This document shows, piece by piece, positions 1 through 64,000 of a stretch of 64,000 nucleotides of DNA (the first letter of the stretch is position 1; every line of letters starts with the position of its first letter). This DNA is from Halanaeroarchaeum sulfurireducens. Its GTDB lineage: Archaea > Halobacteriota > Halobacteria > Halobacteriales > Halobacteriaceae. The stretch is taken from contig NZ_CP008875.1 of assembly GCF_001011115.1 (NCBI RefSeq), positions 1 to 64,000 of the forward strand, in the 5' to 3' direction. Under the pieces are notes generated by a model. That model had not been told where the DNA came from, did not search any database, and saw nothing but the letters and a program-made list of their open reading frames with translations. Position numbers and translations under genes: made by a program.

Positions 1-556
1 TCGGTTTTGGGCGTAGATTTCAGGCGACCTGTGATTGGGTTCCATAGCCCCGGGGTTTCGGGCTAGTGTTTCCATTGTGATGGTTTCAAAGTTGCGGATG
101 GACAGGGCATGTCGAGATTGATTCTTGAGCATCCACAACTTCACTTCCTATTAACCCCGACATTTTGGCAATACTATTAGCGTCTAAGCTCTCCCCACGA
201 TGAGAAAAAGGCTGTAGAAATTGATCCACCGGATTTAGAGTGCCTTGGCTGTGGGGGACCACGAGTGTCACCCCGCGAGGGGAGTGATGGTGCCTTCGGA
301 CAGGAATGGATTTTCTGTCCATAATATGGCGGAGTACCGGTCGGTGATCCTCGTTAAGTCTGGCTGATTTTGTATTATCCCCCCCTGTAGAATCGCTAGG
401 CCTAGTACTCTGGTTTGTATGCTACACCAGTTGAGGATTCTTGGATGACAAATAGTAAAGTAGGTTCGCTGACTGCACCATCGTATGAACACTCTCCCGG
501 ACGGCGAGGATGGACCGCCGTCTCTTTCCCGCACGTTCTCTCCCGAGGAGGTCAAC
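1..556. other. Intergenic region upstream of the BREX operon
   Basis: No credible gene is visible here; the open frames on both strands lack haloarchaeal acidic composition. Two local structures stand out: an inverted repeat at about 267-286 (TCAC and CCC arms around a GCGA loop, answered by GGGG and GTGA), and a GGACAG/CTGTCC pair at about 298-319. An A+T-rich TATA-like stretch lies at about 370-380, 180 bases before brxA. Which of these drives the operon is not decided by the sequence. Confidence 0.4.
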
Positions 557-1321
557 ATGGATTTGACCATGTGCGGCCTGTTGCCGAATCGCGCAGAAGA
601 GGTTGCTCGGTTGTACAAAGAATATGGGAACTGGAATCAGGTCAAGGAAGTCTGGTTCGAGGAACGGCGTGCGAACCGCAGCACAAAGGGGAGCTCACAG
701 AAAATATACCGAGTCCTTTCATCCCGATTCAAAAACGCGCCTGCCAGTCTCCCCAATCCACGCAATCTGCCAGACGTGTTGGATACCTGTTCGTCATCCC
801 GAGACAAAGCGCAAGTGCTCTACTTGTATCTGATCGCCGACGACGCGCTCGTTCGATACACAATCCACGAATACGCCCAGCGACTATCCGCTGACCACCC
901 TGGTGCACTAGACTTCTCCAACGAGACACTCACAACTATCCTGAACCAGTTTGAGTATAGCGACGGGACGTCGTTTGACTACGCTGACTCAACTACGGAG
1001 AGATGGTGCGAAGGTTTTCGATCGGTCATGCGCGAAATCGGCGCCTTGGAGGATCAGCAAACTGTCGTCGGCAACCCCCCATCTATAGGAGATATACCAC
1101 TCCTCACCGCAATGGACCACTCGTACGAGGAGGGCGAGAAGGAGTGGTTCGAGTCACCAATCGGCTTCCAGTACCTGTTCCAGCCGAGTGATCGCTGGGA
1201 GGAACTCTACAACAGGGCAACGGAAACTGGGGCATGGAAGTTCGTCGAACTGCATGGAAGTCTTCAACTGCACCCGGCCAACGAGCCGTACACATGGATT
1301 ACTAATGGGGGTGCTGAATAA
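557..1321 (+). CDS. brxA: BrxA, BREX small inner-membrane-protein family (DUF1819)
   Basis: This is the first gene of the BREX locus. It resembles the BrxA/DUF1819 family, small basic-helical proteins conserved in BREX systems whose bacterial member binds DNA; its exact role in exclusion is unclear. The frame is open from an ATG at 485 (278 residues), but I prefer the ATG at 557 (254 residues) because GAGGAGG at 545-551 sits five bases before it, and the extra N-terminus is proline/glycine-rich and unlike the family. The recognisable part runs from the LPNRAEEVARLYKEYGNW segment through the helical C-terminal half. Its stop overlaps the start of the next gene by one base (TAATG), so translation is probably coupled. 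The call rests on family resemblance plus its place in front of brxC and brxB. Confidence 0.8.
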   Translation: MDLTMCGLLPNRAEEVARLYKEYGNWNQVKEVWFEERRANRSTKGSSQKIYRVLSSRFKNAPASLPNPRNLPDVLDTCSSSRDKAQVLYLYLIADDALVRYTIHEYAQRLSADHPGALDFSNETLTTILNQFEYSDGTSFDYADSTTERWCEGFRSVMREIGALEDQQTVVGNPPSIGDIPLLTAMDHSYEEGEKEWFESPIGFQYLFQPSDRWEELYNRATETGAWKFVELHGSLQLHPANEPYTWITNGGAE

Positions 1322-4300
1322 TGGTCGACGCAACTTGGTTTGAGGATCTCCCCGAGGACTTCGAAGAGTCCGTTCGTATCGACCGCGAAGAACAGGCCGA
1401 TGAAGAACACTGGCATCGAGAGCAAGCCATTGCGTCCTACCACGTTACGGAAGACTCCCAACGCTTCCTCGAGGACTTCGTTAATCGGTTGCTCGGGGAC
1501 GCAGAAGATATGCGAACCGGCTCGAATTACTGGCTCTACGGTTACTACGGGAGCGGGAAGAGCCACCTGCTGACAGTCCTTGACGGACTGATGGATACTC
1601 AGTGGGTACAAGGTCGCTATGACGCCATCTGGAAAGACCTCACTCCGGACACGACAACAGAGGGCAATCTGGACGGATTGCGCGACCAATGGAAAGGCGT
1701 TCATTCCAATTATCACGTCATCCCCATCTCGGTGAATTTGCTGAAGTACCAGGGTCAGAAACAACGCAGCTTCAGTGAGATCGTCCTTCGGCACGCACAC
1801 CAAAATCGAATACTCACGGGCGTCGATGATGATATTTCCACTGGGCTATCGTCCCAACTTGACGTCGCCTATTTCGAAGACTGGTATCGGACGACTGAAG
1901 ACTGGGCTGACCGACAAGACAAAGCCGCCACGGTCGTCGAACGGATTACATCGTCCCCAACGAAATACGAGTGGCACACAGAGGAACTCTGGGGAGATAT
2001 TCAGCAGTATAGCGCGCTATCTGACGTTGTCCTTCCAGAGCTGTTCGAACAGGTAACGGGAACGCCGGACGGCTATACTGACCTCCAACCGTCGGATATT
2101 GACCCTGAAGAGGTTGTCAGTCGACTGGAGTCACTTCGACAGGTCCGTGAAGAAGAACTCGGTGAACCAGTCAAGCTAGTTCTGCTGCTCGACGAAGTGA
2201 GCCTTTTCATCGGAACCGACTTCGAACGTCTCACTGAGCTTCAGACGCTCGCGGAAAACGTCGACGAAATTGGTGGCGGTGACATTCAACTCGTCGCGAC
2301 GGCCCAGGCGAAAATCGAGGACGTCCAACCGAAATTCGCAGCTCATGGTGCTGATTTCAGTATTGTCAAAGACCGATTCCCACACCGGTATCAGCTACCG
2401 AGCAAGCACGTGGGGGACATCGCTAAGCGACGACTTTTCCAGAAGTCAGACAATGGTAAAGACGCAGTTCGACACATCCTCGACGACGCCGGTGTGAAAC
2501 CGGCCGAATCACTCGTTTACAATGAGATAAAGCAGAACACGAAGCCACCGCTCGATAAGATAGATGACGAGGAGCTTGTCGAGTTCTACCCATTCCTCCC
2601 GTATCACGCCCCTTTATTCTTGGAAATATTGTTTAACCTTCGTCGGGAGGCGAAGGATCCAGCGAAATCTATTTTTTCGGGGACTGCACGGGCGATTTTG
2701 GCACTAATGCACGGGCTCCTCGTCGACTGGGTAGACGCAGGCGAAAAAGACCACGTCATCTCACTGGTCGACTTCTACAGATTGATTGAGCCTGAACTCT
2801 GGGAAATCCTTTCGCAGGACATGCGGGTCGTCGAGGGCACAGAAACGAAGACCGGCATTGCGAACGAAGTTACCGATGAGGAGAGTGAAATCGAAAAGTT
2901 CGATCTGGACGTGGCTAAAGCGATACTCCTCCTCCAGCATGTCTATGAAATCGTCCCGCTGAACGAGGGAAACATCGCAGTTGCGGTCATGGACGACCTG
3001 AATGGTCAGTCGTGGATCAGTACGACTAATCGTGTCGAGGAATCACTGAGTCGGCTTCAGAAATACATCCGACCGACGCAGGACGAAAGCGGACCACGTT
3101 ATCGGTTTGCGACGCGGATAGAACGCATCATCTACGAAGAGACTGAGGCGAACGAAGCAAACCCAACGTGGGAAGATGTCGTCGAAACCCTGGACAAACA
3201 TCTCTGGGAGCGCATTATCCAAGACTTGTCTCTCCCCGATTCGGTGCCGTATGGGGAATCCGCCGATGAGTATCCGGTATCGTACCACTTCGAACTCGAT
3301 GGAACGCCATTTGAGTCCAAAATCGAATCCGAAGGCGGCCTGGATATTGACCTCTCTGTCCAGGGGGTTCGCCCGGACAAAGATTCTGATCAGCCCGAAG
3401 AAGATACACTGTACTGGGAGATCGACACAGATGGTCTTCAGGACCTTCGCAAACGACTGATCGAATGGTGGGCGCTCCGTGACGCAATAGCGACACGAGA
3501 CGCGCCAGGAGCTGTCGAGCGAGACCTTGAGCAGCGTGCAGAAGCTGTCCGTAGCAAGTTAACCAGCGCAATGATGAGTGGCTCGTATACGGTGAAAGAT
3601 CGGACGGACATCAGCGGCCTCGCGAAAGCTGTTCGGGAGGCAGTAAACGTCACGTATCCTGACGACTTCCACCCGATGATGCTCCAAATCGACGAGAGTC
3701 GTCTCCACGAGCTGCGTGACCTCGACAACGAGGCCCCACTTCCAGCTTGGGCGCAAACAATTCAGGTTCCCGCATCGAACCATAATGGTGGCCACGGTAA
3801 ACAGACGATCCAGCGAAACGTAATGTCCCTCACAGGGCGTCAATTGAAAGACCGCGACGAGGGGCTCAATATGAATACTGTCCTCGAAGGCATTATCGAT
3901 CAGAAGCCCTTCTACGCCGAAGCCCGGCCAGCACTCTGTGCAATTATTTGGGGTTTCTGCCGAAATGGCCGGTTAGTTCCAATCGACGAAGATGGAAATA
4001 CGCTGAGAGATGAGGCCGTCCTTGAACTCGATGATTTCTCGAAGACGAGACTAAAACTTCTTCCACGCGAAAATTTGGGCAAGCTTCTGGAAGAGGGAAA
4101 ATTCAAGGAGACTACCGAAACCATAGCAGATGGTCTCATCCATCTCCAAGAAGCAAACCAGCAGATTCGTTCGAAACTCAACGGGCTTCGCGAAGACGTG
4201 ACCTTGGTCGTCGATGCCGACATCCGAACCGAAGAAGTTACCGAGTTACTCACTGCGTTTGCCGATGAGTTGACTGAACAAATCGATTCAACTGATGCCC

Positions 4301-5067
4301 GCCTCTCGACCGTCAAGTCACAAGACGAAGACATCGGGGATGTCATCGACGAGACGAACGATATACGGGAGTGGGTCAAAGAGGCAACTGCAAACTGGGA
4401 CCGTCGGCTTCCAGCGCTACAAAAGCTCGACGCGATACTCACGATTGGGAATCGACAATTCAATTGGATTGACGAGGACGCTCTAGCTGCTATCGAATCT
4501 CGATCGTCTGCCGTATCGTCGTTCAGAGGCGCGTGGTGGACAACCGACGGATGGAGTACCTTTTCCGAGAACCTGGTTCCTGATCTCGCACACGAACTTG
4601 AGGGATCGTGGAACACATTCGTTGACGAACGCGACCTTCGTGAGCTGGTCAACCGTCTCGAGGAGCATCCATGGGTAGTCCCAGCTACAGATCTCCCAAC
4701 AGGAGTTCACATCGCCTTCGAGGGCGAATATATCACGCCTATGCGCCAGCTCCAGCAGTGGTACAAAACGGTTGAGAAGGCTGTCACAACTCTGTCCGGT
4801 GATGCAGATACTGATGAGATCGTAAAGATAACGGACGACGTAGCGCAATTAAAGCCACTCGCCGACGCTATCGAGTATAGCCCGGCTGAATTGGATACTC
4901 GGCTCGATAAACTGTCGACGATCGTGGGTGATCGGGCGCTCAACGACGTTGATCAGATTGGTATTGTTCCCGAAGACCGGCAGAAACTGGATCGTCGGTT
5001 AGAGCGGCTTGTTGAACAGCGAGACCCAGAGAAAGAGGATATCGACGAGGGGTTGATTATTAGATGA
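1321..5067 (+). CDS. brxC: BrxC/PglY-like P-loop ATPase, first copy
   Basis: This large BREX ATPase has 1248 residues, the usual 1200-residue scale of BrxC/PglY. The Walker A motif GYYGSGKS lies at residues 74-81 and the Walker B strand LVLLLDEVSLF at about 284-294, so nucleotide binding should be intact. The C-terminal half is long, acidic and rich in predicted helices, with heptad-like stretches around residues 930-1010. In BREX systems this protein is required for host methylation and phage exclusion and is thought to act as a motor or scaffold with PglX and PglZ. The gene is coupled to brxA (one-base overlap) and to brxB (ATGA overlap at 5064-5067). A second, diverged paralogue follows brxB; two BrxC genes are a hallmark of the type 5 BREX arrangement described from Halobacteria. 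Confidence 0.88.
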   Translation: MVDATWFEDLPEDFEESVRIDREEQADEEHWHREQAIASYHVTEDSQRFLEDFVNRLLGDAEDMRTGSNYWLYGYYGSGKSHLLTVLDGLMDTQWVQGRYDAIWKDLTPDTTTEGNLDGLRDQWKGVHSNYHVIPISVNLLKYQGQKQRSFSEIVLRHAHQNRILTGVDDDISTGLSSQLDVAYFEDWYRTTEDWADRQDKAATVVERITSSPTKYEWHTEELWGDIQQYSALSDVVLPELFEQVTGTPDGYTDLQPSDIDPEEVVSRLESLRQVREEELGEPVKLVLLLDEVSLFIGTDFERLTELQTLAENVDEIGGGDIQLVATAQAKIEDVQPKFAAHGADFSIVKDRFPHRYQLPSKHVGDIAKRRLFQKSDNGKDAVRHILDDAGVKPAESLVYNEIKQNTKPPLDKIDDEELVEFYPFLPYHAPLFLEILFNLRREAKDPAKSIFSGTARAILALMHGLLVDWVDAGEKDHVISLVDFYRLIEPELWEILSQDMRVVEGTETKTGIANEVTDEESEIEKFDLDVAKAILLLQHVYEIVPLNEGNIAVAVMDDLNGQSWISTTNRVEESLSRLQKYIRPTQDESGPRYRFATRIERIIYEETEANEANPTWEDVVETLDKHLWERIIQDLSLPDSVPYGESADEYPVSYHFELDGTPFESKIESEGGLDIDLSVQGVRPDKDSDQPEEDTLYWEIDTDGLQDLRKRLIEWWALRDAIATRDAPGAVERDLEQRAEAVRSKLTSAMMSGSYTVKDRTDISGLAKAVREAVNVTYPDDFHPMMLQIDESRLHELRDLDNEAPLPAWAQTIQVPASNHNGGHGKQTIQRNVMSLTGRQLKDRDEGLNMNTVLEGIIDQKPFYAEARPALCAIIWGFCRNGRLVPIDEDGNTLRDEAVLELDDFSKTRLKLLPRENLGKLLEEGKFKETTETIADGLIHLQEANQQIRSKLNGLREDVTLVVDADIRTEEVTELLTAFADELTEQIDSTDARLSTVKSQDEDIGDVIDETNDIREWVKEATANWDRRLPALQKLDAILTIGNRQFNWIDEDALAAIESRSSAVSSFRGAWWTTDGWSTFSENLVPDLAHELEGSWNTFVDERDLRELVNRLEEHPWVVPATDLPTGVHIAFEGEYITPMRQLQQWYKTVEKAVTTLSGDADTDEIVKITDDVAQLKPLADAIEYSPAELDTRLDKLSTIVGDRALNDVDQIGIVPEDRQKLDRRLERLVEQRDPEKEDIDEGLIIR

Positions 5068-5684
5068 GCCAGAGCAGTTCGTCACCATATAACGAATTTA
5101 AAAAGAAGCTGATCACGTTCGCCCAGGGACAACACGGTATTCGCAATCCGTTCGTTATCGCCGCCGTCGACCCGGGGTTAGAACACCGAATCGCAAACCG
5201 GCTCGTGACTTGGTCAGATGCCGAAAAGGAAAAACCAGAGATTCCAAACGACATCACTATTCAGCCAATCTGGCTTGACGAACTCCTTCCCAAGACCGAC
5301 GTGTACAAACTCCTCGTCGATTTGGGCAAGCCCTTGGCCGACCTCAGTGACGATAGGACGCCAGGTGAACGTGTCGAGGAAACGATGCAGGACCAGCTCT
5401 CGGAAGAGCTTATTCAACAAATTATCAACTATGAGCTCAGCGAAGAACAACTGGAGAATCAGAGTCACGTCGTGCTCCTACTGAACCTCGGCAGTCTGTA
5501 CCCGTTCACGCGTGCGTCTGAACTGCTCGACGAACTCGATCGACGGAACGTTAAGTGTACGATCGGCATCCCATTCCCAGGGGACGTCGTTGGTGGGAAA
5601 TTGAGCTTCTTCGGGGGCGAATCACGTCACTACTACCCCGCCCACCAGATTGACGGGCAAATTTTGAGGGTGCATCTCCAATGA
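5064..5684 (+). CDS. brxB: BrxB (DUF1788)
   Basis: This 206-residue protein matches the BrxB/DUF1788 family. The diagnostic parts are the HVVLLLNLGSLYPFTRASE segment and the C-terminal IPFPGDVVGGKLSFFGG region, which family members use in a conserved FPG/FL turn. BrxB is an essential BREX core component of unknown biochemical activity. It lacks a signal peptide or membrane segment and should be cytoplasmic. The ATG overlaps the end of the first brxC (ATGA), and its own TGA overlaps the start of the second brxC in the same way, so the three genes are almost certainly co-translated. The length fits the family norm of about 200 residues and nothing appears truncated. Confidence 0.85.
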   Translation: MSQSSSSPYNEFKKKLITFAQGQHGIRNPFVIAAVDPGLEHRIANRLVTWSDAEKEKPEIPNDITIQPIWLDELLPKTDVYKLLVDLGKPLADLSDDRTPGERVEETMQDQLSEELIQQIINYELSEEQLENQSHVVLLLNLGSLYPFTRASELLDELDRRNVKCTIGIPFPGDVVGGKLSFFGGESRHYYPAHQIDGQILRVHLQ

Positions 5685-8600
5685 CTATCGACGAGCTCTT
5701 CCACAGCGATCCGACGCGACAACTCGAAGAAGTACAGAAAATCAACTCCCGTGAACAGGCTGAGACTGACGTCAGGGAGTTCTACGAGACGGATAGTGCC
5801 GAACAGGTTTTGAAGGAACTCGGTGAGGTTGTCCAGACGCATCCCAGTGAGGCTGCACGGTTCCTCTACATTCACGCGACGTTCGGATCAGGGAAGACCC
5901 ACCTCCTGAAGTTGGTCGGTCTCCTCACTGACGCCGAGTCCGATATCGCTTACCTGGGTGACCGGCTGGCCGAGCAGTGGCCGGGATTTGATGAGCTACA
6001 GCGGTCCATCTCCGACTCACACGTCGATGGTCTCAAGCCGGTCTTCCTCAATCTACTCGATCGTGACGCGTCGAAAGAACCGCCACTCCCGTTCCTCATT
6101 TTCGAGGCGATTGGCCGCGAGCTCGGGTACCCGACTGACCCGAACTGGCTGCTAGAATGGGCCTGGACGGTCGACATGCAGTATGACGGTATCTGGGAGG
6201 GGCTCGAAGAGATCAAACATGACGGAAAGACGTTCGATGACGTACTCGCTGAACGAGCCTCGCTTCGCAGTTGGCTCTACGAGGCGTTGCCGGCTATGCC
6301 AGAGACAAGCGGAACAGATTTCGACAGCCGTTCAGGGGTGAAGGCATCTATCGAGGCCGCGGAAGCGGACGTCGAGCCGAAAGCGTTCGACCCCGATGGT
6401 CTCGTTTCGCGCGTCGAGACGGCAATTGACGCCATGAACGATGGGGAAAAGCAGACAGAGCTGCTGGTAGGTCTGGACGAGGTTGCTCTCTTCGTCGGCG
6501 ACAGCCGTCATCGATACCGTGAGTTCGAGGAAACGATGGAAGCACTCCAGCGTGGCCCGAACCCGGTCGTCGTCACCACCGGGCAGTATTCACTCCCGGA
6601 TACGCGCGAGAGCCTCATCGGTGAGCCTCCCGAAAACCACTGGACACGTCAACAGGTACCCCTCGAAGGTGCAGATACGGAGATTATTGTCCGGAAGCGG
6701 TGGCTCCAAAAGTCGGACCCCGAGGGAACGGAGCGTGTACAGTCATTGGTGGAGTCGATGGCGGATTTCTCACTCCATACGTACTCGTCGGTGACGAGCT
6801 CGGACCCGGATCCGATCGAGTCCTACCCGTTCCGAGAGTACGACCTGTCGCTCCTGCGTGCTGTAATGCAGGGGCTCATCACACAGGGCCGGTCGACGGA
6901 TCGAGACTACATCCAGGGTCGCGCGCTGCTCGTCCTGGTCAGGTCGCTGTTTACCAAGTTCGGGTGGGCGTCGAAAGAGGAGGGCTCGCTGGTCACATGG
7001 GACGTTCTCTTCGACTTGTTGGTTGAGGAGACGACGTACCTCCCGCTGTGGGTTCAGGAGATGATCGACAACACGCTCGTGCCGACGTTTGACGGCGACG
7101 AGGACGCCTGGGAGGTGCGCCTTGCGAAAGGCCTCTACCTCTTGAACCAAACGCCTGCGGTCCCCTCGACGCCGGAGAATCTCGGACGTTTGATGGCTGA
7201 CGACGTTACGGCATCCGTCGACGAGGTCGTCGAGAGAACCGAGTCTGGGTTGGAGACGCTCGTGGACAAGCAGAAAGTCCTCACCGAGACGAATGACGAG
7301 GGCGACGAGGTGTACACCCTCGTCTCTGAAGATCAGGAAAGCATCCTCAGTCGCGCGCAGGACAAGGCCGCAAAAATTTCCCCACACCAGTTGTCGGCGT
7401 GGTTGGAGACGCGGTTGCGCGAAAACGACGACTTCTTCCACAGTGACAACAACCGCCACGAAGTGGATGTCGGCGACGAACGCCTCGTCCCACTACGGTA
7501 CAACTACTCGATCCTCGAACCTGTCGACCGAGCGCCTACACCCGAGTACGACGCCCTGCGTGTTCGCGTGTTGGCCGATGATCATGATACGGTCACCGAA
7601 CAGGTTGAGACATGGCAGGAAGTAAACGATAGTCCTGATGGAGAACACATCCTAATTACCATTGATGTTCCGGAAACGATGCTTGAACGGATTCGGAACG
7701 TTATCGGGATGGGGAAGGTATTGGACGAAGAGACCGAGTCACACCCGGAACTCGAGCGTGAACACCGCACCGACAAGCGACGCCTTGAATCGTCAGTGAC
7801 CGAAATCCTAGAGGAGGCATCGGTGTTTACGGCCCATGAACATCGTGGGACCCGCTCCAGTGTACTCGCCGATGTCGTCAAAGATCAGGTCGACACTGTG
7901 TTCGGCTCGTCTCGAAAGACACTCACGCGGCCGCTCGTCGAGGTCGACGACGCGAAGGCGGTGGCGAGGTTCTTCCGCGGCAGCGGGGAGTGGCCGCTCT
8001 CGGACGCAGACGCAGCGATGCTTGGCGTCGATACCGCCAGCGCCGAGATTGCTGATACCGGCTGGTGTCGCGAGTTCATCGAAACGTACGAGTCCCAGAA
8101 ATCGGTCGACGTCGAGACGCTCCTCCAGCAGACCAGGACTGCGGACGGGGATTACCGCGGAACCCCTCAAAAGTCGATCGCAGCACTTCTTATCACGCTC
8201 GCCACCTCGAACGAAGACGTCGTCCTCAAACGGGATACTGACTACCTGAATGATCCGACCACAATCGGCCGCCAGGTTCGAACAAAGGGTGGCCTCTCGT
8301 CGCTGACGATTCGCTTCGAGAAGATACTCGATCCGAGGAAGGTCAGGTCGCTCGTTGCTACGGTGAGCAATGAAGAACCGATCGGAGATGGCATCGACGA
8401 GTGGCTCAATGAACTCGAGGTATGGATCGAGGAGAACAGTGCAACCGTTAAGCGCACGCTAAAGGGAACCAATCGAGAGTTCGGCGTGACGCTTGATGCC
8501 TTTGAGGCGACAATTGACCCCGCCCTAAGAGGTGAGGAGCTTTCCACGTCCGACCTGGGAAGTGAGGACGATCTCGAGACAGTACTCAAGGAGGCCAACA

Positions 8601-9508
8601 CTTTCGCGGACGCACGGGAACTCTTCGGCGTCGAGGAAGACGGTGGGACCATCTGGGAGCGCTTCAGCGAAGAGTTGGACACGATGACGTCACTTTACCC
8701 GAACGCGTCGATCACCAACAGTATGCGTTCAACGGCGGAGAGCAATACCGTTCCCAGTGTCGCCACAGTCGAGTCCCGGATTCGGGACGCTGAGGAGCAT
8801 CGCGTCGATGAAATTTCGGAGCAGTATCGACGTATCACAGGAAACACCACGACAGAGTCTGACCCCGAGGCCATATGCGATGACCTGAGTGTATGGCTTC
8901 AGTCGAACGAGGATGACGTTCGAGAAATTATCGAAAAAGCTACTGCTGAGTTCAAGGCCATTGTACTTGACGACCTGATAGACGTGTTCGAGAAGGTCTG
9001 GAACAGCGGGGATCTATCGGAAAGTGACGTCGCCAACCCGGCCGTTGTTCAGCGGTCTGAGACGTACGAGCAGGTTCGCGAACTCCTCGACGATACTGGT
9101 GGCGCGAGCCACTGGTCGCAGCTCCAGGAAGCAGGGCGAGAACTGCGGGAAGAGCATCCAGAATCACCAACGACCGAGGCTGTCGAGACCGCCCTAGATG
9201 CTTCGCGACCACCCACAAAGCGAAGTGTTCGACAGCTTATCGAGCGGGCAAAGGATCCAAAGCTCCCCGGTGCAGACGACGATGCATGGGCTGAACTTCA
9301 GGGGGTTGCCGAGGAGCTACGCCAGGAACTTCCGAACGCCGATGTGACCGACGATGTCACGGAGGCCGTTGATGCCGACGAGAGACCGAGCGAAGAACAA
9401 GTGAACGATCTGCTCGCCGAGTCGAAAACGGTGTTGGACCGGATTCGGGATGTGGAAGAACGGCTAGATGGATTAAAAGAGGGCAGTATCGTTGTGATCG
9501 AAGAGTGA
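5681..9508 (+). CDS. brxC: BrxC/PglY-like P-loop ATPase, second copy
   Basis: This second large ATPase of the locus has 1275 residues. Walker A is FGSGKTH at about residues 68-74 and Walker B is LLVGLDEVALFVG at about 262-274, both intact. It shares architecture with the first BrxC (N-terminal P-loop followed by a long acidic helical region), but the two are clearly diverged and are unlikely to be recent duplicates. The last 150 residues contain repeated short segments that look like a tandem helical repeat: ELREEHPESP with a following DASRPP, then ELRQELPNAD with a following DADERP. It begins in an ATGA overlap with brxB. After its stop the co-directional run is broken by about 100 bases and a gene with its own likely promoter. 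Confidence 0.86.
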   Translation: MTIDELFHSDPTRQLEEVQKINSREQAETDVREFYETDSAEQVLKELGEVVQTHPSEAARFLYIHATFGSGKTHLLKLVGLLTDAESDIAYLGDRLAEQWPGFDELQRSISDSHVDGLKPVFLNLLDRDASKEPPLPFLIFEAIGRELGYPTDPNWLLEWAWTVDMQYDGIWEGLEEIKHDGKTFDDVLAERASLRSWLYEALPAMPETSGTDFDSRSGVKASIEAAEADVEPKAFDPDGLVSRVETAIDAMNDGEKQTELLVGLDEVALFVGDSRHRYREFEETMEALQRGPNPVVVTTGQYSLPDTRESLIGEPPENHWTRQQVPLEGADTEIIVRKRWLQKSDPEGTERVQSLVESMADFSLHTYSSVTSSDPDPIESYPFREYDLSLLRAVMQGLITQGRSTDRDYIQGRALLVLVRSLFTKFGWASKEEGSLVTWDVLFDLLVEETTYLPLWVQEMIDNTLVPTFDGDEDAWEVRLAKGLYLLNQTPAVPSTPENLGRLMADDVTASVDEVVERTESGLETLVDKQKVLTETNDEGDEVYTLVSEDQESILSRAQDKAAKISPHQLSAWLETRLRENDDFFHSDNNRHEVDVGDERLVPLRYNYSILEPVDRAPTPEYDALRVRVLADDHDTVTEQVETWQEVNDSPDGEHILITIDVPETMLERIRNVIGMGKVLDEETESHPELEREHRTDKRRLESSVTEILEEASVFTAHEHRGTRSSVLADVVKDQVDTVFGSSRKTLTRPLVEVDDAKAVARFFRGSGEWPLSDADAAMLGVDTASAEIADTGWCREFIETYESQKSVDVETLLQQTRTADGDYRGTPQKSIAALLITLATSNEDVVLKRDTDYLNDPTTIGRQVRTKGGLSSLTIRFEKILDPRKVRSLVATVSNEEPIGDGIDEWLNELEVWIEENSATVKRTLKGTNREFGVTLDAFEATIDPALRGEELSTSDLGSEDDLETVLKEANTFADARELFGVEEDGGTIWERFSEELDTMTSLYPNASITNSMRSTAESNTVPSVATVESRIRDAEEHRVDEISEQYRRITGNTTTESDPEAICDDLSVWLQSNEDDVREIIEKATAEFKAIVLDDLIDVFEKVWNSGDLSESDVANPAVVQRSETYEQVRELLDDTGGASHWSQLQEAGRELREEHPESPTTEAVETALDASRPPTKRSVRQLIERAKDPKLPGADDDAWAELQGVAEELRQELPNADVTDDVTEAVDADERPSEEQVNDLLAESKTVLDRIRDVEERLDGLKEGSIVVIEE

Positions 9509-9605
9509 GCAGCCTCTACGAACGTCTATTGTTCGCTCAGAGTCGGTGAGAAGGGTTTTCCCCCGACGGAAATGATTTAGTGTCGGGTGCGAATAGTCAG
9601 CCGTT

Positions 9606-10601
9606 ATGACGAACCCGCTCTTCTCCACGTATACCCAAGGCGAGAACCGTGTGACGTCGACATTGCTCGCGGTGCTCGAACACGTAAACAACCGTCTCGG
9701 TGAGGACATCCTCGAAGCACTCGTCGACGAATCCGATCTCTCACTTGTCGCTTTCGACAATCAAGTGACCGGCGTGGAGTCGATACCGGATGCAGCCATT
9801 CGTGGATCGACAGCCCTCTGGTTCGAAACAAAGACGAGCCGAAACGCGGTCAGGAGAAATCAGCTCGAAGACCACCTCAAGGCTCTCGATCAGGACCCGT
9901 CAGACCTCCAGCGGTTGATCGTTCTCACACCCGACGAGCGGCCCCCCGATGAAGTGCAGGCGGTCGATGATGAACGTCTGGTCTGGGCGAGTTTCGATAC
10001 GCTCGTGGGAACGCTCGAATCGGTACTGGAACGCGACGTCGGAAGTGCCGAGGCGAGTATGTACGTCCCGACCGAACGGGAAGCCTTCCTGCTGCGCGAA
10101 CTGATGCGGTTCATCTACGACGAGGAACTCGTTAGCGGGAAAGAAGACCGGGTTATGGTCGTCGCTGCGCGAAGAGCATGGGACGAATATGGCACATACG
10201 ACCACTACTTCTGTCAGCCCAACCGTTCGTTCAAGCCGGTTTCACACCTTGCGTTCTACAAGGACGGCGAAATCAAATGCGAGGTCCCGCGGGTAACCGG
10301 AAGTATCGAGAGCATTACCTTGGACGAGGAGACTGTTGACGACCACCCAGACCTCTCTCAGAACCAAAAGCAGTCTTTGCTCGAATCAGTCGAAAAGATG
10401 CGAGAAAACGAGTCAGAACGGTATGGAGATACCCAGAAGGTTCTGTTCCTCGAACCTGATCTTGAGCTGGATCAGCCAGTTCAGAATGACAAGACAGCAA
10501 GCGACTCTAACCGGACGGTTGCATTCGTACAGGGCCACCGGTACGTTTCGTTATCGATGCTTCGGGAGGGCCCCCAACAAACAACAGAACTTGAGGAATG
10601 A
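9606..10601 (+). CDS. PD-(D/E)XK nuclease-like protein in the BREX locus
   Basis: This 331-residue protein sits between the second brxC and pglX. Its N-terminal 110 residues fit the PD-(D/E)XK nuclease fold: an early glutamate (E13), the acidic residue of IPDAAI (D62), and the strand LWFETKTSR giving E74 and K76. This is the catalytic layout of restriction-type and Holliday-junction-type nucleases. The remainder, from about residue 140, is not recognised and could be a target or regulatory domain. There is no convincing Shine-Dalgarno sequence before the ATG; an A+T-rich TATA-like stretch about 30 bases upstream suggests a separate leaderless transcript. In the BREX setting it could act as a restriction effector, but BREX is not known to need DNA cleavage, so this is inference. 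Nuclease assignment is motif-based only. Confidence 0.7.
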   Translation: MTNPLFSTYTQGENRVTSTLLAVLEHVNNRLGEDILEALVDESDLSLVAFDNQVTGVESIPDAAIRGSTALWFETKTSRNAVRRNQLEDHLKALDQDPSDLQRLIVLTPDERPPDEVQAVDDERLVWASFDTLVGTLESVLERDVGSAEASMYVPTEREAFLLRELMRFIYDEELVSGKEDRVMVVAARRAWDEYGTYDHYFCQPNRSFKPVSHLAFYKDGEIKCEVPRVTGSIESITLDEETVDDHPDLSQNQKQSLLESVEKMRENESERYGDTQKVLFLEPDLELDQPVQNDKTASDSNRTVAFVQGHRYVSLSMLREGPQQTTELEE

Positions 10602-10622
10602 TCGGTCACGATAGATGAAAGT

Positions 10623-10862
10623 TCAGAGATCTTCATTGGAGTAGGCGTTCCCGTCGCTGTCGTAGACTACGTATCCTTCCCAGTCCGTGTCTTCAGGGAT
10701 ACTGTGGATACCGTCGAGAGACTCGTACGTGGCTACTTGTTCGAGTGCTTCACCCGGAGGACTGTTATAGTCGATGCGAACGAGGACGCACCCATTGTCG
10801 GGATACATCGCTTCCCGCTCGCGTCTGCCGGCAGACATCCCCGATGACTCGTCATCAGTCAT
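10623..10862 (-). CDS. Small acidic hypothetical protein
   Basis: This is a 79-residue protein on the strand opposite to the BREX genes, convergent with the nuclease-like gene (21 bases apart). It is acidic and has a compact alpha/beta look, with the pattern CVLVRIDYNSPPGEALEQVA followed by WEGYVVYDSDG, so it appears to be a real protein, not an antisense shadow. An internal methionine at residue 9 is an alternative start. It lies about 70 bases downstream of the TATA-binding-protein gene on the same strand, and the two may be co-transcribed. I do not recognise the family. Its position between a toxic-looking nuclease and a transcription factor makes a regulator or inhibitor role possible, but nothing in the sequence shows this. 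Confidence 0.6.
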   Translation of the reverse strand: MTDDESSGMSAGRREREAMYPDNGCVLVRIDYNSPPGEALEQVATYESLDGIHSIPEDTDWEGYVVYDSDGNAYSNEDL

Positions 10863-10931
10863 GACTCAGTCTTAGACAGAAAGCTCTATGATTGTTTCCC
10901 CGATCGAAAACTCGGCAATGACTGTCTCGAA

Positions 10932-11477
10932 TTACAGAAGGTCATTTACCTGATTCTGGAGGCGGAGAAAGGCTTCTTCGTCTTCTTCAGCAGTACGTCC
11001 ACCCGTGATGACTACTTTCCCACTGGAGAAGACCAACAAGACACAGCGAGTAGAATCAGGCCGATAAATCAAACCGGGGAATTGCTCGGGCTCATATTCT
11101 GTATCTTCTAACCCTAATGCGATCATCAGCGCGTTCAGCTCAATATCTTTCTCAAGTTCCCCGACTGAGACTACGTTCTTCACCTCAAGCGATGGGTCAC
11201 TGAATTCCAGCCCCATCTCTGTGAGATTGGACAAGAACCGATCGTTGACCTGGTACATCGTGTCGAAGTCATCACCTCCACGGAGAATGTATTTCCCAGA
11301 GGTATACAGAATTATTAGTTCGCCGTCTTCTTCGAATCGAAGGAAAGTAGCGTTATTCTCGGGCTCGTAGTTGGCAACGGGCAGCTTTGAGTCATTAGCG
11401 AGTTCCTCAATATCTACTTCAACCCTTAGATCACCTCCTGCCACAATATTCACAACTTCAACTGCTAGTCCACCCAT
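10932..11477 (-). CDS. Divergent TATA-binding protein (TBP) paralogue
   Basis: This 181-residue protein has the two-repeat architecture of archaeal TBP and nearly its usual length (about 185). Repeat 1 runs from about residue 6 (VEVVNIVAGGDL) and repeat 2 from about residue 97 (LEVKNVVSVGEL). Repeat 2 is canonical: YEPEQFPGLIYR and LLVFSSGKVVITGG keep both phenylalanines that kink the TATA box (F133, F150). Repeat 1 has lost them: the first is replaced by asparagine (PENNATFLRF, residue 42) and the second by tyrosine (LYTSGK, residue 58). It should still present a saddle but with altered DNA contact on one side. Haloarchaea are known to carry several TBPs that pair with multiple TFBs. This copy lies inside the BREX locus, antisense to it and divergent from pglX, suggesting a dedicated or regulatory role there. 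Confidence 0.85.
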   Translation of the reverse strand: MGGLAVEVVNIVAGGDLRVEVDIEELANDSKLPVANYEPENNATFLRFEEDGELIILYTSGKYILRGGDDFDTMYQVNDRFLSNLTEMGLEFSDPSLEVKNVVSVGELEKDIELNALMIALGLEDTEYEPEQFPGLIYRPDSTRCVLLVFSSGKVVITGGRTAEEDEEAFLRLQNQVNDLL

Positions 11478-11586
11478 TGCTAGAATACAATAGTTCAGTG
11501 AGGATTACTCTGGTGGAACAGAAGGGAGATGATTGAGCAAACATCCCAGCAACATTAAAGGTGGTCGTGTGATTCGGACATAGCAT
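11458..11586 (-). CDS. Possible 42-codon leader ORF overlapping the TBP gene
   Basis: On the minus strand an ATG at 11586 is preceded by AGGAGGTGATC (11600-11590), a perfect complement of the 16S rRNA 3-prime tail, with about eight bases between GGAGG and the ATG. The frame stays open for 42 codons, running across the TBP start at 11477 and stopping at 11458, so it overlaps the TBP gene by 20 bases in another frame. The predicted peptide is not acidic and matches nothing I recognise, so it may be translated only for its regulatory effect. A shorter alternative ORF (MSESHDHL) begins at about 11578. It is included because such a strong ribosome site is unusual in haloarchaea; translation is not demonstrated. 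Confidence 0.35.
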   Translation of the reverse strand: MLCPNHTTTFNVAGMFAQSSPFCSTRVILTELLYSSNGWTSS

Positions 11587-11589
11587 ACA

Positions 11590-11600
11590 GATCACCTCCT
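11590..11600. promoter_or_regulatory. Perfect Shine-Dalgarno (minus strand) / anti-SD copy (plus strand)
   Basis: The eleven bases immediately before the pglX ATG read GATCACCTCCT on the plus strand, identical to the 3-prime end of 16S rRNA, and AGGAGGTGATC on the minus strand. It therefore cannot serve as a ribosome site for pglX but is an ideal one for the short minus-strand ORF leading into the TBP gene. pglX is presumably translated from a leaderless or near-leaderless transcript. Confidence 0.6.
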
Positions 11601-14600
11601 ATGGCAAGCGATTCTCTATCCCAACGGAAGGCCCAATTGGACAAGGAAGAGCGTGAACACCTCGAAGACGTCGTCAACAAGATGCGCGAGCGCGTCGAAG
11701 ACAACGTCGAGTTCCAGCTAACGCAGAAGGGGCTTGATGACCAACCCGATGACAGCGAGTCGCTAGACGAGGACACTCAGCAGCTCGTAGAGGCTATCGA
11801 ACTCGAAGCAGTCGATGGCCACACCTGGAACGAGGCCTTCGAGCAGTACGTCACCGGCGTCGGATACACGATCGTGAACCGCCTCGCGGCACTCCGGATG
11901 ATGGAGGTCCGGGACTTCATCGACGAGGAAGTCACCGTCTTCAAGGAAAATGGTCTGACGCCCGCTGCCGAGACGCTCGTCAACGAGGAGTTCCTGCTGG
12001 AGGACGAGGCCATCCTCGAAGCCTACCACAATGCCTGCGACGACCTCGCCGAGGAGATTGATATCCTCTTCGACCGCTCCTCCGCCTACAGTTTGATCAA
12101 TCCGGACGACGATACGTTCGGAAACCTCGCAGGGATGCTCGATGAGGTTCCGGACGAGGTCTGGCGCGGCGACGACGTGCTCGGCTGGGTCTACGAATAC
12201 TACAACGTCAAGCTACTCGACGACCTTCGACGGAAGGGCGACCGCGAGGGTCTCGAACCCGAAGACGTTCCGCCGGCGAATCAGTTCTACACGCCTCACT
12301 GGGTCGTCAGAATGCTCACTGACAACTCTCTGGGGAAGCTCTACCTCGAGCACACTGGCGAACTCCAGGATGTCGTCGAGACGCAGGAGGAGTTAACCCC
12401 GGAGGAGCGGAAGAACCGACCGCTCTCTCCCGACGAGTCGCCCGACATTGCCGACTTCTGTACATACCTCGTTCCCTCTGAAGAGGAAGGCGAACCGACC
12501 GACTTCGATCACCCGGAAGAGCTTCGCGTCATCGACCCTGCATGTGGTAGTGGGCATTTCCTCCTGTATGCATTCGACATCCTGGAGCGCATCTGGCGTG
12601 CTGAAACCGACGTGCCCGACGCGGAGATTCCGCGGAAGATTCTAAAGCACAACCTCTTCGGCGTCGACCTGGACATGCGCGCGGTGCAGCTCGCCGCTTT
12701 CAACCTCTATCTGAAGGGCCGCACCCGTGCGGAAGCCGAGGGAGCCGACACCTTCGAAATGCCCGACGTGGGCATCGTCGGCGCCGATGCCACGGTCGCC
12801 AACGTGGAGGGAGTCGAGGCTGTTTTTGACGAAGTGGCTGGCGACGACGAAATTGTCGAGCAGGCCCTGCGGCACATTCTCGACGCCTTCGAAGAGGTTC
12901 ACGGGCTTGGAAGTCTGCTGGACGTGCGCGGCACCCTGGGAGGCCTCTTCGAGGACGACGCCGACATCGGAGGCACACAGTTGACGCTCGGCGACGACCC
13001 ACGGGAGAGCCATACCTTGGGGCAGGTGTTACACAGTCTGCGAATGGCGGTGGAGGAGCACCGAAACCGGGATTCGTTCCTCGCGCAGGACCTGCGGAGC
13101 TTTGTGCGGCTGTTGGATATTCTGGCGCAGGACTACGATGTGGCACTGATGAACCCGCCATATGGATCGCGGAATCGGATGCCTGAGTCGGTGAAAGCGT
13201 ATGTGAAAGAGCACTACTCTTACAAGCCAGACTTCTACATCAACTTCTTCGAAGTGTGTGAGTCCCTCACTAGGGAAGGAGGGCGGATCGGGATGCTCGT
13301 GCCGCGGACCTTCATGTACAAGCGGACATTCGAAGACTTCCGGACGGACTTCATCGGTGAGAAAGGAGCCTTCGATTTCCTCGCAGAGTACGGCATCGGA
13401 GTGCTCGATAACGCAACTGTCCGTACCGTCGGAACCGTCGTGCGGAGGTCCGATACGGACGGGGATCAGGTCGGTGATTTCTACCGTCTTCACGACCTCG
13501 ACAAAGAGCAGAAAGAGTACGGTTTCCTCACCGCGGCGTATACTGCGGACGAGACACACGAGAGCGACCAAATAAAGCGGCATTATCGGGTCCCGATCTC
13601 AGAATTCGCAAAAGTACCCGGCGGACCTATATCGTACTGGGTGCCAGAGTCTGTCCGCGATCTATTCACGTCGGAGTACGCTCTGGACAGCGAGCGAGGT
13701 AACGTCGACAAGCACAGCGCTGGGAAAGCCAAAGTGGGAATGCAAACCGGATACGACGCTCGTTTCGCAAGACAGTTCTGGGAAGTGGGAGACTTCGAGC
13801 AGTGGGCTCCCTACGCGAAGGGAGGAACGGACGCGTGGGTCGTCCCACAGGTAGACGAAGTCCTCTTCTGGTCGGACGAAGGGCGTGAAGTGAGGCGGTT
13901 TGAGGGGTCATACATGCGGAACGATCAGTTCTACTTCTCCGAGGCGCTGGTGTTCAATCGGATAAAGGAGACCGGACGCCGCTTCGGCTACCTGTCCGAA
14001 CACTCCGTCTTCAGTGATACGGGAATGGTGTACATCCCTAACAGTGAGATTTGGAAGATGCTTGGATACACGAATAGTGAACTGATGAACTATTTGATGA
14101 TATCTCTCACCATTGGCCGGCACTGGAATGTCGGAGAAGTCGGCCGTGTTCCGTGGCCGACGCAGTTGGAGTCGGTGGACGAGATTGAAGCGGAAGCGAA
14201 GCGCCAGTACCAGACGATGCTGAACCTCCGATCGATCGATCCGAACAGCCCGTACTATGCCGGTTCATCCCTCTTGCCGGCGGACTACGAACCGAAGCCG
14301 ACAAACCACCCGCATCGCGCAGACGCCGAAGAAGCTATCGAGATTACATTCGACCGGGGTGCACGAGAAAACACGATTCAGGAACTCGCTCGTCATGCCC
14401 AGCGGATGAAATCAACGTACAGGGCCACGCTTGAACGTTCAGCGCACCGAATTGACGACCTCATCTATGCGAAGCTAGGCCTCCCGGAGAAGGTCCGGCC
14501 TGCGATACGGCAGGAAATATTTGTACGAACCGCCGAGGACCCCGAGGATCGCGAGATTCCAGACCCCGAGTCCGTCCCTGAGGTCCCTGAGAACATCGAG

Positions 14601-15926
14601 GAGGAAGTCAAGGACCTCGTCCACCACTTCGCGATGGAGGCCGTCCGCAAAGAGTCAGACGGCATCATTCCACTCCACGGCGATAACCAACCCGAGATGC
14701 TCGACCGCATCGTCGAGCGTTTCGAAGACGCTTACGAAGAGCACGCTGAGGACCGCCTCGTCGAAGTCGACGAAATCCTCGGCGCCAAGTCCGCCACCGA
14801 CGAGGCCTACCCCAACCTCCGAACATTCATCGAGGAGGACCTGTTCGACTATCACGTCGATCGGATGGAGAACACGCCGATCCTCTGGCGGCTCACCACC
14901 GAGCGCCTCATCGCCGACGCGACGGGCGAAGGCTTCGCCTGCTTCGTCGACTACCACAGCCTCGATTCGAGCCTGTTCGATCGCCTCACGAACCAGTATC
15001 TCGAACCGCGGAAGGCCGAACTCCGGGAACGGCGGAGTGCTGCAAACCGCCGCCGGGGCGACGACTCGCTCTCAGCCAGCGAGCAAGCCGAGGCTGCCGA
15101 ACAGTACGACCGCTGTGCGAGTGGACTCGACCAGATCGCCGTCTTCGAGGACGTGCTCCAGGACCTCGGCAGCACTGACGAACGGGACTTCGACGATGAG
15201 GACCGGAAACGCGTCGAGGAACTGGCTCCGAAGATTGCTGCTTTCCGGGAGGAAACCCGCGAGCGCGTCGCGACGCTGGCAGAACTGCGAGAGCGCCAGG
15301 GCGAGGCGTGGTTCCAGGACACGTTTTCGGACAACTTCTGGAATGCCGTCGACGAGTGGCGCGACGAGTGGATCGACGCGCTCAAGGATCTCGAACACGC
15401 CTGCGAGGCATACGCCAAGCCCGTCGACGAACCTGTCGAGGCCCACCTGGCGGACTTATTCGACTACTTCAACTGGCGGCTCAAGGGGTCGGACCACTAC
15501 TCCAGTTCGGGTATCCTGTTCATGACCTATTACTTCGAGCGGGAGGGGGCCGACCTGCTCGACGAGGACGGTCAGCCGTACGACACACTTACCGAGGGGG
15601 AACGGCTGCTCGCCTCGCTCGCAACGGGCCTCGACAATCCAGACGTAGTCGACGAGGGATACCTCGAAGCGATTGCCGACGACGAAGGCGTCGATGACGT
15701 TGCTGACCTCCCGCCGCTTGCTGAATTCAAAGCGCTGGCCGAGGAGATAGACGATCGCTGCCAAACAGTGGACGAGCGTATTCCCTCTGACTGGGCCGAC
15801 CGTGCGCTCTCGGAGATCACGACCGCCGGCTACCAGCCGAATCACAAACACGGCGTCGAAATCAATATCACGCCGCTCGCCGAGGCCAAAATCGTTCCGA
15901 AGACCGTCGACGACAAAGTCCTGTGA
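11601..15926 (+). CDS. pglX: PglX, BREX adenine-specific DNA methyltransferase
   Basis: This 1441-residue N6-adenine methyltransferase supplies the self-marking activity of BREX. Motif I, the SAM-binding loop, is DPACGSGHFLL at about residues 311-321, and the catalytic motif IV is NPPYG at about residue 516. The long N-terminal region (1-300) and the extended C-terminal half should contain the target-recognition and partner-binding parts. The C-terminus (from about residue 880) is very acidic and helical and includes a proline-rich stretch near 965-990. It follows the plus-strand BREX genes after a 1 kb insert with minus-strand genes. The start is set by the first ATG of a long frame; its upstream 11 bases are an anti-Shine-Dalgarno sequence, so initiation is not by SD pairing. 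Its stop overlaps the pglZ frame. Confidence 0.92.
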   Translation: MASDSLSQRKAQLDKEEREHLEDVVNKMRERVEDNVEFQLTQKGLDDQPDDSESLDEDTQQLVEAIELEAVDGHTWNEAFEQYVTGVGYTIVNRLAALRMMEVRDFIDEEVTVFKENGLTPAAETLVNEEFLLEDEAILEAYHNACDDLAEEIDILFDRSSAYSLINPDDDTFGNLAGMLDEVPDEVWRGDDVLGWVYEYYNVKLLDDLRRKGDREGLEPEDVPPANQFYTPHWVVRMLTDNSLGKLYLEHTGELQDVVETQEELTPEERKNRPLSPDESPDIADFCTYLVPSEEEGEPTDFDHPEELRVIDPACGSGHFLLYAFDILERIWRAETDVPDAEIPRKILKHNLFGVDLDMRAVQLAAFNLYLKGRTRAEAEGADTFEMPDVGIVGADATVANVEGVEAVFDEVAGDDEIVEQALRHILDAFEEVHGLGSLLDVRGTLGGLFEDDADIGGTQLTLGDDPRESHTLGQVLHSLRMAVEEHRNRDSFLAQDLRSFVRLLDILAQDYDVALMNPPYGSRNRMPESVKAYVKEHYSYKPDFYINFFEVCESLTREGGRIGMLVPRTFMYKRTFEDFRTDFIGEKGAFDFLAEYGIGVLDNATVRTVGTVVRRSDTDGDQVGDFYRLHDLDKEQKEYGFLTAAYTADETHESDQIKRHYRVPISEFAKVPGGPISYWVPESVRDLFTSEYALDSERGNVDKHSAGKAKVGMQTGYDARFARQFWEVGDFEQWAPYAKGGTDAWVVPQVDEVLFWSDEGREVRRFEGSYMRNDQFYFSEALVFNRIKETGRRFGYLSEHSVFSDTGMVYIPNSEIWKMLGYTNSELMNYLMISLTIGRHWNVGEVGRVPWPTQLESVDEIEAEAKRQYQTMLNLRSIDPNSPYYAGSSLLPADYEPKPTNHPHRADAEEAIEITFDRGARENTIQELARHAQRMKSTYRATLERSAHRIDDLIYAKLGLPEKVRPAIRQEIFVRTAEDPEDREIPDPESVPEVPENIEEEVKDLVHHFAMEAVRKESDGIIPLHGDNQPEMLDRIVERFEDAYEEHAEDRLVEVDEILGAKSATDEAYPNLRTFIEEDLFDYHVDRMENTPILWRLTTERLIADATGEGFACFVDYHSLDSSLFDRLTNQYLEPRKAELRERRSAANRRRGDDSLSASEQAEAAEQYDRCASGLDQIAVFEDVLQDLGSTDERDFDDEDRKRVEELAPKIAAFREETRERVATLAELRERQGEAWFQDTFSDNFWNAVDEWRDEWIDALKDLEHACEAYAKPVDEPVEAHLADLFDYFNWRLKGSDHYSSSGILFMTYYFEREGADLLDEDGQPYDTLTEGERLLASLATGLDNPDVVDEGYLEAIADDEGVDDVADLPPLAEFKALAEEIDDRCQTVDERIPSDWADRALSEITTAGYQPNHKHGVEINITPLAEAKIVPKTVDDKVL

Positions 15927-18094
15927 TCATGCCTGCAACAAAGACCCTTCCACAGTCGGCGACCGAAGTCCTCGAACGAGCAATCGATGATGCACCCGAC
16001 GACGACCCGGTCGTCCTCTGGTGGGACGACGGTGGCTACCTCCGGGACGTCGTCGAGCGCGTGAGTCAATCGCTGGGCTGTGCCTTTTATGCGGCCGAAC
16101 AGACGCCCCTCGAATTGCGTGAAGACGCGCCCCGCGAACAAACCGTCTGGTACGTCCCACAGCCATACACCGACGACGTGGACTGGTTCAGGGACGTCGA
16201 GAACACCGGCGGCGTCATCGAGCAGCACGTCGGCAAACTCGCAGCGCACTGTTTCGAAAACGATCGCTTGCAGGCCGCCTCGATTCGCACGGCCTACGAG
16301 GATGCCGCCGCGGACGACCGCGACCACGTCGCGAATATCCTCCGGCAGGGACTCGACGGCGATGGTGGCTTACCCTCCCTGCAAGCCCTCCAGACGAAGA
16401 TCGTCCTCGACGGCCACGAGGACCCGGTGCAGTTCGTCCTCGAACACGGCGCAGAGAACCTTCCCGAGGACGCCGAGGACCTGTTGAAGATTCGCGACCT
16501 TCTCGTCGACAAAGGCGTCACGGCAGTCGCGGGCGTCACTGACGGGAAGGAACTGGTCCGGCGGACGCGGCGCTGGGCGGTCGCGGAGTGGCTCGTCGAT
16601 GCAGGACTGAATGCATCGGTCCTCGAAGCCGAATACCGACCCGAGTCCCGGTCGGGACTCGGGATCACCCGGCCCGAACTCCAGTCGCTGTTGAGCAAAG
16701 TCGGGGCCGAGCGTTCCGTGGAGCTGGCCGAAATCTATCTCGATCCGAGCACCCGTTTCTGGCACGACGTGTTGCGAACCCACGAGGACCCGTGGACCCT
16801 CGCCGACTGTCCGGTAGATGCCTCCCTCGAACACGAACTCTGGGACGACTGGACGCAGTCCTTCCACGATGGCGAGTACGAGACGTGCGCAACGAAGGCA
16901 TCCAGGCGCCAGGAGCGTCTCGAGAGTGCCTACGGCGACGTTCCGTGGACGCAGGTATGGGCGCAAGCCCTCGAGGTGGCCAACCTCGCCCACGAACTCG
17001 AAACCTGGGAGGAACGCAGTGACACGACCGACGTCGTCGAGCTATACGGCGACGTCGACGACGGGACCTGGCAGATCGACAACGCCGTTTTCAACCTCAT
17101 CATCTCGGGCGAACCCGAGCAATTCCTCCCTGATGAGCATCCCGCGACAGCGACCCTCGACGACGTGCGGACGTCACTGACGGAGTCGAGATACCTCGAA
17201 TACCTCAGTGACCTTGGGGATCTCGTCGTCGATCAGATCGAGGCCGGCTCGCCGTTCGTCGGGGAAAACTACGCCCACCAGTTCTTCAATCAGGAGCAGG
17301 AACACCTCCAGAGTGGCCAGAGCGTTGCGTTATTTATCGTCGACGCGCTGCGCTTCGACCTCGCACACGAACTCGCCGAATCCGTCCGTCGTGAACTCCC
17401 CAGCCTCGAAGTCGACGAGACCCCCTGGGTTGGAACGCTCCCATCGGACACCGAGTTCGGGAAGGCAGCGCTCACGCCCGGCGGCAAGTTCAGTTTCAAC
17501 ATCGAACTCGACGATGGAGAACTCATTCCCGAACGCAACGGCCGCAAAATCACCAACTACCAACGAGAGCAGCTGCTGAAAGACGACGGCTGGAATTACA
17601 TCATGCAGAGTGAGGATCAAGAGTCTGGCTGGGGCGAGACTCGGGTTGCTTTTTACTGGAACGACATCGACAAGGCCGGCGAGGAGGAATTGACCGATTT
17701 CGAGGGCGTGTTCAGCGACCGAATTGACGAGATCACTCGGATCATCCGTGAGAAACTTGGAAATAATGGATTCGACCGTGCCTACATCCTCGCCGATCAC
17801 GGCTTCGTCTCCCTTCCGCAGAACATCGACATCGACGACATCCATCCACCAGATGAAGCCGAAAAGGTGACGCGAAGATGGGTAGCTGGCAAGAATCTTG
17901 ATGAAGATGCACCTGGCGTCCTACTCGACGAGAACGCTCACCTCGGTTATCTTGACGACGAAACGAAGATCAGTGCTCTCGCGGACCCTATTCAACGCTT
18001 CCGCAACCAGGGACTACCGGACGCCCGCTTCTACCACGGTGGTGTTCTTCCGCAAGAGTTTGTACTGAACTTCGTTACGATTACGCAGGAGTGA
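15923..18094 (+). CDS. pglZ: PglZ, BREX alkaline-phosphatase-superfamily protein
   Basis: This is a 723-residue PglZ/BrxZ protein. The alkaline-phosphatase-fold metal ligands are visible: VALFIVDALRFD near residue 471 (first aspartate and nucleophile region), LPSDTEFGKAALTPG near 505-520, and YILADHGF near 622-629 (DHG metal site). PglZ is the signature BREX protein and interacts with PglX; recent work on the family indicates phosphatase/phosphodiesterase-like or nuclease chemistry. The frame opens with GTG at 15923 overlapping the pglX stop; the ATG two codons later (15929) is an equally good start. The next gene begins six bases after its stop, so pglX-pglZ-brxHII are a tight translational unit. 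The family is usually 650-850 residues, so this copy is full length. Confidence 0.92.
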   Translation: MIMPATKTLPQSATEVLERAIDDAPDDDPVVLWWDDGGYLRDVVERVSQSLGCAFYAAEQTPLELREDAPREQTVWYVPQPYTDDVDWFRDVENTGGVIEQHVGKLAAHCFENDRLQAASIRTAYEDAAADDRDHVANILRQGLDGDGGLPSLQALQTKIVLDGHEDPVQFVLEHGAENLPEDAEDLLKIRDLLVDKGVTAVAGVTDGKELVRRTRRWAVAEWLVDAGLNASVLEAEYRPESRSGLGITRPELQSLLSKVGAERSVELAEIYLDPSTRFWHDVLRTHEDPWTLADCPVDASLEHELWDDWTQSFHDGEYETCATKASRRQERLESAYGDVPWTQVWAQALEVANLAHELETWEERSDTTDVVELYGDVDDGTWQIDNAVFNLIISGEPEQFLPDEHPATATLDDVRTSLTESRYLEYLSDLGDLVVDQIEAGSPFVGENYAHQFFNQEQEHLQSGQSVALFIVDALRFDLAHELAESVRRELPSLEVDETPWVGTLPSDTEFGKAALTPGGKFSFNIELDDGELIPERNGRKITNYQREQLLKDDGWNYIMQSEDQESGWGETRVAFYWNDIDKAGEEELTDFEGVFSDRIDEITRIIREKLGNNGFDRAYILADHGFVSLPQNIDIDDIHPPDEAEKVTRRWVAGKNLDEDAPGVLLDENAHLGYLDDETKISALADPIQRFRNQGLPDARFYHGGVLPQEFVLNFVTITQE

Positions 18095-18100
18095 CCCTCT

Positions 18101-21007
18101 ATGAATGACTTCGAGTCCGGTGATGCGATTCTTCTCAATGGAACCACTGCTGAAGTCATCAAGACCTACTCTGTCGGCGACCTCGACTATCTCCGGGCAT
18201 ACGTCGAAGACGCGGGTGTGAAGACGGTCTGTATCGACGATGTTGAGATCGAGCCGAAAAGCGACCAGCTGGGTAAACTGAGCCCGGCCTCGATTGATCA
18301 GCTACATCCGGACCACGAGGACGTCTCAGCCGATTGGTTTGACCTACGGACTCAGGCGCTGCAGCTTCAGATTGCACACGAACAGGGCCAGCTTCTGAGC
18401 ATCTCGAACTCGCTGGTCCGCCTCGAACCCTACCAGCTCGCCGCTGTCAACTGGGTGATGCAGAAATTACGTCAACGCGCGCTCATCGCCGACGACGTCG
18501 GCCTCGGGAAAACTATCGAGGCAGGCCTCATCCTCAAGGAACTCACTGCGCGCAACCGCGCTGACCGGGTCCTGTTCGTCGTTCCTGCCCACCTCCAGAA
18601 AAAGTGGATTCGGGACATGGACCGCTTCTTCGACCTCGACCTTACGCCTGCAGATCGTCAGTGGGTAGAGGGAGAAAAACGCCGACTCGGCGAGGAGGCG
18701 AACATATGGGATCAAGACCACCAGCAGATGGTCACCAGTCAGGCCTTCCTTCGTCAGGATGAGTTCCAGCCTGCGCTCGAAGAGGCGTTCTGGGATGTTG
18801 TAGTGGTTGACGAGGCACACAAGGCCGCCAAGCGCGGCGAGTCGCCGAGTAAGACGTCGAAGATGGTCGAACGAGTGGCTGGTAACTCTGACTCGCTCCT
18901 CCTGCTGAGCGCAACTCCGCATGACGGCAAGGGCGAAGCGTTCCGTTCGCTTGTCGAGTACATCGACCCGTTCCTCGTCGCCGAAGATCAAGACCTTTCG
19001 AAGGAGGCCGTCGACCGGGTGATGATCCGCCGGGGGAAACAGACGCTGTACGACGATGACGGGGAACGCATCTTCCCTGACCGCGAGGTCAATACGGTTC
19101 CCGTGGAGATGACCCACGATGAGCGGCAGTTCTATCGCGCTGTCACGGACTACGTCCAGAACGTCTACAACCGCTCCGAGAAACTGAACGAGCCAGCGGT
19201 CGGGTTCGCAATGGCGCTCATGCAAAAGCGGCTTGTCAGCAGTATCGGTGCCATACAGGCGACCCTGAGCCGTCGTTTGGGCGATCTCGTCGATGAGCAG
19301 TCTACTTCCACCAGTCTGTCAGAGGAAGCGTCCGCATACCTCGACGGGGAAGATCTCGAAGAATCGGATAAACAACGAGCCGAGGAGGAACTCTCCGCAC
19401 TGACTGTCACTGAGAGCGATGCGCAACTCGAAGAAGAGATCGAAACGCTTCGGGATCTCGTCTCGCTGGCCAAGGGGATCTCGGTCGACTCCAAGGCCCA
19501 AAAGGTACGCCGCTACATCCAGCAGTTGTTCGAGGAGCAACCTGACGAGAAACTCCTACTGTTCACCGAGTACCGCGACACGTTGGACTACCTGCTCGAC
19601 CTCGTAAAGGACGAAGCCTGGGCCGATGAAATTCTTGTCATACACGGTGACGTTGACAAAGACGAACGTGCGCGTATCGAGGACGAGTTTAATCACGGCC
19701 AGTCACGTCTACTCTTCGCGACCGATGCAGCAAGCGAGGGGATCGACCTCCAGCACAGCTGCCACATCATGGTGAACTACGAACTGCCGTGGAACCCGAA
19801 CCGGCTCGAGCAGCGTATTGGTCGCCTCCACCGCTACGGGCAGGAGAAGGAGGTCAAGGTTTGGAACTTCACGTTCGAGGATACCCGCGAGGGCGAGATT
19901 TTCGAAATGCTCGAGAACAAGGTGGAAAACATCCGCGGTAAACTCGGCAACACGGCTGACGTCCTCGGGATGCTTGATGACATCAATGTCGACTCGATCA
20001 TCATGGAGTCCATCCAGAACGAGGAACCTGCTAGTGCCACAAAGGAGGAACTCGAGGAACTGATAGACGAGCGCCAACGCACCCTGCAAGAGTGGTACGA
20101 ACGCAGCCTCATTGACACGAGTACGTTCGACCAAGAAAGCCGGGAAAAGATCCAGGAGGTCATGGATGAGTCCGAGGACATCTATGGGACAGAGGCCGAC
20201 ATCCACGAATTCGTTGAACGTGGCGTCGAAGCGCTTGGTGGAGAGGTCGAGAAAGCAGGGAACAATCTCTACAGGGCCGAGCTACCTCGCTCCCTTCGGC
20301 AAGGAATTGACGAAGAGTACGGACCGTTCACGTTCAGTCGGGACTTCGCCATGGATCACGACGGCATTGATTACGTGTCGCCGGATGACGACTTGGTCCA
20401 GCGACTCAGACAGCAAGTAGTGAATAGTGAGCACGGCGATGTCGGACTGAAGCTCCTCCCGTTCGTGGATGAGCCAGGAATTACGTACAATTACCGCGTG
20501 AAATTCGAGGACGGTACTGGCGAGGTTATCCGCGAAGACATGATCCCCGTGTATGTCGATGCCCACCATCAGGATCCCCGCCAGCGATTGGGGCACCGCA
20601 TCGTGCAGGGGGACAGTGTCAAGGGCTCACCCGATGCAGACCACGTACGCTCCTTGATTCAGAATCAAGATCAACTGCGGGCAGCGGCTGACCGCTACAT
20701 CAGCCAGCAGGTAGGGTCCTTACGAGAAGAACTACACGAACGGCGCCGGGAGGAAACCCAGCAAGAGCTAGATGACCTCAAGGAATATGCTGAAGCCGAA
20801 CGCCAACGTATCCAGCAATTCATCGAGGATTACGAGCGTAAGGCAGAGGCCGGATCGGACATGGACATCGCTATCCGGGGCCAACAGGAGCGCTTAAGCA
20901 AACTTGAACAACGTATTGTGGACCGACGGGAGGAATTACAGCGGAAGGCCCAGGTCATCTCCCTCGCTCCTGAAGTCGAAAATTTAGCTCTCGTTCTCCC
21001 AGTCTAA
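18101..21007 (+). CDS. brxHII: BrxHII, SNF2/DEAH-type helicase of type 5 BREX
   Basis: This 968-residue superfamily 2 helicase closes the BREX operon. Visible motifs, in order, are the Q-region LVRLEPYQLAAV, motif I DDVGLGKTIEAG (about residues 128-139), motif II VVVDEAHKA (about 233-241), motif III LLLSATPHDG, motif V FATDAASEGIDLQ, and motif VI RIGRLHRYGQ (about 569-578). It belongs with the SNF2-like/DrmD-like helicases used in BREX and DISARM. A coiled-coil C-terminal tail (residues about 870-950, many Q/E/R heptads) may mediate assembly. BrxHII replaces the Lon-type BrxL protease of type 1 systems; its presence together with two BrxC copies and no BrxL is what identifies this as type 5. 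The stop falls just before an insertion-sequence-disturbed region. Confidence 0.9.
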   Translation: MNDFESGDAILLNGTTAEVIKTYSVGDLDYLRAYVEDAGVKTVCIDDVEIEPKSDQLGKLSPASIDQLHPDHEDVSADWFDLRTQALQLQIAHEQGQLLSISNSLVRLEPYQLAAVNWVMQKLRQRALIADDVGLGKTIEAGLILKELTARNRADRVLFVVPAHLQKKWIRDMDRFFDLDLTPADRQWVEGEKRRLGEEANIWDQDHQQMVTSQAFLRQDEFQPALEEAFWDVVVVDEAHKAAKRGESPSKTSKMVERVAGNSDSLLLLSATPHDGKGEAFRSLVEYIDPFLVAEDQDLSKEAVDRVMIRRGKQTLYDDDGERIFPDREVNTVPVEMTHDERQFYRAVTDYVQNVYNRSEKLNEPAVGFAMALMQKRLVSSIGAIQATLSRRLGDLVDEQSTSTSLSEEASAYLDGEDLEESDKQRAEEELSALTVTESDAQLEEEIETLRDLVSLAKGISVDSKAQKVRRYIQQLFEEQPDEKLLLFTEYRDTLDYLLDLVKDEAWADEILVIHGDVDKDERARIEDEFNHGQSRLLFATDAASEGIDLQHSCHIMVNYELPWNPNRLEQRIGRLHRYGQEKEVKVWNFTFEDTREGEIFEMLENKVENIRGKLGNTADVLGMLDDINVDSIIMESIQNEEPASATKEELEELIDERQRTLQEWYERSLIDTSTFDQESREKIQEVMDESEDIYGTEADIHEFVERGVEALGGEVEKAGNNLYRAELPRSLRQGIDEEYGPFTFSRDFAMDHDGIDYVSPDDDLVQRLRQQVVNSEHGDVGLKLLPFVDEPGITYNYRVKFEDGTGEVIREDMIPVYVDAHHQDPRQRLGHRIVQGDSVKGSPDADHVRSLIQNQDQLRAAADRYISQQVGSLREELHERRREETQQELDDLKEYAEAERQRIQQFIEDYERKAEAGSDMDIAIRGQQERLSKLEQRIVDRREELQRKAQVISLAPEVENLALVLPV

Positions 21008-21107
21008 CTTAGCAGAGATGGAGAGTTTTTGTTCCCCCATCCAAGGAGTCGGTTTCACGCGGGTGAGATTTTTCCGTTGATCATATGGATGATCTCTTGG
21101 CTCATGA

Positions 21108-21216
21108 CGACTTCCTGGGCGAGTGAACCGCCCCAACAACCCGCTCGCAAACGCCCTCAATCGACGCCTCGACGCACCACACTTCGGCACATCTGGGGGA
21201 GTTGTTCATCGAATAG
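21108..21216 (+). pseudogene. Possible 5-prime piece of a RecB/AddA-type nuclease remnant
   Basis: A short open stretch translates to a segment ending in DAPHFGTSGGVVHRIA, which resembles the G-T-x-V-H-x-x element that opens the PD-(D/E)XK nuclease domain of UvrD/AddA-type helicase-nucleases. It stops where the IS630 element begins, and a matching downstream nuclease remnant resumes on the other side of the element. It has no start and an in-frame stop just upstream (21105). The homology call is weak because the piece is only about 36 codons. Confidence 0.3.
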
Positions 21217-22277
21217 CTATAGTGGCCATTAGAAATAATTACCCACTTTAGGGAGGCTCAACTTGTTTAGCGTGGTGTCAATCGTGGCCGTAAGCTCATC
21301 AATCGACTCAAAGTACCGATTGCCCAACGCTGATTCTAACTGCCTCCAGCACTCCTCAACCGGATTTAGGTCAGGTCGATAGGCTGGTAATCGAACGAAT
21401 TCAATACCGTCCCGATCTGCAAGTTCCGTAACTGTCGAGGCCCGAAAATAGGACGCACCGTCGAGAACGATGATCAAATCATCTTCAAATTCTTTGTATA
21501 ACGCTAAAATGAAATGTTTTGCGTGATTGGCAGTAACGTACTCTGGAAATCGTGAGAAAAACGACCGCCCATCGTCGGTGACGGCACCGAGCAAACACGT
21601 CCAATCACGAAGTCCCGAAAGCTCCACACTGGGCCGCGAATTCCGTTCAAACCAGGCCTGTGTCGGATCGCCGTTTACCGATGTCTTTGTCTGATCGATG
21701 CAGACTACTGTGGCGTCCATCTCCCTGCGGTTTTTTTGAGGGTTTCGTCGAACTCCTCTCGGTCCTCGGGATCGGCTTTCGCGTTCTCTGGACGCGGTTT
21801 CTGGTAGCTGAGACCGGCTTCTTTCAACAATCGTCGACAGCTCGGGATCGAGTAATCGACGCCGTAAGTTTCCATGAGGTGGTGTCTGACGAGTTTCGTC
21901 GTCCAAGCCTGTTCGTCGTAGCCGGCTTCCTGGGGCGATTCGTGCACTGATTTTCGAAATTTATCAAGTTCTTGTTCTGATAATTTGCGATTCCTACCAG
22001 AACGATGATTATCAGTGACTGCCTCGTCGAGCGGTTCGTCTGTATCGAGTCGCATCAGCCAGTTATAGATCGTTCGCCGGCCGGTGTCGTGCCATTTGGC
22101 CAGCTCTGTTTGTGTGACTCCGTGTTTGTACGCTATTGCAGCTAAAAGCCGCTGTGTTGGCTGGTTTCCTTCAACCGACGCTAGGGCTTCATGGAGCTCA
22201 TCGAGGGTGATCTCGTTAAGGTGATCCACACAAATACTGTACGCATTACGGGCAAATAATTCTAACGGTTACTATAG
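21217..22277 (-). mobile_element. IS630-family insertion sequence
   Basis: The element is bounded by 28-base imperfect terminal inverted repeats: left 21217-21244 begins CTATAGTGGCCATTAGAA, and right 22250-22277, read inward, begins CTATAGTAACCGTTAGAA. The ends sit in TA-containing palindromes, consistent with the TA target preference of the IS630/Tc1-mariner group. It holds one transposase split over two frames. The element interrupts a decayed nuclease remnant recognisable on both sides. Exact boundaries are uncertain by two to four bases because of the TATA repeats at both ends. Confidence 0.8.
21229..22229 (-). CDS. IS630-family transposase (probable programmed -1 frameshift)
   Basis: The transposase is encoded in two overlapping minus-strand frames. 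The first (22229 down to 21705, 174 residues) carries the N-terminal helix-turn-helix, including the HGVTQTELAKWHDTGRRTIY region, and stops soon after TLKKTAGRW. The second (to 21229) carries the DDE domain: ATVVCIDQTKTSV (first D), LIIVLDGASYF (second D) and YRPDLNPVEECW (E). They join at a run of seven A residues on the coding strand (plus-strand T7 at 21731-21737). A -1 slip there gives a continuous protein of about 330 residues, which is the expected IS630 length and a known mode of expression for the family. A simple inactivating frameshift cannot be excluded, but the slippery run at exactly the joining point favours programming. Confidence 0.82.
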
Positions 22278-22299
22278 TAACGTTACCAATCACGATTGA

Positions 22300-22581
22300 C
22301 CCCCCCAGCGAGCCACGATTGCGGGCGTAGTTGACCCCGTCCACGTTACACCGGATAACATAGGTACAACCGATTATAAGATAGATCGGAGTCGGCGTGC
22401 CGTCTCCGAATACGCAATTCAGCTGAGCGTCTACTATCACGTTCTCGCGTCTGCATATTCGAATCGGTCAGTCGAAGCGATCCTGTATTTCACGGTGGAC
22501 GAAGATCGGGTCTCAGTCGACCTGATATCCCTATCCACACTTCAAAAGCGGGCTCAAAACCATATTCAATGCCCCGATTGA
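22300..22581 (+). pseudogene. 3-prime remnant of a RecB/AddA-type PD-(D/E)XK nuclease domain
   Basis: Directly beyond the right end of the IS630 element an open stretch of about 93 codons encodes the C-terminus of a helicase-nuclease. It shows GVVDPVHVTPD, then TTDYKIDRSRR, then YAIQLSVYYHVLASAYSNRS and VEAILYFTV before a TGA. This is the D, DYK and Q-x-x-x-Y pattern of the RecB/AddA nuclease motif found at the end of haloarchaeal UvrD/AddA-type proteins. There is no start; a stop lies at 22297-22299, next to a C7 run that suggests a frameshift. Together with the piece left of the element it indicates an older gene that decayed and was entered by the insertion sequence. Confidence 0.65.
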
Positions 22582-22633
22582 TATTCAAATTCGAACTCCC
22601 GCAATCCGTTTCGTATGAGCCATCAAGTCGTGG

Positions 22634-22930
22634 CTAAGCGTCGATCAAATACTTCCCCAAAACGTGTCCGTCCTCGGAGATCGACTTTCTGGCATCGCGA
22701 CGGATGTCCCGATTTTTTGGGCGGTCCTCGTTTTGGCGAATATATTCTTTAATTCCCTCAGCTACCTCGTCCATGTGTTCTAAAGTAGCGTCCTCGGCCA
22801 CTGCTTGCAGCGTTTTCTGGTATCCTTCGAGAGACTGTGGCAAGCCCTGTTGGGATTCGATGATATCGTCGTTTAGACTCTCGATCTCGAAGAGATGGCC
22901 CTTTATTCGGAGCTCCAATCCGCGATCCAT
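22634..22930 (-). CDS. Small helical hypothetical protein
   Basis: This 98-residue frame starts at the ATG at 22930, chosen because GGGAG lies about eight bases upstream; the frame is open further to 23026, but that extension looks non-coding. The product is helical, with a likely coiled coil from about residue 8 to 70 (IKGHLFEIESLNDDII, then LQAVAEDATLEHMDEVAEGI), and has a mixed charge C-terminus rich in arginine. No family is recognised. It sits alone between the nuclease remnant and a recombinase in a region of mobile debris, so it may be a relic of the same mobile element. Coding status rests on composition and the ribosome site only. Confidence 0.5.
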   Translation of the reverse strand: MDRGLELRIKGHLFEIESLNDDIIESQQGLPQSLEGYQKTLQAVAEDATLEHMDEVAEGIKEYIRQNEDRPKNRDIRRDARKSISEDGHVLGKYLIDA

Positions 22931-23682
22931 GGGAATTTCTCCCGGTTGTGATGCTAAATAACCTCGGACGGACAGCGTCTGGGCTGGATAGAAAGGAGTC
23001 CGCAAACATTGGATATTGGCTAGCAATCCCGGGCATTGCCTTCAACGAGAATCCGGGGAATTGCTATTGCCATGTGCCTGGGGACAGCCATTTCCAGGTA
23101 TCTCCGTGACAGCCATTGTCCTGTACTCCGTGTTTTCCATTTCCATCATTCACGGAATAACCGTGTTTGGCAATGAAGGGATTTGCAGATAGATCCAGAA
23201 CATTCGAAAATTCGGACGTCTCCCGATAAATCACCAGACAGCATGGTGATAATGGCTCAAAGCCACTCTAATCGGCACCCGGCGTTGGGATAATGGCTAT
23301 GTGTCGTATTTCTCCCAATACATTGCCCTCAGAAAATCGCCAGAGGGCAGTTTGTTATTGGTGTTCGATCGCGCCCGGATATCGGGCCCATTCTCCGCTA
23401 TTCATCGAAAATGCCCGATTGTAAAATTCGGAATGGCCGTGTGGTTCCATAGCTAAACCATGATTGGCGGCAGAAATCATACTCCTCCACGCTATTCAGT
23501 ATTTTTCCACAGATACGCAAATAATACGTCTAAAACAGCCGTTTCATGGGATTTTCGCCATTCTATAAGTGGTTCCGGCAACTACGGTGAGTCAACATGA
23601 ATCGCAGTCGGACCGTCAACGAAGGTTTCCCTGGTGCCTTCCCCCAGGCCCCACTCCAGCAATCCCAAGGAAAGGGGTTCTG
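22931..23682. other. Intergenic, no gene recognised
   Basis: About 750 bases with no convincing open frame on either strand. The stretch 23040-23160 contains several near copies of CCATTTCC/CCATTGTCC-like words, and 23330-23360 has a short CCCTC/GAGGG inverted pair around an A-rich loop. Base composition is lower in G+C than the BREX genes. It probably represents degraded sequence next to the recombinase and may hold its attachment site, but no att repeat could be identified by eye. Confidence 0.3.
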
Positions 23683-24771
23683 GTGAGCGACCGCCAGCTG
23701 GAGCCCATCTCCCCGAAAGAAGCAATCGATTGGTACCTCGAGCACAGGCACGACGAACTCCGAGAGGCCACCAGGCGAACCCACCGCTCGGGGCTCAATA
23801 TTTTCCGCACCTGGGCTGAGGAAGAGGGACTCGACAACCTGAACGATCTGTCCGGGCGGAACCTCGTCGCGTTCAAGACCTGGCGAAAGTCCGAAACCGA
23901 TCTCAATACGGTGAGACTCAATGGCACACTCGGGGTCGTTCAGCGTTTCCTCCGATTTTGCGAAACGATCGAAGCTATCGATGAGGGGTTGGCCGAAAAA
24001 GTCCCGCTTCCCAACGTCCCACCGGGAGAGGAGGTCAAGACCGAGGTCCCCGAAGACGAGCAAGTAAAAGCGATTCGCGATTACTATGATCGGTTCGAGT
24101 ATGGCTCGCGCCGGCACGCGGAATTCGAACTGATTGCAGAGGTCGGCATCAGACTCGGGGCGGTTCGAGCTATCGATATCGAAGACGTGGATCTGGAGAG
24201 ATTGGTCATTCACCTACAGCATCGTCCCGAAAATCCGGACGTGTATGGAACACCAATGAAGAACGGGTTCGATGGTGAGCGAATTATCAATATCTCGCCT
24301 GGGTTGACGCAGCTGCTGGACGATTATATCAGCCACAATCGCAATGGGGCAACCGATCAGTTCGACCGGAATCCGTTGTTCACATCGTACAGAGGGCGAG
24401 TGTCGACGACGACAATTCGACGCGACTTCTACAAGCTCTCACGACCCTGTGAGTACGAACCTGGATGTTCCCATGGGCGAGAGGTAGAGGAGTGCGAGGC
24501 AACGCACAGCAAGCAAGCGCAGTCCTGCCCTTCGTCCTTCACGACTCACCCGCTGCGGAAGTGGTCGATTATGTCGCAATTGGATGCTGGTGTCTCGAAG
24601 GAGATTCTAAGTGATCGGGTTGATGTTTCGGTTCCGATTTTGGATAAGCACTACGACCAACGGAGTGAGGAGCGGAAGTCCATCCGGCGGCGGGAAGAGT
24701 TAGAAGCCAATTTGGAACAATATGCGATGACGGATGGGGGCCAGGTGATTGAGGAAAATGATGAAGGCTGA
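23683..24771 (+). CDS. Tyrosine recombinase / integrase
   Basis: This phage-type integrase has 362 residues from the GTG at 23683, which is preceded by AAGGAAAGGGG; the frame is open from 23569, but the added N-terminus is proline-rich and unlikely. The N-terminal SAM-like core-binding domain spans about residues 8-110 (IDWYLEHRHDELREATRR onward). The catalytic domain shows the first arginine in VGIRLGAVRAIDIEDVDL, the H-x-x-R in THPLRKWSI, and the nucleophile in LDKHYDQRSEE. A cysteine/histidine-bearing insert (CEYEPGCSHGREVEECEATH), typical of haloarchaeal integrases, lies before the HxxR. It is followed by an A+T-rich island that it may have mobilised. Confidence 0.85.
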   Translation: MSDRQLEPISPKEAIDWYLEHRHDELREATRRTHRSGLNIFRTWAEEEGLDNLNDLSGRNLVAFKTWRKSETDLNTVRLNGTLGVVQRFLRFCETIEAIDEGLAEKVPLPNVPPGEEVKTEVPEDEQVKAIRDYYDRFEYGSRRHAEFELIAEVGIRLGAVRAIDIEDVDLERLVIHLQHRPENPDVYGTPMKNGFDGERIINISPGLTQLLDDYISHNRNGATDQFDRNPLFTSYRGRVSTTTIRRDFYKLSRPCEYEPGCSHGREVEECEATHSKQAQSCPSSFTTHPLRKWSIMSQLDAGVSKEILSDRVDVSVPILDKHYDQRSEERKSIRRREELEANLEQYAMTDGGQVIEENDEG

Positions 24772-24973
24772 TCTACAAACGCAGAGGGGTGATGGGACTG
24801 ATCACGATAGCTGTATGCTGGATATCACAAAGTAGATTCTCCGACTGCTGAATATTGACCATCCATTCAGCGATCCGTTCAGATACTAGATGAAATATGT
24901 TACAGTTGGTCACTCCGAAAATTTATCCTCACGACTGATTCAGTAGATTTTGGGTGAATTTCTACTCAGACAC

Positions 24974-25222
24974 CTATTTATATACATTTCGTCGATGACC
25001 GACATTATGTACATAGATCGCTTTTTCTTCTTTCTCCCAGTCAACAATAACCCGGTAATCTCCCACTCGAATTTTATAAAAGGGGTACCCTTGGAGTCTT
25101 TCCAGATAGTGGCCTGGCCAGTCTTGAACCTCTTTAAGTTTATTTAATATTCTTTCTGAAGTTTCGTCTTCTAATTCATTTAGTTGGGCTCTGGCCTTAT
25201 CTGTAAATTCAATATCGGCCAT
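24974..25222 (-). CDS. RelE/ParE-family toxin, apparently without an adjacent antitoxin
   Basis: This 82-residue protein starts at MADIEFTDKARAQLNEL; upstream frame extension to 25285 would cross a TATA-like TATATTTG about 29 bases before this ATG. The sequence follows the RelE/ParE fold: a helical pair at residues 8-40, then GHYLERLQGYPFYKIRVGDYRVIVDW and a terminal VHNVGHRRNVYK strand with basic residues. RelE toxins cleave ribosome-bound mRNA; ParE types poison gyrase, and the sequence does not decide between them. No antitoxin gene lies before or after it on its strand. The only neighbour is the divergent RHH-FtsZ gene, whose N-terminus is an antitoxin-type DNA-binding domain. Codon use is A+T-rich like that neighbour. 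Confidence 0.8.
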   Translation of the reverse strand: MADIEFTDKARAQLNELEDETSERILNKLKEVQDWPGHYLERLQGYPFYKIRVGDYRVIVDWEKEEKAIYVHNVGHRRNVYK

Positions 25223-25305
25223 ACTTTGGGTTCCGTCTATGACCAACAAATATAGCTGATGATAAATATGTTTTTCAAAATTCACCGATATCTAATCCAC
25301 CCGGA

Positions 25306-25320
25306 AACACTTAATGTGTT
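25306..25320. promoter_or_regulatory. Palindrome over the putative TATA element of the RHH-FtsZ gene
   Basis: AACAC and GTGTT arms flank TTAAT. The centre lies 26 bases before the ATG at 25339, exactly where the TATA element of a leaderless haloarchaeal transcript should be. A ribbon-helix-helix dimer bound here would block TBP, so the RHH-FtsZ protein may repress its own promoter and possibly the divergent toxin gene. This is inferred from position and symmetry. Confidence 0.45.
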
Positions 25321-25338
25321 ACAACCGTACTACAAATT

Positions 25339-26718
25339 ATGAACGGGAGCGATGAAAAAGGTACGATTATGAATGTTCGGATCCCTCCGTCGCTTGCCTC
25401 TCGACTTGAAGAAGTGCCACAAGAGAGAGGTTTCAAAAACAAATCAGAATTCGTTCGAACTGCTATCAGGGATGCGCTTAATCCACCCGAAGAACTCTCT
25501 GATGACGTTCTTTCCGAGATTGCTAATAGTAGGGAACAAGTTGAGGAAGGGGAGACGACACCACTCGCCGAGATTATGAAAGGATCGAATGATTCGCCCA
25601 TAGAGGATCAGCAGAAATCCTTCTTTTCAGATATTGCAACGGAGGGTTCACTCGGAAAACTAGAATCATTATTTACTGGCACGTACAAAAACGGTACAAC
25701 GAATCTTGATGTACTCGCTATTGGCTGTGGAAATGCAGGAAGCAATACAATCCACCGACTCACGAATATTGGTACAGGAAATATTGAAACCTTAGCAGTC
25801 AATACAGATCGCGAACATCTAAAACATGTAAATGCAGATACCAAGCTTTTAATCGGAACTGATCTTGCTCAAGGAATGGGTGCTGCGGGAGATCCAGACA
25901 TCGGTAAGCAAGCGGCGCAAAGTGCAGAAGAGTCTATAAAACAAGTAATTGGGGATACGGATATTGTCTTCATTACCGCTGGTCTCGGAGGTGGGACAGG
26001 AACTGGTACCGCACCAGTTATTGCAGAATTAGTTTCGGAGATGGGGGCCTTAGCAATTGGCTTAGTATCTACCCCATTCAACGTTGAACAAGCACGTCAG
26101 CATAAAGCACAGGAGGGAATTGAACAACTCCGTTCAAAATGTGACACCGTGATAATTTTCGATAACAATCTCCTACTCGAGTATATACCCAATCTTCCAA
26201 TTGGAAAAGCGTTCTCTGTAATGGATCAAATACTCGCAGAAAGTATGGAAAGCCTCATCGGAACCTTCTCTGAGAACGCTCTCGTTGATATTGACTTTGG
26301 TGATTTCAAGACGGTCGTTCAACGGGGTGATGTCGGGGGGATTCTAATTGGAGAGGGTAGCTTGGATAACCCTGAGCATATTATTGAGCAAACCCTCCAG
26401 CATCCTTTGATCAATGCAGATATTAGTTCCGCATCCAAAGGATTGGTTCAAATTACAGGCTCTGAACAAATGAGTCTAAACGAGGCTGAAGATATCGTTG
26501 AAGGAGTGATTCATCGCATGTCCGATGATGCAAGCTTAATTTGGGGGGCGCAAATTGATCCGAAGATGGGAGATAAAGTTCGGGTCATGGTAATGTTAAC
26601 AGACCTTAATTACGTCAATGAAAAGTCCCTTACTTATGCCACTAGTGATGAACCTTCTGAAGACGTTGAACTACTCTCTGAAAGTATCCCTCTTGAGGGA
26701 AACGAGTTAAGGGCCTAG
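25339..26718 (+). CDS. Ribbon-helix-helix DNA-binding domain fused to an FtsZ-type tubulin GTPase
   Basis: This 459-residue protein is composed of two known domains not normally joined. Residues about 8-48 form a CopG/MetJ-type RHH domain: beta strand IMNVRIP, helix SLASRLEEVPQERG, and helix NKSEFVRTAIRDALN. A flexible acidic linker (50-118) follows. Residues about 122-445 are FtsZ: the nucleotide loop GCGNAGSN (129-136), LAVNTD (152-157), the tubulin signature GGGTGTGTAP (217-226), NLPIGKAFSVMDQ, and the T7 catalytic loop DIDFGD (317-322), keeping both aspartates but with aspartate where E. coli FtsZ has asparagine 207. GTPase and polymerisation therefore look possible. It is A+T-rich compared with flanking genes and divergent from a RelE-type toxin. 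A role in moving or positioning bound DNA, like TubR-TubZ in one chain, is inference. Confidence 0.9.
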   Translation: MNGSDEKGTIMNVRIPPSLASRLEEVPQERGFKNKSEFVRTAIRDALNPPEELSDDVLSEIANSREQVEEGETTPLAEIMKGSNDSPIEDQQKSFFSDIATEGSLGKLESLFTGTYKNGTTNLDVLAIGCGNAGSNTIHRLTNIGTGNIETLAVNTDREHLKHVNADTKLLIGTDLAQGMGAAGDPDIGKQAAQSAEESIKQVIGDTDIVFITAGLGGGTGTGTAPVIAELVSEMGALAIGLVSTPFNVEQARQHKAQEGIEQLRSKCDTVIIFDNNLLLEYIPNLPIGKAFSVMDQILAESMESLIGTFSENALVDIDFGDFKTVVQRGDVGGILIGEGSLDNPEHIIEQTLQHPLINADISSASKGLVQITGSEQMSLNEAEDIVEGVIHRMSDDASLIWGAQIDPKMGDKVRVMVMLTDLNYVNEKSLTYATSDEPSEDVELLSESIPLEGNELRA

Positions 26719-27026
26719 TATTATCGCCCACGAATTATAGCATGAATGCAAACACGTTTTGATCCTGAGTGGTGAGATTGCTTTTGAAGGAAGGATTCTC
26801 GCCTTGTAATCAGCACAGAGGTTATAACAATTTACAAATAGGTTCGAATTTTCTAATACATATAGACATCAAGTTCAGCAGATCAAGTATATTCAAATCA
26901 GGCGTCTATGAAATCGTTCTGAGATGCCTTCGTATATTTGTCACCAGATTAACTAAGAAAGCCACAGTTACAGACAAAATAACCGAATTCTTTAGACGAT
27001 GAAAGTATTAAAGATTGTTGTCAAAT
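26719..27026. other. Intergenic with dispersed-repeat core copy (26795-26812)
   Basis: The stretch between the convergent RHH-FtsZ and membrane-protein genes is A+T-rich and has no convincing gene; a 77-codon plus-strand frame here lacks haloarchaeal composition. At about 26796 it contains GCCTTGTAATCAGCAC, a core copy of the dispersed element also seen at 41.1, 46.9, 48.8 and 55.1 kb. Confidence 0.45.
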
Positions 27027-27659
27027 TTATCTACGTGGGTCGTTCATTTTGCCCAGCCACACCACAAGCAGAAAGAGTAATAAGAAGATTTCCAGCGTGA
27101 TGGACACAGGGTGATACACGATAGGGGCTGCCTTTGGAAATTGGATTGAGTTCATTTGTGCGTACTTTGCAACTATCTGCAGCGCGAATCCTAGAATTAA
27201 CAAAATTGCTCCAGTTTTGAGAAACACATATTCCGTCTTATCGTTTATAAGACTCATAGCAGTCTCCCGTGTCATTGTCTTAGTGAGGCTCATATCAAAT
27301 TTGTCCGGCATGTGCTTGCTATCTGTAATTTCTACTGATATTTCTTTCTCCTTTAGAGGTTTGTTTGGGGCATCTTCTAATTCAATTTTTTTACATTTGA
27401 GCTCCTTACGTTCTGCTTTTAGTTTTTCATATTGTTCAGGAGGGTTTAGCTCAAATGCAAGTGTGTGAGACCCGTAATTCTGAGAAGTTACCTGCGCCTC
27501 GTCATGAAGAGTTGCCCAGGCATAGGATATTTTCCTATAACGCGGCCAAATGTATCTCGATAGTTTGTTTATTGGACGAATTCGAAAGCCAGCAATTGTT
27601 AATGCACCTAACCCGTCTAAAATTAAGCCAAACAGGGTGAGTTGATTTGGTGTTACCAT
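27027..27659 (-). CDS. Small membrane protein with cytoplasmic or external linker, unknown
   Basis: This 210-residue protein starts at MVTPNQLTLFGL, selected because a hydrophobic segment begins directly after it; the frame continues upstream to 27815, but that part overlaps the next gene's start. Three membrane segments are visible: about residues 7-26 (LFGLILDGLGALTIAGF), about 150-170 (LKTGAILLILGFALQIVA) and about 185-205 (ITLEIFLLLFLLVVWLG). Between the first two lies a 120-residue charged region with a lysine/glutamate-rich coiled coil (YEKLKAERKELKCKKIELED). No family is recognised. It is A+T-rich like the RHH-FtsZ gene, converges with it across 300 bases and probably arrived with it. 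A membrane partner or anchor for the FtsZ-type protein is only a possibility. Confidence 0.65.
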   Translation of the reverse strand: MVTPNQLTLFGLILDGLGALTIAGFRIRPINKLSRYIWPRYRKISYAWATLHDEAQVTSQNYGSHTLAFELNPPEQYEKLKAERKELKCKKIELEDAPNKPLKEKEISVEITDSKHMPDKFDMSLTKTMTRETAMSLINDKTEYVFLKTGAILLILGFALQIVAKYAQMNSIQFPKAAPIVYHPVSITLEIFLLLFLLVVWLGKMNDPRR

Positions 27660-27773
27660 ACTAAAATGCCTATGTCCCCCTAAGTGTTCTATTGGTACCG
27701 TCAATGGCGAAATCAAATAAAAGGTATCGTCCAATATGATAAACTCTACTAGCCGGGTATAATTCACTAACAA

Positions 27774-28148
27774 ATGAATACGGTTATCGAGGTTCCTTCG
27801 AGTGAAGTCGATCACGAGGCGCTGACCGCCAACGAAACATACCGTGTAGCGCTCCTTGATTCGCCCTCCTCAACAGAGCCAGCTACTCAGCAGGAGCCAG
27901 AGAGTATCGCTGCTCGAGGAACTATGGATCCTTCTTCGGCAGGCCCTCCAATTGATGAGGGGGAGGTCCGCGACGTGACAATCGAAACCGTCGGCGATCA
28001 GGGCGATGGTATTGCAAAAGTCGAACGTGGCTACGTCGTGATCGTCCCCGGCGCCCAACCTGGTGACGAGCCCACCGTCGAAATTGAACAAGTTCAGGAG
28101 AACGTCGCGTTTGCGAGCATCGTCGATACCGACCCGCGAGCCCTCTAA
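27774..28148 (+). CDS. TRAM-domain protein
   Basis: This 124-residue protein carries a C-terminal TRAM domain from about residue 60 (PPIDEGEVRDVTIETVGDQG, then GIAKVERGYVVIVPGAQPGD and VAFASIVD). TRAM domains form an RNA-binding beta-barrel, and small TRAM proteins are common in haloarchaea, where related archaeal proteins act as RNA chaperones. The N-terminal 55 residues are low complexity, acidic and serine/proline-rich, longer than in the usual 60-150-residue TRAM proteins but without a recognised domain. A TATA-like GTATAATT lies about 20 bases before the ATG, so a leaderless or near-leaderless transcript is likely. Composition returns to G+C-rich here, marking the end of the A+T-rich island. 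Confidence 0.85.
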   Translation: MNTVIEVPSSEVDHEALTANETYRVALLDSPSSTEPATQQEPESIAARGTMDPSSAGPPIDEGEVRDVTIETVGDQGDGIAKVERGYVVIVPGAQPGDEPTVEIEQVQENVAFASIVDTDPRAL

Positions 28149-28269
28149 CTGATATCCTCCCCGGACCGCCCTCATTCTCGGCAAACCACCGGTGTGAGAC
28201 GGCTTCGTTCGAGTTTGTCTGATGGAGGTGGTTCTGAAAGTCAAGTCACGATTTCTCCACCCGTTCGCG

Positions 28270-28560
28270 ATGGCACAACCTTCCAAGGTCGAAATTCAAT
28301 CTATGACAAAGGAACCGATTGACGTGCTGGACGACCTGGCTGACCGGGTCGCCGATGAGTTCGAGGCGGATCGACAACCGGACGAGTTCAAAGATGTCTC
28401 GATTGTAATCGAAAACCGCGGCGTGGAACATCCGACGCTGATCGTTCATGTCGACAGGGAGGATGCGGATTCCCTTGCTGACCGTATCGATGAGTTCCTC
28501 CGCGAACGCGGTGCGCGGATAACCGGGAACGACACTCCGACACCGACATCCGCGTGTTAG
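28270..28560 (+). CDS. Small conserved-looking hypothetical protein
   Basis: The frame opens at 28222, but the start MAQPSKVEIQSMTKEPIDV at 28270 is preferred because the preceding residues are basic and unlike the rest; neither start has a clear ribosome site. The 96-residue product is acidic, with an alpha-beta-beta-alpha look: helix EPIDVLDDLADRVADEFEAD, strands FKDVSIVIENR and HPTLIVHVDRED, then helix ADSLADRIDEFLRERGA. I do not recognise a family. It follows the TRAM gene by about 120 bases on the same strand and may be part of the same accessory cassette upstream of the convergent partition genes. Confidence 0.6.
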   Translation: MAQPSKVEIQSMTKEPIDVLDDLADRVADEFEADRQPDEFKDVSIVIENRGVEHPTLIVHVDREDADSLADRIDEFLRERGARITGNDTPTPTSAC

Positions 28561-28681
28561 CGACGGTCGACTAACGACGTCCTTCCTCCAATTTTTGCCT
28601 CACCGCAAGCTAGTTTGGCGATGAAAGCCTTATTGACGACAAATACCCTCGAATAAACACTATTCCACTATACACATTCTG

Positions 28682-29173
28682 CTAGACGAGATCATTGAAT
28701 CCTTCGTCCTCCATCAGTTCAGCCACACGTTCCGGATGGTGGAACGCAGCAAGCAGGGCAAACTCTCGTGCATCCGTTTTCGACACCTCACTCGTACCGA
28801 GTTCGTCCGCGAGGTTCGCCCGGAACTCCGCTTCCTGGTCGGCCACCGTATCCCTTACATGGAGCTCCAGGCGGGTATCACGCTCGTCGCCGACATTACT
28901 CCGCCTGACGAAATACGGATACGTCTGGCCCGTAGAACTCTGGCCTCCAGTTGTTGCGCTACCTCCCTTGGTGCTACTTGCTTCGACAGACTGCCCACCA
29001 GCAATGTCGTGGTCCGTATCTTCGATGTCTGCTGATGCCTGCTTCTGTGAATCTGCCTCTGCCTCTGCGCTCTTTTCGGCCGTTTCCGATTGGTCGACGA
29101 CATCATTCTCGCTTGGTTCTTCGTCGCTCTCCCCGAAATCGAGGTTTCCGGAGCCGGACTTGAAATTACTCAT
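28682..29173 (-). CDS. Partner protein of the ParA-like ATPase
   Basis: This 163-residue protein is encoded directly after parA with an ATGA-type overlap (29170-29173), so the two are co-translated. The first 80 residues are disordered, acidic and serine/alanine/glutamine-rich. The C-terminal 75 residues look folded: YPYFVRRSNVGDERDTRLEL, then helical VADQEAEFRANLADELG and TDAREFALLAAFHHPERVAEL. It lacks a ParB nuclease-type motif. In haloarchaeal plasmids, ParA genes are commonly followed by such a small non-ParB partner, presumed to bind the centromere or adapt ParA to it. The assignment is therefore by gene order and general architecture. Confidence 0.65.
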   Translation of the reverse strand: MSNFKSGSGNLDFGESDEEPSENDVVDQSETAEKSAEAEADSQKQASADIEDTDHDIAGGQSVEASSTKGGSATTGGQSSTGQTYPYFVRRSNVGDERDTRLELHVRDTVADQEAEFRANLADELGTSEVSKTDAREFALLAAFHHPERVAELMEDEGFNDLV

Positions 29174-30165
29174 GTGTAGCTCACCTCCACCGGGTCTTTG
29201 TCCGCCAGATCAATTCTCCGTGTCTCCTCATCTTGGAATTCAAGTTCTAGTACCGGATCAACGTCGGCTCCGAAGGTATCGACGGCGATGAATCGGGCGA
29301 GCTCGTACAACTTCCGTAGTGTATCGATTTCCCTGTCCCGGACCCGTCGATGGCCGGGTTCACTTACCATTGCGCCGTCCTGTTCGAATGTTTTCCACCG
29401 CTCCTCGACAACCTTGAACGCTGACCCTCGCGCTTCCCACATGGCGTCCATGAGGCTCTCCCGGTCCCCGATTGTTACCGGTGTAGCGAACGCGTCCGTC
29501 TTTTCGAACTGTTCGCGGTACTGTTGGTGGGCGTTCGTTTGGCCGACTCCTGATGGGACGACGCAGGACAACCCGATTTCGATGTCCAGTTGGTCCTCCA
29601 TATTGCCGACGAGTTCCTCGAGGCCTTCCAGACTCAGATTCCCCTTCCCGGCCGGTTTCACGGGCGCAACGAGCGTCCGCATCGCGAAAATCGCGTTATA
29701 GAGGAGGTCTTCTGCGCGTGCGTTTGGATCAATAAGGACTGCATCGTATTCTTCGTTTAGTTGTTGTTTCTTCCAGAGAAGCTCATACAAGAGCTTGAAC
29801 CGTGGGTATTCCTCCCGGCTAATGTTCTGCATTCCCGTTTCGTAGGAAATCTTCTGCTCAAGATTGGATGTGAAATCCCCAAGCATGTCGTGACTCGGGA
29901 TGATATCCACGCTCTCCTCAGTGGACTCAATTAGGTCGTGGAAGTCACCGTCCGGCATATCGAGAATATGCTTGACCAGGTTGTCTGCATCGGGATCGTT
30001 TCGATACTGACCGACATCAAAGAGGCTCGTTAAATTGCCCTCCTGAGGATCGAGGTCGATGACGAGGGTATTCTTCCCCATCCGTTCCAGTGCGACGGCG
30101 ATGTTGGCCGTCATCGTCGTCTTGTACGTTCCACCGGACTCGGAGTAGACTACAGTCGTTATCAT
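29170..30165 (-). CDS. parA: ParA/Soj-family partition ATPase
   Basis: This is a 331-residue ParA-type ATPase. The N-terminal nucleotide-binding loop is YSESGGTYKTTMTANIAVAL; the usual K-G-G-x-G-K-T is altered, with serine for the signature lysine and tyrosine for the last glycine, a variant I recall from other haloarchaeal plasmid ParA proteins. Further motifs are LVIDLDPQEGNLT (switch I region) and YDAVLIDPNARAEDLL (Walker B), then LVAPVKPAGKGNLSL. It would drive segregation of the replicon or integrated element that carries it. The promoter region upstream (30166-30515) is filled with short TGTTACAGAT-type repeats that are good candidates for its centromere and autoregulatory sites. The downstream partner gene overlaps. 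Confidence 0.9.
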   Translation of the reverse strand: MITTVVYSESGGTYKTTMTANIAVALERMGKNTLVIDLDPQEGNLTSLFDVGQYRNDPDADNLVKHILDMPDGDFHDLIESTEESVDIIPSHDMLGDFTSNLEQKISYETGMQNISREEYPRFKLLYELLWKKQQLNEEYDAVLIDPNARAEDLLYNAIFAMRTLVAPVKPAGKGNLSLEGLEELVGNMEDQLDIEIGLSCVVPSGVGQTNAHQQYREQFEKTDAFATPVTIGDRESLMDAMWEARGSAFKVVEERWKTFEQDGAMVSEPGHRRVRDREIDTLRKLYELARFIAVDTFGADVDPVLELEFQDEETRRIDLADKDPVEVSYT

Positions 30166-30220
30166 AGGCTTCCGTTTGTTTCACTCAGTCATAAATCTGT
30201 GTCAGACGAACGGGTCGGAT

Positions 30221-30513
30221 ATCTGTAATAGATATCTGTAACAACCATCTGTAATATCTTCCTGGGGCTTTCGGAGTCGTGTGGTATTGGTCTTTGAAAT
30301 TGACTGTTACAGTAATCTGTCATAGATGGATGTTATAGATATCGGGGGCGGGAATTCGTTCTAAATGTCTGTTCGGGTTGTATCGGATTAGCCCGTTGCC
30401 TTGCATTCGGTCTGTTATCGCTGTCTGTAATACCTGTCTATAATGTCTATCTGTTACAGATAGTTGGAACGGACTATCGTGCATACTCTTCGGGGCGGAA
30501 AAATGTTACAGAC
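30221..30513. repeat. Array of ATCTGTAAYA / TGTTACAGAT repeats upstream of parA
   Basis: At least nine copies or near copies of a ten-base word occur in both orientations: ATCTGTAATA at 30221, ATCTGTAACA at 30234, ATCTGTAATA at 30247, TGTTACAG at 30305, ATCTGTCATA at 30315, TGTTATAGAT at 30331, GTCTGTAATA at 30423, GTCTATAATG at 30436 and TGTTACAGAC at 30504. In the middle of the strongest cluster lies a perfect 17-base palindrome, CTATCTGTTACAGATAG, at 30447-30463. The location directly before the ParA gene fits a centromere or operator (parC-type) site. An iteron-type replication origin is less likely because no replication-initiator gene is present nearby. Confidence 0.75.
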
Positions 30514-31066
30514 AACCTTTACTGTAGGAAACCGCAGTACAGCGGCTTCCAATGGTTGGCACTGAAATTTCCTACTTGAGAGACGGTGTGGTTACTTGAT
30601 GGCGCTGTTTCGGATTTGATTTCCTCTCTGGGCCTCTATCTATACAGTTGATCGGGCTGGTCAGGGACAATTGTACGGGCTCCTGGCGCCATGAGAAACC
30701 ATGTGAGTGACGCATACAGGAGATCGAGGGTTGGGGCCCGCAGCTACAGATCAGTGTTGTTGATGCCGCAGGCGCGGGGATAGGTTTGAAAGCTCGTTAA
30801 TGGCTTCAACAATAAATTTTGATATAGCGATATACGATTTATAGATTTGTAAACGCCTCTAATACCTCCTTAGGGCCTCTGAAAATGACGAAAACGGGAG
30901 AATACACGATAAATATATCTGGTCGTGATTACTTCGATAATCACGGCCACTTTGAAGTACCCCGACGCCGTCGGTGAAGCACGAATGCTGCAACCGCCTC
31001 ACGATGACGCTTCCCCCGGGGTAGAGCCACCGAGATCGGGCCCACAGGACGGTGGAGGGCCGGTGG
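30514..31066. other. Intergenic between parA repeats and recombinase
   Basis: About 550 bases without a credible gene. The left part is G+C-balanced; 30800-30930 is A+T-rich (TTTTGATATAGCGATATACG region). An inverted repeat at 30921-30948 lies just before the recombinase. The region could contain the recombinase attachment or crossover site, but no matching second copy was found by eye. Confidence 0.35.
30921..30948. repeat. Inverted repeat upstream of the second tyrosine recombinase
   Basis: GGTCGTGATTA and TAATCACGGCC are separated by CTTCGA, giving an eleven-pair stem with one G-T pair. It lies about 120 bases before the recombinase start at the edge of an A+T-rich stretch. It could be a recombinase core site, an operator or an RNA hairpin; the sequence alone does not decide. 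Confidence 0.5.
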
Positions 31067-32332
31067 ATGCCTGACCGGGCACTCTCTACGCCGCTCGCCG
31101 ACAGCTTCGAGCGCTACCTCCAGGACAAGGGGAAAGGCCGCGGTAGCGACGGCGGGAACTACCGACGGAACGCTGCGCGCGAACTCGAGCGGTTTGCCAA
31201 GTGGGCTGCCGGCGACCGCGGTGATGACGACTGGACAGGGATCGTCCCCAATGACGCCAATGACGTCGACCGAGAGCCGACATTCGAGGACCTCGACGAA
31301 CGCGTCTTCCGGGAGTACGCCCGGCATCTCAGCGGAGATCGGGGACTCAAGCAGAACACGGTACAAACCTATTACCGCTATATCTCTGCGTGGTGTGGCT
31401 GGTGCGTCAACGAGGGCTACCTCGAGGCGCACTACGCTCAGCGGGCGAGTGCGATGGCTCCACTTCCCGAAGACGACGGCCGCAAGCCCGGCGACCAGCA
31501 GGCCTGGACATCCGAGCAGCGGCACGCCCTCACCCGGCACGTCGACGAGCGAGCCCGTGACGCCATCGAGACGTACACGACAATCCCCGAAGATACCGAC
31601 CCCCTCGACAGACAGCGAGCGCGCTACACGGCGCTGAAGACGGCCCGTGACCGCGCCTTTGTGTTCGTCCTTGCGTACACAGCTGTCCGGGTTGGCGAAC
31701 TCCTTCGGGACCCGAACGACCCGCGCCGGCGCGGGGTCAGGTGGGAGGACCTCTCGATCGACGACGGGAGTATGGATGTCTACCGGAAGAAACAGCAGTG
31801 GGACGCAGCGAGCCTCCCTGATCCGGTGATCGCTCCACTTCGGAGCTATCGAAAGCTGATGGATCCACCGACGGAACGCTGGCCGGTGTTCCCGACGTTC
31901 GACCAACGGACGCTTGCAACACTCGTGCAGGATAAGCTGGCTGACCGAGGGGAACGCCCGGATGCGATCGACGAGCGACGTGAAGAATGCGCGCGTGACC
32001 TCTTGCTGGCGCTCGACGAGGACGTTCGGCCGCCGTCGATCACGACGGATGGAGCACGGTCGATTCTCCAGCGACTTTCAGAAGCTGCGGAGATCGATAT
32101 CGACCATCCGAAGCACGACTATCTCGCACCCCACGGCGGTCGACGCGGGATGGGTGAAGTCCTTGTCCGCGCGTTCGGGTACACGGTCGCTGCCCGGTAT
32201 CTTGACAACTCGGAGGAAATGGTCCGCGAACGGTACTCCCATATCGAGGCCGGCGAGCTGGGTGACGTTGCGACCGAAGCACTTGCCGAAATCGATGGCT
32301 CGACGACTGTTGCGTCGCGGGTAGAAGACTGA
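31067..32332 (+). CDS. Tyrosine recombinase (plasmid/integrative-element type)
   Basis: This is a 421-residue recombinase. The ATG at 31067 is favoured because GGAGG lies nine bases upstream; a GTG at 31052 is in frame. The N-terminal core-binding domain covers about residues 10-120 (LADSFERYLQDKGKGRG, then LKQNTVQTYYRYISAWCGWC). Catalytic-domain motifs are TAVRVGELLRDP (first arginine), APHGGRRGMGEVL (H-x-x-R) and MVRERYSHIEAGE (tyrosine nucleophile). The large spacing and the HGGRRG box match the recombinases that sit near parA genes on haloarchaeal plasmids, where they may resolve dimers or integrate the replicon. It is unrelated in detail to the recombinase at 23.7 kb. Its 3-prime end abuts a truncated P-type ATPase gene, a likely recombination junction. 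Confidence 0.88.
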   Translation: MPDRALSTPLADSFERYLQDKGKGRGSDGGNYRRNAARELERFAKWAAGDRGDDDWTGIVPNDANDVDREPTFEDLDERVFREYARHLSGDRGLKQNTVQTYYRYISAWCGWCVNEGYLEAHYAQRASAMAPLPEDDGRKPGDQQAWTSEQRHALTRHVDERARDAIETYTTIPEDTDPLDRQRARYTALKTARDRAFVFVLAYTAVRVGELLRDPNDPRRRGVRWEDLSIDDGSMDVYRKKQQWDAASLPDPVIAPLRSYRKLMDPPTERWPVFPTFDQRTLATLVQDKLADRGERPDAIDERREECARDLLLALDEDVRPPSITTDGARSILQRLSEAAEIDIDHPKHDYLAPHGGRRGMGEVLVRAFGYTVAARYLDNSEEMVRERYSHIEAGELGDVATEALAEIDGSTTVASRVED

Positions 32333-32757
32333 TTTATTCGGCCGTCTCGAACTTCGACGTCCGTGCGTTCGTCGATGGCGAACTCGGTGCTAACGCTCTC
32401 TATTGAGCGAAACTGGCCAGCGAAGCTGTTGGCGAGGACGGCCGAGACGGACAGCAACATCGCGAGCATTGCGAACACTGGGTGAACGAGTCCGATCGTT
32501 GCGGCGGCGACGCCGACGCCGTTAAACGCGAAGGCTGTCGCGAGATTCTGGCGGGTCTTCCGGTAGCTCTCCGTTCCGATCTCGTAGGCGTCCACCACGC
32601 CGCCGAGCCGGTTGCCAATCAGGACGATATCCGCTGACTCGATGGCGATATCTGTTCCCGCGCCGATGGCGATCCCGATATCCGCCTGCGTGAGTGCGGG
32701 GGCATCGTTGATTCCGTCGCCGACCATCGCCACGCGGTGGCCCTCGTCCAAGCTCAC
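32333..32757 (-). pseudogene. C-terminal fragment of a heavy-metal P-type ATPase
   Basis: The minus strand encodes the end of a P1B-type (copper/zinc/cadmium) ATPase: GHRVAMVGDGINDAPALTQA contains the MVGDGxND hinge, followed by TDIAIESADIVLI and two membrane helices (FAFNGVGVAAATIGLV and AMLAMLLSVSAVLANS). About 110 residues of family sequence remain out of the usual 700-850. It has no N-terminal metal-binding domain, no DKTGT phosphorylation site, and reads on into antisense of the recombinase until 32119. The break occurs within a few bases of the stop of the next minus-strand gene (32754), so DNA carrying that gene probably replaced the missing 5-prime part. Confidence 0.88.
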
Positions 32758-35132
32758 TCTGAATATCGAGAGATGGACGAATCGGGAAGCGTGCTAACCC
32801 TGTCGAGCAATTTCTCTCGTATATCAGATACAGACTCGGAATCGAAGTGGACATAGTCGGTATCGCCGCTTAACGCTTCGATCGTGAATTCGTGTAGCTT
32901 TCCTCTGATCCGTGGGTCATGCATATGCCGCCAGTAGCTCTCGAAAAATTTGAACAAGTCAAGCAAGGCTTCAAACTCCATGAACACCACTTGAATGTCG
33001 TCAACGCGTTCCTGATCGGCCTTTTGGAGATTTTCGCGGATGTTTTCGCTTACCCTCTCAAACTGGGTGTGCTTGAAATTCTGTGAGATGAAGATGTGTG
33101 CACTTGGCCCGGTGTCATCAGTTTTGTTAAGGATTCGCTCGTTCTGCGCGGCAGCCAAAATATATCGTGTAGCCTTATCCTCCTCGCTCGAATTTAGATC
33201 ATATCCGTCATCCTTGTAGGAAAGCTTCGCGTCACCAGTCGCCACGTAGTAGCTGTTACCATCTGGTAATGGGCTAATGAGAACGCTATCTGGTTCGCGT
33301 TTACCCTCTTTACCCATCCGTTCGGAGAATGAGAAAATGCTCTTCAGGAGATAGAAAACGTGTTTTTCGAACTTGTTTCGTTTGTAGATGTCAGCTAACT
33401 CTTCCCGGTGATCGGAGATGCTATCGAAACTATCCATCTGCCGCAAAAGCCTCGATCCTGTCGATCTAGCCTCTCGCGATTTTCGAAACACCCGTTCCTG
33501 AACCCCAATCAGAGCGGTGTATACCGCTTCACCCACTGCATCATCCGTGTTCACATCGTCGTCAAGGAGAAGATCATACAGGCTGAGATGGCCGAAACCC
33601 TCCTGCTGGGTTGTCCGTGATCCGCCGAACGTGATGAGTACTGATTCCAGCAGATAGTCGTCAAGTTGCCTAGGCCGACGCTGGTTTCCGAGGGAGACGA
33701 AGTAGATCTCGCCATACGACGTGGTACTCACGTCACCTTCAATATCGAGACCATGGAACGATGCTAGGCCAATGGGCCTTTTCGACTCGCCTGATCCAAA
33801 GTGATCCCGATCAACCTGCCACTCTTGGATGCTCAATTTATCATGGCTTGGAGAACAGTCCTCTAATTCCTCGAACAGCAGGTCGAACGCTTTGTCTTCA
33901 TCTACATCAACTACTAGGCGTTCGACGGGCTCGAAAAAGTCGTCATTGCCGCACTCTTCACATTCATCCTCGTCTGTTTCCACCTGATTTGAGCAACTCC
34001 GGCAGATTTTACGGGTCTCCTCAGAAGTCTCGATCAGGTCATCAACCAAATCTTGGGCCTCGCTCCCGAGTTCTTCATAGTATTTGGTATACGCATCCGC
34101 GCTTTCTGCCAGAATACGGTTCACGAGGAATCGTTCATCAGCTTGAGAACTGTAATCGTACAGCTTGTCGAATGCTATGTCGGTTGCAGAAACGAAATTC
34201 TGTTTGAACCGATCTCGTTCCGAGTCGAGTTTTCGCGGCGCGACCAGCTCAAATTCAAACCCTTGGTCACGATGTTTCACTGTGATCCTGAAATTATTCC
34301 CTGTTTCCTTGTCCTGTAGGTATAATTTCCTGATTTCAGACATACCTTCGAGGGAGATCAGGCCGACCTCTTTGAGGGTTTTAACGTCATTGTAAATCGA
34401 CGACTCGTTTTTCACCTCAATCTGTGAGTTTCCAGGGAGTTCCGATTCCGAGAACTCCATCCCGGTGATCTTGAAGAACTGGTTTTCCGTAGTTAGCAAC
34501 TCCTCAATCTTCTCAGCAATCGATTCAGACACCTGTTCGGGTTGCTTTTCATCGACCTCTTCGTCCGCTCGTAAATCGCCCAAAAGTGTCTTTTTGTCCT
34601 GTGCCCGCCCGCGTACCTCAAATCCATTATCTGATTTCTTGATGATAACCGGTTTCGCCCGCAGATATTTCCGTCCGATGACCTCGTTGGAGTCTTCATC
34701 GATTTCAACGTCAATCGTATCGTGACTTGGCCAAAGAACACGATACGCTTCGTCCACCTGCTCCAGAATCACATCGTGCTCCTCAGAAATCGATTCGATC
34801 TTCTCATCGGCACTTCTGTCCGATTCAAATTCTTCCCCATCCTTCTTCTGTGCCCAGAGATACTTCGTATAAAGTTTCATCAACCGATTCTCGGCATCCC
34901 CGGCATCCTTGATCGACTGATTAAATGCCTCGACCGTCTCGTATTCTTCTTCTATAATGTGTCGCTTCCGTTTGACAAATTCATTCAGTAAAACATCAGC
35001 GAGACTCTGATCGTCGTCACTGTCGGCATCGTCCCCAGAGTCGGCCTGTTGACTTGCATCCTCATAGTCAACATCAAGCTTGTACCAGAACTCGGAATCG
35101 TCGAAGACCTCGCTCAACCCGGTCGATGCCAT
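32754..35132 (-). CDS. Large protein with zinc ribbon and nuclease-like C-terminus, unknown
   Basis: This acidic protein has 792 residues from the ATG at 35132; a GTG four codons earlier is open, but TTTATATT centred 23 bases before this ATG fits a leaderless start. Residues about 30-130 are helical and coiled-coil-like. A C-x2-C...C-x2-C zinc ribbon (CRSCSNQV to CEECGND) lies at about 377-397. In the C-terminal third EPDSVLISPL followed by ATGDAKLSYKDDG gives D615, D634 and K636, a pattern compatible with a PD-(D/E)XK nuclease with DxK in place of ExK. Two regions flank this: NKFEKHVFYLLKSIFSF before and SAHIFISQNFKH after. No family is recognised. Size, zinc ribbon and nuclease-like motif suggest a defence or mobile-DNA effector, by inference. 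Confidence 0.7.
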   Translation of the reverse strand: MASTGLSEVFDDSEFWYKLDVDYEDASQQADSGDDADSDDDQSLADVLLNEFVKRKRHIIEEEYETVEAFNQSIKDAGDAENRLMKLYTKYLWAQKKDGEEFESDRSADEKIESISEEHDVILEQVDEAYRVLWPSHDTIDVEIDEDSNEVIGRKYLRAKPVIIKKSDNGFEVRGRAQDKKTLLGDLRADEEVDEKQPEQVSESIAEKIEELLTTENQFFKITGMEFSESELPGNSQIEVKNESSIYNDVKTLKEVGLISLEGMSEIRKLYLQDKETGNNFRITVKHRDQGFEFELVAPRKLDSERDRFKQNFVSATDIAFDKLYDYSSQADERFLVNRILAESADAYTKYYEELGSEAQDLVDDLIETSEETRKICRSCSNQVETDEDECEECGNDDFFEPVERLVVDVDEDKAFDLLFEELEDCSPSHDKLSIQEWQVDRDHFGSGESKRPIGLASFHGLDIEGDVSTTSYGEIYFVSLGNQRRPRQLDDYLLESVLITFGGSRTTQQEGFGHLSLYDLLLDDDVNTDDAVGEAVYTALIGVQERVFRKSREARSTGSRLLRQMDSFDSISDHREELADIYKRNKFEKHVFYLLKSIFSFSERMGKEGKREPDSVLISPLPDGNSYYVATGDAKLSYKDDGYDLNSSEEDKATRYILAAAQNERILNKTDDTGPSAHIFISQNFKHTQFERVSENIRENLQKADQERVDDIQVVFMEFEALLDLFKFFESYWRHMHDPRIRGKLHEFTIEALSGDTDYVHFDSESVSDIREKLLDRVSTLPDSSISRYSE

Positions 35133-35264
35133 TCTTATCGGCACACTACGAATATAAATGATAAAAGCCTTAGGAGTGGTTTTCTGCCGTTCCCCCCTTC
35201 AAACGCAGTGAAGCGTCCCTGAACCAACGTAGTATACTGCATTACAGTTGGTACTGGTGGCTGA

Positions 35265-36203
35265 TCGATTTACGGCGGAACATATCCCTCGACGATTGAG
35301 CGGGCGCAGAAGGCCGATTATATCGGATTCCTCCACCGACACCCGTATGCGACTGACGCCTACGAACTCGGGTACGCGGTCGGGCACCGCGAGGACTACG
35401 AATACCTTACCCGGGACTATCCGAATGTCGATCTACCGACCATCATCCTCGACAACGACTTCCGCGACCCTGACATCGGCCGGTACCTTGACCAGTTCGA
35501 CACATACGATCCGTCCGTCGCCATACTCGGTGACGCGTACACTCCAGCTGAAGCAGAGGGGTTCAACGCGGTTGTCGAGCAGCTTCGCGACGAGTTCTCG
35601 CACAAGGAGTACGTTGTGGTCCCGAAGTGCGGGCGGGCGTTCGACATCCTCGATCGAGACACGGTTCTGGGCTACCCGATGGGCTACAGCGACGTAGAGG
35701 CCGACGATTATTCCGAACGCGAGGACTGGCGCGGTCGCAAGGTCCACCTGCTCGGTGCATCCCCTCCGAAACAGTACGCGGTGATGCAGGAGCTGACACA
35801 GCCAAACCTGCGGGACGACCCGCCGGCGAACATCGTCGGTGTGGACTGGAATGGGCCGCACAAGATGGCGTACCTCGGCGAGTACTGGAGCCGTGACGGC
35901 TGGCAACCCGCCGATCACCTGTCCATCCGTAATACCGTCCGAAAAAGCCTGGAGGAGATCAAGCAGTACTGGCAGGACCGGGGCGTGTGGCCGGAGACGG
36001 AGCCGATCGACCTGTACGGACCGGCAGTTGAAGAACCGAATGAACTGATCTACATGGACCAAGGCGGCGACCCGATCGGGACGCGGGAAGACCTGGAGGC
36101 CGCGTACGTCGAACGGTATGAGGAGTACGGCAGGATAGCGTTCTTGTCGGAGCACGCGAAGAAGCGCTGGGAGTACTACGAGGGGTTGACGCTGGCGGAC
36201 TGA
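35265..36203 (+). pseudogene. TGT/DpdA-like protein (DUF6610-like), start probably lost by frameshift
   Basis: The frame from just after a stop at 35262-35264 to 36203 encodes about 312 residues that read as one continuous protein: IYGGTYPSTIERAQKADYIG, FLHRHPYATDAYELGYAVGH, then VVVPKCGRAFDILDR, KVHLLGASPPKQYAVM and NIVGVDWNGPHKMAYLGEYW. There is no ATG, GTG or TTG before a GTG at 35616, which would remove the well-conserved-looking N-terminal third. A plus-one-frame ORF starting at TTG 35248 (VLVADRF) suggests a single-base change near 35265. From memory the HLLG-A-S-P turn and the VPKCGRA strand resemble queuine tRNA-ribosyltransferase-type enzymes, including DpdA proteins that insert 7-deazaguanines into DNA, and DUF6610 proteins of haloviruses. 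That functional reading is tentative. Confidence 0.5.
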
Positions 36204-36206
36204 CGC

Positions 36207-37871
36207 CTAGTGCTTTACCGTGAACACGCGGTCCTCGTCTTCGATCATCTCTAGCAGCTCCATATCTGTCCTGAACTCCACCCCATTCTTCTCGACGTAG
36301 GACGGAACGAGGTTCGACACCACGAGTTTCCGCACTGTCAGATCCTGCCAGTCGTCCTGAAACTCGTGTTCGGTCTTCTCGCCCTGCTCGTCTTGCGCAG
36401 TAAACCGGTCACCCGGATCCAGGGCGAGCCAGGTATCTACCTTTTCGGGGAAGGGTAATCCGGTCGGCGATCCCTCATACCCGTCTGCCTCGATGTTGAA
36501 GACCTTGTGGTCGAACTTGCCATTTAGGGCCTCTACGCCCTCAGCAGTCCTCATCAATAGCTCTGGCATCAGATATTTGCATTCGATGAACCAGAGTTCG
36601 CCTTCCGCGTCGTTCACGACGAGCAGGTCGATCTCAGACGAGTTCTCCCCAGGTATCTCCGCGCTGTGGTAGCACTCGAAGCCCTGTCCGGATAGGTACT
36701 CGTACAGGTTCTCCTCAAACGCTTCCCCCCGTCGAGTGGAGACCGTGTTCAGGATCTCATGGCTGCTGGGCTTCTCGCCATTCTGGAGCAGCGGGAAGAT
36801 CTGGAACCGCAGCAACTTGGCGTACCACCGTGGATAGACGAACCGGGTGAGTTTCCGCGTCATCGGTGGACGCCCTGGTTGCTGGTAATAGACATCCGTG
36901 ATTGAGAGCTCGAAAAGGAAGGGGTGAGCATCGAGGTTGTCCTTACCGACGACAATATAGTCCCGGACCTCCTCCCAGTCGTCGCCGAAGGTGGCCTCTC
37001 CGGCCTGTGTGAGTCCGTCCTCATTCGTCCACGCGAGCGTGCTGTCCTGCAGCGCGACATCACCCTCCTCGGTGATAAACTGCCCGTCGAGCCGGTCGAA
37101 AAGCTCTGTGAGGTCAAAAACCGATACGTGGTCGGGAAGCGACGTACCGTAGATATCCCCGACGATACTGTCTGCCGACGCGACAAAGAGCATTGAGAGG
37201 ATGAATCCATAGAAGGTGTCGCCGAAGTCTTCCAACGTGTCTATTTCATCGCTCGACGGCCGGTCAAAGTCACGAATCTCCTGGTGCGTTTTGTCGAAGA
37301 GTTCGACATCTTCCTCCCTGCCACCGATTAGGCTTCTTAGGCATCTCTGGAAGCAGTACCGGTATTCTGTGTCACGGAGATCGTAGTCGGCAAACAGGAA
37401 CTTCCCGTCCCTCATCGGGACCGAATATTCGAGGCAGAGTCTGAATCGGTCTTCGACGTGGTTGAGCGCCATGACGAGTTTTGCCTGCGTAGAGAGGAGG
37501 GTATCGATATCGTCATCAGGCTCTTCGCCTCGCTCCAGATGTTGGTTCCCGAACTCGTTTTTGTCTACCGGATAGACGATATTGATCAGGTAGTTGATGT
37601 ACGCGAACTCCTTCATGTTCAGTCGGCGGTTCTCATAGAAGTCGTACGAGACCTTGTTGAGCCGTTCAATCAGATAGAGAAGCAGGTGGTCTTTACTGTA
37701 ATCTTCGAGGAGTTGGACTAGGTTCTCATCCTGCAGTAGATCTCGGTCGCGTTCGGCCTTTTCTTCGACGATGTCCCGGTCCTCGATCTCGAGACCGAGA
37801 CAGTTCGGGCACACCAGTTTCTCGGCGTCATGGTTAACGAGAAGAAGATGGCCGCATTCAGAACATGGCAT
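36207..37871 (-). CDS. Zinc-ribbon protein with C-terminal PD-(D/E)XK nuclease domain
   Basis: This is a 554-residue protein. The N-terminus is a zinc ribbon (MPCSECGHLLLV, then KLVCPNCLGLE). The middle 330 residues are helical and unrecognised. The C-terminal domain is a restriction-type nuclease: RRGEAFEENLYEYLSGQG helix, then SSEIDLLVVND (D415), then LWFIECKYLMP (E430, K432). This organisation resembles zinc-ribbon plus nuclease effectors of restriction-like systems, but no named family is recognised. A TATATT element about 30 bases before the ATG indicates its own promoter. It converges, three bases apart, with the TGT-like gene; together with the large nuclease-like gene at 32.8-35.1 kb it forms a small cluster that may be a defence cargo. 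Confidence 0.75.
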   Translation of the reverse strand: MPCSECGHLLLVNHDAEKLVCPNCLGLEIEDRDIVEEKAERDRDLLQDENLVQLLEDYSKDHLLLYLIERLNKVSYDFYENRRLNMKEFAYINYLINIVYPVDKNEFGNQHLERGEEPDDDIDTLLSTQAKLVMALNHVEDRFRLCLEYSVPMRDGKFLFADYDLRDTEYRYCFQRCLRSLIGGREEDVELFDKTHQEIRDFDRPSSDEIDTLEDFGDTFYGFILSMLFVASADSIVGDIYGTSLPDHVSVFDLTELFDRLDGQFITEEGDVALQDSTLAWTNEDGLTQAGEATFGDDWEEVRDYIVVGKDNLDAHPFLFELSITDVYYQQPGRPPMTRKLTRFVYPRWYAKLLRFQIFPLLQNGEKPSSHEILNTVSTRRGEAFEENLYEYLSGQGFECYHSAEIPGENSSEIDLLVVNDAEGELWFIECKYLMPELLMRTAEGVEALNGKFDHKVFNIEADGYEGSPTGLPFPEKVDTWLALDPGDRFTAQDEQGEKTEHEFQDDWQDLTVRKLVVSNLVPSYVEKNGVEFRTDMELLEMIEDEDRVFTVKH

Positions 37872-37987
37872 ATATTTGTTGTTTGTAAGCTTGAAACCCT
37901 AATATACCTTGTCAGGGTGAGCTAGCAAAGCACAGGATGTCGCGATACAGGAGGTGTAAGGTCACGGTCTGTTCCAGGTGTGTGGGT

Positions 37988-38143
37988 TTAAACGTGATAC
38001 CGGGCAATAGCGGTCGCATCGCACCGTGGACAGCGGTCAGCGTCGTGATCGACGGTCGTCCCGCAGTGGCGGCACTCGTACATGACGGTGTCACGGCCGC
38101 GGCCGACGAGCTGTTTCAGCCCGTCGACGATGGTGGCCGTCAT
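37988..38143 (-). CDS. Small zinc-finger protein (CxxC type)
   Basis: This 51-residue protein contains MYECRHCGTT and RCPRCDATAI, two C-x-x-C knuckles about 17 residues apart, with a short N-terminal helix (TIVDGLKQLVGRGRD). It belongs to the broad class of tiny zinc-finger proteins abundant in haloarchaea. The ATG overlaps the stop of the upstream zinc-finger gene (ATGA at 38140-38143), so the pair is co-translated. A longer open frame upstream to 38185 is not needed. Such proteins often act as regulators or adaptors; nothing here fixes a partner. Confidence 0.75.
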   Translation of the reverse strand: MTATIVDGLKQLVGRGRDTVMYECRHCGTTVDHDADRCPRCDATAIARYHV

Positions 38144-38307
38144 GCCGGATCCACGACCTCCCGGCATCCATGGCATTCGGCCCACACGGCTTCCTGGCCG
38201 TCGCTGGTTTCGTACTCGATCAGGATATGAGACGCAGTAATCACGGTGTGGCAGTGCGGGCAGGTGCCGAGCCGGGACGCGTGCTGTGTGGACATGCTGT
38301 GATTCAT
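38140..38307 (-). CDS. Small zinc-finger protein, upstream partner
   Basis: This 55-residue frame from MNHSMSTQHASRL contains CPHCHTVITAS and ECHGCREVVDPA, two C-x-x-C pairs separated by about 28 residues including strand HILIEYETSDGQEAVWA. The frame can start as early as a GTG at 38349 or as late as an ATG at 38295, and no ribosome site decides between them. It overlaps the following zinc-finger gene by four bases. It is likely a metal-binding regulator of the same accessory module as the small ORFs and HerA-like remnant to the right. Confidence 0.65.
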   Translation of the reverse strand: MNHSMSTQHASRLGTCPHCHTVITASHILIEYETSDGQEAVWAECHGCREVVDPA

Positions 38308-38631
38308 CCGGTTGTCCGGGTGAACGTGGAAGGGGGGAGCGTGTGACACTCGCAGTGAGGGCCGGTAGTGTCGTGCCCTCTATCTCCGAAGACGGCGGGA
38401 GCCGGTAAATAGGTCAGCGAACCGGGTTGGAAGTGAAAACCGGCAGCCGCCACCACGGTATGTGACCCGCGTCAGCCCTACGTCAGACATAGATTGTTCA
38501 GCCGCCCACGACACGTATTGGGGAACAGGAGTCTCCAGATCTCGTTTCCTGAGCGTTACTCACGTTCGAGGTACGTGGCGAGATTATCGAACGTGACATC
38601 GTTTAAAAATGTCTGCCTGACGTAGTACGGT
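38308..38631. other. Intergenic, no gene recognised
   Basis: About 320 bases between the divergent zinc-finger pair and the small plus-strand ORFs. It contains no open frame with protein-like composition. Promoters for both directions are expected here, but no strong TATA element could be assigned; GTTTAAAAAT at about 38601 lies 31 bases before the next ATG and is the best candidate. Confidence 0.35.
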
Positions 38632-38811
38632 ATGCCAGTCGAGCTGTTGTTGCGGTCTGGCGATACCCTTGCTGTGGACACCGAGGACTTGGAGCGGATC
38701 GACGAGCAGGTTCAGCGCCGCGGCAAGCTGGCCCTGACCGATGACGGGGGAAAGGACACCGTGGTGTACGCACCGCATGTCCAGGCCGCTCGCGTCGTCT
38801 CTGACGAATAG
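38632..38811 (+). CDS. Small hypothetical protein (59 residues)
   Basis: A short frame beginning MPVELLLRSGDTLAV encodes 59 residues with a beta-rich first half and the segment LERIDEQVQRRGKLALTDDG, ending VQAARVVSDE. The composition is acidic and typical of haloarchaeal coding sequence, and GTTTAAAAAT lies about 31 bases before the ATG as a TATA-like element. No family is recognised. The layout of strands resembles small DNA- or nucleotide-binding barrels, but this is speculative. It leads a row of small genes before the HerA-like remnant. Confidence 0.6.
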   Translation: MPVELLLRSGDTLAVDTEDLERIDEQVQRRGKLALTDDGGKDTVVYAPHVQAARVVSDE

Positions 38812-38892
38812 CGCCGACCGTAGAATCGTGCACCACGGGAATCCCGGTGTAGTAATACAGTCACATCCGTACCGTCCCGTTCCTGGCCGATA

Positions 38893-39072
38893 GTGAGTAG
38901 ACGACGCCAGGGTCGGCGGGAGCCGGGGTTGGAATCAATTCTCCGGCTTGCGGACCAGATCAATGCCAATGATTCGGATGTCCAGCAGCTGGTGACGGCC
39001 GCCATCGCGACGGGAAGCCCCAACGTACGGAAGCGAATCGAGAAACGGTTGGCGGCCATGACCGCCCGATAG
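38893..39072 (+). CDS. Small basic helical protein (59 residues)
   Basis: A GTG-started frame encodes 59 residues: a basic N-terminus (RRRQGRREPG), helix LESILRLADQINANDSDVQ, helix LVTAAIATG, and a basic terminal helix VRKRIEKRLAAMTAR. The charge pattern suggests nucleic-acid contact. There is no clear ribosome site. It lies 80 bases after the previous 59-residue gene and 50 bases before the HerA-like remnant on the same strand, so it may belong to the same former operon. Not recognised as a family. Confidence 0.5.
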   Translation: MSRRRQGRREPGLESILRLADQINANDSDVQQLVTAAIATGSPNVRKRIEKRLAAMTAR

Positions 39073-39125
39073 CAGGCCAACCCGTTCGACAGCGACGCGC
39101 ACCCCGTCCAGTCAGTGCCCGACCG

Positions 39126-39664
39126 CATCACCTCGGCACCACCATCACCGGGAGTACCTACGACCTGCCGGAAGCCGATCTCACACGGCACCTGCTGGCG
39201 GTGGGGAAGTCGGGGGCCGGGAAGACGACACTGTTCTACAACATCATGGACCAGTTGTCGGTGCCGTTCTGGAGCTTCGACCTGAAGCAAGACTACCGGC
39301 ACCTGCTCCACGACCGCCCGGACCTGCTCGTCCTGCCGTGGAGCGCGTTCAAGTTCAACCCGCTGCAGCCGCCGGACGGTGTCCAGCCGCGGCGGTGGGC
39401 GCAGGTGTTCGGTGAGATCTTCGGCCACGCCACCAGCCTGCTCTCCGGGTCGAAGAACTACCTGATGCAGCAGGTCATCAAGCTCCACCAGCTGTACGAC
39501 GTCCTCGACGAGGCCGCGCCGCCATACCCGAATCTCCTCGAACTCCAACTGTTGATCGAGCGGGACCCACTCAACTATGCGCGGAAGTCGCCGAACTGCT
39601 CGAAGACGCTGCCGAGCGTGCCGAAGCAAACGACCGGAAGACGGTGCAGTCCCACGACCTGTAG
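39126..39664 (+). pseudogene. Decayed HerA/TraG-type ATPase fragment
   Basis: The plus strand encodes the N-terminal part of a HerA/FtsK-type DNA-pumping ATPase: GSTYDLPEADLTRHLLAVGK, with Walker A GKSGAGKTTLF (from about 39207), then FWSFDLKQDYRHLLHDRPDL and LLSGSKNYLMQQVIKLHQLY. Around 39590 the reading switches: the continuing frame becomes basic nonsense, while another frame supplies EVAELLEDAAERAEANDRKT and a stop at 39662. The whole remaining coding length is about 180 codons compared with 500 or more in intact coupling ATPases, and the Walker B region is missing, so an internal deletion with frameshift is likely. No start is visible either. This marks a dead conjugation-type module. 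Confidence 0.7.
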
Positions 39665-39739
39665 TCCCCGACGTTTATCCTGCTGGTTCGCAATCGAAGA
39701 TACCTTTTTGAGCTTCTATCCAGACGTTACAAGACGTGC

Positions 39740-40792
39740 ATGGCGGACTCTTCGGGCACTGATCAAACACCAGATGCGCCCTCCGCGGCAGACGTACTCA
39801 CCGTAACAGAGCTGAACGAACGGATCGCCGCGTTTGTCAAAGAAATGCCTGCCCTCCACGGTGTCCGCTGTATCGGGGAGGTCACTGACCTACACCAGAA
39901 CAGTACCGCCCTCTACTTCACCCTCACCGACGGCGACGCCGAACTCCCCTGTATGCTCTGGGCGAACCGCTACCGGAACATGGACATCGAACTCGAAGAC
40001 GGAACCGAGGTCATCCTCGAAGGCGATATCGACTACTGGGTCGAAGGTGGGAAAATCGACCTTAAGCCCTGGGAGATCATCGTCGTTGGCGACGGCGACC
40101 AGGCAGCCGCAGTTGAGCGACTCCACGCCGAACTCGACGATCGGGGCTGGTTCGATGAAGACCACAAACAATCCCCACCGCGGTTTCCAGACCGAGTTGG
40201 GGTCGTCACTTCGCTTCGGGGTGATGCACGGGACGATATCCAAAATGCGATCCACAATCAGGACCCCACAGTCGACATCCTGGTGAAAGACGCGACTGTC
40301 CAGGGGCCGGACGCCCCGACCTCCCTTGCGAACGGTATCCATCACCTCGATCGGTCGGAAGACGTCGACGCCATCATCGTCGGTCGCGGTGGGGGCAGCG
40401 ATTCGAACCTGCAGGCGTTCAATACGGAGCGTGTTTCCGAGGCCATCTTCACCGCGAATACGCCCGTCGTGACCGCGATTGGCCATACTGCAGATCGACT
40501 CATTGGGGATCACGTCGCTGACGTCGCAGCGATCACGCCGACGGCAGCGGGAGAGTACGTCGCCGAATCGCACGAGGAGTTCATCTCAAGTACGCTTGAC
40601 CCACTTAGCCAAGAGCTTGACACGGCTTTCGAAACGTTCGAACAGGCGCATGAACACGAGAAAGAGTTAGAGCAAGCGGTTGAGACAGCGACTGAACTCG
40701 AGGGAATGGCTCCGATTTACTACAAAATCGCCCTCGTGATTCTGGTTCTCCTGCTCCTCGTCATCACAGCACTCTGGCTTGGGGTGATCTGA
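39740..40792 (+). CDS. xseA: Exonuclease VII large subunit with C-terminal membrane helix
   Basis: This 350-residue XseA homologue forms, with XseB, a single-strand-specific exonuclease. The N-terminal OB fold covers about residues 18-110 (LTVTELNERIAAFVKEMPAL onward). The catalytic domain contains FPDRVGVVTSLRGDARDDI, the glycine-rich IIVGRGGGSDSNLQAFN, and VVTAIGHTADRLIGDHVADV followed by AAITPTAAGEYV. After a short coiled coil (FETFEQAHEHEKELEQAV) the protein ends in a clear membrane helix, IALVILVLLLLVITALWLGV. Bacterial XseA ends in a long XseB-binding helical region instead. The small-subunit gene begins two bases after its stop. Confidence 0.9.
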   Translation: MADSSGTDQTPDAPSAADVLTVTELNERIAAFVKEMPALHGVRCIGEVTDLHQNSTALYFTLTDGDAELPCMLWANRYRNMDIELEDGTEVILEGDIDYWVEGGKIDLKPWEIIVVGDGDQAAAVERLHAELDDRGWFDEDHKQSPPRFPDRVGVVTSLRGDARDDIQNAIHNQDPTVDILVKDATVQGPDAPTSLANGIHHLDRSEDVDAIIVGRGGGSDSNLQAFNTERVSEAIFTANTPVVTAIGHTADRLIGDHVADVAAITPTAAGEYVAESHEEFISSTLDPLSQELDTAFETFEQAHEHEKELEQAVETATELEGMAPIYYKIALVILVLLLLVITALWLGVI

Positions 40793-40793
40793 G

Positions 40794-40976
40794 ATGGCGA
40801 ACGATCCCGAAATCGGAGAGCGATTAGAACGGGTAGAAGAGATCATCGAACAGCTTGATGCGGACGAATGTAGTCTCGATGAAGGTGAGGTCCTCTACGA
40901 CGAGGGGCACCAACTTCTTGCGGAGGTTCGTGACACTCTCAGTGGCGATCCTGGCAAGGTCACGGAACTCGAATAG
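40794..40976 (+). CDS. xseB: Exonuclease VII small subunit
   Basis: This 60-residue XseB-type protein has two helices (IGERLERVEEIIEQLDADEC and LDEGEVLYDEGHQLLAEVRD). The family pattern of E-x-L/I-V-x-x-L-E followed by L-D/E-E-x-x-x-L-Y-E-x-G is visible in VEEIIEQLDADECSLDEGEV and LYDEGHQLL. It starts one base after the xseA stop, so the two subunits are co-translated. Its length is slightly shorter than the bacterial norm of about 70-80. It would cap the XseA coiled coil in the holoenzyme. Confidence 0.9.
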   Translation: MANDPEIGERLERVEEIIEQLDADECSLDEGEVLYDEGHQLLAEVRDTLSGDPGKVTELE

Positions 40977-41288
40977 TTGTTTCAGCCCGTCTTAACCAAC
41001 ACGAGGTAGACCGATGTAACGTGTCATCGAAACATTACACCCGATTTACTGCGGTGCAACCGGGGGTGAAAAGTGTTAAGATAAATATAATTACAGAAGG
41101 CAGTGCAAGATACAGACCATGTAGTCAGCACGACTGCATTTGTTTCATGTAGAAGGTGTTGAACCAATCGGTTGCTAACGACTCGCCAGCTGAGTAAGGA
41201 GTCAAAATCACGGGGAATGGGTCGTGTAAATACGCCTCAACAGTTTCGCCGTGGGTTTTAAGCTCGAAGGGAGACGAAAAGTGTTAGT
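40977..41288. other. Intergenic region upstream of the KaiC-like gene
   Basis: About 310 bases with no gene. It contains an A+T-rich promoter-like stretch (AAGATAAATATAATTACAG at about 41079-41097) directly before a copy of the dispersed repeat (41101-41180), and about 108 bases of leader between the repeat and the ATG of the KaiC-like gene. The position suggests that the repeat is within the 5-prime transcribed leader if the A+T-rich element is the promoter. Confidence 0.45.
41101..41180 (+). repeat. Dispersed intergenic repeat, copy at 41.1 kb
   Basis: This copy reads CAGTGCAAGATACAGACCAT then GTAGTCAGCACGACTG, followed by TGTTTCATGTAGAAGG and TTGAACCAATCGG. It aligns base for base with most of the copies at 46.9 and 48.8 kb over about 80 bases, all on the plus strand and each 40-110 bases before a start codon. 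The left GTGC and right GCAC can pair only partly in this copy. Confidence 0.65.
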
Positions 41289-42746
41289 ATGGAAACGAAT
41301 CAGGTCTCCACTGGAATCAAAGGGTTAGACAGGATTCTCGATAATGGACTCCTCAGGCGGCAAAACGCGTTGCTGCGTGGTCCGCCGGGCGCGGGGAAGA
41401 CAATTTTCGGATTACACTTCCTTGCAGAGGGCGTCGAACAGGATGAGACGAGTCTCTATATCAATCTCGGTGAACCCACGGAATACGTGCAACGGACGGC
41501 AGCCGAATTCGACTTGCATCCCGACGACATCCATTTCCACGATCTCTCCCCCTCGGACGACCAGTTTGCGGAAGACGAAGCCTACTCGCTGTTCGAGGCA
41601 GCCGATGTCGAGCAGTCCGTGTTCATCGAGGAACTCAAAGACACCATCCAGGACATCGACCCAGACCGCGTCTTAGTAGATCCGATAACGGAATTCAGGT
41701 ACCTCACAAAGGATGATCGCCAGTTCCGGAAACAGATTCTGGGGCTCCTCGACCTTCTCAAGGACGCCGACGCCACGGTCCTGCTGACCTCGCAGGCGGC
41801 CGAGACGGTCTCCGACGATGATCTCCAGTTCCTCACCGATACCGTCATCTCCTTGCATAAACACGAGAGCCACCGAACGGTCGAGGTGTCGAAATTCCGC
41901 GGCTCCTCGTTCCGAGATGGCCACCACTCCTACGAAATCAACGACGAGGGTGTCGCGGTGTGGCCGCGCATCCGGCCCGACCGACAAGCGACGACTGAGG
42001 TCACCGGCGAAACGCTGTCCTCGGGGGTACCCGAACTCGACCAGCTTCTCAACGGTGGCATTACTCAGGGCACGGTAACGTTCTTGAGTGGGCCGACCGG
42101 CGTGGGCAAGACCACGACGGGAGCACAATTCTTGAAAGAGGGCGTCACTCAGGGGAAAAAAGCCGTGATGTATCAGTTCGAAGAGGCACGCCACACCTTG
42201 CTGCAGCGAGCCGAGGCGGTGAACATCCCGATCAAGCGGCTGGTCGAAGACGGTGACCTGTCGATTGAGGAAATACCGCCCGAAGCGTATACCCTCGATG
42301 AATTCGGGCAGATCGTTCGTACGGCCGTCGAAGAGGACGGCGTCGATATGGTGATGATCGACGGGACCCAGGGGTTCAAACAGAATCTCCGAGGACTGGG
42401 CGACGATGCCCAGCAAGCGCTCCTTCATCTCGGCCGATACCTGCGGTCCCAGGGCGTGAGTGTGATTATCGCTCACGAAATCCACAATGTGACCGGCACG
42501 TTCCAGGTGACCGAGGAAGGGACGAGCAATCTCGCCGATACCATCATCTTCCTTCGCCACGTCGAGTATCAAGGCGAGATGCGCAAGGTCATCGGGACAC
42601 TGAAAATGCGGGCCAGTGACTTCGAACGCAGTCTGCGCGAATTCGAAATCACCGAATACGGGCTGAGTGTGGGAGAGCCGTTGCCCAATCTCCGGGGGAT
42701 CCTCTCCGGAACCCCGGAATGGAGCGGCGACAAGGACGACTCGTAG
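41289..42746 (+). CDS. KaiC-like two-domain RecA-family ATPase
   Basis: This 485-residue protein has two KaiC-type RecA domains. The first has Walker A GPPGAGKT at residues 31-38 and the second GPTGVGKT at about 268-275; Walker B strands are RVLVDPITEF and VDMVMIDGTQGF. The first domain begins STGIKGLDRIL, the standard KaiC-family entry. Unlike cyanobacterial KaiC it lacks a recognisable C-terminal A-loop tail and the adjacent phosphorylated Ser-Thr pair is not obvious. In haloarchaea such ATPases are encoded beside PAS histidine kinases and are thought to work in signal transduction; here two kinases follow on the same strand, the first after only four bases. A dispersed repeat lies in its leader region. 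Confidence 0.88.
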   Translation: METNQVSTGIKGLDRILDNGLLRRQNALLRGPPGAGKTIFGLHFLAEGVEQDETSLYINLGEPTEYVQRTAAEFDLHPDDIHFHDLSPSDDQFAEDEAYSLFEAADVEQSVFIEELKDTIQDIDPDRVLVDPITEFRYLTKDDRQFRKQILGLLDLLKDADATVLLTSQAAETVSDDDLQFLTDTVISLHKHESHRTVEVSKFRGSSFRDGHHSYEINDEGVAVWPRIRPDRQATTEVTGETLSSGVPELDQLLNGGITQGTVTFLSGPTGVGKTTTGAQFLKEGVTQGKKAVMYQFEEARHTLLQRAEAVNIPIKRLVEDGDLSIEEIPPEAYTLDEFGQIVRTAVEEDGVDMVMIDGTQGFKQNLRGLGDDAQQALLHLGRYLRSQGVSVIIAHEIHNVTGTFQVTEEGTSNLADTIIFLRHVEYQGEMRKVIGTLKMRASDFERSLREFEITEYGLSVGEPLPNLRGILSGTPEWSGDKDDS

Positions 42747-42750
42747 TCCG

Positions 42751-44271
42751 ATGATGGGTCCTGAGGGAAATGACGACGGGTATCTCGTAGAGGGTTCGAC
42801 GAGGGACGGGACTGCTCGCATTTTGCCGCTGGTAACCAGCCCCGGCAATCGAGAGGTGCTCACGGATTGGGTCGGCGACCATTCAGATTACGAATTGATC
42901 CGCGACGAGGAGAGCCTTTCCGCGGATGCCATCGATTGTGTCATTCTCGATCCGCCAGTGTTGTTTGACCGGAAAACTGCCCTCACCGAGCGAAAAATTC
43001 GGGACCGAATCCCGTTACCATATCTCCTTCTCGTCGCCGAGAATGAAGAACGGAGCGTCCGCAAGACGCTACGGGAAGAGCATCCGGATCTCTGGGCCGT
43101 CGTCGATGGCGTCGTGGGGATGCCAGTCTCGAAATACCGTCTCGGCGACCGCATTGAAACCTTGCTCCGGTTGCGCGAACGGTCCCGGGACGCCATCGAG
43201 CAGCGAAAACAGCTTCGGGCGATCCGGGACCAACATACCGGTCACGGAGTGATAATTACCGACTCCGAGGGCACGATCCAATACGTTAACCGAGCCTTCG
43301 AAGAACATTCCGGGTACGACCGTGCAGAGGTGATCGGAAAAACACCGAGCATTCTCAAGTCCGGGGAACACGACGAGGCGTTCTACGAGGACCAGTGGGA
43401 AACGATAACGGCGGGCAATGTGTGGCAAGACGAAGTGGTCTACGAACGGAAGGACGGGGAGCAGTACGTCATCGATCAAACTATCGCCCCGGTGACGGAC
43501 TCTGAGGGCAACATTGAGCAGTTCATCGCCGTGAATCACGAAATCACGGAGCTAAAAGAGCTAGAAAAGCGTCTCCGCGAGCAACGCGAACAGTTAGCTG
43601 TATTGAACCGGGTGCTCCGACACGACATTCGCAACGACCTGAGCGTCGTACTCGGCTGGGCAGAGGCACTCGAATCCCACGTCGACGACGAGGGGGCGGA
43701 CCACCTGCGACGCATCACTGACTCCGCGCGGCACATGTACGAATTGACGAAAAGTGCCCGGGATATTTCGGCCGCGTTGCAGTCAGGAAGTGATCCCGAG
43801 CTTGAGCCTATTGATCTGCAAAACGTGCTGATGGATGAAGTCGAGCGGCGACGCGAAACGTACGACCACGCCGATATCGAGGTGTCGAGCCCGCCCTCGC
43901 AGGACACGACGGTGCGGGCCAACGAGATGCTGGCGTCGGTATTCAGGAATCTCATCAACAACGCTGTCCAGCACAATGACAGGGATACGCCGCAGGTGAC
44001 CATCCGGGCGACAGAGCACGACGGGACGGTCCGCGTCGAAATCGCGGACAACGGCCCGGGAATCCAGGACGAGGTCAAAGAGCGCATTTTCGAAGAAGCG
44101 AGGAAAGGGCTCAACAGCGAAGGAACGGGGATGGGACTGTTTCTGGTCCGCTCGCTTGTAGAAACCTACGACGGTGACGTGTGGGCCGAAGACAACGAAC
44201 CTCGGGGTGCGATCTTCGTCATAGAGTTGCCGACCGTAAGCTCTCAGATGAACGGTGAACAAAATTCATGA
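42751..44271 (+). CDS. PAS-domain sensor histidine kinase following the KaiC-like gene
   Basis: This 506-residue kinase starts at the ATG at 42751, four bases after the KaiC-like stop; the frame itself runs in from the previous gene. Residues about 18-130 form a receiver-like module with LPYLLLVAENEER and VVDGVVGMPVSKY but without a clear phosphoacceptor set. A PAS domain follows (VIITDSEGTIQYVNRAFEEH, and ERKDGEQYVIDQTIAPVTD with ITELKELEKRLRE). The H-box is VLRHDIRNDLSVVLGW and the ATP-binding domain shows FRNLINNAVQHND, IADNGPGIQDE and GTGMGLFLVRSLV. It has no membrane segment, so it is cytoplasmic. Translation is probably coupled to the KaiC-like ATPase, which suggests joint function. Confidence 0.88.
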   Translation: MMGPEGNDDGYLVEGSTRDGTARILPLVTSPGNREVLTDWVGDHSDYELIRDEESLSADAIDCVILDPPVLFDRKTALTERKIRDRIPLPYLLLVAENEERSVRKTLREEHPDLWAVVDGVVGMPVSKYRLGDRIETLLRLRERSRDAIEQRKQLRAIRDQHTGHGVIITDSEGTIQYVNRAFEEHSGYDRAEVIGKTPSILKSGEHDEAFYEDQWETITAGNVWQDEVVYERKDGEQYVIDQTIAPVTDSEGNIEQFIAVNHEITELKELEKRLREQREQLAVLNRVLRHDIRNDLSVVLGWAEALESHVDDEGADHLRRITDSARHMYELTKSARDISAALQSGSDPELEPIDLQNVLMDEVERRRETYDHADIEVSSPPSQDTTVRANEMLASVFRNLINNAVQHNDRDTPQVTIRATEHDGTVRVEIADNGPGIQDEVKERIFEEARKGLNSEGTGMGLFLVRSLVETYDGDVWAEDNEPRGAIFVIELPTVSSQMNGEQNS

Positions 44272-44482
44272 CTAACGGTCATCGTTAGTCAATTGTATTA
44301 TTGATCAACTCTTCGGGGGAGACTAGCGATAATCCCAAAACCGACAGGATAGAAACGTAGTCGGCCTTCAACTCCTATTTACGTAGAATGAGAATGTGAC
44401 ATGGGATTTCAGAGCCAGATGGCATTTCTTCGCCAACTCCCACAACAATCATGTACTCTTTGCTACTATTATCTATAATACG

Positions 44483-46705
44483 ATGCAGTCCCAAGATTCA
44501 GCATACGATTTTTCAATCGGGGATGACCACGATTCCCCACTCACGATTTATCCAGAGGTGGCGGTTGCGGGCAACCGTCAGCTCGTTGAAGATGTCATCG
44601 CCGATCTAGAGGGGTTCGAAACCGCGTCGTCGGCGACACCGTTGACAGAGGCCAATTTCGATATTGCGGTGTTCGATACAGAGGGGCTGGAATCGTCACT
44701 CGACAATGCTCTCGCCAGAAAACGAGAGGCTGAGCCAGAACTGGTGCCATATCTGTTGTTGCTCCCAGAGTCATCGGATGACACGATCACCGTCGGCACG
44801 GACGCCGATCAGTCGCAGGAGATCTCGGCCGTGATCGACGCGATCATATCGATGCCCACGACGAAAACCGAATTCGCCTGGCAGTTGCGCAATTTGGCCC
44901 GGCAGCGACGCCAATCGCAACAGCTCGCCAAGCGCGAACGGCAGGTTCGTTCGAAGTACCAAAACCTGGTCAATACCGCTCCCGATGCTATTATCGTCGC
45001 TGACGCCGATACAGGGAAGATAATCGAAACGAACCCTGCCACAGAAGCCCTCGTGGGATATACACGAGACGAGTTGCAGGGCCGAGATATTTTGACTCTT
45101 CACCCCGAAGACGAGGGAGAAAAATATCAGCAGTTATTTACTTCGCATGTCTTCGAGGCTGAGGGCGGATCCGCTACTCGCAGCCATCTCTCCGACGGGA
45201 GCCGAATCCATGTGACGACGAAGGATGGGACTAAGATACCCGTCGAGATCAACGCCAGAGTCACCGAGTTCGAGGACCAGACCCTCATTACGGGCATCTT
45301 TCGAGACATCAGTAACAGAGTTGAGCGCATCGAGAATTTGGAGTCGTTCAAAGAAGCCGCCGAAACCACAGATGTAGCAATTTTTTGGACGGACCGGGAC
45401 GGCGTCATTCAATACGCCAACCCCGCATTCGAGGACCAGACTGGGTACGCTGTCGAGGAAGCCGTGGGACAAAAGCTCAGCACCCTCAAGTCTGGCTCCC
45501 AATCAAATGCATTTTACGACGACATGTGGGAGACGCTAATGGACGGCGAGACGTGGCAAGGCGAGATAGTGAACGAACGAAAGAACGGGGACCGCTACGC
45601 CGTTGAGCAAAGGGTTTCGCCAATAGTGGGCGAAAACGGCCACATCGAACGGTTCGTGTCGGTGGCAGTGGACGTAACTGATCGAAAACGACGCGAAAAC
45701 AAGCTTCATCGGCGGTCACGCGCGCTCGAATCGGCACCGGTCGGGATCCTCATCACCGATCCCGATCAGGACGACAACCCATTGATATATGTGAACGACG
45801 CCGTCGAAGACATCACGGGACATTCCAGAGAGGAGTTGGTTGGCGAAAATGCCCGGATTCTCCAGGGCGAGAACACTGACCCGGAGAAGGTAGCCGAATT
45901 TCGGAACGCGGTCGAGAACGGGGAGTCAGTCTCACTCGAACTCCGCAACTATCGCAAGGACGGGACGGAATTCTGGAACAAGATGGCAATCGCTCCCGTC
46001 CGTGACGACGACGGGACAGTGATGAACTGGGTCGGTTTCCAGCAAGACGTCACCGAGCGAAAGCAACGGATGACCCAACTTAACGTAATGAATCGCCTGT
46101 TGCGTCACAACATGCGAAACGATCTGAACGTCATTCAAGGCAGAGCCAAGCTCCTTGCTGATAATCTCCCGGCCAAAAACCAAGATAGCGTCGAGGCAAT
46201 CGTAAAGAACAGTGAGGAATTGGCCGACTTGGCAGAGAAGGGGAGAGTGATAACAACACTCCTACAGGACCGGCCGAAGCGAGAAGAGATTGATGTCGAG
46301 ACGCGGGTACGAACGGTGGCGTCCGACATCCAGGGGGACCATCCGGCGGCGGACATCACGGTCGAGGCACAGGGGAACACGGTTGCTACACCCTCGACCG
46401 AGATAGACAAAGCCATCCGGGAACTCATCGAGAACGCCATCATCCACAACGATCAGGAGACCCCAACTGTGGCGGTCGAAATTACCGGCCAGGACGAATC
46501 CGTCGAGGTCGAAGTCCGTGATACCGGTCCAACGATTTCCGACGCAGATCGAGGATCACTTCTGGGCGAGGACCCCTCGCAACTCCAGCACGGGAGCGGT
46601 CTGGGGTTGTGGCTGATCAATATCGCCGCCACAAGGTCCGGCGGGTCAGTATCGTATGAAGAAAATTCACCCCGGGGGAATCGCATTCAGTTGCGACTCC
46701 CATAA
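44483..46705 (+). CDS. Multi-PAS sensor histidine kinase
   Basis: This 740-residue kinase starts at MQSQDSAYDFSIG; the frame is open upstream to a GTG at 44396, but the extra sequence is basic and aromatic and unlikely to be coding. An N-terminal receiver-like domain (about 1-150) ends with IDAIISMPTTKTEFAWQLRN, mirroring the first kinase. Three PAS domains follow (PDAIIVADADTGKIIETNPA; DGVIQYANPAFEDQTGY; PVGILITDPDQDDNPLIYVN). The H-box is LLRHNMRNDLNVIQGR, and the ATPase domain has ELIENAIIHNDQ and GSGLGLWLINIAAT. No membrane segment is present. Its second PAS and receiver-like parts resemble those of the preceding kinase, so the two probably arose by duplication and may respond to related signals. 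Confidence 0.88.
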   Translation: MQSQDSAYDFSIGDDHDSPLTIYPEVAVAGNRQLVEDVIADLEGFETASSATPLTEANFDIAVFDTEGLESSLDNALARKREAEPELVPYLLLLPESSDDTITVGTDADQSQEISAVIDAIISMPTTKTEFAWQLRNLARQRRQSQQLAKRERQVRSKYQNLVNTAPDAIIVADADTGKIIETNPATEALVGYTRDELQGRDILTLHPEDEGEKYQQLFTSHVFEAEGGSATRSHLSDGSRIHVTTKDGTKIPVEINARVTEFEDQTLITGIFRDISNRVERIENLESFKEAAETTDVAIFWTDRDGVIQYANPAFEDQTGYAVEEAVGQKLSTLKSGSQSNAFYDDMWETLMDGETWQGEIVNERKNGDRYAVEQRVSPIVGENGHIERFVSVAVDVTDRKRRENKLHRRSRALESAPVGILITDPDQDDNPLIYVNDAVEDITGHSREELVGENARILQGENTDPEKVAEFRNAVENGESVSLELRNYRKDGTEFWNKMAIAPVRDDDGTVMNWVGFQQDVTERKQRMTQLNVMNRLLRHNMRNDLNVIQGRAKLLADNLPAKNQDSVEAIVKNSEELADLAEKGRVITTLLQDRPKREEIDVETRVRTVASDIQGDHPAADITVEAQGNTVATPSTEIDKAIRELIENAIIHNDQETPTVAVEITGQDESVEVEVRDTGPTISDADRGSLLGEDPSQLQHGSGLGLWLINIAATRSGGSVSYEENSPRGNRIQLRLP

Positions 46706-47088
46706 ATTGTCAGTAAATAACAAAAGTAACTGCATAATGGGGACAGTATATTGGAGCAAAAGAACCCAAATTGTCGTCTTCTTTGAGTCATGAATGATTG
46801 ACTGAAAATTCTACGAGAAGGTGGAGTTGATTGCCCACCGGCCAATGTGACGGTCATCGATCTGCTGAATTCGCGCGTTGTATTCATCACCATCCGTCCT
46901 GACAAGGTTCAGATATGGCGATTTTTCCAGTGCGAGATATAGACCTTGTAGTCAGCAAACAGGCATCGTTCGTTTCACGTCGCCAGTTGTGAAACAGCCG
47001 GTAGGTTGCGGTGCGGGTTAACCGACCGATTCTGTATCTTCAAAAATTCCCAACAACATATCAAGGCCCCCCTTGAATACGAGCAGGT
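46706..47088. other. Intergenic region with a dispersed repeat copy
   Basis: About 380 bases without a credible gene. The plus strand contains a short open piece at about 46820-46940 that is not protein-like enough to call. The right half holds the dispersed repeat (46928-47010) and about 78 bases of leader before the next ATG. The stretch just before the repeat is A+T-rich and could be a promoter. Confidence 0.4.
46928..47010 (+). repeat. Dispersed intergenic repeat, copy at 46.9 kb
   Basis: This copy reads CAGTGCGAGATATAGACC then TTGTAGTCAGCAAACAGG, followed by CGTTTCACGTCGCC and GAAACAGCCGGTAGGTTG. Agreement with the 41.1 kb copy is strongest over the first 34 bases and with the 48.8 kb copy around the TTTCACGTCG and CAGCCG blocks. 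It lies about 80 bases before the zinc-ribbon membrane protein gene. Confidence 0.65.
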
Positions 47089-47709
47089 ATGGATTGCTTG
47101 AACTGTGGACAACCCGTTGGCCCTTCTGACGCGTATTGCCCCGCCTGTGGAGAGCCAGTTCCTGATACTCCAGAGGATTCATCGACGTATAGCACTCCAG
47201 ACCCAAATCCCCCTCCATCCTTCTGGAAGGGGTTCGTCCCGTATTTCGTGCCATTCAAGTCAAACGAACTGGAGAAAATACGCCGCTTTGGTGGGTGCCC
47301 AGGATGCGGCGAGGGCCGGAACCTCACCATCAACCCTGAGAGCAGGGGCTGGTCGTTTATCGGCCAACCGACAGGCACCATCACTTGCGAGGAATGCGGA
47401 ACCACGCTTGATGCAGGTACATCCGGAGTCGAGGTAATAATCGGACCAGCCGACATCGAGGGTCAGACGCTGTCCTTCTCTGAGTGTGGGGACTACGCAG
47501 AAAGTCGCCGCAGAGGAGTTCTTGTAGGGGAAGCGCAACCTCCTGACGAAAGGCTAAATCACATTACAGGCGACTACTACTGGGATACCGAAGTGGTCGA
47601 TGACAAATTCTGGATAGGAGCGGCAATCCTCTGCCTGATTCCACCCGTTGGGATCTTCTTCCTCTCACTCTTTGCATTCCAGTCTATCACCACTCATCCT
47701 GACGAGTGA
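47089..47709 (+). CDS. Zinc-ribbon membrane protein, unknown
   Basis: This 206-residue protein starts with a zinc ribbon (MDCLNCGQPVG, then AYCPACGEPVP), followed by a proline-rich linker and a second metal-binding region (GGCPGCGEGRN and ITCEECGTTLD). A single hydrophobic segment near the C-terminus, WIGAAILCLIPPVGIFFLSL, should anchor it in the membrane with the zinc domains in the cytoplasm. Haloarchaeal genomes have many such ribbon-plus-helix proteins of unknown function. Directly after its stop lies an ISH1-type insertion sequence, and a dispersed repeat copy lies upstream. There is no obvious operon partner. Confidence 0.75.
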   Translation: MDCLNCGQPVGPSDAYCPACGEPVPDTPEDSSTYSTPDPNPPPSFWKGFVPYFVPFKSNELEKIRRFGGCPGCGEGRNLTINPESRGWSFIGQPTGTITCEECGTTLDAGTSGVEVIIGPADIEGQTLSFSECGDYAESRRRGVLVGEAQPPDERLNHITGDYYWDTEVVDDKFWIGAAILCLIPPVGIFFLSLFAFQSITTHPDE

Positions 47710-47748
47710 GTTTTAATACAATATTCAAGAAACCGTTTTAGCTTCGTC

Positions 47749-48682
47749 GGGCGTGTTTAGACGCTAGTAATATTGCCTAAATATCGGGAATACTAGGAAG
47801 TGAAGCGGGAAAAGCCAAGTGTGTCTACGAAGCTATCCCGCTTCACGAGCAAGGTTGTATCACTCGCCAAAAAAGCCGTCGGTGGAGAATCTGAACCGCC
47901 GGTTCAGAAAGGCGAAGGCGGCTACGCAGACTGGGTAATCGTGGGACTGCACGGCCTTCGAGAGTACCTTGGACAGTCGTATCGGCGTCTTCTGGATGTC
48001 TTGCACGAAATGCCCGGAATTGTCGCGAAATTCGACCTTTCAGTGGATGAAATGCCGGATTTCACCACCGTGTGTACGCGCAAACAAGATCTAGAAATGC
48101 GGATTTGGCGCGTTTTGCTCCGGTTATCGGCGGATTTGCAGGAAACCGGCGAGGTCAAGGCGATTGATGCAACCGGTCTAGATCGCGTTTCTGCCAGCCA
48201 ACACTACGCAAATCGGACGAATTACACCTTCAGATCGGTGAAGACGACAGCGCTCATTGATTGCGAAACGAGTATGATACTAGATATACATTGTTCGATG
48301 ACACAACCACACGACACGCAGATCGGCTGGCAGGTTATGAAACAAAATTTACACCGAGTCGAAACGCTCACTGTTGACAAGGGATACGACTGGGACGAAT
48401 TCCGCCGATATCTCAGGAAAGAAGGCGTAAGGCCGGTAATTAAGCATCGGGGATTTTCCTCGTTAGACGCGGCTCACAACGCCAGAATCGATGATGAAAT
48501 CTACCATCGTCGATCGGTCGTCGAGTCAGTTTTCGCGTCATTACGTCGGCGGTTCGACGACACGATTCGAGCGAGGACGTGGTTCGGTCAGTTCCGTGAA
48601 ATCGTGCTCAAAGCTGCCGTGAAAAATATTGAAGCCGCGATCAGGCTTTGAAACCGATGAAATCAGGCCTCTAAACACACCC
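47749..48682 (+). mobile_element. IS5-family (ISH1-group) insertion sequence with intact target duplication
   Basis: The 934-base element has 16-base imperfect terminal inverted repeats (GGGCGTGTTTAGACGC left; GGGTGTGTTTAGAGGC right, read inward) and is flanked by a perfect eight-base target duplication GCTTCGTC at 47741-47748 and 48683-48690. The eight-base duplication is characteristic of the ISH1 group. Perfect duplication and an intact transposase point to a fairly recent insertion. Confidence 0.92.
47800..48651 (+). CDS. IS5-family (ISH1-type) DDE transposase
   Basis: This 283-residue transposase is read from a GTG at 47800. The N-terminal region contains YADWVIVGLHGLREYLGQSY and the TVCTRKQDLEMRIW segment typical of the group. 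DDE residues are visible in VKAIDATGLDRVSA (first D), LTVDKGYDWDEF (second D) and RRSVVESVFASLRRRF (glutamate in the Y-R-E-like signature). The frame is complete and fills the element almost end to end. It is a homologue, not an identical copy, of the transposase at 54.2-55.0 kb. Confidence 0.92.
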   Translation: MKREKPSVSTKLSRFTSKVVSLAKKAVGGESEPPVQKGEGGYADWVIVGLHGLREYLGQSYRRLLDVLHEMPGIVAKFDLSVDEMPDFTTVCTRKQDLEMRIWRVLLRLSADLQETGEVKAIDATGLDRVSASQHYANRTNYTFRSVKTTALIDCETSMILDIHCSMTQPHDTQIGWQVMKQNLHRVETLTVDKGYDWDEFRRYLRKEGVRPVIKHRGFSSLDAAHNARIDDEIYHRRSVVESVFASLRRRFDDTIRARTWFGQFREIVLKAAVKNIEAAIRL

Positions 48683-48793
48683 GCTTCGTCTTTTAGATCT
48701 ACAGTACTTAGCGATTCATCTCTGGCCAATTTAGTGGTTTTGGCATGACCGACTTGCACGATGAATGCAGCTTGCCCGGTTAGACCTGCAAGT

Positions 48794-48890
48794 TTCTCGT
48801 CAGAACGAGAGTGCTGACTATAGAGGATGTAGTCAGCACGATGGATGGTTTATTTCACGTCGAAGTCACCGAACCAGCCGTTCACTAAGC
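48794..48890 (+). repeat. Dispersed intergenic repeat with two perfect hairpins, copy at 48.8 kb
   Basis: The core GTAGTCAGCACG is shared with the other copies and is followed by TTTCACGTCGAAG and CGAACCAGCCG as in the 46.9 and 41.1 kb copies. In this copy the left arm is GTGCTGACTA (48811-48820), a perfect ten-base complement of TAGTCAGCAC (48830-48839), giving a hairpin with a nine-base loop. A second perfect hairpin, TCTCGT-CAGA-ACGAGA, lies immediately upstream (48794-48809). The following gene starts about 43 bases downstream. Confidence 0.7.
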
Positions 48891-48932
48891 CTGCGCTGAA
48901 GCCTTATCTGGGTATAATTCATATCATATGGC

Positions 48933-49625
48933 ATGTCGCGAACGACCAGTACAGAATCGCTGCCTCCAGCTACTCTTTATCCAAGTGATTTGAGAGATAT
49001 TGAGGCAGAGTTGGATGAGAGAAGTGCCGAGGTTTCGATTTCTATCGTATCACAAGCCAGCCAAATCACCTCAACATATGAGTCCGTTGACGATCTCCTT
49101 GCTGACCCATTAGTCCCTGAACATGTCACCGACTATCAACTGTGGTTCGAAACCGACGAAGGTGAAGGAGTAATCTACGCAAATAGTACAGATAGCGATA
49201 AACACGAAATTCGCCTCTATGGAGATTTTGCATGGAAGAATGAGATATATACAGTTATCAACTCAATCATCTCATCCAATGTGAATTCGTGGAGGAATAG
49301 ATTTCAAGAGTATGAGTTACGGATCGCGAACTTGTTTTCAACAATCCTCGCTGGATTTTTCTTTTTGCAGATTATTCCAACCGGACCATTCTATCCTGCA
49401 GATCACAGAATTCCGATCCTCTCCATCCTCTTCGCTCTATTTTTGGCAGGGGCGATCGCAACCGGGAATCGACATGAAGCATTCCCTTACGTAACGATAT
49501 ATACCGTAGATGAGAAAGAAGTAGATCAAAGAAAAAATGCTTGGTGGAATATTATTTATCTGGTCATCTTTGCCTGGCTCTTCATGTGGGTACTGCGTTT
49601 TCTCTGGCCATTTCTACCCATATGA
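48933..49625 (+). CDS. Membrane protein with three predicted helices, unknown
   Basis: This is a 230-residue protein. The first 130 residues are soluble and alpha/beta (PPATLYPSDLRDIEAELDER, then DYQLWFETDEGEGVIYANST and EIRLYGDFAWKNEIY), resembling a small sensor-like domain but not recognised. Three membrane segments follow: LRIANLFSTILAGFFFLQII, IPILSILFALFLAGAIATG and IIYLVIFAWLFMWVLRFLWP. It is slightly A+T-rich. The gene lies alone, 43 bases after the hairpin-bearing dispersed repeat. A membrane effector of a defence system would fit soluble-sensor-plus-helices architecture in a neighbourhood with an ApeA-like gene, but there is no direct evidence. Confidence 0.7.
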   Translation: MSRTTSTESLPPATLYPSDLRDIEAELDERSAEVSISIVSQASQITSTYESVDDLLADPLVPEHVTDYQLWFETDEGEGVIYANSTDSDKHEIRLYGDFAWKNEIYTVINSIISSNVNSWRNRFQEYELRIANLFSTILAGFFFLQIIPTGPFYPADHRIPILSILFALFLAGAIATGNRHEAFPYVTIYTVDEKEVDQRKNAWWNIIYLVIFAWLFMWVLRFLWPFLPI

Positions 49626-50001
49626 TCAATATGATTTCTGTCCGAAATTAAGATTTTCAATGCAGGTGCTGATCGATTCGGGAATCGTTATCTAACCGAC
49701 CATCTGTGAAAATAAGCGCGTTCTATTCAGCAACCTGCTTTGCCATTTGCCACATTTCTGCGAATTCAAGAATATACATAGAAGCGAGTTCCTGAGGAGT
49801 TCCTCGATACGTCGAGTTCGACCGCGCCCTCGATCGGGGCGATCTCTACGGTCTCTGAGGGGGACCTTTCGGGCCACCCACGGCCCGACTTAAAGAACAC
49901 CACCTTTCGCACAGCCTGTACGAAAACGACCGTTAACGGACAGGCTGAGAGACGCAATGTATCCAAGGCTTGAAATTCAAATATATGTGTAGCTAATGCT
50001 A
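49626..50001. other. Intergenic, possible degraded coding remnant
   Basis: No intact gene is visible. A minus-strand frame of 66 codons (49966-49766) has some protein-like character (GRGWPERSPSETVEIAPIEG) but no start context and no recognised family; it may be a remnant of a transposon-encoded protein. The plus strand contains GAGTTCCT twice within 20 bases (about 49793-49812). Confidence 0.25.
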
Positions 50002-50184
50002 CTAAACCTCTTTAATTCGAGCATCCATAGCCCCACTCTTAACCACCTTTATGCCCGTCTTTGCCTTTTGTTTAGTTGAATATCCTTCACCGCTATCTGC
50101 GACGATATTTCCGTTGTCATGGCGTAGCCTCCATCGCCATTTTCCCATGGAGTCCTCGTATATCTCGAAGGTGAGATTGCTCAT
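50002..50184 (-). CDS. DUF1508/YegP-like small protein
   Basis: This 60-residue protein starts at MSNLTFEIYEDSMGKWRW. It matches the DUF1508 (UPF0339, YegP-like) family: FEIYEDSMGKWRWRLRHDNG followed by IVADSGEGYSTKQKAKTGI and a final KSGAMDARI. The fold is a compact beta-beta-beta-alpha unit, and haloarchaea have many paralogues of unknown cellular role. An upstream in-frame ATG would add seven residues and is less likely. It is transcribed away from the DUF2971 gene from a shared intergenic region of under 90 bases. Confidence 0.85.
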   Translation of the reverse strand: MSNLTFEIYEDSMGKWRWRLRHDNGNIVADSGEGYSTKQKAKTGIKVVKSGAMDARIKEV

Positions 50185-50270
50185 CGTTATAACTCTACAG
50201 TGCACCAGATAGAAATGAGTTATGCGTGGAGGAAGAATTAAGCCAAACCTCCATTTATTAACCTAAACAG

Positions 50271-51068
50271 ATGTCTGAGAGTATTGATGATATCCCTGAT
50301 GGAATCTTTGAACCAGAGTGGGACACACCCATTTGGAGGTATATTACATTCTATCAGTTTGTTTCTTTGCTAAAGCGGAATGCCCTGTATTTTAATCGGG
50401 CAGATGGATTTTCTGATCCCTTTGAAGGCTCTCTACCCCTTCCTAATACCAATGAGAGACAGGGGATAATCGAAGAATTTGAAAGAGCAAAAACAGCAGA
50501 TGATGTAGATGAGATTGCCTCATCTGCCTATGAAACCTATCGAAAATTCACATTTCTCAACTGTTGGCATATCCGAGATCGAGAATCGGCATTCATGTGG
50601 GAGTTGTATTCTGATCAAGGAATAGCCATCAAATCCACGGCTAGAAAACTTCGCGAATCAATAGAAAATTCACATACAGACGTGCAGATTAGTAGAGTGA
50701 ACTACATCGACTACGAGGAAAAGAAGATTGACGAGGAAGACACTTACAGTCCTTTTGTACACAAACGGTTGAGTTACAGTAATGAGAAGGAGCTGCGTGC
50801 TATTATCCAAGAAACGCCGAACGTACGTCCCCAGCGTGAATCTAGCGAAAGTAGAGAACTCTACATCCCCATAGGAAGTGACGTGACTGATTCAATGCTG
50901 GTTCCTGGCAAATTCGTATCTGTGAAATTAGATGAGTTAATTTCAGAAATATACATATCGCCTGCACGGGGTGGGAAGTTCGAGGAATTAGTGAAGATGT
51001 TAATTGATGAAAATGGATTGGATGTTGAAATCACACGATCAGAGTTGGATTCAGACCCGGTATATTAA
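50271..51068 (+). CDS. DUF2971-domain protein
   Basis: This 265-residue protein carries the DUF2971 pattern: IWRYITFYQFVSLLKRNALY, FNRADGFSDPFEGSLPL, then FLNCWHIRDRESAFMWELYS and GIAIKSTARKLRESI, ending with LVPGKFVSVKLDELISEIYI. DUF2971 proteins are widespread, of unknown activity, and are frequently found in defence islands and on mobile elements. No catalytic motif can be named. The gene is A+T-rich relative to the BREX region, with an A+T-rich promoter (CCATTTATTAACC) about 20 bases before the ATG consistent with a leaderless message. The ApeA-like gene lies downstream on the opposite strand, 240 bases away. Confidence 0.78.
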   Translation: MSESIDDIPDGIFEPEWDTPIWRYITFYQFVSLLKRNALYFNRADGFSDPFEGSLPLPNTNERQGIIEEFERAKTADDVDEIASSAYETYRKFTFLNCWHIRDRESAFMWELYSDQGIAIKSTARKLRESIENSHTDVQISRVNYIDYEEKKIDEEDTYSPFVHKRLSYSNEKELRAIIQETPNVRPQRESSESRELYIPIGSDVTDSMLVPGKFVSVKLDELISEIYISPARGGKFEELVKMLIDENGLDVEITRSELDSDPVY

Positions 51069-51308
51069 TCAATTTTATACGCGTATGTGTTCCTTCAGTG
51101 TCGAAGTGGACCGAATTTGAAATTTCTGAAAACCGGCCAGGATACGTTCGTTTTCGAGTTACATTTCTTCGTTCAAAGACACACATCAGATTCGCCGTAA
51201 CGATGATTTTCGTCCTCGTGTCCTGTCACACGAACACTTGCTCGACTTACACCTATCCTAAAATCAGAGAGATGACCTAGATTGACCGAAGAATCACATT
51301 AACCACGG

Positions 51309-52682
51309 TTACGACTGCTCAGCTAAGTAATGTTTTCTATTATTCTGGAGCTTTTTGATGATGAAATCAGAATCAAGACCAAGTGTATCCATCAACATTG
51401 CTTCAACCACAACCTGAAGCGTACGTGCCAAATCACCTACAGCGGCTGTATCAACGCTATCTTCAAGTGCGTGTGCAAGGTTGTGACGGTTATCTGTCGT
51501 ACGCTTAGCAATATCAGCAACGTCGATTAACTCCGGCAGGATTTCGTCATACTCGTTAAATACCATCTCAATTTTGTCTCGAAGAGATGGTTCATTCCCA
51601 ATACTTCTCAGCAGGCCATCGATCCGATCCTTGGCTTCTGCTTCATCCGGAATTGTCTCCATAATATCATCATAAAGGTCGTCGTAGGCATCCCTCTCCA
51701 TTAGACGATAACTGGGGAACAGATGAGTGTGGTAACCTTCAATCGCGATTGCTAATGACAGGAACCGGTTCTCCTCAAACATCTCCTCGTTGTACTTTGT
51801 ACCAAAGTACAGATTATGCATTGTCTGGGCGCTTCTTGCGCTCTCAAACCACTGCAGTAGAGCCTCTTCAAATTCTATGTCGTTAAGGCTGAATAATACC
51901 TTATTTGGGTGCTTAGAATCTGGGGGATTTCCGAGGTGCGAGACTTGATAAGCGACATCCGTCTTATGTTTCTTTTTTCCCTCCTGTTCACTTGGATTTA
52001 CTCCCGTGATTTTGTTGGGATTGATTGGTTCATCGAGTCCTAAGCTTAGCAAATTCTGAATATGTCGCGCATATCCATTTAATATCTCCCCAAAAGGCAG
52101 AGCTTCCTCTGGAGTGATTGTGATTTCAGTTGTCTGTGTCAATTCAATTCCTTGCCATCGCTTCTTGGAAAAATCAGGGGTAACTGAGAGCTTCACCTCT
52201 GCATCTGCTAATTCTACGGTAACCGACTCTGGTACTTCAGCATGGGCGCCAATATTCTCATATTCGGGTCGCATGTGTGGAACAAAGCTCTCATGTTGCG
52301 CCCACATTTCAAGGAGTGGGTAGGTTAGCCTGAGTTCCGAGAATTCTGGCTCACCATTATAGAAGAGCGTACCTGTGAACACTTTTAGTACACTAATTGT
52401 TTGCTTGTGCATCACTGTCGCATTCGCGGACATTCCGCTTCCTTTACCCAAGCAGTCGTGGAGCGTGACGAATTGCCCATCCTTGGTCTTTCCGTGTATT
52501 GTCTCGATTTCTCCTGTTCCACCACCTTTCCCAGTCAATGACCCCATCAAATCGAGTTCTCCACCCTCATCAGGATCAAACTCTAATACTCCTGCGACAC
52601 GATCATCTGGGTCTTCTGGCTGCCATTCACCCTCTTCATCAACTGGAAGCCACCATTCTCCCCAATACTCAATTTCGTGCAT
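51309..52682 (-). CDS. ApeA-like anti-phage HEPN-domain protein
   Basis: This 457-residue protein starts at MHEIEYWGEWWLPVD; the frame extends to 52832, but a TATA element (ATATAA, plus-strand TTATAT at 52706-52711) is centred 26 bases before this ATG, marking a leaderless start. The N-terminal domain, with GEWWLPVD and VAGVLEFDPDEGGELDLMGS, matches the ApeA N-terminal type. The C-terminal half is helical, including NRFLSLAIAIEGYHTHLF, and contains the HEPN ribonuclease motif R-x4-H in NRHNLAHAL (R399, H404). ApeA proteins are single-gene abortive-infection systems in which the HEPN domain is presumed to cleave RNA after phage sensing. It stands alone on its strand, flanked by an IS110 element, consistent with carriage as a stand-alone defence gene. 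Confidence 0.8.
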   Translation of the reverse strand: MHEIEYWGEWWLPVDEEGEWQPEDPDDRVAGVLEFDPDEGGELDLMGSLTGKGGGTGEIETIHGKTKDGQFVTLHDCLGKGSGMSANATVMHKQTISVLKVFTGTLFYNGEPEFSELRLTYPLLEMWAQHESFVPHMRPEYENIGAHAEVPESVTVELADAEVKLSVTPDFSKKRWQGIELTQTTEITITPEEALPFGEILNGYARHIQNLLSLGLDEPINPNKITGVNPSEQEGKKKHKTDVAYQVSHLGNPPDSKHPNKVLFSLNDIEFEEALLQWFESARSAQTMHNLYFGTKYNEEMFEENRFLSLAIAIEGYHTHLFPSYRLMERDAYDDLYDDIMETIPDEAEAKDRIDGLLRSIGNEPSLRDKIEMVFNEYDEILPELIDVADIAKRTTDNRHNLAHALEDSVDTAAVGDLARTLQVVVEAMLMDTLGLDSDFIIKKLQNNRKHYLAEQS

Positions 52683-52705
52683 TAACTGGACATTCGAAGG
52701 AAGAG

Positions 52706-52711
52706 TTATAT
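52706..52711 (-). promoter_or_regulatory. TATA element of the ApeA-like gene
   Basis: ATATAA on the minus strand is centred 26 bases before the ATG at 52682. This spacing is that of leaderless haloarchaeal transcripts and decides the start of the ApeA-like protein. Confidence 0.6.
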
Positions 52712-52832
52712 CAGTTAGGTAGGCCAGCTGGATGTAACGCCTGGGCCAGTAAATCCTATGACCGATATGCGCCTTGGGCCTTGACTCTATGAAGTCGCTG
52801 CTTAAGTCCCCAGAAGTGGGAACAAGGATCAT

Positions 52833-52969
52833 GGGGACGGAACAGGGAGACCGTGTCTAAACATGTGGCTCAGACCACGAGGCCTTGACTGGCACCCTTT
52901 GCAAGGATGTGGAGTGATGCGCCGGAGAGCGCGAATAGGTGTCTTTCCTGTTCCCCACATCCGTCCCCA
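52833..52969 (+). ncRNA. Candidate IS110 bridge RNA
   Basis: The 150 non-coding bases before the IS110 recombinase gene fold into a closed structure. An outer stem pairs GGGGACGG (52833-52840) with CCGTCCCC (52962-52969), continued by AACAGG (52841-52846) with CCTGTT (52948-52953) across an asymmetric bulge. Inside are GTGG-CTCAGA-CCAC, CCTT-TG-CAAGG and GCGC-CGGAGA-GCGC hairpins. IS110-family elements are known to express a structured bridge RNA from the non-coding end next to the recombinase that specifies target and donor DNA. The placement and multi-loop form fit this, although the target- and donor-binding loops were not assigned. Confidence 0.5.
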
Positions 52970-52986
52970 CGCGAGGTGGAGACAGT

Positions 52987-53982
52987 ATGTACATCGGACT
53001 CGACCTCCATAAACACTACTCGCAAATCGCTGTGATGACGGAGGATGGCGAGATCGTCGCGGAACAGCGACTCGAAAACGAACACGACAAACTCGAATCC
53101 TTTGCCAGTGAATACGCCGGCTCAGAAGTTGCCATCGAAGCGACCGGTAGCTACCGCTACGTCTACGACATCCTCGATCAGGAGATGGATGTCACGCTGG
53201 TCAACCCCTCGAAAACACGAGTGATCGCCGAGGCAAAGGTCAAAACCGACTCCATCGATGCGAAGATGTTGGCTCATCTTTTGCGGGCTGATCTCGTCGC
53301 CGAGAGTTACGTTCCGCCCGAAGACATACGGCAAGCACGGGACCTCGTCCGAGCACGAAAATCGCTCGTCGAGGAACGGACTGCCGAGAAAAATCGAGTG
53401 AGAGCGGTCCTGTCTCGGACGGGAAACAGTTTCGACGGTGATTTGTTTGGGAAAGATGGCCGTGCGTTTCTCGATGACCTGGAACTTTCGACGGTCGATC
53501 GCGGGATTATCGAAGCACACATCGCGGCGATTGACGCGTTGAACGAGCAAATCGAGAAACTCGAACACACCATCGAAGAGATTGCCGGTGCCGACGAAGA
53601 TACTCAACGCTTGATGTCGATTCCGGGCGTGAGTTATTTCACTTCTCTTTTGATCAAATCCGAGATTGGTGAAATCGATCGCTTCCCGAGTGCTGATCAG
53701 CTGGTGAGCTATGCGGGCCTGGATCCATCGGTGCGGCAATCGGGAGACAAAGAAATCCGTGGTGGAATCACCAAGGAAGGATCGGCTCCGTTGCGCTGGG
53801 CACTCGTGCAGTGTGCGAACGTCGCCGTTCGATTTGACGAGTATCTCGGGAATTTCTACACTCGCTTAGAAGAACGCAAGAACCATCAGGTGGCGATCGT
53901 CGCAACAGCCCGCAAGATGCTCGTCTCGATCTTCTACATGCTCTCACGAGAGGAGGTGTACGATCCCAACGTTTCGGCCTAA
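52987..53982 (+). CDS. IS110-family recombinase (DEDD transposase)
   Basis: This 331-residue recombinase starts at MYIGLDLHKHYSQIAVM, with GAGGTGGAG just upstream; the frame opens 16 codons earlier. The N-terminal RuvC-like DEDD domain shows D in YIGLDLHK, E in VAIEATGSYRY, and the two aspartates in KTDSIDAKMLAHLL. The C-terminal Tnp2 domain has MSIPGVSYFTSLLIKSEIG and the serine-bearing YAGLDPSVRQSGD. These features place it in the IS110 group, not IS1111, consistent with the structured non-coding segment on its 5-prime side. Exact element ends were not determined: IS110 elements have no conventional inverted repeats, and the flanking core could not be recognised by eye. Confidence 0.92.
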   Translation: MYIGLDLHKHYSQIAVMTEDGEIVAEQRLENEHDKLESFASEYAGSEVAIEATGSYRYVYDILDQEMDVTLVNPSKTRVIAEAKVKTDSIDAKMLAHLLRADLVAESYVPPEDIRQARDLVRARKSLVEERTAEKNRVRAVLSRTGNSFDGDLFGKDGRAFLDDLELSTVDRGIIEAHIAAIDALNEQIEKLEHTIEEIAGADEDTQRLMSIPGVSYFTSLLIKSEIGEIDRFPSADQLVSYAGLDPSVRQSGDKEIRGGITKEGSAPLRWALVQCANVAVRFDEYLGNFYTRLEERKNHQVAIVATARKMLVSIFYMLSREEVYDPNVSA

Positions 53983-54162
53983 GGACACACACCGCCCGCC
54001 AATAATTCATTCTCGACCAGCGACAGCCCCGCCCGACAAGAAAACAGCTACCGCCAGGAATATTGTCTGTAGAGCCTCTGAACGGTAGAAATCGAGCGCT
54101 TCCGTTTGTCCCCAAAATCATTATGTAGATTCAGAGAGGATGTTAACACGCAGCGACGTTCA

Positions 54163-55140
54163 TAGGTGTTTAGACGCCTGATTTCACCGGTTAGAGCCCT
54201 CAATGAAACGCTCGATGTTTCGGACCGCACATTTCATGACAAGTTCACGGAATTGGCCGAACCAGGTTCTCGACCACAACATATCACCGTACCGACGCCG
54301 CAAACCGAAAAACACTGACTCAGCGTTTGAACGGAGATCATACTCGCGTTTATCAATCAACAGATTTTGTTCATATCCCATCAAATCCTTTACTCGTGTC
54401 GGAATTAGCGGTTTGATACCTTCTGCTCGAAGCCTCGTCCGTAAAACATCCCAGTCATATCCTTTATCAGCCGCGACAGCGCTCAAATCGTCCAAATTCC
54501 GCACAAGAACTTGCAAACCAACCTGTGTATCATGCGGTTGTTTCATTGAACAATGTATATCTAGGATTGCACTTGTTTTGCAATCAATAAGTACTGAGGC
54601 TTTGACTGCTTCAAATGTGTAATCGGTTCGTTTCGCGTAATGTTGGCTAGCTTGGATTCGATCAACACCGGTTGCATCGATTGCCTGAACCTCTCCGAGG
54701 TCGTACGGCTCGACTGAAAAATCCAAAACCGCTCGCCATCGTTTCATCGGAATATCTTGTTTTCTAGTACAAACTGTTGAAAAGTGAGGCACAGTTTCAG
54801 GCGTTAAACCGAGTATATTCGTTATTCTCGGCATCTCCCGGAGAACATCCATCAGTTTTCTGTATTGATGGCCGAGATACTCTTTCAAGCCCTGAATGGC
54901 AAGAATCACCCAGTCAGCATAGCCATATTTTCCCGGTCGGTAAGCCGGATCTGGCTGACCAACGACGGCTTTTTGTGCAAGCGATACCACTTCTTGTGTG
55001 AAGCGAGCGGTCTTGGTTAGCACACCTAAACCGTCTCTCTTCACTTCCTAGTAAATTTGGTATTTCTCCGGAGCTACTAGAATACTGATAGCAGCCGCAC
55101 AGGCTCTAGTCTGCTCGAATTTGATCGTCTAAACAAGGCC
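54163..55140 (-). mobile_element. Second ISH1-type IS5-family element, older copy
   Basis: The transposase is enclosed by related ends: TAGGTGTTTAGACGCC at the left (54165 onward) and CTTGTTTAGACGATC at the right, read inward from about 55137. These share TGTTTAGACG with the element at 47.7 kb but are less well matched to each other. No eight-base target duplication can be found outside the ends, indicating rearrangement or decay since insertion. A dispersed-repeat core copy lies just beyond the right end. Confidence 0.7.
54184..55044 (-). CDS. IS5-family (ISH1-type) DDE transposase, second homologue
   Basis: This 286-residue transposase is read from a GTG on the minus strand. DDE residues are in VQAIDATGVDRIQA, VAADKGYDWDVLR and RSNAESVFFGLRRRYGD. 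It aligns along its length with the 47.8 kb transposase (for example YADWVILAIQGLKEYLG and ILDIHCSMKQPHDTQ) but differs at many positions, so the two elements arrived independently. The frame is intact. The C-terminal WFGQFRELVMKCAVRNIE segment is conserved between the two. Confidence 0.9.
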   Translation of the reverse strand: MKRDGLGVLTKTARFTQEVVSLAQKAVVGQPDPAYRPGKYGYADWVILAIQGLKEYLGHQYRKLMDVLREMPRITNILGLTPETVPHFSTVCTRKQDIPMKRWRAVLDFSVEPYDLGEVQAIDATGVDRIQASQHYAKRTDYTFEAVKASVLIDCKTSAILDIHCSMKQPHDTQVGLQVLVRNLDDLSAVAADKGYDWDVLRTRLRAEGIKPLIPTRVKDLMGYEQNLLIDKREYDLRSNAESVFFGLRRRYGDMLWSRTWFGQFRELVMKCAVRNIERFIEGSNR

Positions 55141-55143
55141 TGC

Positions 55144-55160
55144 GCCTTGTATTCAGCACG
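55144..55160 (+). repeat. Dispersed-repeat core copy at 55.1 kb
   Basis: GCCTTGTATTCAGCACG, next to the right end of the second ISH1-type element, matches the GCCTTGTAATCAGCAC copy at 26.8 kb and the core of the longer copies. Conservation does not extend convincingly into the flanks, so it may be a truncated copy. Confidence 0.45.
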
Positions 55161-55316
55161 CGAGTCTTGACAAGACTTGGATAGGCAGAGCGTGCGAATC
55201 CTTCTATGACACACTCCGATGGGCAGTTTGTTGGTTAAACTGTAAGATTTAACTGCAACGAATCATTCTGTTATAATTTATTTTAAATAATTATACTACT
55301 AGTTACCAGAAAGTAT

Positions 55317-55664
55317 ATGTCACTCATCGGGCTATCGCACCCATATGTACCGGGACTCAACCGGTGCGTATCCATCCCCACACGTATGATCACACGGTCA
55401 GTCACCATCGAAGAGATCGATGAGCTATACCTAATATGGAACGACCACATCAACGCCTCAGCCCTCTATCGCCGCGCCCTCCGCGAGGAAATGGACGTTC
55501 GGGATGTCGACCCTGATGAGCTCCGTGACTTCCTCGAACGGGCCCGCGAGCAAGGCTACACACTCGAAGAGATCGCTGAAACCACCAATCGCTTCGCCGA
55601 TCTCCGATCACTCGTCGAAGACCAGCAGAGTCAGTCACCCACCGAAGATGCCGCCCGTGAGTAA
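55317..55664 (+). CDS. Small acidic protein at the head of the secretion-like operon
   Basis: This 115-residue frame starts with the ATG at 55317, which lies about 27 bases after a strong A+T-rich TATA region (ATTTTAAATAATTATAC, about 55279-55295), as for a leaderless message. A later ATG at 55386 (MITRSVTIEEIDELYLIWND) would give 92 residues and is an alternative, since the first 23 residues look less protein-like. The product is helical and acidic (LRDFLERAREQGYTLEEIAE). It is not recognised; the position suggests a regulator or small component of the conjugation operon that follows after six bases. Confidence 0.6.
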   Translation: MSLIGLSHPYVPGLNRCVSIPTRMITRSVTIEEIDELYLIWNDHINASALYRRALREEMDVRDVDPDELRDFLERAREQGYTLEEIAETTNRFADLRSLVEDQQSQSPTEDAARE

Positions 55665-55670
55665 CCCGCA

Positions 55671-56090
55671 ATGTCACAGGATACCAACCCCTCCGACCCT
55701 GAGCGTCGCACCGACCACGAGCCAACGACGACCAGCAAGATAGCCCGCCAGGCCGCCCTGACGATTGTCCTCCTAGGCCTGTTCGCTGTCCAGCCCGTCG
55801 CCGCCCAGAGTAACGCGGTCTGTAGCGCGGACAACCTCCCGAGCATGATCGAGGGGTTCTTCCAGCTGACCACCGCGCTGGGGATCGTCGGCCTCGCCAT
55901 TGTCTGGCAGGCCGACTCCCTTATCGAGATGTTCACCCTGAACCCGGAGCAGAAGAAGGGGCTTAAGCGCCACAAGCGCTCCGCGATGAAGTCTGCCGTC
56001 GTCCTCGTCGTACTCGGCCCGCTGTACACAGTCGCCGGGTCGATGATGGGCCTCCCGCTGGCGCAGTGCGTCGATCTCGTCCCCTGGTGA
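55671..56090 (+). CDS. Two-helix membrane protein, pilin-like (VirB2-type position)
   Basis: This 139-residue protein has an N-terminal hydrophobic signal (AALTIVLLGLFAVQPVAAQS) with a plausible AQS cleavage site, then two membrane helices (LTTALGIVGLAIVWQADSLI and SAVVLVVLGPLYTVAGSMMG) joined by a basic loop (KKGLKRHKRSAMK). Two cysteines (C52 region and C134 region) could form a disulphide outside. The size, signal and paired helices are those of VirB2/TrbC-type pilins, and it is the second gene of an operon with VirB6-like and VirB4-like members. The assignment is by architecture and context, not by sequence similarity. Confidence 0.6.
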   Translation: MSQDTNPSDPERRTDHEPTTTSKIARQAALTIVLLGLFAVQPVAAQSNAVCSADNLPSMIEGFFQLTTALGIVGLAIVWQADSLIEMFTLNPEQKKGLKRHKRSAMKSAVVLVVLGPLYTVAGSMMGLPLAQCVDLVPW

Positions 56091-56118
56091 GAAACCCGCT
56101 GTCCCCGTCGCAAGCCCT

Positions 56119-57852
56119 ATGAACCACCGAGAGCTCTCCATGCTCATGATCGGCTTACTCGTGACGAGCCTAGTCACGGGTATCGTCGCAGCCGACCCGC
56201 CGCGACCGGGGACGGAGGACAACGGGCTCACGGAAAACGAGTCGTCAACGCTCTGGTCGCGCGATGCGGACACCTACATCAGTCAGGAAGAGTACAGTCA
56301 GCGCTATGGTGACGAACGGACGGCGATACACCAGCTCGCGAACGGAACGGACATTACGTTCAAGCGGCCGCCTGCAACCGCCGCAACCTGGACCCGGAAC
56401 GATTTCGAGGACCTCGAAGCCGGAGGGTCGGACACATCTGTGTATCCGCCTCACGCGTCGCTCGAAGACGGGGTGTTCATCGAGGACGCCCATGCGACCG
56501 TGTTCGCAGTGCAGCCGTCCACCCGAGGCCACCTCGAGTCCGGTGACACTCCACTCTATATCGCGCCGAATGGAACGATGCGCGGGTTCGTCGATTACCG
56601 CGTCCGTATTCCAAACGGGAGTTCCTCCGGCAACAAGACTGTTGAGTGGTCGCTCACGAATGACGAGATCGAGGAAGTGCGGTTGAAGAAAAACGAGAAG
56701 ACCATCGCGAGAACAGATGGGTCGCACACGCCGGCTATTAACTATCGGATCGACGACGACTGGAGTGCCACCCTCAGCCTCGAAGCGGAGATCCACGCTC
56801 GGCTGAAAAAGACGATCCGGATCGACCGGGGAAATGGGACTGACGTCACTGTCGTCTACCGCACGGAGTCACACAACGTCTCGGACTCGGTCGACGTCGA
56901 GATTTATGACCTCTCGGCGTACCCCTACTACGCCGAGTACCCCGATGGCGATGCTGGGGTGGCTATCTTTCAGTCCCGACCGTGGCAAGGATATACGCTC
57001 ACTGACGAGGGGAACGCAAGCGTGCGTGGTGTTTGGCGGTTCTACACCGCTCGGAACACCAACTGGGATACGCTTGTTCGGTCGGATCGGACGGATAGTG
57101 CTACTGTCCAGTCTGACGCGATTCCGGTCTACGTCCACGCGTATCCCTCGCGGATCGGCCCGCGTGCCGAACCAGTTCGAGACGGGCCGGAGCTCATTGA
57201 TACATGGGGGACTGACCGCTCGTCGCCGGTCGGAACCATCGGCGAGAACATCAACATCGACATCATCAACGAGGCCTACACGACGACGTACGGTGTCGCC
57301 GTTCGAGCCCAGAACGTCGACCGTGAGGCGCTTAACGTTGCGGGGATCGTCAGGGGCGTGAATGCCTCAATTGTTGAGCCAGATGCTGGCTCTGAGCGGC
57401 AGCTCCGGCGCAGCAACCTCTCCGTAGAGGTCATCCAGCAGAACCAGTCGCAAGCGACGCTCAGGGTCGAACTCCGGGATAATCAGACCGATGCACCAAT
57501 CGCGCTCGACGATAGCCGCCAATACCCGATCGGCGGAAGCACTCGAAGCGGATACATCACCATCGCAGATCAGCGCGTCGAGACTAACGCATCCGGGGTG
57601 GCTATCGTGACGATTGATGAGCCGGGAATCTACACGGCTCGGTACCATCCGGGCTCGTGGCTCGGCCATACTCCCGCGTACGTGAGCGATTCCGCGACCG
57701 CTCGCTGGCATCCGCTGGGAACGATTGACGGGTGGTTCGCTCTCCTGTTCGAGGTCGGCTGGCAGCTCATCCCGTTCTTCGTGATGTTCTACGCAGGCAA
57801 ACGTCTCCTCCGAATGCTCGGTCCAGAAGACATCTTCGACAGCAACCCATGA
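56119..57852 (+). CDS. Large exported, membrane-anchored protein of the secretion-like operon
   Basis: This 577-residue protein has a signal peptide (LSMLMIGLLVTSLVTGIVAA) and a C-terminal membrane helix followed by a short charged tail (LFEVGWQLIPFFVMFYAGKR). The 510-residue part between them should lie outside the cell. It is rich in N-x-S/T sequons (NGT, NGSS, NVS, NAS, NQS), fitting surface glycosylation, and in beta strands, with a likely immunoglobulin-like domain near 440-520 (ATLRVELRDNQTDAPIAL, then YTARYHPGSW). It may act as a surface adhesin or outer component for cell contact in conjugation. It overlaps the next gene by four bases. Confidence 0.7.
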   Translation: MNHRELSMLMIGLLVTSLVTGIVAADPPRPGTEDNGLTENESSTLWSRDADTYISQEEYSQRYGDERTAIHQLANGTDITFKRPPATAATWTRNDFEDLEAGGSDTSVYPPHASLEDGVFIEDAHATVFAVQPSTRGHLESGDTPLYIAPNGTMRGFVDYRVRIPNGSSSGNKTVEWSLTNDEIEEVRLKKNEKTIARTDGSHTPAINYRIDDDWSATLSLEAEIHARLKKTIRIDRGNGTDVTVVYRTESHNVSDSVDVEIYDLSAYPYYAEYPDGDAGVAIFQSRPWQGYTLTDEGNASVRGVWRFYTARNTNWDTLVRSDRTDSATVQSDAIPVYVHAYPSRIGPRAEPVRDGPELIDTWGTDRSSPVGTIGENINIDIINEAYTTTYGVAVRAQNVDREALNVAGIVRGVNASIVEPDAGSERQLRRSNLSVEVIQQNQSQATLRVELRDNQTDAPIALDDSRQYPIGGSTRSGYITIADQRVETNASGVAIVTIDEPGIYTARYHPGSWLGHTPAYVSDSATARWHPLGTIDGWFALLFEVGWQLIPFFVMFYAGKRLLRMLGPEDIFDSNP

Positions 57853-58682
57853 CTCAACACAACGTACTCAGCAGACGGACCGCCCTCCGAACAGTCGCCG
57901 GTGCTGCGCTCGTGAGCGTTGCCGGCTGCTTGAACAAGGATGGCGGCTCTGGAACGCCTGGTGACGGAACTACCTCTCCAGGCGGCCAAGGTCCGCTCGA
58001 GCCTGTCGCTGTCGAGGGGACGACGCTCGTCGTCGAACTTTCCGCTGATGCTGACGTCAGCCAGGTTAACCTCATCCAGCCGAACGGTGAGCTGTTCGGA
58101 CAGCGTGACGTGGCCGCCGGGGCTCAACAGGTCTCGTTCGAGATTGGAACCGCCTACGCGCCCGGTGAGTACCGAGTGGTCGCACTGAAAGGCGAGGAAA
58201 CGATTGCGGAGAGTTCCACCGAGATTCAACCAGAAATTCAGATGCAAGATGTTGGGTTGTTCCGAAACAATCCCGACAAACCGTGGGACGAAGTCTACGG
58301 CGACACTGAGACGGACCGATTGAAGAACGGCGAGGCATTCGTCACAGTGACAAATACGGGAACTGGTCCAGAGGCTATCGTTGAACTAGTGTTTGCTGGA
58401 GACGTCCCTAATCCAATCGAGAATCCCCAGGGAAACGGGATGTATGATACTGAACAAGTAATAGTCGACCCTGGGGAGACAACGGACCTCTTCAGTAACT
58501 CGTTTCCATTCGGCTCAGAGTCTGAGAAGGGAATGGGATGCTCTTCCGAAGGCAACAGCGGCCAATTCACAGTTTTCGTAGAGACACGAGTCGGAGGCGA
58601 CGAGGTCGCGAAATTGTTTGATGTCCAGTACTCTGGTTCTGATGAGATGAGCGATTGTGAAATCACAATCACGGAGACCTGA
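57849..58682 (+). CDS. Tat-exported lipoprotein
   Basis: This 277-residue protein starts at MTQHNVLSRRTALRTVAG in an ATGA overlap with the upstream gene; the frame opens earlier inside that gene. The signal has the twin-arginine motif SRRTAL, a hydrophobic stretch and the lipobox VAGC, typical of haloarchaeal Tat lipoproteins. The mature part begins with a glycine/serine/threonine-rich spacer and continues as a beta-sandwich-like domain (LVVELSADADVSQVNLIQPN, YAPGEYRVVALKGEETI, FVTVTNTGTGPEAIVELVFA). It should be anchored on the outer face of the membrane. In this operon it may stabilise the secretion channel or contact the surface protein. Confidence 0.8.
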   Translation: MTQHNVLSRRTALRTVAGAALVSVAGCLNKDGGSGTPGDGTTSPGGQGPLEPVAVEGTTLVVELSADADVSQVNLIQPNGELFGQRDVAAGAQQVSFEIGTAYAPGEYRVVALKGEETIAESSTEIQPEIQMQDVGLFRNNPDKPWDEVYGDTETDRLKNGEAFVTVTNTGTGPEAIVELVFAGDVPNPIENPQGNGMYDTEQVIVDPGETTDLFSNSFPFGSESEKGMGCSSEGNSGQFTVFVETRVGGDEVAKLFDVQYSGSDEMSDCEITITET

Positions 58683-58684
58683 CG

Positions 58685-59746
58685 ATGGTCGATCTCATAG
58701 ATGTCGTACTGGAGGGGATCAAGGATGTCGTTGAGTGGTTCATCGGTCTGTTCATGGATGGACTCCGGTCAGGGTATCAGACCCTGACAGAGGGGATGTT
58801 TGGAACTCCAACGCCACAGACAGATGGGGCATTTATTTTCGGTGAGCCAAGCAACGCGCCCTGGCCAGCGATTCAAGATGGGCTCGTTGGTGGCGAAATC
58901 ATGCTTATCTCTCTCCTGCTACTCGTGATGAGCGTTCAGGGGCGCCACACGGTTCGAATCTTCAACATGGGAAGTGCCTACAAGGCTCGAAAGACCAAGA
59001 AAACTGCATGGGTCGGAGCATTTCTGATCATCACATGGTACTGGATCGGCGCCCTCACCCTGTACCTCGTTGATGGATTCACTATTGCCCTGATGCCCGA
59101 TCTCTCTTCGGTGTCCGCAGCTATGCTACAGTTCTTGGGTGTATCTATTGCCAACCCCGGTCTAGGGCTACTATTCGCCCTCTTCGGTGGGATTTCGATG
59201 TGGGCTTTGGAGGCGCTGTTCTACATTCGCATGATTCTACTCTACGTCTACCTATACGGGATGCCGATTGCGTTCGCCCTAGCCTACGGGAATATTCCCG
59301 TCATCTCCGACATTGCAATGGGATTCTCCAAACGGTTCGTTCCCCTAGCTGTCCTCCCACTTCCAGCAGCAATGGTTCTCAAGGGATATGATCTCATCTA
59401 CGCTGGTGGGTCGTTAACGCCAGGGACCGTGTTTCTCAAGTACCTAGTCGCTGTATCCCTACCGCTCGTCGCACTCTATGTGACCTGGAAGACGTTCAAA
59501 TACGCGACGCCACTGACTGCCAAGGTCGTCGGTGGCGCGACGAAAGGCGCAGCCCTCATCGGTGGTGTCGCAGCCGGTGCGTACGTCGGTGGCGCCGGCG
59601 TCGCGACGACCGCCGCTCGGTGGGGACCGAAAGCCGCCGCCGGCCATGCAGTCGCGCAGAAGGCGGCCGCTCGAGGTGCGAACAGCGACGAAGACAGCCC
59701 CACGCCGTCGTACCGGCGTACCGAGAACGACCCTGGAAGCTACTAA
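58685..59746 (+). CDS. Polytopic membrane protein, VirB6/TrbL-like
   Basis: This 353-residue protein begins two bases after the lipoprotein stop. At least six membrane segments are visible, including GGEIMLISLLLLVMSVQG, AFLIITWYWIGALTLYLVDG, LGLLFALFGGISMWALEALF, MILLYVYLYGMPIAFALAYG, VPLAVLPLPAAMVLKGYDLI and LKYLVAVSLPLVALYVTWK. The C-terminus is alanine/glycine-rich (GVAAGAYVGGAGVATT), then short, polar and probably cytoplasmic. The topology, the glycine-rich tail and the place before the VirB4-type ATPase fit a VirB6/TrbL inner-membrane channel component. Sequence similarity to bacterial VirB6 cannot be judged by eye. Confidence 0.7.
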   Translation: MVDLIDVVLEGIKDVVEWFIGLFMDGLRSGYQTLTEGMFGTPTPQTDGAFIFGEPSNAPWPAIQDGLVGGEIMLISLLLLVMSVQGRHTVRIFNMGSAYKARKTKKTAWVGAFLIITWYWIGALTLYLVDGFTIALMPDLSSVSAAMLQFLGVSIANPGLGLLFALFGGISMWALEALFYIRMILLYVYLYGMPIAFALAYGNIPVISDIAMGFSKRFVPLAVLPLPAAMVLKGYDLIYAGGSLTPGTVFLKYLVAVSLPLVALYVTWKTFKYATPLTAKVVGGATKGAALIGGVAAGAYVGGAGVATTAARWGPKAAAGHAVAQKAAARGANSDEDSPTPSYRRTENDPGSY

Positions 59747-59752
59747 CAATTC

Positions 59753-60874
59753 ATGTCCATAGATAAAGACGCAGCCGCACGACGCATCACGGACCAGTTC
59801 GGCGAAGTAAGTCGCATCCCCTACCTCAACATCGAGGAGGGCGATGTCGGCGTACTCATCGCATTCCCGATCATTGGGCTGTTCGTTGCTGGTCTCACCG
59901 GAATCGAATCGCTCGCCCTCCCGTTCATCGCCGGCGGGTTCGGTTTCGGCGTCGCAGTCATCTACGTCTCTCCCGACCACCTCAACGCGTGGACGTGGAC
60001 GAAGGACGTCTACCGGTACGTCAAGCGTCCCCGGATCACTTTTAGCGCCCCGGAGGAAGCCGACAGTAGTACTAACGAGACGGAGCGGAACGAAGGCGGG
60101 CTCGCAAACTACACGCCGTTCAAGCCGGACGAACGAACGCAGGACCTCACGAACATCGAGCGGGCGTGGCCGGGAGCTGGCGCGATACAGCGAGCCGACG
60201 GGACGATGGAGGCGTTCATCGAAATCAATCCCGGCAACATGGACTTCGCGATGTCCGACGACTGGGCCCAGCTCCAGGACGCCGGCGAAGAGTTCGCCAA
60301 CAAAGAACTGGACTCGAAGCTCAAACTCCACGCGACAACCCGCTCATTTCCGGTGGAACAAATCACCGAGAATATTGAAGACCGACTGAACGATGAGGAC
60401 GTCACGGAGAACTCGATCTTCAAAGAACTCCTCGAGGAATACCGCGAGACGCGGCCGAAGGAGATGCGTGACCGGGGGACTCAGCAGGTTCGGTACTACA
60501 TCGGCGTCGAGGTCACGCCGTTGGAGGTCTACGACCGCTTCCGCGATGAGGGTACTCCTGCCGAGAAGCTGACGCAGTTCCCCGTCATCGGCTTCCTGTT
60601 CAACCCGTTCGTCACCCGACGTGAGGACCTCACCGACGTCGAACGCCGCGCACAGATGTTCGAGAAGCTCGACAGCCGGGTCAACGACGTCCGCGCCGAG
60701 TTCATCCAGCAAGCATCCGGGTGGTCCGCGCGTCGACTCAGCACGGTCGAGCTATTCGTCCTGAATATGGACTTCTGGAACGGGCACGAGCACGACTACG
60801 ACAAGGCAGAGCGCGTCGTTCGCGAACAACCCATCATCGGCCACTCGCGCCGGGAGGATGACCACGGTGCATAA
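59753..60874 (+). CDS. PrgI/VirB3-like membrane protein with soluble VirB4-N-terminal-like domain
   Basis: This 373-residue protein has two adjacent membrane helices near the N-terminus (GVLIAFPIIGLFVAGLTGIE and LALPFIAGGFGFGVAVIYVS), the PrgI/VirB3 arrangement, followed by WTKDVYRYVKRPRITF and a 270-residue soluble domain (RAWPGAGAIQRADGTMEAFI; then DWAQLQDAGEEFANKELDSK and FPVIGFLFNPF). The soluble part resembles the N-terminal, non-ATPase domain of VirB4-type proteins. Its end overlaps the start of the VirB4-like ATPase by 17 bases, so the two subunits are made together and probably act as a split VirB3-VirB4 unit. Confidence 0.75.
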   Translation: MSIDKDAAARRITDQFGEVSRIPYLNIEEGDVGVLIAFPIIGLFVAGLTGIESLALPFIAGGFGFGVAVIYVSPDHLNAWTWTKDVYRYVKRPRITFSAPEEADSSTNETERNEGGLANYTPFKPDERTQDLTNIERAWPGAGAIQRADGTMEAFIEINPGNMDFAMSDDWAQLQDAGEEFANKELDSKLKLHATTRSFPVEQITENIEDRLNDEDVTENSIFKELLEEYRETRPKEMRDRGTQQVRYYIGVEVTPLEVYDRFRDEGTPAEKLTQFPVIGFLFNPFVTRREDLTDVERRAQMFEKLDSRVNDVRAEFIQQASGWSARRLSTVELFVLNMDFWNGHEHDYDKAERVVREQPIIGHSRREDDHGA

Positions 60875-63092
60875 CCTGGTCCTCCAGTCGGGAAGCGGAG
60901 CTGTCGGTCAGTTAGTCGAGTGGCTCTCGGACCCGACTTCGGCTGAAGGTGCAGCACTTTACGTCGGTATCGTCGTCGTCCTCGGCGCCGTCGGGAAGCT
61001 CCTCTGGGACAGGTACACCGAGGAGGACGAAGAAGAGGTCGAGTTCTCCGACCTCCTCGACGAGGAGACGCTCGAAGACGGCCACGGCGAACGCCAGCTC
61101 CTCGACGACATCGCCGAGTCGCACAAGACGGTGACGGCGCCGGAAACCATCGAGTGGGAAACACGAGCCGCACGGGTCGGCGAGCAGTGGACGACGACGC
61201 TGTACATCGCCGACTACGCCGACTACCCGAACGATGGCTACCTAAGCGACCTCTTCGAGATGACCGACGTCGAGTTCGATCTCACCGCCCACATCACGCC
61301 GAAAAACCAGCAGCGGGCCCGGAACGAACTCCAAGACATCGCGGACGACCTCCAGGTCGACGCCGACCTCGAACAGAGCGTCCGGAGTGCCTACCTCCAA
61401 GAGCGGGCGAACGAGGCGGCCGCGACGTACAAAGCCGTCGAGAACGGCGCGAACGTCTTCGACCAGGGGATGTTCATCACGGTCCGCGCCGACGACAAAG
61501 ACGACCTTCGGGATGCCGTCCAGAAGGTCAAGAGCACGCTCCGCGACGATCCCGCGAACCTCACACCGAAGACGGCCATCTGTCGGCAGGACCTCGCCCT
61601 CCAGTCCGCAGCCCCGATCGGTGACAACGAGTTCGGGCGCGAGTCCATCGCGCTTGGCGGCGCTGTCGGCGCGTTGCTCTCCGCTCCTCATAACGCGACG
61701 ATCCTCGAGGAGGGCGGCGTCGAGGTCGGCATCCACAAGGACAATCAGAGTCCCGTCGTCATCGACCCGTTCGCCCGGGACAACGGCTACGCGATGTTCA
61801 CCGTCGGTGACACGGGCTCCGGGAAGTCCTTTAGCTCGAAGCAGAACTTCATCCGCTCCATCGAGCAGAGCAAGAATCGGATTGGCATCATCCTCGAACC
61901 GTTGAACAACTGGGCCGGCGTCTCCGAGGCGCTCGATGCAAAGCGCATCACCGTCGGCGGGACGCTCGGCCTCAACCCATTGGAGATCCGTCAGACGCCG
62001 GAACGCGTCCAGCGCGCGATGGGCGAGGACGCGAGTCCGTTCAACGAAAAGCTCGACGACGCAATGAGCTTCCTGACGAACTTCTTCGCGCTCCGCGGTA
62101 TCTCACTCGGTGACCGGCGGACGACGCTCGAACTCGGCCTCAAGCGCGCCTACAAGCGCAACGACATCACCGACGACATCACGACGCACAGCAATCCGAG
62201 TCCGACGGTTCGGGACATGATGGACGTCTTCGAGGACATGGTTGACGACCCCGAGGAGTTTGTCGTCCGCTCCGACGAGGAGGCCGGGAAGATTGAGGAA
62301 GACGCGACGTGGCTCCTCGATCAGCTCCGCCCCTTCGAAGATGAAGGTCGGCACGCCAATCTCGGGAAGGAGTCGGCGTTCGACATCCGCGACGAGAAGG
62401 TCATCTACCTCGATCTCGCCCAGCAGGAGGGCAGCGTGGACAGCAGCACGGCGCTGACGATGCAGCTTCTCATCTCGCTAGTCTACGAGCGGGCAAAGGT
62501 CTCGGACAAGGAGGTCGTGTTCTACATCGACGAGGCGCGGTACATCATGCAGGACGCCGCGAGCCTGGCGTTCCTCGAGACGGTCTTCCGGCACCACCGG
62601 CACCACGACCTCTCGATTCGACTCGTGACACAGACCGTCGACGAGTTCTTCGAGCACGCTGAATCCGAAGCGATCCTCGACCAGTGTGCAGTCAAGCAGT
62701 TCCACCGCCTCGATGGGATGGACGACCAGTGGGCCGACGAGTTCGGGTTGAACTACGCGCAGATGCGATTCGTGCAGGACGCAGTGCCGGGCAACGAGGA
62801 CGCTGGGTTCTCGGAGGCGCTCGTCGGCGTCGACGGCGAGTGGCGCGGGATGAAGGTCGAGGCGATGCCCAAGGAGAAACAGGTTATCGACTTCGACCCG
62901 ACCGCACAGGTTCGGTCCTCGCTGCCCGGCGCCGGTGACGGCGCCGTCGATACAGAGATGCAGGAGTTCCAGGAGGAGCTCGAGAACCGAGCAACGAACG
63001 GAACGAATAGAACGAGCGAAACGAACGAGGGGTCAGACGGCGTCGAGGCCGAGCCAGACGGGGGTTCAACAGAAGGGAACGATAATGTCTGA
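60858..63092 (+). CDS. VirB4/TraC-type conjugation ATPase
   Basis: This 744-residue ATPase contains Walker A GDTGSGKSFSS at about residues 317-327 and Walker B VVFYIDEARYIM at about 552-563, with the downstream arginine/glutamine motif RLVTQTVDEFFEHA. The early hydrophobic segment (EGAALYVGIVVVLGAVGKLL, residues about 31-50) suggests membrane association. The N-terminal third (to about 250) is the VirB4 accessory domain. It powers substrate or pilus handling in type IV secretion-like conjugation machines. The C-terminus is an acidic, low-complexity tail ending in a T-N-G-T-N-R-T-like stretch. The next gene overlaps its last eight bases. Confidence 0.9.
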   Translation: MTTVHNLVLQSGSGAVGQLVEWLSDPTSAEGAALYVGIVVVLGAVGKLLWDRYTEEDEEEVEFSDLLDEETLEDGHGERQLLDDIAESHKTVTAPETIEWETRAARVGEQWTTTLYIADYADYPNDGYLSDLFEMTDVEFDLTAHITPKNQQRARNELQDIADDLQVDADLEQSVRSAYLQERANEAAATYKAVENGANVFDQGMFITVRADDKDDLRDAVQKVKSTLRDDPANLTPKTAICRQDLALQSAAPIGDNEFGRESIALGGAVGALLSAPHNATILEEGGVEVGIHKDNQSPVVIDPFARDNGYAMFTVGDTGSGKSFSSKQNFIRSIEQSKNRIGIILEPLNNWAGVSEALDAKRITVGGTLGLNPLEIRQTPERVQRAMGEDASPFNEKLDDAMSFLTNFFALRGISLGDRRTTLELGLKRAYKRNDITDDITTHSNPSPTVRDMMDVFEDMVDDPEEFVVRSDEEAGKIEEDATWLLDQLRPFEDEGRHANLGKESAFDIRDEKVIYLDLAQQEGSVDSSTALTMQLLISLVYERAKVSDKEVVFYIDEARYIMQDAASLAFLETVFRHHRHHDLSIRLVTQTVDEFFEHAESEAILDQCAVKQFHRLDGMDDQWADEFGLNYAQMRFVQDAVPGNEDAGFSEALVGVDGEWRGMKVEAMPKEKQVIDFDPTAQVRSSLPGAGDGAVDTEMQEFQEELENRATNGTNRTSETNEGSDGVEAEPDGGSTEGNDNV

Positions 63093-64000
63093 GTACCTGC
63101 GCGTAACGCCGACGTCCGAGCGACTCGATCCGGAGAGTATCCCCCGTATCCTCGACAGCCTCCACAAACTGACCACACCCGGATCGTCGGGCCTCGGGGC
63201 GAAGCTGAATCCGCTCCACAGTGAGACACCACCCCGATTCGAGTTTCTCGCGATGAGCGATGGCCCGGACGACCCGGTGGAATTCTTCTACGGGGCCGAT
63301 GCGCACCTCGATACGCTCGAGAAACGCCTCCGTTCCATCTACCCGGCCACGTTCGACATCGAACGCGTCGACGTCGACGTCGCCGACCGGCTCATTCAGC
63401 CGGTCGAGTTCACACCGCAGGAATTCGTCAACCACTACGAAGCCGGGCGGCTTCAGTACGAGTTTGGCCCGGCGGAACAGTACAACCCCGTCGACGAGGG
63501 GCCAGGTGACTCCGAGTCAGCCGAAGCAGATCCGGTTGTCGACGGCGGTACGGCATCCACCACAGTACCTGACCATCATATTGCTGTCGGGGACTCGGTC
63601 CTCGAACTAGCTCCGCCCGATTCCCTCCCGGAAGACGGGGAGCGGCCGGCCATCGAGAAGCCGACGATGACACCGGAGGGGACGATTCTGGCTCGCCCAG
63701 CGAAAGATGCCGTCTCGCCGCTCGGTGTCCGGTGGTGTGGATCCACGACGCGAAAGCAGGACTGGATGACCTCGCTGACGCCGTTCACGGCGAAGGAGAC
63801 GACCGGAGACCTCTCGTCCGCCGACCAACCCGGCGCAGCGCTCGCTTCGCTTATCGACCACCTGATGGAGGCGACAGCGCCGACCGCGTTCCAAGTCGTT
63901 TTCCAACGACGATCTAGCTGGCAGTCCGACGCGGAGGTTCGGAAAGAGAACCTCGTCGACGGCCGGGATACGTTCTTCCAAGAGGTCGTCGGGTCGTTGC
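63085..64000 (+). CDS. HerA/TraG-type ATP-binding conjugation protein, partial at window edge
   Basis: A frame opening at the ATG at 63085 (overlapping the VirB4-type gene) stays open to the end of the window, giving at least 305 residues beginning MSEYLRVTPTSERLDPESIP. The visible part is the N-terminal, pre-ATPase region: FEFLAMSDGPDDPVEFFYGA, RLRSIYPATFDIERVDVDVA, then LIDHLMEATAPTAFQVVFQR. From memory this N-terminus is typical of large haloarchaeal TraG/HerA-like ATP-binding proteins encoded after the VirB4-like gene in integrative elements, which would be the coupling or DNA-pumping ATPase. Its Walker motifs lie beyond the window, so the ATPase call is by resemblance and context. It is incomplete only because the window ends. 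Confidence 0.75.
   Translation, partial: MSEYLRVTPTSERLDPESIPRILDSLHKLTTPGSSGLGAKLNPLHSETPPRFEFLAMSDGPDDPVEFFYGADAHLDTLEKRLRSIYPATFDIERVDVDVADRLIQPVEFTPQEFVNHYEAGRLQYEFGPAEQYNPVDEGPGDSESAEADPVVDGGTASTTVPDHHIAVGDSVLELAPPDSLPEDGERPAIEKPTMTPEGTILARPAKDAVSPLGVRWCGSTTRKQDWMTSLTPFTAKETTGDLSSADQPGAALASLIDHLMEATAPTAFQVVFQRRSSWQSDAEVRKENLVDGRDTFFQEVVGSL

Follow-up and report, generated by a model that had tools for sequence, protein, structure and literature searches.

What is the role of a plasmid gene of Halanaeroarchaeum sulfurireducens that joins a ribbon-helix-helix (RHH) DNA-binding domain to a full FtsZ domain in one 459-aa frame (as seen by ORF reading, Pfam and NCBIfam), and that RefSeq labels plainly as "cell division protein FtsZ"? 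Here we have analysed this gene within the window, by which we mean the whole stretch of DNA under study, namely the initial 64 kb of a plasmid contig of 124,256 bp within a 2.2-Mb genome. Judged from sequence, the fusion is very probably the antitoxin of a type II toxin-antitoxin (TA) module with an FtsZ domain attached, because four lines agree: the family of the domain, the gene beside it, the operator, and the recurrence of the arrangement.

The gene itself is the following:

25339 to 26718, forward strand: putative antitoxin-FtsZ fusion gene, 459 aa, ATG start, one open frame

An earlier, sequence-only reading had proposed that this frame holds an RHH domain together with a whole FtsZ, which is borne out by the ORF, Pfam, TIGR00065 and AlphaFold2. 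The plasmid pM27-SA2-01 of a second strain, M27-SA2, is 99.8% identical to the window plasmid over the 4.5 kb tested; its copy of the gene is unbroken, with amino-acid changes only at N359I, A360F and I401V, all in the FtsZ part, and with residues 1-92 the same as in the window. The substitutions between the strains fall in adjacent runs (26414-26418, five; 26538-26539, two; 23112-23115, four bases), of which the first two lie inside the fusion gene, and may stem from local gene conversion or sequencing error.

Up to the FtsZ domain, the protein divides into three parts:

25366 to 25482, forward strand: RHH DNA-binding domain, residues 10-48 (Pfam RHH_1 at 12-47, antitoxin HMM, AlphaFold2 helices)
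25483 to 25578, forward strand: predicted toxin-binding tail of the antitoxin, residues 49-80, formerly read as the "acidic linker" (homology to stand-alone tails)
25579 to 25698 (residues 81-120), forward strand: true linker, about residues 82-119, predicted disordered (pLDDT <50 at 82-119)

The proposed N-terminal RHH fold is returned by AlphaFold2, with helices at residues 17-29 and 35-47 (pLDDT about 60-74), and Pfam RHH_1 matches residues 12-47 at 18.7 bits, slightly below its cut-off of 20.5; confidence of the model is low at 82-119 and again at 429-459. When residues 1-119 were used as query, dozens of stand-alone RHH proteins of ~90 aa were recovered across Halobacteria, aligning at about residues 4-80. 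An HMM built from 26 stand-alone haloarchaeal antitoxins scores 78 bits on the fusion over residues 3-79, against 19 bits on its N-terminus for an HMM from 39 CdrS proteins, RHH regulators of cell division whose genes lie immediately upstream of ftsZ2. A CdrS origin of the fusion RHH was considered as a candidate and is ruled out by these two scores. Since the antitoxin HMM spans residues 3-79, the "acidic linker" is mostly antitoxin tail: it does lie between the domains as described, but up to about residue 80 it belongs to the antitoxin, leaving about 82-119 as linker proper. The tail has a mean identity of 38% to stand-alone antitoxin tails, has the motif LSxxxL...SRxQxExGET in common with them, and is modelled with two further helices (residues 55-69 and 76-81). 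By this homology, residues 3-79 are a predicted complete type II antitoxin, RHH domain plus toxin-binding tail, and we infer that residues 49-80 would contact the toxin.

A candidate partner lies on the other side of the promoter region:

24974 to 25222, reverse strand: RelE/ParE-family toxin gene, 82 aa, divergent from the fusion (Pfam ParE_toxin, 4.5e-11)

A stand-alone toxin HMM, trained on a set that excludes the window toxin, scores it at 102 bits. The protein is mostly 45-54% identical to toxins adjoining homologous antitoxins, retains the invariant positions of its family and carries RelE catalytic-type positions (GDYR; GHRRNVY), the roles of which we take from E. coli RelE; the toxin-family profile also matches solved RelE toxin structures. 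Both strains carry this gene whole and without any difference, and no second antitoxin gene turned up beside it. PADLOC, run on the fusion and the toxin, gave no informative model. All 27 stand-alone loci that we fetched comprise an antitoxin gene followed by a RelE/ParE toxin gene homologous to that at 24974-25222, mostly with an 8-nt gene overlap. Gene order at the fusions differs, the toxin gene being divergent in the window and in a second genome, G123, and co-directional in a third, G223. The divergent toxin in the window and G123, in place of the usual antitoxin-toxin operon, counts against the TA-module reading; the one-operon arrangement is common in type II TA but not essential to the definition.

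In RelBE modules, an RHH antitoxin both neutralises the toxin and acts as repressor of the promoter from which it is expressed (PMC2812701), and a candidate site for such repression directly precedes the fusion:

25316 to 25333, no strand assigned: putative antitoxin operator GTGTTACaaccGTACTAC (GTGTTAC-N4-GTACTAC), 5 bp 5' of the fusion ATG

A perfect GTGATAC-N4-GTATCAC palindrome occurs in 25 of the 27 stand-alone loci, and in most of the upstream regions listed a few bp separate it from the antitoxin ATG that follows. With a PWM of these stand-alone TA operators, 25316-25333 is the top-scoring position of the whole 64 kb, and it is also the only exact match to a degenerate operator pattern in the window. 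The G123 fusion has GTGTTACgattGTAAGAC 3 bp 5' of its start (PWM best of 19.5 kb) and the G223 fusion has GTGTTGCgcttGTAATAC 6 bp 5' of its start (PWM second best of 19.5 kb). Each of the three fusion stretches contains a single copy of the core GTGTTxC-N4-GTAxxAC; this core was derived from these same three sites, and therefore the PWM ranking is the unbiased test. Across the 2.2-Mb genome, the degenerate pattern has exact matches only at 25316-25333 and at a chromosomal TA operator (C1:451012), and a search with the operator pattern found no iterated centromere array in the 64-kb window or the 2.2-Mb genome. With one site besides the chromosomal TA's own, the pattern points to an operator for autoregulation and away from a centromere for partition. 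The binding of specific DNA that had been predicted for the fusion thus gains support from a conserved putative operator adjoining the gene. In another species of Halanaeroarchaeum (G346, L055:1200-1733), the antitoxin of a stand-alone TA pair is apparently frame-shifted and the operator is intact.

The same domain order recurs in two more single-frame antitoxin-FtsZ fusions, G223 (472 aa, on a 3.6-Mb contig) and G123 (471 aa, on a 3.0-Mb contig), both very diverged, from two other families and on chromosome-sized contigs. The total is 3 of 391 Halobacteria genomes, a rarity that counts against the TA-module reading. The N-termini of G223 and G123 score 63 and 51 bits with the antitoxin HMM versus 27 and 16 bits with the CdrS HMM. 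Beside the G123 fusion stands a divergent 94-aa gene, in the same layout as in the window, whose predicted fold (pLDDT 63) has RelE toxins as its Foldseek matches 1-4 and 6 (best E 0.012); the G223 fusion is followed by a 99-aa gene whose best Pfam match is ParE_toxin (0.038) and whose sole NCBIfam match is RelE_StbE (0.17). These RelE-like genes are weak matches (E about 0.01-0.04) that lack the terminal Arg/Tyr positions, and the stand-alone toxin HMM gives 7.8 bits on the G123 neighbour and no match to the G223 neighbour. In a tree, the FtsZ parts of G123 and G223 pair (99/95); an AU test of a single origin for the three fusions gave p=0.079 on very long branches, so that a single origin is neither supported nor rejected.

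Closer relatives were not recovered, with none at E<=1e-104 in the 391 Halobacteria and none at E<=1e-101 in three families (146, 125 and 170 genomes). Most of the next-best among the matches listed turn out to be cdrS-ftsZ2 operons in which the reading runs past one stop codon, equal in order but consisting of two genes. GTDB contig scans returned no fusion and one Natronomonas contig (L106) with a stand-alone RHH; pattern scans of viral contigs from the window, G223 and G123 sequences returned no fusion and no viral origin, and phage matches cover either the FtsZ part or the RHH part only. A CopG protein of Haloarcula virus Harhisp1 (H189, MW344767.1, 17759-17959) is 39% identical to the antitoxin part and, on that similarity, could be a virus-borne antitoxin. 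A plasmid of Salinibaculum sp. KK48 (L009:5506-7200) holds an additional RHH-ftsZ pair, the RHH of which scores 57.5 bits with the CdrS HMM, so the pair is apparently a plasmid-borne, diverged cdrS-ftsZ2 operon.

The remainder of the protein raises the question of what FtsZ is doing in an antitoxin:

25699 to 26622, forward strand: FtsZ domain, FtsZ2-related and very diverged, residues 121-428 (Pfam, NCBIfam, tree, AlphaFold2, Foldseek)
25987 to 26016, forward strand: tubulin signature GGGTGTGTAP, residues 217-226 (alignment)
26287 to 26304, forward strand: T7 loop, altered to DIDFGD, residues 317-322 (host FtsZ: NLDYAD/NLDFAD)

Pfam assigns the Tubulin/FtsZ GTPase domain (2.8e-39, residues 125-282) and FtsZ_C (8.2e-21, residues 337-423), NCBIfam ftsZ TIGR00065 passes its cut-off (309.7 versus 295.2 bits), and AlphaFold2 gives a confident FtsZ fold (mostly pLDDT 80-98 over 121-428) whose top PDB match in Foldseek is M. 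jannaschii FtsZ (2vap). A PDB sequence search likewise reaches FtsZ at 1e-74 and a plasmid RepX/TubZ-type protein only at 2e-6. The FtsZ part is about 46-48% identical to FtsZ2 (48% to host FtsZ2) and 41% to host FtsZ1, and in a tree it joins the FtsZ2 clade basally, on a long branch, a placement that is not firm (87/79). As the host also encodes FtsZ1 and FtsZ2, the fusion is an accessory protein and not the division FtsZ. The signature and T7 loop named in the sequence-only reading are both present, starting at residues 217 and 317. The T7 loop is NLDYAD or NLDFAD in 23 of 23 FtsZ1/FtsZ2 alignment rows, so the reported change from asparagine to aspartate, by which the fusion departs from the canonical NxDxxD, is real. 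Since the T7 loop of one subunit complements the GTPase site of the next, hydrolysis of GTP by the window fusion is probably reduced. The T7 loop is lost in G123 and G223; the signature loop, intact in the window fusion, is nearly intact in G123 and degenerate in G223, and the C-terminal partner peptide of FtsZ1/FtsZ2 (GLDVIR / DIDFVE) is missing from all three fusions in the alignment.

On the far side of the fusion is a gene whose membership of the module is putative:

27027 to 27659, reverse strand: membrane protein gene adjoining the fusion

Its product has no blastp similarity to the membrane proteins beside the G123 and G223 fusions. Those beside the RelE-like genes of the chromosomal fusions (L089:7218-7871 and L090:10875-11432) are homologous to each other (27%, 2e-17). 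A conserved membrane-protein partner was ruled out, the proteins belonging to a wider haloarchaeal family that is unlinked to FtsZ or toxins at 14 other loci. Further along the window plasmid, 28682-30165 holds a ParA gene (29170-30165) and then a small gene annotated as acyl-CoA dehydrogenase, which is possibly a ParA partner instead. In the plasmid annotation of M27-SA2, 485-21007 corresponds to a BREX-5 type cluster (BrxB-domain protein, PglX, PglZ, helicase-related protein), inside which lies a gene for a TATA-box-binding protein (10932-11477); the fusion locus is a few kb away. Giant genes on either side of the G223 fusion (L089:226-6198 and 10037-14758) match the PADLOC models TmtA (1067 bits) and PbeA-like, and the genes flanking G123 look metabolic. 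The BREX-5 cluster near the window locus and TmtA/PbeA around G223 are hints of defence islands.

How might such a module work? By analogy with RelBE/ParDE, an RHH dimer would repress its own promoter and the antitoxin tail would neutralise the RelE/ParE toxin. The least certain step concerns the FtsZ domain, which has lost the partner peptide and whose T7 loop is altered here and absent in the relatives: it may make the antitoxin respond to FtsZ or GTP state, either through attachment to the FtsZ ring of the host or through filaments of its own, such that disturbed division or nucleotide state would free the toxin and arrest growth. We prefer, tentatively, a model in which FtsZ or GTP state gates the toxin; the joint reading, a type II TA module with its antitoxin fused to an FtsZ-derived GTPase domain and gated in this way, we consider reasonably probable, in a judgement weighted to the part that is shown. 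Rather doubtful is a division-guarding abortive system, in which the FtsZ domain would co-assemble with or sense the division ring or the GTP pool, and the RelE-type toxin would be released once that state is lost, for instance when a virus attacks division.

Three other explanations deserve weighing. The FtsZ part may instead co-assemble with or poison FtsZ1/FtsZ2, the antitoxin part serving mainly as feedback on the protein's own level and the toxin link being secondary or decaying. A conserved core with an altered T7 loop and no C-terminal peptide is what would be expected of a capping or poisoning subunit, and an RHH gene (cdrS) is already paired with ftsZ2 in haloarchaea (PMC7439475); this division regulator is nonetheless unlikely, as its RHH is not of the CdrS type by HMM comparison, its toxin gene has stayed intact in both strains, and a RelE-like neighbour is kept at the other two fusions. 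In broader terms, the DNA-tethered regulator linked to division that had been suggested is possible. Quite unlikely is a passive fusion, in which FtsZ would sense nothing and merely stabilise or enlarge the antitoxin, for example by helping it to fold or to resist proteases: the FtsZ part diverges fast, with GTPase motifs lost in G223 and the T7 loop in G123, but in the window copy the G-box is complete and the T7 aspartates are kept even though identity to FtsZ2 is only about 46-48%, which implies selection on nucleotide handling, and the architecture is found in three families. Finally, the one-protein segregation machine of the sequence-only reading, TubR-TubZ in one chain with the RHH on a plasmid site and an FtsZ polymer moving or anchoring the plasmid, falls away as very improbable: the plasmid location, the intact FtsZ core and G-box with a nearly intact T7 loop, and a specific putative DNA site would all suit it, but that site stands alone at the gene's own promoter, the RHH is of antitoxin type with a toxin alongside, the plasmid has its own ParA gene, the two relatives are chromosomal and without the T7 loop, and the nearest PDB relatives are FtsZ and not TubZ.

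If the antitoxin-FtsZ module works as we propose, the state of the cytoskeleton would directly control a toxin that arrests growth. Antitoxin, toxin and operator are each compact and clearly delimited, and a host for testing them is at hand in Haloferax volcanii.

Among known systems, RelBE/ParDE and their haloarchaeal stand-alone version share with the fusion an RHH domain plus toxin-binding tail, a RelE/ParE toxin and a palindromic operator just 5' of the antitoxin; unlike RelBE/ParDE, the fusion antitoxin has a C-terminal FtsZ domain and the toxin is divergent at two of three loci, and the operator half-site is GTGTTAC in the window fusion versus GTGATAC in the stand-alone modules. TubR-TubZ also couples a DNA binder, the winged-helix protein TubR, to a tubulin-like GTPase, whereas the fusion has no centromere array, belongs to the FtsZ and not the TubZ family, carries an RHH antitoxin in place of TubR and has a toxin adjacent. 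The cdrS-ftsZ2 operon (PMC7439475, PMC8406309), the only RHH-FtsZ2 link in the literature searched, likewise places an RHH before FtsZ2, at the base of which the window FtsZ falls, but it consists of two genes, with a CdrS-type RHH and an FtsZ2 that has NLDYAD and the GLDVIR tail. A literature search, with subscription papers and preprints outside its scope, found no FtsZ/tubulin-superfamily protein fused to a TA component, and FtsZ/tubulin is absent from a survey of multidomain RelE/ParE toxins (PMC11980606). In those multidomain toxins, as in TA-chaperone modules (PMC5105189) and CapRel (PMC11578894), an extra domain decides toxin activity, as we propose for the fusion, in which, unlike all three, the extra domain is FtsZ.
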